From the NCBI GenBank assembly GCA_022844585.1, contig JALHLM010000005.1:1-32880 (forward strand): a DNA stretch of 32,880 bases. Reading direction: 5' to 3'. Origin of the DNA: Pirellulales bacterium (GTDB taxonomy: Bacteria > Planctomycetota > Planctomycetia > Pirellulales > JALHLM01). Positions within the stretch are counted from its first letter, which is position 1; each line of letters starts with the position of its first letter. A program made the position numbers and the translations under genes. The notes beneath the pieces were generated by a model. The model was not told the origin of the DNA, made no database searches, and worked only from the letters and a program-made list of their open reading frames with translations. Positions 1 to 32,880 of the stretch are shown here, piece by piece.

Positions 1-651
1 GAGCCACGATCCACTTCTGCTCGAGTTGGTCCGAAATGCCTCATCGTCGCCGGCTTCCTAATCGTCGCGGGCGTTTGGGCCAACCACGAACTCGGTGCTC
101 AGCAACCGAAGCCCGAAGTGTTCTCGAAGTACGTCGATGCGGCGGGCAACATCTCATTACCTGACAACTTCGAGACGACGTTCGTTCACCTTGGGTCGGT
201 GGCAGTCGCTCCGAAACCGGATCAGCCAGTCAACGAGTTGCACGGCACATACACTCGCCCTGATGATCTGGCCGCTTTCCTGAGAGATGGAAAGTTTCCA
301 GATGGCGCGGTGTTGGTCAAAGATGTCCGGTCGACCAGCAATTCGACTCTCACGACGGGTGCGGCGGCCTACGGTGCGGACGTCAAAGTGTGGTTTGTGA
401 TGATCAAGGATTCGAAGGGTCGGTTCCCAGAGAACGAACTCTGGGGCGACGGCTGGGGATGGGGCTTGTTCGAAGGCAAAGACCGGACCAAGCAAGTTGC
501 TACCAGTTACACGACAGACTGCCTTACGTGTCACGTCCCTGCGAAGAAAAACGACTGGATCTACACTCAGTGCTATCCGGCATTGAGCGACAAGCTGAAA
601 GCAGCGAATTCGAACGAGCAATCTGATGGAGCCCCCAAGAAATCTGAGTGA
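1..651 (+). CDS. Cytochrome P460 family protein, 5' truncated by window edge
   Basis: Frame is open from base 1. It has a signal-peptide-like stretch (CLIVAGFLIVAGVWA), a P460-like body (YGADVKVWFVMIKDSKGRFPEN..WGWGLF) and a haem motif CLTCH. The ORF track start at 118 is an internal GTG. Confidence 0.85.
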   Translation, partial: EPRSTSARVGPKCLIVAGFLIVAGVWANHELGAQQPKPEVFSKYVDAAGNISLPDNFETTFVHLGSVAVAPKPDQPVNELHGTYTRPDDLAAFLRDGKFPDGAVLVKDVRSTSNSTLTTGAAAYGADVKVWFVMIKDSKGRFPENELWGDGWGWGLFEGKDRTKQVATSYTTDCLTCHVPAKKNDWIYTQCYPALSDKLKAANSNEQSDGAPKKSE

Positions 652-771
652 GATTAGGGATTCCTGGAATAGATATAGTTTCCGAGTTTCGGATCTGTCC
701 ACGGAGGAGAGAGACCGCCTAGCTCCTGGTCGGCTAGCAGATTGTTCTAGGCATGCGTTTCCACGCGCATC

Positions 772-1155
772 CTATTCCCACTTGGGCGTCGCGAGCGGGC
801 AATGCTCAGTCGCCCAGCGTAGCTTATTTAGCCAAGTCCGCGATGGATGGATTGCACAGCCGCAAAGCTTGCAACTCGCGCCAGTAAAATGCTCGCACGC
901 TCGGCAAATGCCATGTAAGCGAGCCATTTGTTCCACGTTCCGCACCGGCCGCCCCTCTGCAATCCAGCGTTCTCGGGCTTCGCGGTAGCTTCGGAATAGG
1001 TCGACCAACGGCGGCTTTCGCGTATCGCCAGCCAGTATCGCCCGGCATTGTCGACGTACCCGTTCCGGCGGGAACCGCGTCGGCGCGGCCACGAACCCAC
1101 ATCGAGCGCAGCGATGTACCCTCGGATCGTTCGTCACTTGAAACACGCACCACAT
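772..1155 (-). CDS. Cys-rich zinc-ribbon-like small phage protein
   Basis: Paired Cys motifs (CARCG, CRACEHF..CKLCGCAI). Begins 8 nt after the upstream minus-strand gene ends. Confidence 0.6.
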   Translation of the reverse strand: MWCVFQVTNDPRVHRCARCGFVAAPTRFPPERVRRQCRAILAGDTRKPPLVDLFRSYREARERWIAEGRPVRNVEQMARLHGICRACEHFTGASCKLCGCAIHPSRTWLNKLRWATEHCPLATPKWE

Positions 1156-1162
1156 GATGTGC

Positions 1163-2263
1163 TCACGGGGCTGGAATTGCCATCACGATACAAGTCGCAC
1201 CGCTTCCGTCGCAGCGCTCGGTCGTCGGCACCCCGTTGGCGACCCAGGTCAGCGACCGCGGCTGCGGGACGCCGAACTCGTCCAGGAAGAGGCAGTCCGG
1301 GGCGCTGGGAGCAAAATCCATTTCCCATTCGATCGAGGGCTGGCCGCCGCCTTGCCCGCAGGGTGTGCCGCCACTTTGCAAGTTCACCAAGAGGTGGAAC
1401 GCCCCGCCCGCCTGATAGAACTGCAGCCCGATCAATCCATAGCAGCCGGGTTCGTCGGAGTCGGCGCAGATCGTGGCTAGCAGCATACCGTCCGAGCAAT
1501 TCACTGGGTCGCCATCGATATGGATCTGCTGCATCGGCCCCATGATGTAAACGCCGTCGAGCGCCGCACAGTCTGGGCAGTTGGCGAACTCGGCCATACC
1601 GGAGATTTCGACCTGGTAGTACTCGGCGACCACGCCGCCCGCGCAGAACACGCAACCTGTGGTGCCGATCACGCTGCCGCCCGCGCACTGCCCGCAATCC
1701 TCGCTAACTTCGGCGGCGAGGAAGTCGTCTAAATCGCCCGTAGTCGACGCCTTGAGACCGGCGCGATCGCCAGAGATTCCGCTCAGCGTGGCATTTACCG
1801 AGGTGGCATCGACGGTCGCCCGGGCGGTGGTGCCGTTGTAGCAGGCGGTGAGCGTGTACCAGACGTCCTCCTCCGTCGCCAGCTCCACGCTGTCGCCATC
1901 GCCGTCGCCGCCGGTTTGATTCAGGCTGAGGGTTCCTTCCGCGCCGAACGTCAGCGTTGCAGAGATGTAGCTCGTGGCATCTTCGTCGGCGGCAAGCAGA
2001 ATGGTCACGCTGCCCGTGCCTTTGACCTTCACTGTGACGTGCATCGAGGAGCCGGTTGGCGATGGCGTCGTGGCTAGCACCGTGCCCGAGCCATGCAACA
2101 CGTTGCCGAGGGTTTCCCAGCTGCCCGAAATCTCCTCCCACTCGATACCCAGATCGGTGTCGTCCGGACGATTGAAGTTATCGGCGGCGAAGTAGCATTC
2201 GGGATCGAGGCCGCCGCCGGGGCCGCAGCAGTCATTACAGCCGGGGTTGTTGCGTTTTCCCAT
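1163..2263 (-). CDS. Distal tail / adhesin-like protein with Cys-rich and LamG-like regions
   Basis: Start set at ATG 2263 (MGKRNNPGCNDCC) behind a GAGG SD. Beta-rich jelly-roll-like text (FNRPDDTDLG..WE.ISGSWET). Last large gene of the tail operon. Confidence 0.6.
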   Translation of the reverse strand: MGKRNNPGCNDCCGPGGGLDPECYFAADNFNRPDDTDLGIEWEEISGSWETLGNVLHGSGTVLATTPSPTGSSMHVTVKVKGTGSVTILLAADEDATSYISATLTFGAEGTLSLNQTGGDGDGDSVELATEEDVWYTLTACYNGTTARATVDATSVNATLSGISGDRAGLKASTTGDLDDFLAAEVSEDCGQCAGGSVIGTTGCVFCAGGVVAEYYQVEISGMAEFANCPDCAALDGVYIMGPMQQIHIDGDPVNCSDGMLLATICADSDEPGCYGLIGLQFYQAGGAFHLLVNLQSGGTPCGQGGGQPSIEWEMDFAPSAPDCLFLDEFGVPQPRSLTWVANGVPTTERCDGSGATCIVMAIPAP

Positions 2264-2273
2264 CGCTCGTTCC

Positions 2274-3071
2274 TCAAGGCGTGCAATCTTCAAAGTCGCT
2301 GACCGCACGACCACCGACGAACTTGACCTGGATCAGTTCGTTGCCCGAGATCGGCGTGCGCGAGGTGTTGTAGACGGCGAGATTCCAGCCGGCGTCGACG
2401 AGAGTGGAACCGCTCCAGGCACAGACATCGCACGAGGCGCTCCCGGGCGTATAGGGGAAGCCAGTGCCGCTCGACGCGGGGATTCCGCCTCCGGGCGTGC
2501 GACACAAGAGTGCCCCCGCGCCTTGTGTACCGAGAAGCACCAGTCCCCAACTGACGCCACTGCTCCCGGGTTTTTCCAAGATGCGTGCAGCGCCCGTTGC
2601 GGCGCTTTTGAGTCGCCCCGCCTGGCCGTCGTCGATATCGGCCCAATCGTGACCGTTCACGGCGTCGCTATCGGCGAGGTTGACCTGGACGGCGGTGACG
2701 CCCGTGACCATTGCCAAGCCGATGCGACCGCTCTTCACCGGCTCCTGCAACACGACGAAGCGGCCGTAGTGTGCGGGATAGGCCGGTACGACGCCCGCGA
2801 GCGCCGGGCGCGACTTGAACTGCGGGAGGTTATCGCCGGATGTGAAGACCGCGCCGTCGTGTGCCAGGACGTCGAAGCGATTGCGATCCGCTCCCGAGTC
2901 GTTACGCACCGGAACGACGATGCCGCGTTCAGCGACTTCGAGCGGTTGGAACCGGCCGCCGTTCTTGCGCGTGCTGGCGAAGCGGGCCGCTTCGACGAAG
3001 GCGTTGTGCGTCGACGCCGAAAAATCGACTGCCTGCCCGGCGCGGACGAAGGCCAAAGGATCGCCGGCCAT
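2274..3071 (-). CDS. Tail-associated structural protein
   Basis: 265 aa, tightly packed within the tail operon, downstream of the tape measure. Confidence 0.55.
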   Translation of the reverse strand: MAGDPLAFVRAGQAVDFSASTHNAFVEAARFASTRKNGGRFQPLEVAERGIVVPVRNDSGADRNRFDVLAHDGAVFTSGDNLPQFKSRPALAGVVPAYPAHYGRFVVLQEPVKSGRIGLAMVTGVTAVQVNLADSDAVNGHDWADIDDGQAGRLKSAATGAARILEKPGSSGVSWGLVLLGTQGAGALLCRTPGGGIPASSGTGFPYTPGSASCDVCAWSGSTLVDAGWNLAVYNTSRTPISGNELIQVKFVGGRAVSDFEDCTP

Positions 3072-3074
3072 GGC

Positions 3075-3893
3075 TCAACTCCCCACGCCCAGGCCGGCGA
3101 AGTTGCCCGTCTGATAAATCTGTTCGACGTAGACAGCCCGTGGGCGACGGACCAGTTGCTTGGCGGTGTTGTCCTCGGCCTCTTCGTAGTAGACCCAGAG
3201 GTAATCCCAACCGTCTTTGGTGATGCCCGTGATATCGCCGACTACGAGACCCGTGGCCCGCGGGCTCACCGAGAAACGAAAGACGATTTCGACCATCTCC
3301 TGGCCCTGGCCGCGCCCCGATGCGCCGTCGAAACGGACCTCCTTGGCGACGAACCCGCGGAACGTAGCGTTGTTCGTCTTCTTGGTGAGTCCGGCGATCG
3401 TGAGCTGGTAGGCGCTCGTGAAGTCTGCGATCGCGACGTACTTGGTGAGCGAGAAGCTGAAGGTGGGCACCTCGATTTCGACACCTTCGACGCCATCGCT
3501 GGTGACGTTGATCGCGCCTTTGAAGTCCGGCGCGACGAGACCGGAGGGCGCATACGAGGTGACAGTCGAAAGCGATTGCTGAATCCGCGCAGATTGGCCG
3601 CCGAACTCAAAGGCGAAGCTCGGCGTCGGATCACCGGAACTGGAGATCGAGCTCGTCAGCGGACCATAGCGGGCGGTGCCGCGAAAGACCCGTTTGTCCT
3701 GATGGCGACCGACCGGTTCGAGGTCGAGAGATTGCGGCAAGAGTCCCGCATAGGTCGATGGCAGCGCCGCTAGGATCGCCGCGCGGGCGACCAGTTCGTC
3801 GTCTTCATCGAACGCATAATAGATAAGCTCGGCGGACGGATTCTCGCCGAAGTTCTGTCGGCGGGAAAAGAAGTCTTCGGCAACGGTGGCCAT
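3075..3893 (-). CDS. Distal tail protein
   Basis: 272 aa ORF directly downstream of the tape measure gene with minimal spacing. Confidence 0.6.
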   Translation of the reverse strand: MATVAEDFFSRRQNFGENPSAELIYYAFDEDDELVARAAILAALPSTYAGLLPQSLDLEPVGRHQDKRVFRGTARYGPLTSSISSSGDPTPSFAFEFGGQSARIQQSLSTVTSYAPSGLVAPDFKGAINVTSDGVEGVEIEVPTFSFSLTKYVAIADFTSAYQLTIAGLTKKTNNATFRGFVAKEVRFDGASGRGQGQEMVEIVFRFSVSPRATGLVVGDITGITKDGWDYLWVYYEEAEDNTAKQLVRRPRAVYVEQIYQTGNFAGLGVGS

Positions 3894-3905
3894 CGATGAA
3901 CGCCC

Positions 3906-5837
3906 TCAGAAACCGAAGACGACGGGGCCGACGCGACGGGCCAAGTCGCCAGTGTGTTTGGCCGTGTCCTTGGCGGCCTTGGTGAGTTCGTCGGTGAACC
4001 CGAGTCCGCGTACGGCGAAAGGATTCACGGTGCCGGCGGCGCTCATGCGTTCGCTAGCTGCTTCGACACCCGATTCCGTTCGTGCGGCACGGGCAGTCGC
4101 TTGTTCGGCAATCTCGCTACGTCGACGCGTGGCTTCCTCGCGGGCGGCAGCCAGTGAGGCTTGGGCTTCGGCCAGCTCTCTTTCGGCGGCGGCGATCTCC
4201 TCGTCGATCGCCCGGCGATTCGCGACATGCTGTCGCTGACGCTCGGCTTCGATTTCGGCGAGCGCTCCTTCGCGGCCTTGGTCGATTTCTTGCTGACGGG
4301 CCGTGCGCTGCGTGGCGGCGTCAGCCAACACGCCCGCAAGTTGCTGTTGGCTCGCCGCTTGCCTCGCGCCGATTTCTTGATCGACATTGGCGATCGCTTC
4401 GGCCAGTGCGAAGGTATCGTCGAACAGCGATTGAACGTAAAGGATGCCCTTCGCAAGTACGCCTTGCGCCGTGAGCCATGAGTCGGTCACGAACGACGCG
4501 AAGAGCCCCCAGGCGGCGGTCATGCCGGTGGTGACATCGGCCCAGATAGTTTGGACGCTGGCAAAACCTTCGGTTGCCAGACGGGCGAGACCGAAGACCG
4601 CCTCGGTCCAGAGCGCGAGGAACGCGTCCTTGAACTCAGCCCATTTGGACTTCAGGAACACGACGCCGCGGGTGAACTCGGCTTGGATCGTGAGCCAGAG
4701 CACGCGAACGGCGAGAGCGATGTCGCCGGCGGCCAGCGCATCGCCCACCGCCTGGAACGATTCGACCATGCGGCCGGCGAAGGCCGAAACGGCGTCGCGG
4801 ACCGCTTCGAAAGCGGCCTGGCCGCTTTCAGTATATTGAATGGCCGCCGCAGCGAGCGCTGCGATGGCCGTTACCGCCAGCCCAAGCGGGGATACGATCG
4901 CGGCGGCGACGGTGCCGATCAGGGCGAGTCCGGAACCCAATGCGCCGATCACCGCGCCAGCTCCGGCGATGGCCGAGCCGATCGCGACGATGGTTGCTCC
5001 GGCCGCTGCGATCCCCACGCCGACCTTGAAGATCGTGGCCAACAACTCGCGGTTGTCTTCCGACCAGCGAATCACGGTCGCGCCGATGCGAGCCGCCGCT
5101 TGAGCGAATTCATTGAGCGCCGAGGCGACCGCGCTGCCGATGGCGACTGCGATGCGCCGACCAATCGCGAGGACGGTTGCGAGCGAATCGCCAAACTCCT
5201 CGGCGGCCTGTGCATCCTCCGTGCTCATCGAGAGTCCGAGTCGGCGGGCTTCCTCGCGCAACAGTCGAATCCCTTCCGCGCCGTTCGAAAGCAGCGGTAA
5301 CAGCTCGGTGCCGGAGCGACCGAACACACGAAGTACGGCAGCGGTGCGTTGCGCCGGGTCTTCAATCGCTGCGATGCCGCTAGCGATACGGGCGAACTGT
5401 TCGTCGGGGGCAAGACCTTGGAGATCGGCGAGTGAGAGACCCAGCTTGGCGAACGATTCCTGCGCTTCAGCCGAACCGTCCGCTGCGGCAACGAGGTTCT
5501 TCTGCAGAAACTTGATGCCGGTCTCCAGGCTCGATAGCGAAGTGCCGGTCTGGTCAGCAGCGAAGGCCAATTCCGAAAGTGCCTCGACCGAAGCGCCGGT
5601 GCGTTGGCTCATATCGACGAGTTCACTGCCGACATCCGCGAAGACCTTGGCGGCGGTCAGGAACGGCGTCACGATCGCGGTGCCAACGCCCGTAAGTCCC
5701 GCGCCGATCTTGGCGAGTCCTTGGCCGAAGGACGTCATCCGCACGCTCACGCGCGCGAGCACGCGTTGCAGCTGCGAGTCATCGGCGAAGATCTCGACGA
5801 AGGCCCGTCCGGCGCGGATGGCGTTGGTTTCAGCCAC
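3906..5837 (-). CDS. Phage tail tape measure protein
   Basis: 643 aa; Ala-rich hydrophobic central segments, TMP-like N-terminus (LARVSVRMTSFGQGLAKIGAGLTGVGTAIVTPFLTAAKVFADVGSEL) and coiled-coil C-terminal part. Confidence 0.9.
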   Translation of the reverse strand: MAETNAIRAGRAFVEIFADDSQLQRVLARVSVRMTSFGQGLAKIGAGLTGVGTAIVTPFLTAAKVFADVGSELVDMSQRTGASVEALSELAFAADQTGTSLSSLETGIKFLQKNLVAAADGSAEAQESFAKLGLSLADLQGLAPDEQFARIASGIAAIEDPAQRTAAVLRVFGRSGTELLPLLSNGAEGIRLLREEARRLGLSMSTEDAQAAEEFGDSLATVLAIGRRIAVAIGSAVASALNEFAQAAARIGATVIRWSEDNRELLATIFKVGVGIAAAGATIVAIGSAIAGAGAVIGALGSGLALIGTVAAAIVSPLGLAVTAIAALAAAAIQYTESGQAAFEAVRDAVSAFAGRMVESFQAVGDALAAGDIALAVRVLWLTIQAEFTRGVVFLKSKWAEFKDAFLALWTEAVFGLARLATEGFASVQTIWADVTTGMTAAWGLFASFVTDSWLTAQGVLAKGILYVQSLFDDTFALAEAIANVDQEIGARQAASQQQLAGVLADAATQRTARQQEIDQGREGALAEIEAERQRQHVANRRAIDEEIAAAERELAEAQASLAAAREEATRRRSEIAEQATARAARTESGVEAASERMSAAGTVNPFAVRGLGFTDELTKAAKDTAKHTGDLARRVGPVVFGF

Positions 5838-6069
5838 TGCTGAGTCCTCGGTCCACGAACAGGTGCTTCAAGATCGACAAGTCTTCAGCCACGTCATCCA
5901 CCTTGGGGCGTTCGGCCAACTGCAAGCGATCGCGATAAGGGTGAAAATCCACGGCAGTGAAAGGCTCGCGGCGTTTCTTCTCGTCGCGCCACGCGTTGGC
6001 CAGGATTACGGACAGTTGCACGGTGCGATTCCACTCGGAGATCTCGCGGGCCTCGCACATCCGCACCAA
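5830..6069 (-). CDS. Tail assembly chaperone-like protein (gpGT-type second ORF)
   Basis: Lies between the gpG-like ORF and the tape measure. Nominal TTG start; the frame stays open upstream across the preceding stop. Confidence 0.5.
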   Translation of the reverse strand: MVRMCEAREISEWNRTVQLSVILANAWRDEKKRREPFTAVDFHPYRDRLQLAERPKVDDVAEDLSILKHLFVDRGLSSG

Positions 6070-6125
6070 TTCAGCCAGCGTGAACGACCAGGGGGCGACG
6101 CCGACGATGCCGGCCGTTTCCCAGA

Positions 6126-6584
6126 TCAGTCGTTCGGCGAGCTCAGCTTGCTCAACTGGCGAAAGCGGTTTTCGATGTCGTTCTCGATCGTGTCGGGGTG
6201 CAGTTCCGCTTCCGCCAGGCTGAATACCTTCGCCGTGCCCCGATCGATCGCCGTGCGCAGTTTTGTTAGCGCCCTGCGCTGGCTCGCGGGGAAAAAATCG
6301 ATGATTCCGTCGATGAGCGCGGTGGCGGCCTGTTCCAAAACGTCGCCGGCAAATAGTGCGGCGAATTGTTCATCCGACAGCCCGGCCGCATCGACTTGTG
6401 GCTTCACCACCGCGTAAAGCGTGTCGACCAGCTTCACCGGATCGAGCGCGAGTTCGGCGAGCGTCTTCCCGGATTCGATTACCCGTAAATCGACCTTGGC
6501 CAGATCAAGCGCCCGCTTCACGGCGGCCACATCGACTCGCACGTCCCAGGTCTTGCCAGCGGCATCACGAAAACTCGGCATCAC
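6126..6584 (-). CDS. Tail assembly chaperone-like protein (gpG-type)
   Basis: 152 aa, between tail tube and tape measure, the usual location of tail assembly chaperones. Confidence 0.55.
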   Translation of the reverse strand: MMPSFRDAAGKTWDVRVDVAAVKRALDLAKVDLRVIESGKTLAELALDPVKLVDTLYAVVKPQVDAAGLSDEQFAALFAGDVLEQAATALIDGIIDFFPASQRRALTKLRTAIDRGTAKVFSLAEAELHPDTIENDIENRFRQLSKLSSPND

Positions 6585-6593
6585 TTCCTCCGA

Positions 6594-7034
6594 TTAGGTA
6601 ACCGTGAACCAGCTCGGCGCATTGGCGTCGTAGGTCGGCTTGGCCGCGACATCAACTGTCAATGCTTCGCGCAGGTTTTCATTCCGAGTGAAGCGATTCA
6701 CCATGCAGATTGCCCGCAAGCCTTGCGACCCCGTGGTTGCGACCAAGCCGTCGAGCACCAAGAACTCCATGGTGGTATCGCCGAGGAAGGAAGTACGGAT
6801 GGCCGTAAAGTCGGTGTCGGCCGTATCCCAGAGCATCCCCCATTCGATCGTGGCGCTCTTGAGAGTCGCGACAACTTGCTCCCACCCGTTGCCACCGCGC
6901 GTGGTGACGTCGGCCTCACCTTTTTCAAGATTCAGCCGCAGGTCCCGCACGTTGTTGATCAGTTCCCAGACGGGCGTGCCGTAGGTGCCCGTATTGCGGT
7001 AGAGCTTGGCGTTCAAGCCGAGGACGAAGGCCAT
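6594..7034 (-). CDS. Major tail tube protein
   Basis: 146 aa; MAFVLGLNAKLYRNTGTYGTPVWELINNVRDLRLNLEKGEADVTTRGG resembles phage tail tube proteins; synteny fits. Confidence 0.7.
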   Translation of the reverse strand: MAFVLGLNAKLYRNTGTYGTPVWELINNVRDLRLNLEKGEADVTTRGGNGWEQVVATLKSATIEWGMLWDTADTDFTAIRTSFLGDTTMEFLVLDGLVATTGSQGLRAICMVNRFTRNENLREALTVDVAAKPTYDANAPSWFTVT

Positions 7035-7050
7035 ATGGAAAGTCTCCTCG

Positions 7051-7488
7051 TTACTTCACGGCGTTCCGCCAGAGCGGGGCCAGTTTCGGTGTTTCCTTGG
7101 CGAGCGCCGGCCCCATAAAGGGTCGGGCTCGATAGTTCTGCATTTCCAGTTGCTTCGTGCGCAGATTCCTTCGTCGCGTGCGCCCGCCATGTTCCAAGAG
7201 TTCCAGCACCCGCGGTTCGGGCTTGTTCAACTTAGCCGGTCCGACGACCACGCTTTTACGCGGGCGGTCGTAGCCGAAGAAGATGAATCGCTTGAGCAGT
7301 CCGACGTGGGAACTCGGCGGCTGACCGGGCTGGCTGATCCGACGACGTGGACGGATGCTGGACCGTGCGGTGGTACGGACGAAGGCTCCGAACTTCGATA
7401 GCGCGCGGCGCGAAGTGCGATCAACCGCACGGGTCACGGCCGGAGCGTCGAAGAAGCTGGCGCGGAATTGTCGGATGCCGAACTTCAT
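7051..7488 (-). CDS. HK97 gp10-like / head-tail completion protein
   Basis: Basic 145 aa protein just upstream of the tail tube gene; start overlaps the stop of the SGNH gene. Confidence 0.5.
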   Translation of the reverse strand: MKFGIRQFRASFFDAPAVTRAVDRTSRRALSKFGAFVRTTARSSIRPRRRISQPGQPPSSHVGLLKRFIFFGYDRPRKSVVVGPAKLNKPEPRVLELLEHGGRTRRRNLRTKQLEMQNYRARPFMGPALAKETPKLAPLWRNAVK

Positions 7489-8825
7489 GCGATCGTCACC
7501 AAGGCGTCGCGGACCATCTCGGCCAACAGCGTGTCGGCCAGGTTGCTCATGTGGAGCGTGTCGTAGTTGTATTCCGGACGGTAGGCGTAGCTGGCCGGGT
7601 TCCGTAGCACGTCGTAAAGCTCCACGAACGCGACCCGCGGGTTCGCCACGTACTTGGTGCGGATGTAGGCGTTCAGTGTTTCGAGCGCGATCTGATCGAT
7701 CGGGCTCCAGCTGGCGTGTGTGCCGAAGGGCGGAATCGTGATGGTCACGACCCCCATGTTGTCAGCGATGGCCTCGGTCATGATCCGGTCATAGAACTCC
7801 AGCTGCGGCCCGGTGCCGTTCTTGACGTTGTTGGTGCCGCCCAACAGCGCGAGCCGTTCGTAGCCCTTGCCGCGAATGTTCGTGCCCCAGCGAGCGTAGA
7901 GGTCGTCGAGCTCCTCGCTGCCGACGCCATGATCTGCTACGCCGATCGCATACCCTGACGAACCCATGGCGATCGCGAGGTCGTCGGCGTAACCATCGGG
8001 CTGAAGCGTGAGCGAATCGCCCAAGGCGGCGACGCGATAGATCGGTCCGAATTTCATCCGAAAGTACGCTCGCAACTGCGCCGCTTCGGCGTCGGAGAGC
8101 AGGGCGTTGGTGATCAGCACTTCGGCAATGTCGCCGGCGAAGTAGCTGGTGACGCTCGTTCGCTGCAGCGCGCCGAGCGTGACGTTATCACGACCCGTAG
8201 CATCGGCGAACCAGACGCCGGTGTTGCCGGTCGAATTCACGTCCGTGAGCGGTTCCTGATAGGCGTCGATCTCGACGTTCGTGGCCGAACCGTTCGAAAA
8301 AAACCGCAACAGATACCAGGCTCCGCGACGACTGTAGCCGGTCGGCGTGCGGAATCGCTGAGCGGCCGCCGCTCCTTGGTCCCATTGGTATTCCCAGTCG
8401 CCCAGCGAATTGACGGTCACGTACCAGTATTGGCTCGTGGTGGCTTCATCCGCCGTGGCGAAGGGAACAGCCGTGTTGGTCGCGTCGCTCTTGATCAGCA
8501 TCCACAGTTCGCCAGCTTCGCTGGCGAATGCGTCAGTGGCCGCATAGCGCAAGTAGTGGCTGGTGCCATTGAAGCGTAAGAACCGACGGGCGTTCGGGCC
8601 GCTGCCATCGGCGATCAGTGTTGGTCCGGAGCCCGAGACCTCATTGAAATCGATGCTCGCACCCACGCGACTCGTCCACGTGACAACCGCTTCGTTGTGC
8701 GCCGCCGACTGTCCGCCCGACTTCTTCACATTGGGCGCGAAGTTGGCGTCCAACCAGCAGGCGACCTTGGCGAGGTCAATGGGCTGAAACAAGCTCGATG
8801 GCGTGCCGAAGTGATAAGCTGGCAT
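7485..8825 (-). CDS. SGNH/GDSL hydrolase with N-terminal concanavalin/LamG-like domain, virion-module encoded
   Basis: GDSLT (block I), GGTNN (block III), DTLHMS (block V); N-terminal half reads like a LamG domain (RFLRFNGTSHYLRYAATDAF..GDIAEVLITNALLSDAEAAQLRAYFRMKFG). Confidence 0.75.
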   Translation of the reverse strand: MPAYHFGTPSSLFQPIDLAKVACWLDANFAPNVKKSGGQSAAHNEAVVTWTSRVGASIDFNEVSGSGPTLIADGSGPNARRFLRFNGTSHYLRYAATDAFASEAGELWMLIKSDATNTAVPFATADEATTSQYWYVTVNSLGDWEYQWDQGAAAAQRFRTPTGYSRRGAWYLLRFFSNGSATNVEIDAYQEPLTDVNSTGNTGVWFADATGRDNVTLGALQRTSVTSYFAGDIAEVLITNALLSDAEAAQLRAYFRMKFGPIYRVAALGDSLTLQPDGYADDLAIAMGSSGYAIGVADHGVGSEELDDLYARWGTNIRGKGYERLALLGGTNNVKNGTGPQLEFYDRIMTEAIADNMGVVTITIPPFGTHASWSPIDQIALETLNAYIRTKYVANPRVAFVELYDVLRNPASYAYRPEYNYDTLHMSNLADTLLAEMVRDALVTIA

Positions 8826-9152
8826 TCACCACGCTCCTTGTCGCTTGGCACCGGGGATGATCTGCAAGAGCGGCGTCCCGCCCGCAGCGCGAAACCGCAA
8901 CTCGCGGACGCCTGGACCGATCGTGACGCTCGTCGGACTGCGCAGCACAAGCTTGTCGCCGTCCGGCATCAGGTCGGGGCTGACGATTCCCTCGACGGAA
9001 AAGAACACGAGTGCGCTATCCGCGTTGCCAGCGTCATCGAGCCCCAGGTGCGCGACGGCATAGTCCCGGTCGCTCGAGAGCGTCACCGATTGCTCGGCTG
9101 CGCTGGTCTTCACCAGGCTTGGTTTATCGTCGATCACGGTGGGTTGGGCCAT
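8826..9152 (-). CDS. Hypothetical phage protein (tail/neck region)
   Basis: 108 aa ORF in the operon, immediately upstream of the SGNH gene. Confidence 0.5.
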   Translation of the reverse strand: MAQPTVIDDKPSLVKTSAAEQSVTLSSDRDYAVAHLGLDDAGNADSALVFFSVEGIVSPDLMPDGDKLVLRSPTSVTIGPGVRELRFRAAGGTPLLQIIPGAKRQGAW

Positions 9153-9159
9153 GCGTCAC

Positions 9160-9588
9160 CTAGCCGATCGCCGAAAACTTGAGGTTCAGCACACTCGCGA
9201 ACTGCCGCTTCTGATCCAGGGACTCGATGTCGAAGATCGGGTCGTTCGTAATCTCAATGCAGACCGCCGCGGGACTCGCGATCGTCTTTCGTCGAAAATG
9301 GTTCTTGATCTCTTCCACCAGCAGCATCAGCGGATCGAGTTCCGCGTTGCCTTCCGCCGTCAGTCGCTTCAACACGCCGACGTCGATGGTGTATTCCTCG
9401 TCGTCGTTGGCCCGGCTGGCGATCGCGGTCGAAAAACCGCTTGGGGCCACCAGCACGCTCAGGCTGGCGGCATCCTTCAAATCGATCTTGGGAACGTAAT
9501 GACGCGTGGCCGTGAACGCCATTGAAAAACTGCCGGCGTTGAGCTCGGTCACTACTGCCTCGGCAAGGTCGACGATCTTAGCTGCCAC
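9160..9588 (-). CDS. Tail terminator / neck-like protein
   Basis: 142 aa (VDLAEAVVTELNAGSFSMAFTATRHYVP...); position and style of tail terminator proteins. Confidence 0.5.
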   Translation of the reverse strand: MAAKIVDLAEAVVTELNAGSFSMAFTATRHYVPKIDLKDAASLSVLVAPSGFSTAIASRANDDEEYTIDVGVLKRLTAEGNAELDPLMLLVEEIKNHFRRKTIASPAAVCIEITNDPIFDIESLDQKRQFASVLNLKFSAIG

Positions 9589-9594
9589 CGCTCG

Positions 9595-9972
9595 CTACTC
9601 CGTTCCCACGAACTTGGTATGAATCCGCAACTGCTGCTCGAACGAATCACTCCATCGCCAGTGGTCTTCGCCCGCCAGCGGCATCACTTCGAACACATCG
9701 GTGTGCGTTGCTCGCGGAAGCTTGATCCGGTCGCCTCGCTCGGGCAGTGTCAGGTTGTCCGCCAGCACAACGTCAGCTCCCGCAATCAGAAAATCCCATT
9801 GCTCGTGCCGTTCCAACGCTCCTGCGGTGGTTTCAACCAGCACGTCTTTCCTTCCGACCGTGGCCTGCACCTCGACCGACTCCGCGCCTCGCGTGTACGT
9901 GACGGTCTGGGAGCCATGCTCTTTGAGCTGACTCGCCAGGAACGTCGCGCCGGTTTCAAACAGGTCTGCCAT
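9595..9972 (-). CDS. Head-tail joining-like protein
   Basis: 125 aa following the capsid decoration gene in canonical order. Confidence 0.5.
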   Translation of the reverse strand: MADLFETGATFLASQLKEHGSQTVTYTRGAESVEVQATVGRKDVLVETTAGALERHEQWDFLIAGADVVLADNLTLPERGDRIKLPRATHTDVFEVMPLAGEDHWRWSDSFEQQLRIHTKFVGTE

Positions 9973-9975
9973 CGT

Positions 9976-10812
9976 TTACCGCGAGATGATTTCCACATCC
10001 AAGATGTCGAGCCGCACGATGTTTGCGGCGTTGGCCACCGACCAGGTGGCGCTCACGATCAAGTCCTGCGGCAACGTGGTGTCGATCGTCGAGGAGGCCT
10101 TGAGGAACGGCTTGGCGGTGACCGTGCCCGGCACGCCGAGGGCCTGAAGACCGGTGGCCACAAACGTTCCGCTCGCCCCCACTGTGCGAATCACCAAGTC
10201 GGCTTCGATGTACCAGATGTCGTTCGTGGCGGGATCGACCGCACCGGTTGAGACGATCGATGTGCCGGTGGTGCCGCCGATCTTGAGTTGGATGGTGAGC
10301 GTGTCGGTGGAGTTCTGATTCGACACGATCCCCTGCGCCCGGACGCGGATCACGTCTCCCTTCTTGAGGCGGTTGGCCGGAATCGTGATCGACTTGTTGA
10401 ACGGCGTTTCGGTCGTGGTGTTCAGGACCGAGGAGCTCGCCGCATCGGTCGAATAGGCCAACGGCACTTCGAGTGTCGTGACCAGCTTCACGCGCACGCT
10501 GCTGTCATTGTTGGCGGCGGCGCGAATGCACTTGCCCAGATAGGCGTTGCCACCACCGATCGTTACCGCACGATCGTTGAGATCGTCCCAGTAAACGTTG
10601 TCGCCCACTTCGAAGGTGGTGAAGACGCCGACTTGCTTGGCGACATCAAACACGCCTTCGATCGCCAGTGCGCCTAGCCGACCAGCAGCGATATCGGCGC
10701 TGGCGATCCCGACGAATTCCGCGTTCTGGACGACAATGTCACCGCCGGTGACGGCCACGGCCGGCGTGTAATCGATCCGAGCCCCGGTCTGGACGTAGGT
10801 TGCTTGAGCCAT
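9976..10812 (-). CDS. DUF2190-like capsid decoration protein with C-terminal beta domain
   Basis: N-terminus MAQATYVQTGARIDYTPAVAVTGGDIVVQNAEFVGIASADIAAGRLGALAIEGVFDVAK matches the DUF2190 style; located just after the capsid gene. Confidence 0.75.
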   Translation of the reverse strand: MAQATYVQTGARIDYTPAVAVTGGDIVVQNAEFVGIASADIAAGRLGALAIEGVFDVAKQVGVFTTFEVGDNVYWDDLNDRAVTIGGGNAYLGKCIRAAANNDSSVRVKLVTTLEVPLAYSTDAASSSVLNTTTETPFNKSITIPANRLKKGDVIRVRAQGIVSNQNSTDTLTIQLKIGGTTGTSIVSTGAVDPATNDIWYIEADLVIRTVGASGTFVATGLQALGVPGTVTAKPFLKASSTIDTTLPQDLIVSATWSVANAANIVRLDILDVEIISR

Positions 10813-10842
10813 GATTGGAATTGCCTCGTATATATGGAGTGA

Positions 10843-12891
10843 TTACACGCCGTCGGCCCGGATCGCCGCCCGGAAATCCTGCATGGCGACGCCGAAGTCG
10901 AAGTAGCATCGCCACTGAATGCCGAGCGTGTTGAAGTCGGTTTCGCCCGACTCGATCGTGGGGGTCGTGACGCCGTTCAGGTACGCGATTTCGAGCGCCG
11001 CCACATCCGCCGGATTGGCGAACAAATACCAAGCGATCGTGCTGGAGCCCGCCAGCGCTTGAGCGTTCAGATATGGCGACGCCACTGGACGGAAACGTCC
11101 CGCGTGCGGGTTGCTTGCCGGTTTCGGCTTATCGGTCGTGGTCGATTCGTTGACGACTCGTTCGCTGAAGAGCTGCTCGGCCACGACCTTGAGGCCGGTC
11201 GGCACGAGCATCAGCGCCGGTTCCAAGGCCACCGGTTCGCCTTGCTCGTCGACCTGGTCCATAAACTTTTGTTCGGCGAGCGTGATGCCCGATACCGAAA
11301 GCGCAGATGTCGAGCCGGTAAGCAAGTTCTTGTTGCCGACCGAGAAGAAGCTCGTCGGGTTCGAAAGCAACAGCGTGAAGACAGCCTTCTCGACGGCGAT
11401 CGCACTCTTGCGCCCGAGGAAGCGGCTCGTGTCGACCAGCGCTTCGAGATCATCGTTATGCAGCTGCTGGCGATTCAGGGCGACCATCCCGCCGTAGGTT
11501 GCGAGCTGGTTCTGGTAACCCTGCTCGCCGAGCGTGAGGTGCTTGAGCTCGCCGTCGGGACCGACCTGTTCCATGCTGCCGGCCATCGTCATCCGATAGC
11601 GGGTGTGGACTTTGAAGTCGGTGTGATTCGCCGTGCGGCAGAAATTCTGGCTCACTCGCGGAACCGCCAGGTAAGCATCCAGCAATGACTTGTTGGCTAC
11701 GTTCCCCAAGATGCCAGGGAGCGAGATCGTGGAGAAACCGCCAGACGCCCGCAGTTGGCGATCCGCCTCGAACGCTGCTTGGATCACTTCGTCATCGATC
11801 TTACCCGGTCGGATCGAACGACCCGCCGCGCGAATGTATTCGTAGAACAAGGTGCCGATCGAGGCTTTTCGCAGCTTGGCCGCATCCATCGCCTCGAGCG
11901 TCTTCTGGTCGTAGCTTTTTTCGATCAGCTCGGCGCTGACGCCGGCGCTCCGGCAAAGCGCCGCTTCGAGCGGTTTTCCAAGGAGCGGCGAGCTATCGCC
12001 ACCATGAATCGCGGGGGCCGCCGGGCGCGAAGCCCGCAGCACTTCGAGTTCCGTGCGTGTGGCGTCCCAGCCTTCTTCGACGGCCTGAGCGGCGATGCCG
12101 GGATGTCGCGTGGCGATCTCGCGGACCTTGGATTGACGCTTGAGCTCCGCAGCGGCGCTCGCCCGAAGTTCCGTTACGTGATCGGCGGTGTCGACCACGG
12201 CCGTACCGTTCGCGTTGGCGGCGACAGGTTTCTCTTGCCCGGCGTCGAACATCGCCCGCAGACTCACCTGCTGGCTGTCATTGAGCTCGGCCAGTTGGAA
12301 CCCCTTGGCGTCGAGCCATTTTTCAAAGTCCATCGAATCTGCCTCCAAAGTCGGTTGCGCTTGGGCGGCAACACGTGCGCTGGTTTGATCGTCCGCCCCA
12401 AGCGTGACGAAACTGACTTCTTGCAAGGTCGCCTTGCGGGCGATGTAGACCGGTCCGTGGACCTCGCCGCCATTGGCCTGCGCCGTCTTGCCCGCCGGCA
12501 CGAAGACCGCCTTCTCGACGAGCGCTCCGACCGACGCCTGCCACGGAAAACCGTTGATTGAACTGGCCACGACCTCTTGCGCGGCGGAGCCGGCACCCGA
12601 GATCAAGCCGTCGACCAAGAGTGAATTCCCCTCGACGCGGATCTGTTCGGCATGACCGACGCGTTGCCGCGTGTCGTGATCCAGCAAGATCGGCTTCGCA
12701 CCGCGCAAGCGACGCAACCCGGCGAGGTCGACCACGACCGGCGCATCCCAGCCGGCAACTAGCATCGCCGCGCCGGTGTAAGCGGTCATGTTGAAACGGC
12801 GCAGGGCCTGCTCGCCATCGCCAGTTGCTTCCAACAGGCGAACCGCGTCCGCAGCACAGGTCATGTGAATTGCGCCGGGCATCCGTTTCAT
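10843..12891 (-). CDS. Prohead protease-major capsid protein fusion
   Basis: 682 aa. N-terminal prohead-protease-like segment (ILLDHDTRQRVGHAEQIRVEGNSLLVDGLIS..WQASVGALVEKAVFV..ATLQEVSFVTLGAD) is continuous with an HK97-fold-like capsid region (NFCRTANHTDFKVHTRYRMTMAGSMEQVGPDGELKH..). Confidence 0.8.
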   Translation of the reverse strand: MKRMPGAIHMTCAADAVRLLEATGDGEQALRRFNMTAYTGAAMLVAGWDAPVVVDLAGLRRLRGAKPILLDHDTRQRVGHAEQIRVEGNSLLVDGLISGAGSAAQEVVASSINGFPWQASVGALVEKAVFVPAGKTAQANGGEVHGPVYIARKATLQEVSFVTLGADDQTSARVAAQAQPTLEADSMDFEKWLDAKGFQLAELNDSQQVSLRAMFDAGQEKPVAANANGTAVVDTADHVTELRASAAAELKRQSKVREIATRHPGIAAQAVEEGWDATRTELEVLRASRPAAPAIHGGDSSPLLGKPLEAALCRSAGVSAELIEKSYDQKTLEAMDAAKLRKASIGTLFYEYIRAAGRSIRPGKIDDEVIQAAFEADRQLRASGGFSTISLPGILGNVANKSLLDAYLAVPRVSQNFCRTANHTDFKVHTRYRMTMAGSMEQVGPDGELKHLTLGEQGYQNQLATYGGMVALNRQQLHNDDLEALVDTSRFLGRKSAIAVEKAVFTLLLSNPTSFFSVGNKNLLTGSTSALSVSGITLAEQKFMDQVDEQGEPVALEPALMLVPTGLKVVAEQLFSERVVNESTTTDKPKPASNPHAGRFRPVASPYLNAQALAGSSTIAWYLFANPADVAALEIAYLNGVTTPTIESGETDFNTLGIQWRCYFDFGVAMQDFRAAIRADGV

Positions 12892-12897
12892 GGATCG

Positions 12898-14343
12898 CTA
12901 TTCCTCCACCACGGCTTCTTCGGTGTCTTCATCTGCCGGCTCGTCGTCCGTTTGCGCTACCTCCGCCGGCGCAAGTCCTAACTCGCGCATGAGCGCGACT
13001 TCCTTGGCCCGCTGCCGGAGAGATTCTTCCCAGTCGCGTCCTTGACGGGCGTATTCGTGCGCGAGCGTCGTGGTGTGATTCGCCAGTCGCTGCGATTGCG
13101 CGAGCGCCTCTTTGGCTGGATCAACATGCTCGTGGCCGTCCCAAAACCACTGATGGGCGAGCGTGGCGATCGGCGGCAGTTCGTCCGGTAGAAGGCCGGG
13201 CACGAGCGCCGCTTCGTCAAACCAAGCGGCCAGAATGCGGTCGAGGATCGTGACCTCGAGTTGCGCCTGCTCGACGCGGAGCGCCTTGAAGTACGTCTGA
13301 TGATCCAGACGACCGGAGGCGTAGTTGTAGCCGGAAGAATTGCCTGCCGCGATGTTGAACGGCATGTTCAGGCAGCGAGCGATCTCGTTCAGAAGTTCGT
13401 GCTTGAATTCGGCGTAGGTGGTGGCTGGCTGTTCCGCTTCCATCTGGCTCATCTTCCAGCCGCCCGGCATCGTGAGCAGCGCCCGCTTTTCAAGTTCGAT
13501 CGGTTCGAACGGTTCGGCGGCGTCCGCTTCGCCGTTGGCCGGCGCGTCCGTGTAGAGGATGCCCGCGAAGTCAGCGGCGGTTTCGGCAGCGCCCAGGACC
13601 GCGAGCGTGAACCGCCGCAATTGGGCAAAGAGCGGAAGGGCCGGCATGATGTCAGGGACGCCGCGGGCCTGGCCGGGACGATCGGCGCGAAACCAATGCA
13701 GTACTGCCTCGGCTGGCAGGCGATCAAACTCTTGACCGAACGCGGCAACAGAATCGCCCGGGTGCTGACGCAGAATGTGGTATTCCACCGGGTTGCCGAA
13801 GCGATCGAACACGATTCCGTCGACCGCCTGCGTGCTGTAGGCGCTCAACAGCGGCGTGGTGACTTGCTCGGCTTCGACGAGACGCAGATCGAGTTGGATC
13901 GGCGTCAAGATCGCCGGGTTACTGGTGAGCAGTGCAAACCCTTCGCCATCCTCGGCGCGGGCGACCCGCAGAGTGCGCAGCTTGTCGGCCAAGTTGACGG
14001 CCCTGGCCCAGGCCGCGAATTCTCGCTCGATCCGTCGATTCGCCGGCACGCTCTCCGAAAGCATCTGCAAACGCGGGCCGGTCCCGATCACGTCGTTGGC
14101 GAGCGTCAACACGATCCCGCGGGCGTAACTATTGTTGGACACCTCGTAACGAGCTCGGTTTCGCAGAACGCGACGCACTTCGGGGCTGTTGGCGGCGTTG
14201 GCGGAGAGCCCGTCGGCGTTCGCCCAGTGTCGGCGGTTCTCGTCGTTGGTGACGGCCGCGTCGTAGCGGGCGCGGACGAACCGCGATCGCCGACTTGGCG
14301 TCGGGGTCGCCGGCGAGAACAACTTGGACAACCAACGGACCAC
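12898..14343 (-). CDS. Phage portal protein (lambda-type family)
   Basis: 481 aa; ARYDAAVTNDENRRHWANADGLSANAANSPEVRRVLRNRARYEVSNNSYARGIVLTLANDVIGTGP is characteristic of lambda-type portals. Confidence 0.9.
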   Translation of the reverse strand: MVRWLSKLFSPATPTPSRRSRFVRARYDAAVTNDENRRHWANADGLSANAANSPEVRRVLRNRARYEVSNNSYARGIVLTLANDVIGTGPRLQMLSESVPANRRIEREFAAWARAVNLADKLRTLRVARAEDGEGFALLTSNPAILTPIQLDLRLVEAEQVTTPLLSAYSTQAVDGIVFDRFGNPVEYHILRQHPGDSVAAFGQEFDRLPAEAVLHWFRADRPGQARGVPDIMPALPLFAQLRRFTLAVLGAAETAADFAGILYTDAPANGEADAAEPFEPIELEKRALLTMPGGWKMSQMEAEQPATTYAEFKHELLNEIARCLNMPFNIAAGNSSGYNYASGRLDHQTYFKALRVEQAQLEVTILDRILAAWFDEAALVPGLLPDELPPIATLAHQWFWDGHEHVDPAKEALAQSQRLANHTTTLAHEYARQGRDWEESLRQRAKEVALMRELGLAPAEVAQTDDEPADEDTEEAVVEE

Positions 14344-14541
14344 TTAGGCGGTTCCCGAGGGGATGAACTTGTTGAGCCGGAGGCCACGTGATGGCTTCTT
14401 CGCGGCGTCTTTCGAGGCCAGGTAGCGATCCGCCGCGATCTGGTCGGCGAGACTGTGCTGCTCAACCGAGCCAGCGTCGCCCGACACTTTGGCCGGACCA
14501 GCAGCGTTCTCGCGAATCTTGGTTTCGAGTTCGTCAGGCAT
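14344..14541 (-). CDS. Small phage protein between terminase and portal
   Basis: 65 aa from ATG 14541 (MPDELETKIRENAAGPAKVSGD...), abutting the portal gene. Confidence 0.5.
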   Translation of the reverse strand: MPDELETKIRENAAGPAKVSGDAGSVEQHSLADQIAADRYLASKDAAKKPSRGLRLNKFIPSGTA

Positions 14542-14565
14542 GGTATTGCCCCCAAGACAACTAGC

Positions 14566-14577
14566 TTGACGAGTCAA
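14566..14577. promoter_or_regulatory. Palindrome TTGAC-GA-GTCAA, possible operator
   Basis: Perfect 5-bp arms, about 25 nt upstream of ATG 14541 and just past the terminator. Confidence 0.35.
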
Positions 14578-14578
14578 C

Positions 14579-14618
14579 GAAAAAAGGCCACGCAGGGATG
14601 CGGCCCCGCATGGCCTTT
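14579..14618 (-). terminator. Rho-independent terminator
   Basis: Stem AAAGGCCA (14583-14590)/TGGCCTTT (14611-14618) with inner TGCGG..CCGCA; on the minus strand it is followed by a T run (GGCCTTTTTTCG). Confidence 0.8.
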
Positions 14619-14760
14619 AGAAACGCTCAGTGGTGTCGCCACCGAGACTTCTTCGATTTATTCTATCGGCTGACCTGCTTCTCGTTCGGGTTTTGCAACA
14701 ACAATCGGAACGCTGGCCAAGAATTGTTCCATCCGTGTAACCCACGCCTGCTTAGAATCA

Positions 14761-15939
14761 TCAGTGACCTTCGATCGCCGAAATCTCGTCAGGCGACAAT
14801 TGCCATTTTTGGCATAATGTCAGAGCGCCTTGAATCTCTTGCGCGACGTGTGGCAGTCGGAGCTCCGGAGAGGAAATCGCCTCTTCGCTGTTCACGAATC
14901 GCCAATCGTTCGGCGTGCCAAGTTGTTGTTCCACTTGTTCATTTGTCACTTCAATGCCTCGGACAAATGGAACGTGGTCGGGAGATGTCGGATCGAAAAT
15001 ATACGAAAAGTCCATAGCCCATGGCCGGGACGCAAACAATGGAGCATCGGGAGACTTGAAAAACTCGGCGCGGACCGCGTGGTCAGTGTGCAAATGGCCC
15101 GCATAGGAGCCGCAGTCTTTACCCTTCAGCTTTTCGAGGTCAGGTAGCGGCACGTCTTCGTTCCATTCATACTGCTTAAATGGTCCATTGATGTCGACGT
15201 CCATGAGCCAGGTTGCACGACCATCTTTTGTGACGGCGGCCGTGTCAATGGTCAGCATAGCCGTGCGCAGTGCCCACTCAATCCGTGTGCTTCTTTTTTC
15301 GTACCACTCTTGAGTCATGATCATGTGACCCAAACTGTTTGCGGTGAACGCGATTCCGCCGGGAATCCTATGGTCATGCCACCATCTTCCTTCTGCTGCA
15401 CTGGCAAAGTAATCGACCGAAAACGTAAACTGCCATGTTTTCTGGGTGCCTGGATTCAAGAGATACAAAGATTCGCTGACGATGTCGTTTCCCTCGCTGT
15501 CCATCGCGTTGGACCAGCCAGCAAGTTGCTGCAATCGAAGCGAGAACTGGCGTAGCGATTCGTCCGGTGCCGCAAACGCTAACCGTTGCGACGCAACGAC
15601 GAGCATGAATCCATGAAGGGGTCGACCACGAAACGCGCGGCGCTTCCACAGAAGTCTTGACTCAAGAATCTTCTGAGAGACATGTTCATCTGATTCGAGC
15701 AAGTCTCGATCAGTCAAAAAACAGTACTGCAGTTGTCCCTTCGCAGCGGCAATGCGCCCAAAGAGGCATGGCTGCTCTCGCTGCAACCAGGACTTAAGCG
15801 ACTCCTCGCGTTCCGTATCATAGGCGAATGGATGGAACAATACTCTGTTAACAATCTGCGATTCCTCCGAAAATGGATTCGAATCTCGCCAACGGTCCAC
15901 GGTTAGACCGTCATACAATGCTTTTAGAGTTGTTGTCAT
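14761..15939 (-). CDS. Uncharacterised protein, third gene of the trypsin cassette
   Basis: 392 aa ORF; ATGA overlap with the preceding small gene; no family recognised. Confidence 0.75.
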   Translation of the reverse strand: MTTTLKALYDGLTVDRWRDSNPFSEESQIVNRVLFHPFAYDTEREESLKSWLQREQPCLFGRIAAAKGQLQYCFLTDRDLLESDEHVSQKILESRLLWKRRAFRGRPLHGFMLVVASQRLAFAAPDESLRQFSLRLQQLAGWSNAMDSEGNDIVSESLYLLNPGTQKTWQFTFSVDYFASAAEGRWWHDHRIPGGIAFTANSLGHMIMTQEWYEKRSTRIEWALRTAMLTIDTAAVTKDGRATWLMDVDINGPFKQYEWNEDVPLPDLEKLKGKDCGSYAGHLHTDHAVRAEFFKSPDAPLFASRPWAMDFSYIFDPTSPDHVPFVRGIEVTNEQVEQQLGTPNDWRFVNSEEAISSPELRLPHVAQEIQGALTLCQKWQLSPDEISAIEGH

Positions 15940-16151
15940 GAGCCGATTGGACTTAAAGAACCGAACTTCTTGATTGTCACCGGAAAACCGTGCCAGCCAT
16001 CACGCAAGTATTCCAGATCTGGCGGCCGGTTTGAAGACAGATAAAGCACGATCGCCTCCTGTCCATCTTTAAGGCCGATTCCGATCGAAACCAGCCATGA
16101 TGGACGGCCAATATGCTCTCGAAGCTCTGTTGCAGCTTCTTGAATGCTCAT
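15936..16151 (-). CDS. Small protein resembling the N-terminal domain of the adjacent trypsin-like protease
   Basis: 71 aa; WLVSIGIGLKDGQEAIVLYLSSN...GFPVTIKKFG aligns by eye with YVGMEVQAVGFEHGKENPGVVIYATKG...GVSVTIRKIGG of the protease. Starts by TGATG overlap with the protease stop. Confidence 0.8.
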   Translation of the reverse strand: MSIQEAATELREHIGRPSWLVSIGIGLKDGQEAIVLYLSSNRPPDLEYLRDGWHGFPVTIKKFGSLSPIGS

Positions 16152-17239
16152 CAGATGCCGTGTTGCGCAACGAGTGAAATACCGCCAAAAAGCGAAAGGA
16201 CGTGAGAGATGGGCATCATCAAACCGTAGTCGCCTGTCTTGTTGGATGAGAATAGCACACCAACGGCGTACTTCGCATCTTCGCTGACCACGAGTGACCC
16301 TGAATCACCGGGAAGGGCAAAATGCGGCCCATCACCCATCACGTACCACATGTTTTTGAACCAAACGGTTCCCTTAAAATACTTTGTTTGACAGGGGATC
16401 GGAGTGGGCTCGTCGATGAGGGCTTCCACCGTACCGAAAGACTTTCCAGTCGTACGACCGGTTTTCATGACTTTCAGACCAGCCGATGGGCTCAGTATGG
16501 CGGAGGGCGTATCGTAGCCTTGATCGTCGCCCTGCCACGAACTCACCTTTGAAGGATCTGGGATCAATCCAATCGCGACGTCTTCCACACATGGATGCAC
16601 GAGTTCTGGGTCTCCGCTGCGCAGCGGTACGATTTCAGAATGTCGTGCAATTTCGCCAGGGGAGCGGAGTTGCGGTGCGGCGTCGACATTTGCTGGGGCA
16701 AGGATAGGCATGTTTACCGGCGTATGATTGCACGCCCCGAAAACATGGTTGTTGGACAGTGCAAAGAGTTGGCCATTACGAGAGACGATTGCTCCGAAGG
16801 TTCCGGCATACTCCGCACCTGCAGGGGCACACGAGCTCCCACAGGCAATGCGCTTCATCCGTTCGAACACATGTGGTTGTCCAGTATTCCCGTGAGCTAG
16901 CTCCGGCTTAATGTTCACGCCGCCGATTTTTCGAATTGTTACACTCACTCCATTGACTTCGACGGGCAACTTGCGAAAGTCTCGCGCCGAACCTTTTGTG
17001 GCGTAGATCACAACGCCGGGGTTTTCCTTTCCATGTTCAAACCCGACTGCCTGCACCTCCATACCGACGTAGGCTTCACTAGCATCCCACAGAGGCTGAG
17101 CATTCTGGATTGCCGCAAGTTGCATGCCGACTCCTTTTGTACCGATCGGCGTACCGACTGCCGAATATCGACCTTCTTCGCGAAATCTTTGAGCCAAAAT
17201 CGCTGCCGCCTTTTTTGCCTTTAGAACTGCACTGCCCAC
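16151..17239 (-). CDS. Trypsin-like (chymotrypsin-fold) serine protease with N-terminal domain
   Basis: Triad candidates LSNNHVFG (His), EDVAIG (Asp), LPGDSGSLVV (Ser) in the correct order and spacing. Confidence 0.85.
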   Translation of the reverse strand: MGSAVLKAKKAAAILAQRFREEGRYSAVGTPIGTKGVGMQLAAIQNAQPLWDASEAYVGMEVQAVGFEHGKENPGVVIYATKGSARDFRKLPVEVNGVSVTIRKIGGVNIKPELAHGNTGQPHVFERMKRIACGSSCAPAGAEYAGTFGAIVSRNGQLFALSNNHVFGACNHTPVNMPILAPANVDAAPQLRSPGEIARHSEIVPLRSGDPELVHPCVEDVAIGLIPDPSKVSSWQGDDQGYDTPSAILSPSAGLKVMKTGRTTGKSFGTVEALIDEPTPIPCQTKYFKGTVWFKNMWYVMGDGPHFALPGDSGSLVVSEDAKYAVGVLFSSNKTGDYGLMMPISHVLSLFGGISLVAQHGI

Positions 17240-17254
17240 GCGACGCCCCCGTTT

Positions 17255-17515
17255 CTATGTTTTTGGTGGTTGCCCACCTTCAAACTTAACTGGTCGTGCT
17301 TCACTCTGCCATATGGGGGCCTTCCATCCCCCGATTGGGTGCTCCCAGGTCGAAAGCCGCCTGCGACACTTCAGGCATTCTCGCCGGCGCATGATCACGC
17401 CAGCCGCTGCAGCGCGCGTGTATACTACTCTGGTCCGATTAGACCCACATTGGGGACAAATCAGCCCCTTTGAATCATTGGAATTGACGTCAAATTGTTT
17501 CGACTTCATGGTCAT
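17255..17515 (-). CDS. Zinc-ribbon protein
   Basis: CPQCGSNRTRVVYTR...RRRECLKCRRRLSTWE, an NrdR/Ogr-like CxxC pair; ATGA overlap with the terminase stop. Confidence 0.7.
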   Translation of the reverse strand: MTMKSKQFDVNSNDSKGLICPQCGSNRTRVVYTRAAAAGVIMRRRECLKCRRRLSTWEHPIGGWKAPIWQSEARPVKFEGGQPPKT

Positions 17516-19779
17516 GAACGCTTCCTCTGTAGCTGTGCGAAACTGACTCGATCTCGTCGCGCCGGCGTGGCATTTCCTCCCGTTCCCTCAAGCGCGGCCC
17601 CCTGGATCGACGCGGCAACGGCCGCTCCGACAAGGCAGTCCAGCCAATGGTTATCCGCCCGCTCCGGGCGCAGCTTCCATTCGTCCACCGTCCGTCCTCG
17701 CCCTTCGGTCTTTACCCGATATTCACTTGTCAGATGTTCAGCCAGTAAGCGGTGCAGATCGGCGCGATCGCCGAAAAGGGACAAACAACCTCGGCCGCCC
17801 ATCGGTACAGCCAACCGGGCATGCACGAACGTCTTCCAGTAATTGGTGTCGAATACCGTGTGACGGACCGCCCGCTTGCCGGCGACGTTGGGCATCCGCC
17901 AGTTGTGGCCAATCCGGTCGCCGGGGCGGCGTTTGTACTCGGAGAACGGTTGGCTCGAAGCGCCGACGAAGTGACCGTGGCTCGGCATCACGATACCGGC
18001 ATGCGCCGACTGGCGGCAGAACTGGTAAACGACATCGGTCGACGAGCCCCAGTTCGCGTCGACCAGACAGCGCTCGATCCGTAGCATGGCCCCGTCGTCG
18101 CGACGCCATTCACGGTTTAGACGATCGCGGGTCAACCGATCGAGGCCGGCGTAGATCGCCCCTTCGAGGCCGCTGGCGGCCGTCACGATCGGAAGCGTCT
18201 GCCGCACGTCACGCAACGTGAAGTGCGCTCGCTTCTGATCCGGGTAGGTGCCGTAGTCAATCACGTAGCCAGTGAAATCGTCCTCCCAGGCCGCCACGAG
18301 GTAGAAGAGGATCGACGCCTGCACATCGACAAACATCGTCAAATGGCTGCAACCGATCGGAACATCACTGCGGCGCAATCGGTTGAATTTGGCCGCGATC
18401 TGATCGGCGGTGAGCTCGTCGTCTTGAGCAGTAGCCGCGGGTAATGGTTCGTTCTGATACTCCGCGAAGAACGCCGCTTCGTCTTGGAGCTTTAAGTTCA
18501 TCGCATGTTGAATCGCCGACAGCTCGTCGTGATTGAACCGTTCTGGCCAGGCAATGACCGCCCCCTCGTCCATCGCCTCGCGGTTGACACCATAGAAATC
18601 GGTGGCCTCCTCGCCATGTCGCTCCGCTCGCAGGCTCTCAGCGCGAACCTCGGCATATTGCTGCCATAGTTTCTCGTTGGCGGGAAAGGCGTAGACCATC
18701 TTGGTGCGCTGCCCGTTCCACTCTGGGTGCTTGTCGCGCGAAAGAATGTTGTCCGCCATGTCGCTCGGGCGGATCACGGTGCAGGGCATGATGCCGGAGA
18801 TTTTTTTCCCCGGGCCAGCGAGGCCGAGCACGGCACCAGCCAAGATGCTTTCGCGCGTCGCGCACTGCGACAGCGAACGTGCTGATTCGTCTGTCTGAGG
18901 ATCATCGAGCACGACGAGCGTCGGGCGCACCGTGTGACCGTCAGCACGCTTGTACTTCATACCGCGAATGCGTCCCGTGATCCCTGCCACCTTGATGATC
19001 GCGCCACTGGCCTTGCTGCCGGGCATTGTGGGAAGCACGATCTCCCGAGCGGTCCAACCGATGTGCGTGCGATCGCCCTGGTAAAGCTGCCCGTTACAAC
19101 GATTGGCGATGCCATCGAGCGCCTGAATCGGGAACATGACCTCCGGAAAGTCTTCGAGTAGAAGCTCGTTCCCGTCGAGCTCCATCTTGATCGACTCGAG
19201 CATGTCCATTGCGTGCCCTTCGTCCGAGCCGATAAGACAGACGAATTCGCGGTGGCCATAGAGCACCGACCAAATGCAGGCACACTCACAGATAGTCGTC
19301 TTGCCGGAACCACGCGGCATCGCCATCGCAAAGAGGCCGCCGCGTAGGACGGCCTCCTCGATCTTGGCGATGACTTTCAAGTGGTCCGATGACCAGGGCA
19401 GGTGGAACGTCAGCGGGAAGTAGGAATCGCAGAACAGCCGAAAATCGGAAGCGGCCTTGGCCTTTCGCTCCGGATTCACGATGTCTGGCAATTCACCGAT
19501 GTCCCGCCCAGCGATGGCGAGGGCGACGTTCCGTGCCCGGGCACGATCCTTCATCCGTTCGTAAGGATCGCCGCCCGGTTCCGGCTTAGGCGCGTGTCGC
19601 TCCGCGAAGAGCCAGGCGACGTAACGCAACAGATCAACGTGCCGCGCGTCACCGATACGCAGTCCCGCCCTTGTGCGATGGCGATGCAACTGCCGCTCGT
19701 TGATCACTTCGCCGAGCGGCGTCGAGTTCAACAAGCGGCAAAGCTCGCTGGGTCGCAGTTTGCGGGGATCATTCGCCAC
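17512..19779 (-). CDS. Phage terminase large subunit
   Basis: 755 aa; Walker A AMPRGSGKTT, Walker B-like LVVLDDPQ, nuclease-like C-terminal region; followed in operon order by the portal. Confidence 0.92.
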   Translation of the reverse strand: MANDPRKLRPSELCRLLNSTPLGEVINERQLHRHRTRAGLRIGDARHVDLLRYVAWLFAERHAPKPEPGGDPYERMKDRARARNVALAIAGRDIGELPDIVNPERKAKAASDFRLFCDSYFPLTFHLPWSSDHLKVIAKIEEAVLRGGLFAMAMPRGSGKTTICECACIWSVLYGHREFVCLIGSDEGHAMDMLESIKMELDGNELLLEDFPEVMFPIQALDGIANRCNGQLYQGDRTHIGWTAREIVLPTMPGSKASGAIIKVAGITGRIRGMKYKRADGHTVRPTLVVLDDPQTDESARSLSQCATRESILAGAVLGLAGPGKKISGIMPCTVIRPSDMADNILSRDKHPEWNGQRTKMVYAFPANEKLWQQYAEVRAESLRAERHGEEATDFYGVNREAMDEGAVIAWPERFNHDELSAIQHAMNLKLQDEAAFFAEYQNEPLPAATAQDDELTADQIAAKFNRLRRSDVPIGCSHLTMFVDVQASILFYLVAAWEDDFTGYVIDYGTYPDQKRAHFTLRDVRQTLPIVTAASGLEGAIYAGLDRLTRDRLNREWRRDDGAMLRIERCLVDANWGSSTDVVYQFCRQSAHAGIVMPSHGHFVGASSQPFSEYKRRPGDRIGHNWRMPNVAGKRAVRHTVFDTNYWKTFVHARLAVPMGGRGCLSLFGDRADLHRLLAEHLTSEYRVKTEGRGRTVDEWKLRPERADNHWLDCLVGAAVAASIQGAALEGTGGNATPARRDRVSFAQLQRKRS

Positions 19780-19993
19780 GCGCCATCTCCTTCACCAGCC
19801 ACGCGGCGAAATGGACCAGGTTCAGCGTGCCGTCTTGGTTCGTCGGCGCGCCCAGCACGACGTCCTGTTCCAGCATCTCGGCCGTGATGGCTTGGCCACT
19901 CGCGGCGCTCAACACGCGGGCGGCGTCCACCAATTGCAGCCGTAGCGGATTCATCGCGGAATGTAGCGAGTCGCTAGTTTTTTGGCCGGCCAT
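19769..19993 (-). CDS. Small terminase-subunit-like or hypothetical phage protein
   Basis: About 74 aa from MAGQKTSDSLHSAMNPLRLQLVDAARVL; 3' end overlaps the large terminase start. Confidence 0.55.
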   Translation of the reverse strand: MAGQKTSDSLHSAMNPLRLQLVDAARVLSAASGQAITAEMLEQDVVLGAPTNQDGTLNLVHFAAWLVKEMARGE

Positions 19994-20079
19994 GCTAAGG
20001 AGTTCTCGCTGAAAATAGTCACGAATTCTCGGCGGATTCAGCCGCAATTCGCTGGATGATTCCGCCCGTGCTGGTAGAT

Positions 20080-20106
20080 GTGTGACACACGCGAACGAGA
20101 TTCGCG
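20080..20106. promoter_or_regulatory. Paired palindromes in the divergent intergenic region
   Basis: GTGTG-A-CACAC (20080-20090) followed by CGCGAA-CGAGA-TTCGCG (20090-20106), between the minus terminase operon and the plus-strand operon. Confidence 0.45.
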
Positions 20107-20130
20107 ACCAACGAACGAAAGGCCCAAACG

Positions 20131-20451
20131 ATGCCCGCCAACGACGACCTCGACCCCGGGTACGACTTTGAGATCACTAAGACCACGCGCCGCGCCGCCG
20201 GCGCGGGCACCTGGGTGATTGGCCGGATCGCCGGATACCGCTTCGACGCCCTGGTCTTCCCCGAACACGCCGAATGCTCGGATTGGGAATTGGGCGAGAG
20301 CCGCATCTCGAAGCTTTGGTTGCAACGTAGCGCCGACCGCGCGACGGTCTTCAATTGGGATCGCGGGGCGGACATCGCCGCCGCAAGCGACGAAGTGCAA
20401 GCGATCGTCGACTTCCTGGCCGCGGGCCTCGCGGACCACCTCTACGCCTAA
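20131..20451 (+). CDS. Hypothetical small protein
   Basis: 106 aa, protein-like composition (GYDFEITKTTRRAAGAGTWVIGRIAGYRFDALVFPEHAE), first of four plus-strand genes. Confidence 0.65.
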   Translation: MPANDDLDPGYDFEITKTTRRAAGAGTWVIGRIAGYRFDALVFPEHAECSDWELGESRISKLWLQRSADRATVFNWDRGADIAAASDEVQAIVDFLAAGLADHLYA

Positions 20452-20474
20452 CCCCACGAACGGAACCCATCGCC

Positions 20475-20690
20475 ATGACCACCAACGACGAAACGCCCCG
20501 CACGTACAGCGGCCCGTTCTTGCGAACGCTGCATGTCCTGGAACGCACACTACGCCGCCATCTCGACGAATTGCACAAGATCGATTGCGAAGACGTGGAC
20601 GCCGCCGAAGCGATCGTGTTCGCCATCGAGGCCGCACAAACATCTCTCGACCACACGCAGGCAGTAAGACGCCAGCACCGATGCGACTAA
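20475..20690 (+). CDS. Hypothetical small protein
   Basis: 71 aa from ATG 20475 (MTTNDETPRTYSGPFLRTLHVLERTLRRHLDELHKIDCEDVDAAEAI). Confidence 0.6.
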   Translation: MTTNDETPRTYSGPFLRTLHVLERTLRRHLDELHKIDCEDVDAAEAIVFAIEAAQTSLDHTQAVRRQHRCD

Positions 20691-20751
20691 CGAGCCGGCC
20701 GAGTGGTCGGCTCATTTCATTTCTGTTCCCCGTTTCTGAAGGAGAACCAAT

Positions 20752-21093
20752 ATGGCTGCGAAGAAAACGACGACGAAGAAGAAGCCCTCGACAACGAAAA
20801 AGGCCAAGGTCGTTCCCGCGCCGAAGCCCCGCTCTGCGAAGGCCAAGCGCGAGGCCAAAGAGAAGAAGTTGAGCGCCCTCGACGCCGCGGCAAAGGTGCT
20901 CGCCGAAACTGGCGAACCGATGACGACGAAGGAACTCATCGACGCCATGGCCGCGAAGGGCTACTGGACGAGCCCCGGCGGGAAGACGCCAGAACGCACG
21001 TTGTACTCGGCGCTCGCTCGTGACGTCGAAGCCCGCGGCAAAGAGTCGCGGTTCAAGAAGGGTGAACGCGGCAAGTTCCTGGCCAACGCCTAA
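20752..21093 (+). CDS. Histone-H1-like Lys-rich tail plus HARE-HTH-like domain
   Basis: N-terminal KKTTTKKKPSTTKKAKVVPAPKPRSAKAKREAKEKK; C-terminal SALDAAAKVLAETGEPMTTKELIDAMAAKGYWTSPGGKTPERTLYSALARDVEARGKESRFKKGERGKFLA fits HARE-HTH; strong SD GAAGGAG. Confidence 0.8.
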   Translation: MAAKKTTTKKKPSTTKKAKVVPAPKPRSAKAKREAKEKKLSALDAAAKVLAETGEPMTTKELIDAMAAKGYWTSPGGKTPERTLYSALARDVEARGKESRFKKGERGKFLANA

Positions 21094-21101
21094 GCGGAGA
21101 G

Positions 21102-21278
21102 ATGACGATGCACGAACTTTCAGATGCCATCCGCCAGGTGACTGCCAAGGTCCAACGCGAAATCGATCAGGGGCGGCGATCCCGTTCGATCGATGCGGTC
21201 GACTTGGTCGAAGTGCTACTGGCGATCGCCGACCAGCTTGAACCGTTTGTTCCGGAGTCGAACGCAAAGACGCCCTAG
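21102..21278 (+). CDS. Hypothetical 58-aa protein
   Basis: ATG 21102 to TAG 21278 (MTMHELSDAIRQVTAKVQREIDQGRRSRSIDAVDLVEVLLAIADQLEPFVPESNAKTP), below the track length cutoff; preceded by GGAGAG. Confidence 0.5.
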   Translation: MTMHELSDAIRQVTAKVQREIDQGRRSRSIDAVDLVEVLLAIADQLEPFVPESNAKTP

Positions 21279-21404
21279 CGCCGCGGCCGCCAATAGGTGC
21301 GCCGCAAGACGACGCCCCACGTTTCGCACGTGCGGGCGTTTCGTCGTTGGTCGCTCGGCTTGCCAACCTCTCCGACCGGTCGCGAAACGGGCGAACGTAG
21401 GCGT

Positions 21405-22718
21405 TCACGTCGCCACCTCGGCGAGCGCCACGCGTTCGGCCTTCTTGCCGGTGAATTTTTCGAAGCGCTGCACGATGACGTCACAATAGAGCGCGTCGAG
21501 TTCCATCAGGTACGCCCGTCGGCCCGTCTGCTCGGCGGCGATCAACGTTGATCCACTGCCGCCAAATAGGTCCAACACATTCTCGCCCGGGCGCGACGAG
21601 TATTGCATCGCCCGCACTGCCAGCTCGACCGGTTTCTCGGTGAGATGCACCATCGACTGTGGGTTGACCTTCTTGATGCTCCAAACGTCGACGGCGTTGT
21701 TCGGCCCGAGGTAGAGATGGGCAGCGCCCTCTCGCCAACCGTAGAAGCACCACTCATGGTTGCCCATGAAATCCTTGCGGGTCAGAACTGGATGCTCCTT
21801 CACCCAGATGATAGCTTGTGAGAAGTAGAGCTCGCAGGCCTTCAGTACCGGCGGATAGTTCGCGCAGTTGGCATAACCGCCCCAGATGTAGAACCCTCTT
21901 CCCGGCGCGAGCACTCGGGCCATATTGCCAAACCAGGCAGAGAGCAGTTCGTCGAACGCAACATCGCTCACGAAGTCGTTTGCCAACGGTCGATCTTTGG
22001 CACGCAGCTTCTTCTGTGTCGGCTTGGACTTCTCCGGGTGGCGCGCCAGGTCGAGCGATTGATGGTGCTTGGGGCCGGCAAAGGAACTCAGGCCGGCGGC
22101 GATGGCGTTGTTCGAACGCGGCTCGACTTTGACGTTATACGGCGGGTCGCTATTCACGAGGTGGATCACAGCGCCGTCGAGCAACCGATCGACGTCATCC
22201 GGCTTGCTCGAATCGCCGCAGAGCAACCGGTGCTCCCCGAGAATCCACAAGTCGGCAGGCCGCGTGTTCGCTTGGTCCGGCGGCGCTGGCACATCGTCCG
22301 GATCGCACAGCCCGTCCTTCGCGGACGGATTGAGCAGCTTCAGGAGCTCGTCTTCGTAGAACCCCAGCAAACCGAGGTCGTAGTTCAGTGCCTGCAGCTC
22401 GCCCAACTCAATCGGCAGCAGGTCGTAGTTCCACTCGGCCAGCTCGGCCGTTTTGTTGTCGGCGATCCGGTACGCCTTGATCTGCTCGGGCGTCAGGTCT
22501 TTGGCGACATGGACCGGCACCTTTTCCAGGCCCAGGTGCTGGGCTGCCTTCCACCGCGTGTGCCCACAGATGATGACGCCCTCGGCGTCGACCACGATCG
22601 GCTGCCGGAAGCCAAACTCCCGGATGCTCGCCGCCACGGCAACGACAGCGTCGTCGTTGAGGCGAGGATTGCCGGCATAGGGCGTGATCTTGACAATCCG
22701 CCAGAGAGAGACTTGCAT
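21405..22718 (-). CDS. ParB-like nuclease domain-DNA methyltransferase fusion
   Basis: ParB N-terminus (IREFGFRQPIVVDAEGVIICGHTRWKAAQHLGLEKVPVHVA), DPPY motif (NSDPPYNVKVE), SAM-binding DLFGGSGSTLIAAEQTGRRAYLMELD. Confidence 0.92.
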   Translation of the reverse strand: MQVSLWRIVKITPYAGNPRLNDDAVVAVAASIREFGFRQPIVVDAEGVIICGHTRWKAAQHLGLEKVPVHVAKDLTPEQIKAYRIADNKTAELAEWNYDLLPIELGELQALNYDLGLLGFYEDELLKLLNPSAKDGLCDPDDVPAPPDQANTRPADLWILGEHRLLCGDSSKPDDVDRLLDGAVIHLVNSDPPYNVKVEPRSNNAIAAGLSSFAGPKHHQSLDLARHPEKSKPTQKKLRAKDRPLANDFVSDVAFDELLSAWFGNMARVLAPGRGFYIWGGYANCANYPPVLKACELYFSQAIIWVKEHPVLTRKDFMGNHEWCFYGWREGAAHLYLGPNNAVDVWSIKKVNPQSMVHLTEKPVELAVRAMQYSSRPGENVLDLFGGSGSTLIAAEQTGRRAYLMELDALYCDVIVQRFEKFTGKKAERVALAEVAT

Positions 22719-22828
22719 CGGAGTACCTGCGCAGAGGGATTCTCATGCTGGATACTCCGAGACGCGGAGTGCGGCCCTGGGAACCAAGGCGGCGGGCCGG
22801 GGGACCATGGAGACCGACCACTGGGGTG

Positions 22829-22843
22829 ATTATAACAATTGTT
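22829..22843 (-). promoter_or_regulatory. -10 element with overlapping palindrome upstream of the methyltransferase
   Basis: Minus-strand TATAAT (22829-22834) abutting the perfect 10-bp palindrome AACAATTGTT (22834-22843). No convincing -35. Confidence 0.4.
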
Positions 22844-23046
22844 GAAGCAAATTGAATCCAGTATGACCATGCTTACGCAGAACAGTTTGTCAGAAATGCC
22901 GTCTTATTGCCTGCGTCGGGATGCTGTGTTAGACGTGCCATGAGCAAACACCGGGGATACCGAAGTGGCGTCCCCAGCAAGTTTTCGCGAGCAATAATTC
23001 CTGGGATAGGCTGAGTAAGTCGCTTCCCCACACTCAGAGGTCTTTC

Positions 23047-24189
23047 GTGCCCACGCTTCCATTGGCCAGACGCGGAAAGAAACTTGTAAGCCGAAACTCG
23101 CTTGTCGAGTTTTCGTATTTCCCGACGTATCGAGGTGCTCGACGCGCAGGAATTCATACAAAAGTCTACACGACCGATGCATGGGCGGTAATCAAAGCAG
23201 CTGTTCGACAATCATGCCCAGCGATTGATCGACCAACAGCATCTGCCTTTGTAGATCAGGCAGAGGAGTTTTATCGTGCTGCTGCAAATGCACAGAGCCA
23301 CTACGGGCGGCCCCTCTTGCTCTACTACGCCTTCATGAATCTCGCCAAGGCCCTCTGTTTGCACAGGGGAAATCGCAGTGTGCTCGGCAAGTCGCAACAC
23401 GGATTGGAAGATGCCAACAACTCTGCAGCAGATCTGCTGAATGTAACATTAAATGCATATCCTTCTAACAACACCGTTCCTCCACCAAGGGGGCCTAAAA
23501 TCAATGTGTTTCATGAGTTCTTGGTTTCGGCAACTGGTACTGGCCTCGCCGCACAGGAGACGTACCTAATGCGAGATATTCTCGCATCCTCGTTAGTTGG
23601 CCATCGTCTATGGACCGAAGCGGCGAATTCTGAGGATCGGTTCCTCAAATTGGTCTCCATGGACATCATGCACGACAGCAATTCGAATACGCTTTGGCTT
23701 CGCGCCTCAATTAAGAACAGCAGCCTTTCAAAGAACGGATTGACACGAGCCAAGGTGACGAGCGATGGCTTCGGCCCCGGATGGAGGGCCGTCAGAATGA
23801 GGGGAAACACCGGCACCGAGCTGGCAGTTTGGGAGCAGTTGCAGCCTGTGACATTCTCGCATCGGCCGTCGGACGTGCTCGAACAGTTGGCAGACACTGC
23901 GCGGCGATTGTTCTACCGCTCGCTCACAACTTCAGAGCCTTTCCGAAGCTACTACGTTTATGTGCCGCCGACGGGCTTTTCCAAGCCTCGGCAGCTTGCC
24001 TCTCGATATATTCTTCTATTCTTTCTGGGATCAGTGACCCGATATCGTCCAGCCGATTTTGCTACTTACTTGGATGGAGAGTTCGGTCCCTTTCTGGCGG
24101 AATTTTTAGCCTCCGAGCCCGGCCAAGGGCTGTTTGAAATGGCATGTCTGTTTGTGAATCGTGAAGTTGTCAGCGTCGGACTTGCATGA
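23047..24189 (+). CDS. YaaC-like protein
   Basis: 380 aa from GTG; LLLYYAFMNLAKALC and C-terminal YILLFFLGSVTRYRPADFATYL resemble the YaaC family pattern; opposite strand to its neighbours. Confidence 0.6.
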   Translation: MPTLPLARRGKKLVSRNSLVEFSYFPTYRGARRAGIHTKVYTTDAWAVIKAAVRQSCPAIDRPTASAFVDQAEEFYRAAANAQSHYGRPLLLYYAFMNLAKALCLHRGNRSVLGKSQHGLEDANNSAADLLNVTLNAYPSNNTVPPPRGPKINVFHEFLVSATGTGLAAQETYLMRDILASSLVGHRLWTEAANSEDRFLKLVSMDIMHDSNSNTLWLRASIKNSSLSKNGLTRAKVTSDGFGPGWRAVRMRGNTGTELAVWEQLQPVTFSHRPSDVLEQLADTARRLFYRSLTTSEPFRSYYVYVPPTGFSKPRQLASRYILLFFLGSVTRYRPADFATYLDGEFGPFLAEFLASEPGQGLFEMACLFVNREVVSVGLA

Positions 24190-24208
24190 GACTTACTCGC
24201 ATTGTTCG

Positions 24209-24418
24209 CTAGGAGAATTCTGATCCCTCTGGGGCCTCAATCACAATTCGCCCTCGACGTCCTTTGCGGCCGACAAAGCGAACGACGATCTGCACGCCGT
24301 TGTACTCGACGACACGTGACTCGCCCTCGGAGTACCAGTCCACGCTGCGGCATGGCGGCCGCGCGCAGTCCCGCAACGGTGGACATTCGCAGTTCGCGCG
24401 GTTATCAGCGGGGGGCAT
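24209..24418 (-). CDS. Small Cys-rich protein with possible CsrA-like C-terminus
   Basis: 69 aa from ATG 24418 behind AGGAGGAG; C-terminal NGVQIVVRFVGRKGRRGRIVIEAPEGSEF resembles CsrA text ([26 protein letters not shown]). Confidence 0.5.
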   Translation of the reverse strand: MPPADNRANCECPPLRDCARPPCRSVDWYSEGESRVVEYNGVQIVVRFVGRKGRRGRIVIEAPEGSEFS

Positions 24419-24522
24419 CTTCTCCTCCTCAGGAATTCGGACAATCAAAACAAACTGTGCCTAACCCGGCGGCTGTTCCCGCGGGCGTCATCTGGCGACT
24501 TTTGCCCGGGAGGAACCATGGC

Positions 24523-24571
24523 GTGGCGACAGAACCTCAGTATTTGCCGTGATTTTCGGGGTTTCGTCGCC
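24523..24571. repeat. Imperfect inverted repeat, copy 1
   Basis: GTGGCGACAGAACC (24523-24536) ... GGGGTTTCGTCGCC (24558-24571). Confidence 0.6.
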
Positions 24572-24631
24572 GTCGCCAGTAACTTTTCATTGCGCAGTGC
24601 AAATAGCGGAAGAAAAAATGCGCGTTAGTTT

Positions 24632-27244
24632 TCATTCTTCTTTCCCATCTTGCCATTTCCCATTCTGCATTTCATTTTGAGTGGCGACGGCGACAGAACC
24701 CTCGTTTCTCTCGGGTTTTGAGGGGGTTTCGTCGCCACCAAGGGTCACCAAAAGTCGAAATGCCCGACTTGGACGCCCGCCATTGCCACTACCATTCTGG
24801 GCGAGCCAGTCACCGCAACCCTGACTCACCAGCCGCTGAAGGTCCGCTTCGGCCATCGACTCTTGGTTGCGATAGCGGCGAGGCCCACGCATCAGATCGC
24901 GTGTCGTGACGACGCCGCCCCGCTGGCGGATGTAGTCGATCAACTCACGGCACTCCCGCTGATCGGGGGTTTCGTCGATCATAGCGTAGATGCGTTTCGT
25001 CTCGGCCGAGAACCATCGCACCAACGCAATCCCGGCGGAGAGTGCCTCCACGCCGACGTCGGTGGGCGGCTGCCATTCGTCAACGGACATCCAAGACGCC
25101 AATTCACAAATGAGCGCCAGCCGAGCGGCGTACCCCGTCAGTTTGGCCCAGGCGGCGGAGAGGTCGCCGTGCAGGGCTATCTGTTCGTCCGCGTGAGCGT
25201 CGTGGAATTCGATCCAGAGTTTTTTGGCGTCGGGGTTGAGCGAAAGTAGCGTCGGGGCTGGTTCGCCCGTTTGCTCGTCGTACTGTAGTGGCAGATCAAT
25301 GAGCCAGTCGAACATGGTGGCCAGTCGATCCTGGACCGTGCCATCGACGGCTGAATCGCGCCAGCGGGCGACGCGTGCGGGTGGATAGGCCATCAAGAAC
25401 CGGGCGGCCAAGCCCGACTCCATTCGGTCCCGAGTGAAGCTTCGGCGCAGGACGCCGGGCTGGATCGCCCCGACGATCGACAAGTTGGCCAGCGGCACGT
25501 AGATCGAGGGCTTCTCGATGTTCTTGCGATCCATCACCAGCGGCCGTGCGCCATGCATCGCCAGGTAGGCCGCCTCATCGCCCCCACGACCGCCTCGATA
25601 TTGATTCATGCTGCCGAAGAAGCCCGATAGCTCATCACGAAAGAGCAGCAGCCCGCGGGGATTTTGCTCCAGGCGCACGGCGAGTGCCTCGGTGGTCACA
25701 TCGCTGACCGTGAAGCGGGTGCAGACTGGATGTACCGGTGTTTGGGGCGGCGTCTGATCGGACTTCTTGCCGCGACGGCCACCGGTCTGATTAGAGGCCT
25801 GTCGAAAAGCTCGAAGTGCAACGTCGTAATCGGCGAGCGCGGCATTGTGTTTTTTGATCGCCTCGGCTTCCCGACGCCGCAATGGGCGAATCGGCGCTTC
25901 TAAGGCCGGACTCTTGCGAGTGCCAGATTCGCAGACTACCGACGCCCAGACGATCGGCGGCTCGGAGTAGTCGCGCTTGAGGGCGATCCGGTAGGAGTTG
26001 CCGATGGCCGCCGCCATGGCGCTCAACAGAGGAAGCGCGACCATGCTCTCGTCGCAGTCGATCGACCTCGCCGTCTGCTGCACGAAGTCGCGGCAGACGC
26101 GTGGAAGCACGTGCGTTGGAAACGGCTGAAACACGTCGGGAACAGTGAATGGTTGTGCCTTCACCGTCGGAACTGTGGCCGCCGTCAAGGCGTGCCCATT
26201 CGTGCCGCCATAACCGTTTGCCCGGAGCGCCGCGGCCGCCGCGCTGTAGTTGCCGTCGTGGTTTAGCATCGTGTAGGTCGCGAACTTGCTGTAGCTGGAA
26301 CAACGTCGAGTGCCAACAGGGCCGTCGAACGGGTATGCGTTCGTACTGAATACGCAGAATAACTCGGTGCAATTGGCGCTCACGACGCCCGTAGTGGCGC
26401 TGACGCCGCGATCTTTTCCAGGCCGCCGCCACATCGTTAGCGCGCCGCACTGTCGCACAGTGACCCAACCAGCGGGCTCCAAGATGGCTTCCCAGGACGA
26501 CGCCAAGTTGAACGCGGTGCCGGGGGCGTCGGCGCGCACGTGCGCCGTTGGCGCTTCGGTGATCTCGTTGCGGTCGACGTAGCGATTGAAGGACTTCGCC
26601 GTGGCGACGAGCAGCTGATGTTCCTCGGCCGTGATCACGCAGATCTCCGGGAGAGGTGGGCCGGCAACTTGGCGGTACGGCTGACCGGAAGGATGGCACT
26701 TCGCTGGTGAACCCGGCGCAATCGCGTAACCGCCCTCGCCACGGGTTTCGATCAAGGTCTCCGGCGCGAACCGCTGCTTCCCGGTTTTGGCATCGACGAT
26801 CGGCTCGCCGGCGGCGTCGAATTGCGGCCGAAGCTCAGACTGTGCCATCTTAGTGCTACCGGGCACATCGCCGAGAATGCGATAGCGATAATGCCGACCT
26901 CCGCCCCCATCGCGCGGCGTCGCCACGGTCGACAGTTTTTCCAATAGCCCGGGTACTTCCTCGCGAATTCCCGCTTCGAACGGCTCCACCAAGGCCGGAT
27001 CGTCGATATCAAGCGTCTCTAGACCGCCGCTGACGCGGCCACTGATGATCGCAATGCCTGTTTCGGAGCTGAACATGCGCCTGATTTCTGGCTCGCCAGC
27101 GATGCGCTCTTGAAGCTGCTTCCACGTCTGGCCAGCGGGCGGCTGCTTGGTCCCGTCACATGCAATTGGGACCACCGATAGGCCGGCGGCGGCGTAACGC
27201 AGAGCAGCCTCTACTGGCGATCCATCAAGCGCGTTGTGCATCAT
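24632..27244 (-). CDS. Prim-pol N-terminal plus DUF3987 replication-type protein
   Basis: N-terminal ALRYAAAGLSVVPI....KQPPAGQTWKQ....GIAIISGRVSGGLETLDID fits bifunctional primase/polymerase; C-terminal SVVCESGTRKSPALEAPIRPL..LLLFRDELSGFFGSMNQYRGGRGGDEAAYLAMHGARPL fits DUF3987. Likely start MMHNAL at 27244. Confidence 0.85.
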   Translation of the reverse strand: MMHNALDGSPVEAALRYAAAGLSVVPIACDGTKQPPAGQTWKQLQERIAGEPEIRRMFSSETGIAIISGRVSGGLETLDIDDPALVEPFEAGIREEVPGLLEKLSTVATPRDGGGGRHYRYRILGDVPGSTKMAQSELRPQFDAAGEPIVDAKTGKQRFAPETLIETRGEGGYAIAPGSPAKCHPSGQPYRQVAGPPLPEICVITAEEHQLLVATAKSFNRYVDRNEITEAPTAHVRADAPGTAFNLASSWEAILEPAGWVTVRQCGALTMWRRPGKDRGVSATTGVVSANCTELFCVFSTNAYPFDGPVGTRRCSSYSKFATYTMLNHDGNYSAAAAALRANGYGGTNGHALTAATVPTVKAQPFTVPDVFQPFPTHVLPRVCRDFVQQTARSIDCDESMVALPLLSAMAAAIGNSYRIALKRDYSEPPIVWASVVCESGTRKSPALEAPIRPLRRREAEAIKKHNAALADYDVALRAFRQASNQTGGRRGKKSDQTPPQTPVHPVCTRFTVSDVTTEALAVRLEQNPRGLLLFRDELSGFFGSMNQYRGGRGGDEAAYLAMHGARPLVMDRKNIEKPSIYVPLANLSIVGAIQPGVLRRSFTRDRMESGLAARFLMAYPPARVARWRDSAVDGTVQDRLATMFDWLIDLPLQYDEQTGEPAPTLLSLNPDAKKLWIEFHDAHADEQIALHGDLSAAWAKLTGYAARLALICELASWMSVDEWQPPTDVGVEALSAGIALVRWFSAETKRIYAMIDETPDQRECRELIDYIRQRGGVVTTRDLMRGPRRYRNQESMAEADLQRLVSQGCGDWLAQNGSGNGGRPSRAFRLLVTLGGDETPSKPERNEGSVAVATQNEMQNGKWQDGKEE
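24681..24738. repeat. Imperfect inverted repeat, copy 2
   Basis: GTGGCGACGGCGACAGAACC (24681-24700) ... GGGGTTTCGTCGCC (24723-24736); lies in the 3' end of the DUF3987 gene. Confidence 0.6.
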
Positions 27245-27446
27245 GCTCAGAGACCTTCTCCAAGATGCCCCCGATCGGGATCGTTGTCCGTTGTGATTCT
27301 GAAGCGCCGCAGTTCGCATCGCCCCCTTCGGATTCTTCGCCGCCAGTGCCGGCAAGCAGGAGCCCGGCTAAGGCCTGGAAGAACGCGTCAGGCAGGTCGT
27401 CGGGATTCCCGACGAGTGCGATTCGATCCGCGGCCGGCTCAGGCAC
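27225..27446 (-). CDS. Hypothetical small protein missed by the ORF track (GTG start)
   Basis: GTG at 27446 overlaps the stop of the HTH gene (GTGCCTGA). Encodes about 73 aa (VPEPAADRIALVGNPDDLPDAFFQALAGLLLAGTGGEESEGG...) and overlaps the downstream start. Confidence 0.5.
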   Translation of the reverse strand: MPEPAADRIALVGNPDDLPDAFFQALAGLLLAGTGGEESEGGDANCGASESQRTTIPIGGILEKVSEHDAQRA

Positions 27447-27708
27447 GAGCGCCCTCCGGCTGGTTGCAGTGACCGCCGGGTTCTGGCAACTCCCATTCCG
27501 TCCGCGGCGGTGCGCCGGCGACCAGCCAAGCGCGTACTTCTTCGAGCCGCCAGCGCTTGGAGCGCCCAAGCGCGATCGGGCGAGGGCCGAGGAGGCCGCT
27601 TGAGTGGCACGCCCATACATGGCGTTCGGAAACGCCCAAGAGCTTGGCCACTTCTCCGGCAGTCAGGACGAGACAGTCCAGTTCAGCGGTATGCGGTTCA
27701 GTTCCCAT
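27439..27708 (-). CDS. Excisionase/MerR-like HTH DNA-binding protein
   Basis: LTAGEVAKLLGVSERHVWACHSSGLLGPRPIALGRSKRWRLEEVRAWL is a classical excisionase-family wHTH. Confidence 0.85.
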   Translation of the reverse strand: MGTEPHTAELDCLVLTAGEVAKLLGVSERHVWACHSSGLLGPRPIALGRSKRWRLEEVRAWLVAGAPPRTEWELPEPGGHCNQPEGARA

Positions 27709-27800
27709 ATCGGGATTTTTCCCGATACGAGCGGCGAAGTAAGCTTCAGAGGGGTTTTACTTCGCCTTTAGCCGCTTCAGAGAGAAAGGCGCAGTGAGGG

Positions 27801-28865
27801 TCACTGCGGGGTTTCACCGTTCGACTGCGGGGTTTGACCAATTCGCTCGACGCGGGGGCGTCCGGGCCTTCCTTTCCGAATCGGCCAACCGTGGTACATG
27901 GCGATGTTATCGATCGCAGTCCGAAGGGCGTTTTCCGATTCGAGCGTGTAGTAACCTTTCTCATTCTTGCTGAGTAGCTCGAGGATCTCGGCGTTGGTCT
28001 TTCCGTCGACTCGAAGCTCGTAGAGCCAGACGTTTCGCCAGTAATTGTCCGGATCGCGGTACTCCTTACACCGCTCGTCGCTCGCTGCGATAGGTCGACT
28101 GACGGCTGTGACGGCCTGTTCCAATTGCTGGACTTTATGCTCTGACTCTTTGGCCGGCACGGCCGCCAGGAACGGGCTGCGTTTCGCACGTAGCTCGATG
28201 ATCTCATTGACACAGGCGTCGGCGAGCTCGTAAGCACGCACCAACGGGTCATCTTCGTCGGTAAAGTCCAAGTCAGGAGCCGTGCGGTGGTAGTTCAGCT
28301 TGGTCAGCACATACAGCACCGGGCTATGTACGGCGTCGAAATCGTGAATGATCCGAAAAATGTAGCCCAGATCGTGGAACTCGTTGACGAGCACGGATTC
28401 GAGGATTTCCAATTCATCCCATGTCAACTTTGAAACGCTCCCAAACGTCTCGTATCCGGTGCCTCCGTCGATTTGCATGTAAACCGTCGGGAGTTCGTCG
28501 GATTTTAGACTCCGAATGATGGCCGCATGCTCAACCGCAATGGCGTTGATCCACTGCAGCTCGCCCTTCCAAGAGTTGTCGGAATGGGATCGCTCGTCCG
28601 AAAAGACGTCCTGAAGCCCATCCCATTCGTTCTTTCTGTTTACGAACTCGACGGGGTCCTCGTCGGCCGCCGGAACCAGTTCGAAGGACCATGGACCGTT
28701 GCCGCTCGCGTCAGCAGCATCCTCCAAATAGCGCTGTACGGATTGGGCCAACAGCTTGCATTCGTCGGCGCTCAGATCGTCAGCCAAGTAAGCTGCAAGC
28801 GGACCCATCACATTCGGACCGCAGGCCGTGAAGATGCGTTCGCGAGCGGAATAGCGCGTCGCCAT
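27801..28865 (-). CDS. Uncharacterised protein, possibly DNA-binding (AT-hook-like tail)
   Basis: 354 aa; C-terminal helical segment then RKGRPGRPRVERIG; promoter and structured leader upstream. Confidence 0.7.
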   Translation of the reverse strand: MATRYSARERIFTACGPNVMGPLAAYLADDLSADECKLLAQSVQRYLEDAADASGNGPWSFELVPAADEDPVEFVNRKNEWDGLQDVFSDERSHSDNSWKGELQWINAIAVEHAAIIRSLKSDELPTVYMQIDGGTGYETFGSVSKLTWDELEILESVLVNEFHDLGYIFRIIHDFDAVHSPVLYVLTKLNYHRTAPDLDFTDEDDPLVRAYELADACVNEIIELRAKRSPFLAAVPAKESEHKVQQLEQAVTAVSRPIAASDERCKEYRDPDNYWRNVWLYELRVDGKTNAEILELLSKNEKGYYTLESENALRTAIDNIAMYHGWPIRKGRPGRPRVERIGQTPQSNGETPQ

Positions 28866-28868
28866 GTA

Positions 28869-28919
28869 GTTCTACCCTTTGGACGGGCCGGCGCGGGCGG
28901 GGCAACGGAAGGGTAGAAC
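28869..28919 (-). promoter_or_regulatory. Long inverted repeat sequestering the SD of the 27801-28865 gene
   Basis: Perfect 11-nt arms GTTCTACCCTT (28869-28879) and AAGGGTAGAAC (28909-28919). On the minus strand AAGGG is the SD, about 9 nt before the ATG. Confidence 0.65.
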
Positions 28920-28942
28920 CGTAACCGCCGCCCGGGCCGCTT

Positions 28943-28969
28943 GGTCGCTCGCTGGCCTGCGAGGCGACC
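28943..28969 (-). promoter_or_regulatory. GC-rich leader hairpin
   Basis: GGTCGCTCGC / loop TGGCCT / GCGA(G)GCGACC, a 10-bp stem with one bulged G. Confidence 0.55.
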
Positions 28970-28994
28970 GTCCCGATGATCGTCAGAATAGCAG

Positions 28995-29030
28995 TCACGA
29001 CGTGATAATGTCAAAGTGACAGAATGTCAA
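28995..29030 (-). promoter_or_regulatory. Sigma70-like promoter with overlapping operator palindromes
   Basis: Minus strand TTGACA (29025-29030), 17-nt spacer, TATCAC (29002-29007). Palindromes TCACG-A-CGTGA (28995-29005) and TGTCA-AAG-TGACA (29009-29021) overlay it. Confidence 0.65.
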
Positions 29031-29163
29031 GAATTGTTGCTAGTGACCTTAGCCGCAACTGCCCTGAGTTGGCGGCCGGCGACATAAGCATCCGATTGGC
29101 GGCGTTTCGGCAATCGCCCTGGGTGAAGAGCTGCTCTCGCTCGCCGAATAATTGGGGATCGCC

Positions 29164-31431
29164 CTAGTTTTTTTCGCGCTCCCGAGAACGAACTTCCAGA
29201 TTAGACACTGTCCATCCGAGTCTGTCCATTTCACGGACAAGTTCCGTATAGACTTGGGATTCTTGGTCGTGGCTCATGATTGTAACGACCAGGAATGCCG
29301 GTAAAGGCTCCTCCTCAAAACACTCGGCGCGGTTGGTCATTTTCAAGTGCAATCGCCAATCACGACCGGCCGGCGTCTTCTTGAATCGTCGGTAGTAGGT
29401 TTTCATTGGTGCCCATTGAACGCCAAAATCCGACAGCGCTGGCGGATATCGTTTGCATAAGTCTTTTGGCGACGGGTGGACTTCTCGGCCTCCGTAAACT
29501 TCCCCTTTCTCCTCGTCAAATTCCAAGAATCCAAGCGACGCGTCGATGTTTCGTCGACAGTATTCGACTCCAAATGCACGATCCAATGGCGAGTCGTAGA
29601 TCAGGGTCATAAAGACGTCACATTTCAGCATGCCAGCGACGTTCAGACACGGTGGCATTGCAAATGGATGTTTATAGAATCGCAGCCTCGTTTGAACAGG
29701 AGCCTGGAAGATTACTGTCGCACGAGACTGTTTGCAGTGCAGAATTTCGCCCGCATCAGGCGGCCGACCGTAGCCCGTATACTCAATGACGTCTGGCACA
29801 GGAGGACCATTTTCGACAAATGCCGAATGCACAACTAGCGCTTTGACCAGCAATGGATTTGAAGCGCTTCCGTCAGTTCTCAACTCCGACTCGACGGTGC
29901 CTGCAATCGCTGAAATCAGGGGTGTTGCGTAACTAACTCCAACGTGTTCAATGAGTTGTCGGTTCAAGCCGAGGGAGACTACACCCGTCTGAAAATAGTT
30001 GCCCTGGCTATCGCAGTTCCCTGCGTAGTGACTAACCTCGGGCTTTGGAATACCGCCAAGTCCTGGGCCTCGCAGGGAGAAAGGACTGACCTGCTCTCGC
30101 CGCACGCACGTGCTATCGTTGTCAGAATGTGCGAGCCCGCCTACCGTCAGTCCCCTAAGTCCATCGCCCGGAGGGGCTAATCTATCTTGTCCAGAAAAGG
30201 AAGAATCGACCGGCCATCCTCGATATGGCGTCGCGCTCATATTCCCAGCAGCAACCACAAAGAGCACTCCGAATTGCTTCTGCAAGTCGTCAATCGCCGC
30301 ACCGAATTCGGACATTGAATTGGAATTACATGCTACGCCCGACGACGCAAGTGACAGATTCCACACTCCAACCTCGGGAAACAGCTTCAGGGATTCCTCG
30401 AACAAATCCAGCAACTGCGATTCCTCAGCCTCGCCAGAATGGTCGAAAACGACAACGTCAACAACCTTGCAGGACGTGGAAGGAAAGCGGGGATTTCCGT
30501 GGTTTAAGTGCCGGCCATTTGCAATGAGCCCGGCGACGAATGTTCCGTGGGAGTTATCCTGAAGTTCTTGCGGATGCCAATCCTTTCGCGCGACAATCCA
30601 CTGTTGCAATGCCTCATTGTCAGGATCAGTGCCGGAATCAAACATTCCGATCAGCGGATAATTGCTGTCACGATCTGGGGATGGAAAGCAATCATCAGTC
30701 ATCGGCCCCAGAACGCGTGCAGCAGTACGCACCAGCCGAAAACGAGGCATTGCACACACGTTTTGTGTGCCTGGAAAGCTAGCCAGCCGCGCCGCAACTT
30801 GTGGGTTCTGAGCCTCGCAGCGATAAATGCGAACTCCTCGCCCATAGTTGACTTGCTTCAATCCTGTTGCTCCATTTTCTTGCGCAAATCTCTCAAATTC
30901 GCGTTCGAGCAAGCGATCGTACGCATTGTTTCTGTGGCGAAACAGCTTTACGCGGAGCGATTGCCGTTTGCTCGCTTGCTCAGTCAATTCACGTTCTAAC
31001 GCATCGCTGGCGGTATAAGGTTCAATCTCTTGCAGAGTGGAAAGATGAGACACTGCATCCTTTGACGCGGCTGTCATGATTCGCTGTTCTAGCTTTGTGA
31101 GACCGCTGGCAGTTGCGCTCACAAACAAGGTTCCTGCTTCGGACACACCGATGATCGGGCATGTGTCGTCGCGAAGAATCTCATCTGGACGATACGACTT
31201 CTTGCGAGCCTCTTCCTTCAACACGACCTTCGCCACTGCTGGCATTCCATTTTGCAGGGCCTGCTCAAACGTCTTGGCAACGTTCTTAACTTGCGCGGCG
31301 TAGTTGCGCCTGTAATTCGCGTCAACTGTACAGAGCGGATCGAAACCTCCACCTTTCTCGTTTGGCTCTTTGAAGTCGATGTCCTTAGTGGGCAGCACAA
31401 CTTTAATCGGGAGCAGATCTTTGTCAGCCAT
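29164..31431 (-). CDS. S8 (subtilisin-like) serine peptidase paired with AAA ATPase
   Basis: Triad motifs LIGMFDSGTD (Asp), DNSHGTFVAGLIA (His), HVGVSYATPLISAIAG (Ser). ATG overlaps the AAA stop (ATGGCTGA). Confidence 0.9.
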   Translation of the reverse strand: MADKDLLPIKVVLPTKDIDFKEPNEKGGGFDPLCTVDANYRRNYAAQVKNVAKTFEQALQNGMPAVAKVVLKEEARKKSYRPDEILRDDTCPIIGVSEAGTLFVSATASGLTKLEQRIMTAASKDAVSHLSTLQEIEPYTASDALERELTEQASKRQSLRVKLFRHRNNAYDRLLEREFERFAQENGATGLKQVNYGRGVRIYRCEAQNPQVAARLASFPGTQNVCAMPRFRLVRTAARVLGPMTDDCFPSPDRDSNYPLIGMFDSGTDPDNEALQQWIVARKDWHPQELQDNSHGTFVAGLIANGRHLNHGNPRFPSTSCKVVDVVVFDHSGEAEESQLLDLFEESLKLFPEVGVWNLSLASSGVACNSNSMSEFGAAIDDLQKQFGVLFVVAAGNMSATPYRGWPVDSSFSGQDRLAPPGDGLRGLTVGGLAHSDNDSTCVRREQVSPFSLRGPGLGGIPKPEVSHYAGNCDSQGNYFQTGVVSLGLNRQLIEHVGVSYATPLISAIAGTVESELRTDGSASNPLLVKALVVHSAFVENGPPVPDVIEYTGYGRPPDAGEILHCKQSRATVIFQAPVQTRLRFYKHPFAMPPCLNVAGMLKCDVFMTLIYDSPLDRAFGVEYCRRNIDASLGFLEFDEEKGEVYGGREVHPSPKDLCKRYPPALSDFGVQWAPMKTYYRRFKKTPAGRDWRLHLKMTNRAECFEEEPLPAFLVVTIMSHDQESQVYTELVREMDRLGWTVSNLEVRSREREKN

Positions 31432-32539
31432 GTGAATGCTCCTTATTCAGGATTTTGTGAATCGCGGGCTGCGACAAGCCGACCAGTTTGCCCAAGGCCG
31501 CTTCCGTGAACAGCCGCTCATCTAGCGCTCTCAGCTGGCGGATCATACTGTCGCGATCAACGCTGTCGCGACCGGTCTCCCTGAGCAATGCCGAAGCAAT
31601 TCCGGCTGCGTCGGCGACATTAGACCGTTGAAGCACTGCTGCGCGAATCGCGTCGTCCGCCACAAGCTTGATTTGCGCGCCCGACAGACCATCACTTAAC
31701 CGGGAAAAAACTTCATCCCATCCCGAAGGTGCAAATCTGCTCAGAAACTTTTGCATCAATTGAGTGCGACATTCAGCGTTGGGCGTATCCAATCTCAGTC
31801 GGCATGCGAATCTGCGCCAAATTGCAGAATCAAGGAGATGTTCGTGGTTCGTGGCCGCGAGCAACACATGGTCTTTGTCAAGTGCGTCGATGTTCTGTAA
31901 TAAACTAATCACCACGCGCTTAAGTTCGCCAAGCTCTCGACCGTCGTCACGCTTCTTTGCAATTGCGTCAAATTCGTCGAGAAACAAAACACAAGGTTCT
32001 GCCATCGCGAATTCGAACAGTCGCCGAACATTCTTGGATGTGCTTCCCAAATAGGAAGAAATCAGGCCGTCACTTCGCGCTGTAACGAGTGGAAGTCCAA
32101 GCTCAGCTGCGATAAAGCGAGCGGTCAATGTCTTTCCATTGCCTGGCGGACCATAGAGAAGCATTGTCGGGGAAATGCCAACGCCGCTTTCTGTCAGCCG
32201 ATCTGATTCGCGAATGTACACAACGAATTGTCGAATTGCATTGAGATTCGACTCTGAAAGAATCAAGTCGACGGAACCCGATTGAACGAATTCACGGTCG
32301 GCGATGCTAAGCGCTGACTCAGCGTCCACGGGGATCGCTCCCCCCTGCCCCCTCGCAATAGACGCCTTCCTAGCCGGACGCTTCTCAACGATTCGTTGCA
32401 GGCGATCAGCTTCCTTGACAGCACCAGAGGTTCGTAGATCGTCAATGAACTGTCGAAGATATGCGGCAGCTGACTCGGCATTGCCGACAATAGCCGCCTC
32501 GGCCATCTTGGACACAAAAAAAAGGTCTTTTCCGTCCAC
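31424..32539 (-). CDS. AAA+ ATPase with C-terminal HTH-like segment
   Basis: Walker A LLYGPPGNGKTLTA, Walker B CVLFLDEFDAIAKK, sensor LLAATNHEHLL, Arg finger AIWRRFACRLRL; C-terminal LFTEAALGKLVGLSQPAIHKILNKE. Start placed at GTG 32539 with SD AAGGGG; ATG 32506 is an alternative and the track start 32635 looks too long. Confidence 0.88.
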   Translation of the reverse strand: MDGKDLFFVSKMAEAAIVGNAESAAAYLRQFIDDLRTSGAVKEADRLQRIVEKRPARKASIARGQGGAIPVDAESALSIADREFVQSGSVDLILSESNLNAIRQFVVYIRESDRLTESGVGISPTMLLYGPPGNGKTLTARFIAAELGLPLVTARSDGLISSYLGSTSKNVRRLFEFAMAEPCVLFLDEFDAIAKKRDDGRELGELKRVVISLLQNIDALDKDHVLLAATNHEHLLDSAIWRRFACRLRLDTPNAECRTQLMQKFLSRFAPSGWDEVFSRLSDGLSGAQIKLVADDAIRAAVLQRSNVADAAGIASALLRETGRDSVDRDSMIRQLRALDERLFTEAALGKLVGLSQPAIHKILNKEHSHG

Positions 32540-32578
32540 AGACAGCCCCTTGCGGTTATTGAAAGCGGCACAATGGTA

Positions 32579-32607
32579 ATTATGTCGGCGATTATTAGTT
32601 ATTGCAA
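32579..32607 (-). promoter_or_regulatory. Putative promoter of the AAA-S8 operon
   Basis: Minus strand TTGCAA (32602-32607), 17-nt spacer, CATAAT (32579-32584), about 40 nt upstream of GTG 32539. Confidence 0.45.
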
Positions 32608-32880
32608 CATCAAAAATGGTTATTTTTTGGCGCAATCTGGGAATGTGCTTGGGTTTGCCGAGAAGTCCAGCAGTTCGCGAGCGATGGAAATGCTGGCGTT
32701 GGCGGCTAATTATCGGTGCTCAAGACGCGCGAGTTCGGCGGAGCATTCCTTCCGATACGTTGAGACCGCTAGTGCGACGTGGTGCGACAAAGCGGAGGGA
32801 TTCTGCAAAATCTTCAAGCGCAACGAAGTTCCGCGGCCGTGAACCCGATCTTCGGTTCTGTAAAGATCGAATCGCCCCGA

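What the first reader, a model, noticed from the sequence alone, without database searches (positions are those of the whole stretch)
14761..17239. Three-gene trypsin-like protease cassette inserted between terminase and portal
The three ORFs are translationally coupled (TGATG and ATGA overlaps): a trypsin-like protease with full triad, a 71-aa protein and a 392-aa protein of unknown family. They sit inside the otherwise canonical terminase-portal interval and look AT-richer than the flanking structural genes. A protease cassette here is not part of standard virion morphogenesis, because the capsid protease is encoded separately at 10843-12891. This suggests a moron or cargo module, possibly for phage-phage conflict, superinfection exclusion or host killing.
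Basis: partly seen in the sequence, partly recalled or inferred. Interest (0 to 1): 0.85.

Follow-up and report, generated by a model that had tools for sequence, protein, structure and literature searches.

The report
Protease-oxygenase defence cassette in phage
A virus of planctomycete bacteria carries, in a slot where its relatives keep various anti-virus genes, a three-gene cassette (a trypsin-like protease, a small copy of that protease's own regulatory domain, and a predicted heme oxygenase) that looks like an immune device in which a protease controls an unusual oxygenase effector.

Summary
In detail: three overlapping minus-strand genes at 14761-17239, AT-rich against the flanks, with an intact His165/Asp220/Ser313 triad. 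The site is an accessory hotspot. In 75 of 90 distinct related phage loci the terminase-portal gap is about 500 nt; others carry different cargo there, several recognised as defence (AbiE, PD-Lambda-2 beta protein, ImmA/IrrE genes). The window and at least seven cargo-bearing relatives share a strong terminator after the cargo.

The protease is NAL1-type. The 71-aa protein is a standalone copy of the protease's N-terminal domain, and such pairs are common next to cellular homologues, so it is probably the protease's regulator. The 392-aa protein is a distant relative of cysteine-thiolate heme N-hydroxylases (YqcI/YcgG; AglA fold; the Cys44-equivalent is kept). It belongs to a rare six-member clade; three members form operons with peptidases: trypsin-like here, caspase plus TIR, and caspase fused to a Hachiman-type helicase (its sister). 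This parallels published protease-gated nuclease pairs, with an oxygenase in place of the nuclease. Function is inferred, not shown; the trio itself was found nowhere else.

The parts
16151..17239 (-). NAL1-type trypsin-like serine protease, 362 aa; N-terminal regulatory-type domain (about residues 53-111), triad H165/D220/S313
   Evidence: phrog_25502 E 2e-46, phrog_20754 'protease' 6e-15; Nal1_C 3e-4, below cut-off; AF2 model hits NAL1 by Foldseek at 1e-12 over about 365 columns; triad invariant
15936..16151 (-). 71-aa standalone copy of the protease N-terminal domain; predicted regulator or inhibitor of the protease
   Evidence: BLASTP to the protease N-domain 3e-4; an HMM of other standalone copies, built without the window, hits both this protein (21.5 bits) and the window protease residues 53-111 (19.2 bits); same gene pair next to cellular proteases
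14761..15939 (-). 392-aa predicted cysteine-thiolate heme N-oxygenase (distant YqcI/YcgG/AglA relative); heme-ligand candidate Cys58, propionate-binding candidate Arg191
   Evidence: Foldseek of AF2 model: AglA entries 9ubs/9ub3/9ubb prob 1.00, E 9e-4; motif PC-L-FG equals AglA PC44-Y-FG; six-member clade 100/100
14583..14618 (-). intrinsic terminator closing the cassette; element shared with other cargo-bearing relatives
   Evidence: 15-bp stem followed by T6; near-identical element in L128, L059, L051, L045, L101, variants in L102 and L038; 1 of 75 loci with gap of at most 700 nt
17255..17515 (-). 86-aa NrdR-type zinc-ribbon protein: conserved upstream border of the hotspot, not cargo
   Evidence: PF22811 8e-13; homologue in most relatives with or without cargo
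14344..14577 (-). 77-aa small protein: conserved downstream border of the hotspot, not cargo
   Evidence: mostly 58-76% identical homologue in nearly all related loci

Best explanation
A moron-type immunity cassette sits in a defence-cargo hotspot between terminase and portal of a planctomycete prophage or phage. SHOWN by comparison: it is an insertion at a site that is empty in most relatives; the 71-aa protein is a free copy of the protease's N-terminal domain; the 392-aa family is paired with different peptidases in conflict-type operons. INFERRED: the protease is held inactive by its own N-domain and/or the free 71-aa copy. Infection by a competing phage releases the protease, which cleaves and activates the 392-aa protein, a cysteine-thiolate heme oxygenase kept as a proenzyme. 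The oxygenase then damages the infected cell, for example by hydroxylating arginine or another guanidine compound or by releasing a reactive nitrogen product, and so stops the competing phage. Stepwise confidence: accessory insertion 0.95; regulator role of the 71-aa protein 0.7; heme-thiolate oxygenase fold of the 392-aa protein 0.75; anti-phage role 0.65; proteolytic gating of the oxygenase 0.4.
For: Empty site: 75 of 90 distinct related loci have a terminase-portal gap of at most 700 nt (median over all 90: 517), the window 3169 nt. The same slot holds AbiEi/AbiEii, a PD-Lambda-2 beta protein, ImmA/IrrE-type proteins with XRE and MazG genes, and candidate PDC-S10/S14 proteins in relatives. 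Cargo shares a terminator. Standalone N-domain gene next to the protease in 10 of 10 first cellular loci and, as a test on loci not used to build the model, in the 6 closest of a new planctomycete set plus 2 others. The 392-aa model hits AglA first, then NOS oxygenase domains; profile comparison E 0.0038 over 166 collinear columns against 0.7 for two unrelated controls; Cys58, Phe178 and Arg191 are invariant and fall in the AglA Cys44/Phe152/Arg166 contexts. 392-aa relatives lie in operons with caspase + ThsB-type TIR + second TIR and with a caspase fused to a HamB-like helicase; the latter is the window's sister, 100/100, 44% identical. Protease-gated effectors, including a trypsin-to-caspase swap, are established for nucleases (PMC12799240).
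Against: No experiment. The trio was found only here. Only six members of the 392-aa clade are known; three have a clear same-strand peptidase partner, one has IetAS on the opposite strand, one has an unassigned convergent neighbour, and one sits on a short contig. Sequence membership in YqcI/YcgG fails (12.5 bits against cut-off 27). The oxygenase model is good only in its first 205 residues. Sister branches of the family pair with a DMT transporter or an aminoacyl-tRNA-synthetase-like gene, which suggests metabolic roles there. No cleavage site was identified. The window protease is very divergent. PADLOC recognises none of the three proteins.
Confidence: 0.42

Rival explanations
1. Toxin-antitoxin reading: the protease itself is the killing effector, the 71-aa protein is its inhibitor/antitoxin, and the 392-aa protein is a sensor or makes a small signal that releases the protease.
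For: Protease and free N-domain form a gene pair without the 392-aa gene in many genomes; in type IV Thoeris a TIR enzyme signals to a caspase-like protease that degrades cell proteins (PMC12847820), and one 392-aa relative sits in a caspase + TIR operon.
Against: The pair is also carried by ordinary chromosomes and large plasmids with no sign of toxin behaviour; the 392-aa protein pairs with unrelated peptidases, which fits a shared substrate better than a shared sensor, though not decisively.
Confidence: 0.25
2. Two unrelated cargo units lie side by side: the protease/71-aa pair, and a 392-aa enzyme that makes or detoxifies a guanidino-type small molecule for the host.
For: The deep branch of the 392-aa family is followed by a DMT transporter on E. 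coli plasmids and lies near one in alphaproteobacteria; one clade member has an arginase-family neighbour.
Against: TGATG and ATGA coupling ties the three genes into one translational unit; the window's sister and another clade member are in peptidase operons with immune genes.
Confidence: 0.15
3. Virion role: the protease works in particle maturation or is packaged in the virion.
For: Related proteases occur in other viral contigs, some among tail- or structure-like genes.
Against: The slot is empty in most close relatives, and 127 of the related loci match the window's head gene in the same search; the head protease is encoded separately; the phage-contig proteases mostly lack the free N-domain gene and largely form a clade that excludes the window.
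Confidence: 0.06
4. Counter-defence cargo: the protease or oxygenase inactivates host or rival-phage immune proteins rather than the cell.
For: A phage hotspot could carry anti-defence genes as easily as defence genes; proteases can cut immune proteins.
Against: The recognised cargo in the same slot of relatives is defence or toxin-antitoxin type; homologues of the 392-aa gene sit with immune genes on bacterial contigs and were not found in viral collections.
Confidence: 0.08

Closest known systems
Protease-gated nuclease pairs of Hachiman (HamMAB), AVAST and caspase-nuclease (Canu) systems (PMC12799240)
   Same: A trypsin-like or caspase peptidase encoded beside a separate effector gene; the peptidase class switches between relatives; in L180 the effector-like gene directly precedes a peptidase fused to a HamB-like helicase, the same layout as in the paper.
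   Different: The partner is a predicted heme oxygenase, not an MBL-fold nuclease; the window protease is a free NAL1-type enzyme with a small domain partner; proteolytic activation is untested.
YqcI/YcgG heme N-hydroxylases (AglA, GntA)
   Same: Best fold match; PC-x-FG heme-cysteine motif; equivalent Phe and Arg positions.
   Different: Below the Pfam cut-off; about 390 aa rather than 220-275 aa; found with peptidases and immune genes rather than in biosynthetic clusters.
NAL1-type trypsin-like proteases (rice NARROW LEAF 1)
   Same: Fold and catalytic triad; Foldseek alignment runs over the whole protein.
   Different: About 18% identity; bacterial/phage; accompanied by a separate copy of the N-terminal domain.
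Type IV Thoeris (TIR enzyme plus caspase-like protease)
   Same: A relative of the 392-aa protein lies in an operon with a caspase and ThsB-type TIR (L009).
   Different: The window cassette has neither TIR nor caspase.
Trypsin-co-occurring domains Trypco1/Trypco2 of conflict systems (PMC7159879)
   Same: A small protein encoded next to a trypsin-like protease in a conflict setting.
   Different: The 71-aa protein matches no Pfam family and is instead a copy of the protease's own N-domain.
P2/P4 phage defence hotspots (PMC9122126)
   Same: Fixed site in a phage genome, empty or filled with varied immune genes.
   Different: Different phage family; site lies between terminase large subunit and portal.

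Membership tests
Phage moron / accessory hotspot cargo | absent at the same site in close relatives | tested here: met
   75 of 90 distinct loci have a gap of at most 700 nt; no related locus has any of the three genes
Phage moron / accessory hotspot cargo | atypical composition | tested here: met
   GC 0.50-0.54, GC3 0.48-0.56, negative codon score against flanks
Phage moron / accessory hotspot cargo | own promoter and terminator | tested here: inconclusive
   Terminator present and shared with other cargo; no sigma-70-type promoter found by consensus scan
NAL1-type trypsin-like protease | trypsin fold with His-Asp-Ser triad | tested here: met
NAL1-type trypsin-like protease | Pfam Nal1_C above cut-off | tested here: not met
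   20.5 bits against 26.1; a relative of the family rather than a member by Pfam's rule
Pfam YqcI_YcgG (PF08892) | profile score above curated cut-off | tested here: not met
   12.5 bits against 27
Pfam YqcI_YcgG (PF08892) | AglA-type fold | tested here: met
   Foldseek prob 1.00, E 9e-4, though TM normalised by query is only 0.32; about half the model is weak
Pfam YqcI_YcgG (PF08892) | heme bound through a conserved cysteine | not testable with these tools
   Residue conserved (Cys58 in PC-L-FG; AglA Cys44 in PC-Y-FG); binding untested
Protease-gated effector pair (HamMAB/Canu type) | MBL-fold nuclease partner | tested here: not met
   Partner models as an AglA-like protein
Protease-gated effector pair (HamMAB/Canu type) | effector paired with trypsin-like or caspase peptidases in different operons | tested here: met
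   window trypsin-like; L009 caspase; L180 caspase-helicase fusion; three cases
Protease-gated effector pair (HamMAB/Canu type) | cleavage activates the effector | not testable with these tools
   needs biochemistry
Trypco1/Trypco2 | 71-aa protein matches the Trypco domains | tested here: not met
   no Pfam match at E up to 1
Known defence systems in PADLOC-DB (2023) | any cassette protein matches a model | tested here: not met
   no match at E up to 1

The most novel reading that the evidence does not exclude
The 392-aa clade is a new kind of immune effector: a heme-thiolate N-oxygenase stored as a proenzyme and switched on by a trypsin-like or caspase protease, so that infection triggers an oxidative or nitrogen-based chemical attack instead of nucleic-acid cleavage.
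Probability: 0.3. Interest if true: 0.9.

Novelty: new variant of a known kind. Interest (0 to 1): 0.72.

Why it matters
Protease-switched immune effectors in bacteria were shown recently for nucleases. This cassette suggests that the same logic may drive an oxygenase, a chemistry for which a literature search here found no link to anti-phage systems. It also gives a concrete hypothesis for a widespread bacterial gene pair, a NAL1-type protease beside a free copy of its N-terminal domain, and it marks a defence-cargo hotspot in a large, little-characterised phage family associated with planctomycetes.

Tried and rejected
Direct searches of IMG/VR, phage and plasmid collections with single proteins found no close relative of the trio. 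Searching IMG/VR with the 392-aa clade alignment found nothing. A capsid-maturation role was rejected because the head protease is separate and the slot is usually empty. A conserved three-gene cassette was rejected: pairs recur, the trio does not. Trypco identity for the 71-aa protein was rejected (no Pfam match). A link between the 392-aa clade and IetAS was considered, because both the window and L015 carry IetAS near the gene; in the other four genomes the IetS model matched only partially or weakly, so no general link is claimed. A papain/C39-like identity of the 515-aa neighbour in L014 was suspected from motifs but no Pfam or PADLOC family supported it. Profile comparison with one YqcI sequence was not convincing; with a YqcI alignment and controls it became suggestive. 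The viral structure library gave no match for the 392-aa model. The place of the window protease in its tree is uncertain because of a very long branch.

Full report
OBSERVATION. The three ORFs are present at the stated coordinates on the minus strand, overlapping as TGATG and ATGA. They are AT-rich and codon-atypical: GC 0.50-0.54 and GC3 0.48-0.56, against GC 0.61-0.64 and GC3 0.73-0.77 in terminase, portal and head genes. The order on the minus strand is terminase large subunit, 86-aa NrdR-type zinc ribbon, protease, 71 aa, 392 aa, terminator, 77 aa, portal, and then the fused head protease/major head gene. The contig belongs to a 5.8-Mb draft genome with 35 copies of PF07596, a family I know as typical of planctomycetes; the contig could still be mis-binned.

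THE SITE IS A CARGO HOTSPOT. Terminase and portal have more than 500 relatives each in IMG/VR; the best 80 for each were kept. Among 119 loci carrying both genes, 90 distinct, 75 have a terminase-portal gap of at most 700 nt (median over all 90: 517), which in the cases read holds only the small core genes; the window has 3169 nt. None of these loci contains any cassette gene. Fifteen distinct loci have larger gaps with different contents: AbiEi/AbiEii type IV toxin-antitoxin (L106, L038; AbiEi in L059), a PD-Lambda-2-type beta protein (L051), IrrE/ImmA-type genes, one with XRE and MazG genes (L128, L045), a calcineurin-like phosphoesterase (L107), a GIY-YIG-like protein (L081) and unassigned proteins. 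Downstream of the cargo, at 14583-14618 in the window, lies a strong hairpin plus T-run. Near-identical copies follow unrelated cargo in L128, L059, L051, L045 and L101, with variants in L102 and L038; by the strict pattern it is in 5 of 15 loci with gaps over 700 nt and 1 of 75 with smaller gaps (Fisher p 0.0004). So the cassette occupies an accessory slot whose recognised contents in relatives are largely of defence or toxin-antitoxin type.

PROTEASE AND 71-AA PARTNER. The protease matches phrog_25502 (2e-46) and phrog_20754 'protease'. Its AF2 model matches rice NAL1 at 1e-12 over the whole length, and alpha-lytic-type proteases over the catalytic domain. The triad His165/Asp220/Ser313 is invariant. 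The 71-aa protein resembles protease residues 65-109 (BLASTP 3e-4). An HMM made from standalone small proteins of other genomes, without window sequences, finds both the 71-aa protein and the protease N-domain, and the full small-protein HMM finds the N-termini of protease homologues down to 6e-9. In cellular homologues a small gene of this kind lies next to the protease in 10 of 10 first-look loci (two of these, L003 and L183, were not used to build the model) and, in a new planctomycete set, in the six closest loci plus L223 and L225. Viral-contig homologues mostly lack it. The simplest reading, by analogy with propeptide-like inhibitors, is that the free domain regulates the protease; this is inferred.

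392-AA PROTEIN. Pfam gives only a sub-threshold YqcI_YcgG match (12.5 bits, cut-off 27). The AF2 model (mean pLDDT 66.7, confident to about residue 205) matches AglA, a cysteine-thiolate heme N-hydroxylase of the YqcI/YcgG family, with probability 1.00 and E 9e-4; NOS oxygenase domains follow at 6e-3 and lower probability. AglA binds heme through Cys44, with Arg166 on a propionate and Phe152 in the substrate gate (PMC12866846). Cys44 lies in PC-Y-FG; Cys58 here lies in PC-L-FG and is invariant in all 15 family members aligned, as are Phe178 and Arg191. Profile comparison with a YqcI/GntA alignment gives E 0.0038 over 166 collinear columns (hhalign probability only 8.7), against about 0.7 for two unrelated pairs. 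I take it as a distant superfamily relative, not a Pfam-family member.

PARTNERS OF THE 392-AA CLADE. It is rare: 2 of 399 genomes sampled in the window's phylum including its own, 1 of 246 and 2 of 242 in the other two phyla sampled, each count including the genome used as centre. Six members form one clade (100/100). Three are in peptidase operons: the window; L009 with a caspase, a ThsB-type TIR and a second TIR; and L180, directly before a caspase fused to a HamB-like helicase. L180 is the window's sister (44% identity). L015 lies beside an arginase-family gene and, on the other strand, IetAS. L014 is beside an HNH gene and restriction-modification-type genes, and L016 is on a short contig. 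The sister branch of the family is instead next to a DMT transporter or a synthetase-like gene.

MECHANISM. A peptidase that switches between trypsin-like and caspase while the partner stays the same is what Tuck et al. found for protease-gated nucleases, where cleavage activates a proenzyme (PMC12799240). I propose the same logic with an oxygenase: the 71-aa domain restrains the protease, infection releases it, and the protease activates the oxygenase, which poisons the cell. Insertion, homology and partnership are shown by comparison; restraint, cleavage, heme chemistry and anti-phage effect are inferred. The strongest rival makes the protease itself the effector with the 71-aa protein as antitoxin.

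NOVELTY. No cassette protein matches PADLOC-DB, and paper searches found no connection between YcgG-type enzymes and anti-phage systems; the library is limited to open-licence papers. I rate it a new variant of a known kind (protease-paired immune effector) with a potentially new effector chemistry.

Noticed in passing
window 29164-32635 (-): A complete IetAS defence system: IetS subtilisin 29164-31431 (PADLOC 9e-215) and IetA AAA ATPase 31424-32635 (1e-122), so the same contig carries a second protease-based immune module.
   Followed up: partly
L001 1522-3442; L023 6935-8868; L244 6942-8868; L245 6513-8439: A deep branch of the oxygenase-like family is followed by a DMT transporter on small and large E. 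coli plasmids and in Edwardsiella; in L245 colicin genes lie just downstream. Possible small-molecule production or immunity pair.
   Followed up: partly
L045 2605-2672, L051 6185-6248, L059 4758-4821 (all -): Type II hammerhead ribozymes on the antisense strand upstream of terminase in cargo-bearing relatives; the window showed none at Rfam's threshold.
   Followed up: no
L038, L128, L059, L051, L045, L102, upstream of the 77-aa gene: The shared terminator is flanked by a further conserved inverted repeat of the type ACAACCA..CGGGCGA / TCGCCCG..TGGTTGT, absent or changed in the window; possibly a structured RNA or exchange site.
   Followed up: no
L003 231-5741 and L004 796-5597: In two Rhizobium plasmids the NAL1-type protease gene is next to a radical SAM gene and a HEXXH-type putative peptide-modification gene, which suggests a peptide-processing cluster.
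   Followed up: no
L181 2325-4255 (-): Two TIR-domain genes flank a caspase gene immediately before the 392-aa homologue: a candidate Thoeris-like operon with an extra effector.
   Followed up: partly
window 21405-22718 (-): ParB-N-terminal domain fused to an N6/N4 DNA methyltransferase upstream of the packaging genes.
   Followed up: no
L014 1539-3086 (-): A 515-aa protein convergent with the Verrucomicrobia 392-aa homologue has Cys and His motifs reminiscent of papain/C39-like peptidases but matches no family.
   Followed up: partly

What the first reader, a model, noticed from the sequence alone, without database searches (positions are those of the whole stretch)
15936..17130. Stand-alone small protein resembles the protease's own N-terminal domain (possible trans-acting propeptide or inhibitor)
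By eye, WLVSIGIGLKDGQEAIVLYLSSNRPPDLEYLRDGWHGFPVTIKKFGSL aligns with YVGMEVQAVGFEHGKENPGVVIYATKGSARDFRKLPVEVNGVSVTIRKIGGV, which precedes the protease catalytic domain. Protease propeptides can act as intramolecular chaperones and inhibitors, and stand-alone versions can inhibit in trans. A duplicated pro-domain encoded next to the protease is therefore a plausible control element.
Basis: partly seen in the sequence, partly recalled or inferred. Interest (0 to 1): 0.8.

Follow-up and report, generated by a model that had tools for sequence, protein, structure and literature searches.

The report
Protease with a stand-alone domain partner
A phage-borne protease gene is followed by a tiny gene that encodes a free-standing relative of the protease's own front domain, and the same two-gene pairing recurs across bacteria and archaea, which points to an unnamed partner protein that probably controls this protease family.

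Summary
The 71-aa ORF (15936-16151, -) resembles residues ~62-109 of the upstream protease: blastp E=3e-4; 2 of 5,000 shuffles score as high. Family profiles settle it: hhalign 99.2%, E=1.9e-19, against at best 2.2% and E=0.022 for column-shuffled controls. Both are predicted as the same beta-beta-alpha-beta core. The protease is a NAL1-type trypsin-fold enzyme with its catalytic triad; its N-domain belongs to Pfam NAL1_N. None of 50 small proteins matches a Pfam family.

Stand-alone copies lie beside NAL1-like proteases in planctomycetes, other bacteria, archaea, prophages and plasmids, and in three proteases the domain is fused C-terminally. They form their own lineage, track the protease phylogeny (r=0.74) and lack the conserved K/K/D signature of the in-cis domain. 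So this is an ancient, co-inherited partner, not a copy of this protease's own domain.

'Propeptide' is not supported: the domain is present in solved NAL1 chains and no subtilisin-propeptide fold is found. Inhibition is plausible but untested. I favour a trans-acting regulatory subunit, probably a restraining one. In this phage the pair is low-GC3 accessory cargo; the same contig carries an IetAS defence system.

The parts
15936..16151 (-). Small gene: 71-aa stand-alone NAL1_N-like domain; predicted helix-strand-strand-helix-strand
16151..17239 (-). NAL1-like trypsin-fold serine protease, 362 aa (GTG start)
   Evidence: Pfam Nal1_C E=3e-4, below that model's cut-off; phrog_25502 E=2e-46; Foldseek of the AF2 model to rice NAL1 E=2.4e-15
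16904..17071 (-). N-terminal NAL1_N-type domain of the protease, about residues 57-112
   Evidence: Pfam NAL1_N matches 38 of 45 aligned homologous N-domains, though not this divergent member itself
16745..16747 (-). Codon of catalytic His165 (SNNHV)
   Evidence: invariant in a 45-sequence alignment
16580..16582 (-). Codon of catalytic Asp220 (inferred from the alignment)
   Evidence: invariant in a 45-sequence alignment
16301..16303 (-). Codon of catalytic Ser313 (GDSGS)
   Evidence: invariant in a 45-sequence alignment
16149..16153 (-). TGATG overlap of protease stop and small-gene start (translational coupling)
   Evidence: a comparable stop/start overlap in L004 (TAATG) and L008 (TGATG)
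14761..15939 (-). 392-aa protein of unknown function, ATGA overlap with the small gene; same low GC3, but not part of the conserved pair
17255..17515 (-). 86-aa NrdR-type zinc-ribbon protein upstream of the protease, same low GC3; not seen next to the other pairs read here
   Evidence: (Zn_ribbon_NrdR E=8e-13)

Best explanation
The small gene encodes a free-standing NAL1_N-like domain, an ancient paralogue of the N-terminal domain of NAL1-type serine proteases, kept as a dedicated partner of the protease. Shown: homology, same predicted topology, recurrent adjacency, C-terminal fusion to proteases that lack the N-domain, co-inheritance, loss of the cis-domain signature residues, and an intact catalytic triad. 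Inferred: the small protein is made in step with the protease by stop/start overlap, binds it in trans, and sets its activity, most likely by holding it in a restrained state until a signal or substrate displaces it. In this phage the pair is accessory cargo, not a virion-assembly part.
For: Recurrence: of 80 distinct proteases from a GTDB-wide scan, 28 have the domain on the same strand within 300 nt downstream, 16 within 300 nt upstream and 6 at about 0.8-1.3 kb; of 41 planctomycete proteases 20 have it downstream and 2 upstream. Fusions: secreted proteases L099, L101 and L103 lack the N-domain and carry the domain at the C-terminus. Flanking genes are otherwise not conserved over 51 pairs, so the pair is the unit. 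Distances of small protein and catalytic domain correlate, r=0.74 for 63 pairs, best of 2,000 permutations 0.20. In 392 phylum genomes about 15 of 22 short stand-alone hits lie within 1.5 kb of a NAL1-like protease (my count). Stand-alone copies have lost K31 (82% in N-domains, 21% in stand-alones), K46 (91%, 23%) and D68 (91%, 17%) and end at a stereotyped C-terminus: 45 of 77 at two positions. Cargo: GC3 0.47-0.56 for the cassette, 0.73-0.76 for terminase, portal and capsid.
Against: No biochemical evidence exists here, and no complex model could be run. The sign of regulation is unknown. In L174, L193, L203 and L207 the small ORF begins with a hydrophobic, signal-like stretch that the protease lacks, although internal starts are possible; two different compartments would argue against direct binding there. 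Most phage NAL1-like proteases (53 of 60 IMG/VR loci) have no adjacent small gene, so the partner is not needed by the whole family. A few stand-alone copies are not next to any protease. Co-inheritance (r=0.74) is partly shared ancestry.
Confidence: 0.55

Rival explanations
1. Propeptide-type element in trans: the small protein is a folding chaperone and active-site inhibitor of the protease, as the stand-alone propeptide-like protein SUB1-ProM is for the Plasmodium subtilase SUB1.
For: Stand-alone domain beside its protease, a stereotyped C-terminus that could reach an active site, and the SUB1-ProM precedent (PMC6993865). The catalytic fold also resembles alpha-lytic protease, whose pro region is a known foldase (own knowledge).
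Against: The homologous cis domain is present in solved NAL1 chains. No subtilisin-propeptide fold match. Fusion at the C-terminus and an ancient separate lineage.
Confidence: 0.15
2. Non-inhibitory subunit: the small domain completes or stabilises an oligomer, or recruits substrate, so that it activates or targets the protease.
For: NAL1 entries hold many copies per entry (6 chains in 8hau, 8has and 8pn2) and include open and closed forms, so the family is probably oligomeric. The domain occurs at the N-terminus, at the C-terminus and free, and as four tandem copies in L230.
Against: Stand-alone copies lost the charged residues that typify the cis domain, so they do not simply replace it. No oligomer data for bacterial members.
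Confidence: 0.27
3. The small protein has an independent function and adjacency is inherited linkage only.
For: Some stand-alone copies are solitary, among them lipoprotein-like ones in L211 and L221.
Against: Adjacency recurs downstream, upstream and divergently in unrelated phyla, with fusions and otherwise unconserved flanks.
Confidence: 0.03

Closest known systems
NAL1 (NARROW LEAF 1) serine proteases of plants; Pfam NAL1_N PF25608 and Nal1_C PF25819
   Same: Protease domain order NAL1_N then trypsin-fold catalytic domain; best fold match E=2.4e-15; N-domain profile hits the NAL1 chain at E=4e-6.
   Different: No separate gene for the N-domain turned up in the plant NAL1 records seen here; in the loci studied a second, diverged copy of the domain is a separate protein beside the protease.
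Stand-alone subtilisin propeptide-like inhibitors, e.g. Plasmodium SUB1-ProM (PMC6993865)
   Same: Small protein related to a protease's N-terminal domain and encoded next to the protease genes.
   Different: Different protease fold (S8) and no fold match to that kind of propeptide; inhibition shown for SUB1-ProM, untested here.
Alpha-lytic-type proteases with a pro region acting as foldase and inhibitor
   Same: Similar trypsin-like catalytic fold (E=2.6e-10).
   Different: The N-domain here is NAL1_N, present in solved NAL1 chains; no relation to the alpha-lytic pro region was found.

Membership tests
NAL1-type serine protease (the 362-aa protein) | Trypsin-fold catalytic domain like NAL1 | tested here: met
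   34 best Foldseek hits are all NAL1 chains, best E=2.4e-15; Nal1_C E=3e-4 but below that model's curated cut-off
NAL1-type serine protease (the 362-aa protein) | His-Asp-Ser triad | tested here: met
   H165, D220 and S313 invariant in 45 homologues; activity not tested
NAL1-type serine protease (the 362-aa protein) | NAL1_N domain before the catalytic domain | tested here: met
   Homologous to domains of which 38 of 45 match PF25608; the window member itself is too divergent for Pfam, found by local profile and model
NAL1_N domain family (the 71-aa protein) | Match to Pfam PF25608 | tested here: not met
   0 of 50 stand-alone members match any Pfam family below E=0.018
NAL1_N domain family (the 71-aa protein) | Remote homology to NAL1_N domains | tested here: met
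   hhalign 99.2%, E=1.9e-19, with shuffled controls
Subtilisin propeptide-like (I9-type) inhibitors | Propeptide fold | tested here: not met
   No PDB match below E=0.1 and no such propeptide among the top 50
Subtilisin propeptide-like (I9-type) inhibitors | Inhibits the cognate protease | not testable with these tools
   Needs an enzyme assay
Known anti-phage defence system | Match of any cassette protein to a PADLOC model | tested here: not met
   0 hits for the four cassette proteins

The most novel reading that the evidence does not exclude
A mobile proteolytic switch: protease plus stand-alone NAL1_N-like restrainer, carried by (pro)phages and plasmids together with varying third genes (here the 392-aa protein) as target or effector, acting in competition between phages or in host control, as the IetAS system on the same contig does.
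Probability: 0.15. Interest if true: 0.85.

Novelty: new variant of a known kind. Interest (0 to 1): 0.6.

Why it matters
NAL1 controls leaf shape and flowering in cereals (PMC12915138 for maize), and how this protease family is kept in check is, to my knowledge, not settled. A dedicated, genetically coupled partner in prokaryotes, widespread yet absent from Pfam, NCBIfam, PADLOC and PHROGs, would give a simple two-protein system in which regulation of NAL1-type proteases can be tested directly. It would also name a large set of small hypothetical proteins.

Tried and rejected
Direct scan of viral contigs and phage records with the window protease alone found no relative; an alignment was needed. 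The 392-aa gene as a third conserved component: rejected, no homologue beside any other pair; its only clear relatives are 350-aa proteins on small mobilizable enterobacterial plasmids, next to a DMT transporter in the records opened. C-terminal fusions called by script in L170 and L188 were rejected: the domain there is the ordinary N-domain and an earlier GDSG-like string misled the rule. 'Upstream partners' in L026, L034 and L048 were rejected as split N-domains. Recent duplication inside this phage: rejected by the tree. Fold search of the small model gave no significant match, so it neither supports nor names a fold. Docking of the domain on the active site could not be examined because model coordinates are not exposed and no complex prediction is offered. 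Literature search found no paper on prokaryotic or phage NAL1-like proteases with such a partner in the open library; subscription papers were not searched.

Full report
What is there. On the - strand, between the GpA-type terminase (17512-19779) and the lambda-type portal (12898-14343), four genes overlap or abut: an 86-aa zinc-ribbon protein (17255-17515), a 362-aa protease (16151-17239), a 71-aa protein (15936-16151) and a 392-aa protein (14761-15939). The protease stop and the small-gene start overlap as TGATG; the small-gene stop and the next start overlap as ATGA.

The protease. It matches Pfam Nal1_C weakly (E=3e-4, below that model's cut-off), phrog_25502 strongly (E=2e-46) and rice NAL1 by sequence (E=0.005). 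Its AlphaFold2 model (pLDDT 88, pTM 0.88) finds NAL1 structures first (E=2.4e-15) and then alpha-lytic and Streptomyces proteases. His165, Asp220 and Ser313 are invariant over 45 homologues.

The claimed resemblance. Pairwise: blastp E=3e-4, 2 of 5,000 shuffles as good. I collected 208 loci from whole genomes, IMG/VR and GTDB contigs and searched all their ORFs with a position-blind profile of the small protein. It retrieves stand-alone ORFs and protease N-domains alike. Profile against profile gives 99.2% and E=1.9e-19, with column-shuffled controls at 2.2% and E=0.022 at best. Models show the same strand-strand-helix-strand order with a preceding helix. The N-domain is Pfam NAL1_N (38 of 45 members match) and hits the NAL1 chain in the PDB at E=4e-6. 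No stand-alone member matches Pfam.

It is a conserved pair. Among 181 distinct proteases, the GTDB-wide set of 80 has the domain on the same strand within 300 nt downstream in 28, upstream in 16, and about 1 kb downstream in 6. The planctomycete set of 41 has it downstream in 20, upstream in 2, on the other strand in 2, and fused at the C-terminus in 3. Of 60 IMG/VR proteases only the window's close relatives (L016, L017, and L018, whose protease frame is broken) carry it directly downstream. The GTDB loci are the 80 best hits, so the percentages are biased towards relatives of pair-bearing queries, and a few loci count twice (L133). Two Rhizobium plasmids carry the pair divergently. Fusions L099, L101 and L103 are secreted proteases without an N-domain and with the domain at the C-terminus. 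Over 51 pairs no other neighbour recurs beyond close relatives.

It is an old partner, not a copy of this protease's domain. In a domain tree the two classes change only 10 times against about 56 in label shuffles; 63 of 66 stand-alone tips have a stand-alone nearest neighbour and 2 of 66 their own N-domain; the window protein is nearest to L016, L017 and L018 (short domain, weak branch support). Distances correlate with those of the catalytic domain at r=0.74, as well as the covalently linked N-domain does (0.71 against 0.68 in the shared subset). The stand-alone class keeps the core glycines and hydrophobic positions but loses K31, K46 and D68. In the window clade the protease's own N-domain has also lost the TDV motif, which is what made the likeness visible by eye. 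The stand-alone proteins end at a stereotyped place after the last strand: 45 of 77 at two positions.

What it probably does. Adjacency, fusion and co-inheritance argue that the two proteins act together (inference, strong). Whether the small protein restrains, assembles, targets or folds the protease is not decided. The propeptide reading is the weakest of these, because the cis domain is part of solved NAL1 chains, no propeptide fold was found, and the domain also works its way to the C-terminus. I commit to a regulatory subunit with a restraining role as most likely, because a trans copy made in step with an active serine protease is the usual design of a guard; that last step is inference.

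Role in the phage. GC3 is 0.54 for the protease, 0.47 for the small gene, 0.56 for the 392-aa gene and 0.54 for the zinc ribbon, against 0.73 for the terminase and 0.76-0.77 for portal and capsid; IetS and IetA on the same contig have 0.53 and 0.52. The relatives L016 and L017 carry the pair beside Xre/S24-like repressor genes (read from the translations). So the pair is accessory cargo placed at different phage sites. A defence or host-control role is possible; no PADLOC model matches.

Literature. No paper on prokaryotic NAL1-like proteases with a stand-alone domain was found in the open library. The closest concept is SUB1-ProM of Plasmodium, a stand-alone propeptide-like inhibitor encoded beside subtilase genes (PMC6993865). 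Maize NAL1a degrades a TOPLESS-like corepressor (PMC12915138).

Noticed in passing
window 29164-32635 (-): Complete IetAS anti-phage system: IetA AAA ATPase 31424-32635 (PADLOC E=1e-122) and IetS subtilisin-like protease 29164-31431 (E=9e-215), with low GC3 like the protease cassette.
   Followed up: partly
window 14761-15939 (-): 392-aa orphan; residues 20-207 resemble a 350-aa hypothetical protein on small mobilizable E. coli, Salmonella and Klebsiella plasmids, next to a DMT transporter in the records opened; a sub-threshold YqcI_YcgG hint (E=0.13).
   Followed up: partly
window 10843-12891 (-): 682-aa ORF whose C-terminal part is Phage_capsid_4; the first ~370 residues have no Pfam match and may be a fused prohead protease (by eye only).
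   Followed up: no
window 21405-22718 (-) and 23047-24189 (+): ParB_N plus N6/N4 DNA methyltransferase fusion, and a low-GC3 YaaC-like gene on the opposite strand.
   Followed up: no
L240 and L241 (Rhizobium plasmids): NAL1-like protease and divergent stand-alone domain beside radical SAM and HExxH peptide-modification genes, as in a RiPP-like cluster; the protease could be its maturation enzyme.
   Followed up: partly
L230 1438-2919 (+): 493-aa ORF with four tandem copies of the small domain; no NAL1-like protease found in the sequence held.
   Followed up: no
L166 4960-5898 and L189 3302-4219: A related-looking ~305-aa unknown protein lies between protease and stand-alone domain in these loci; possible substrate or third component.
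   Followed up: no
L211 and L221: Solitary stand-alone domains behind a lipoprotein-like signal, not adjacent to a protease.
   Followed up: no
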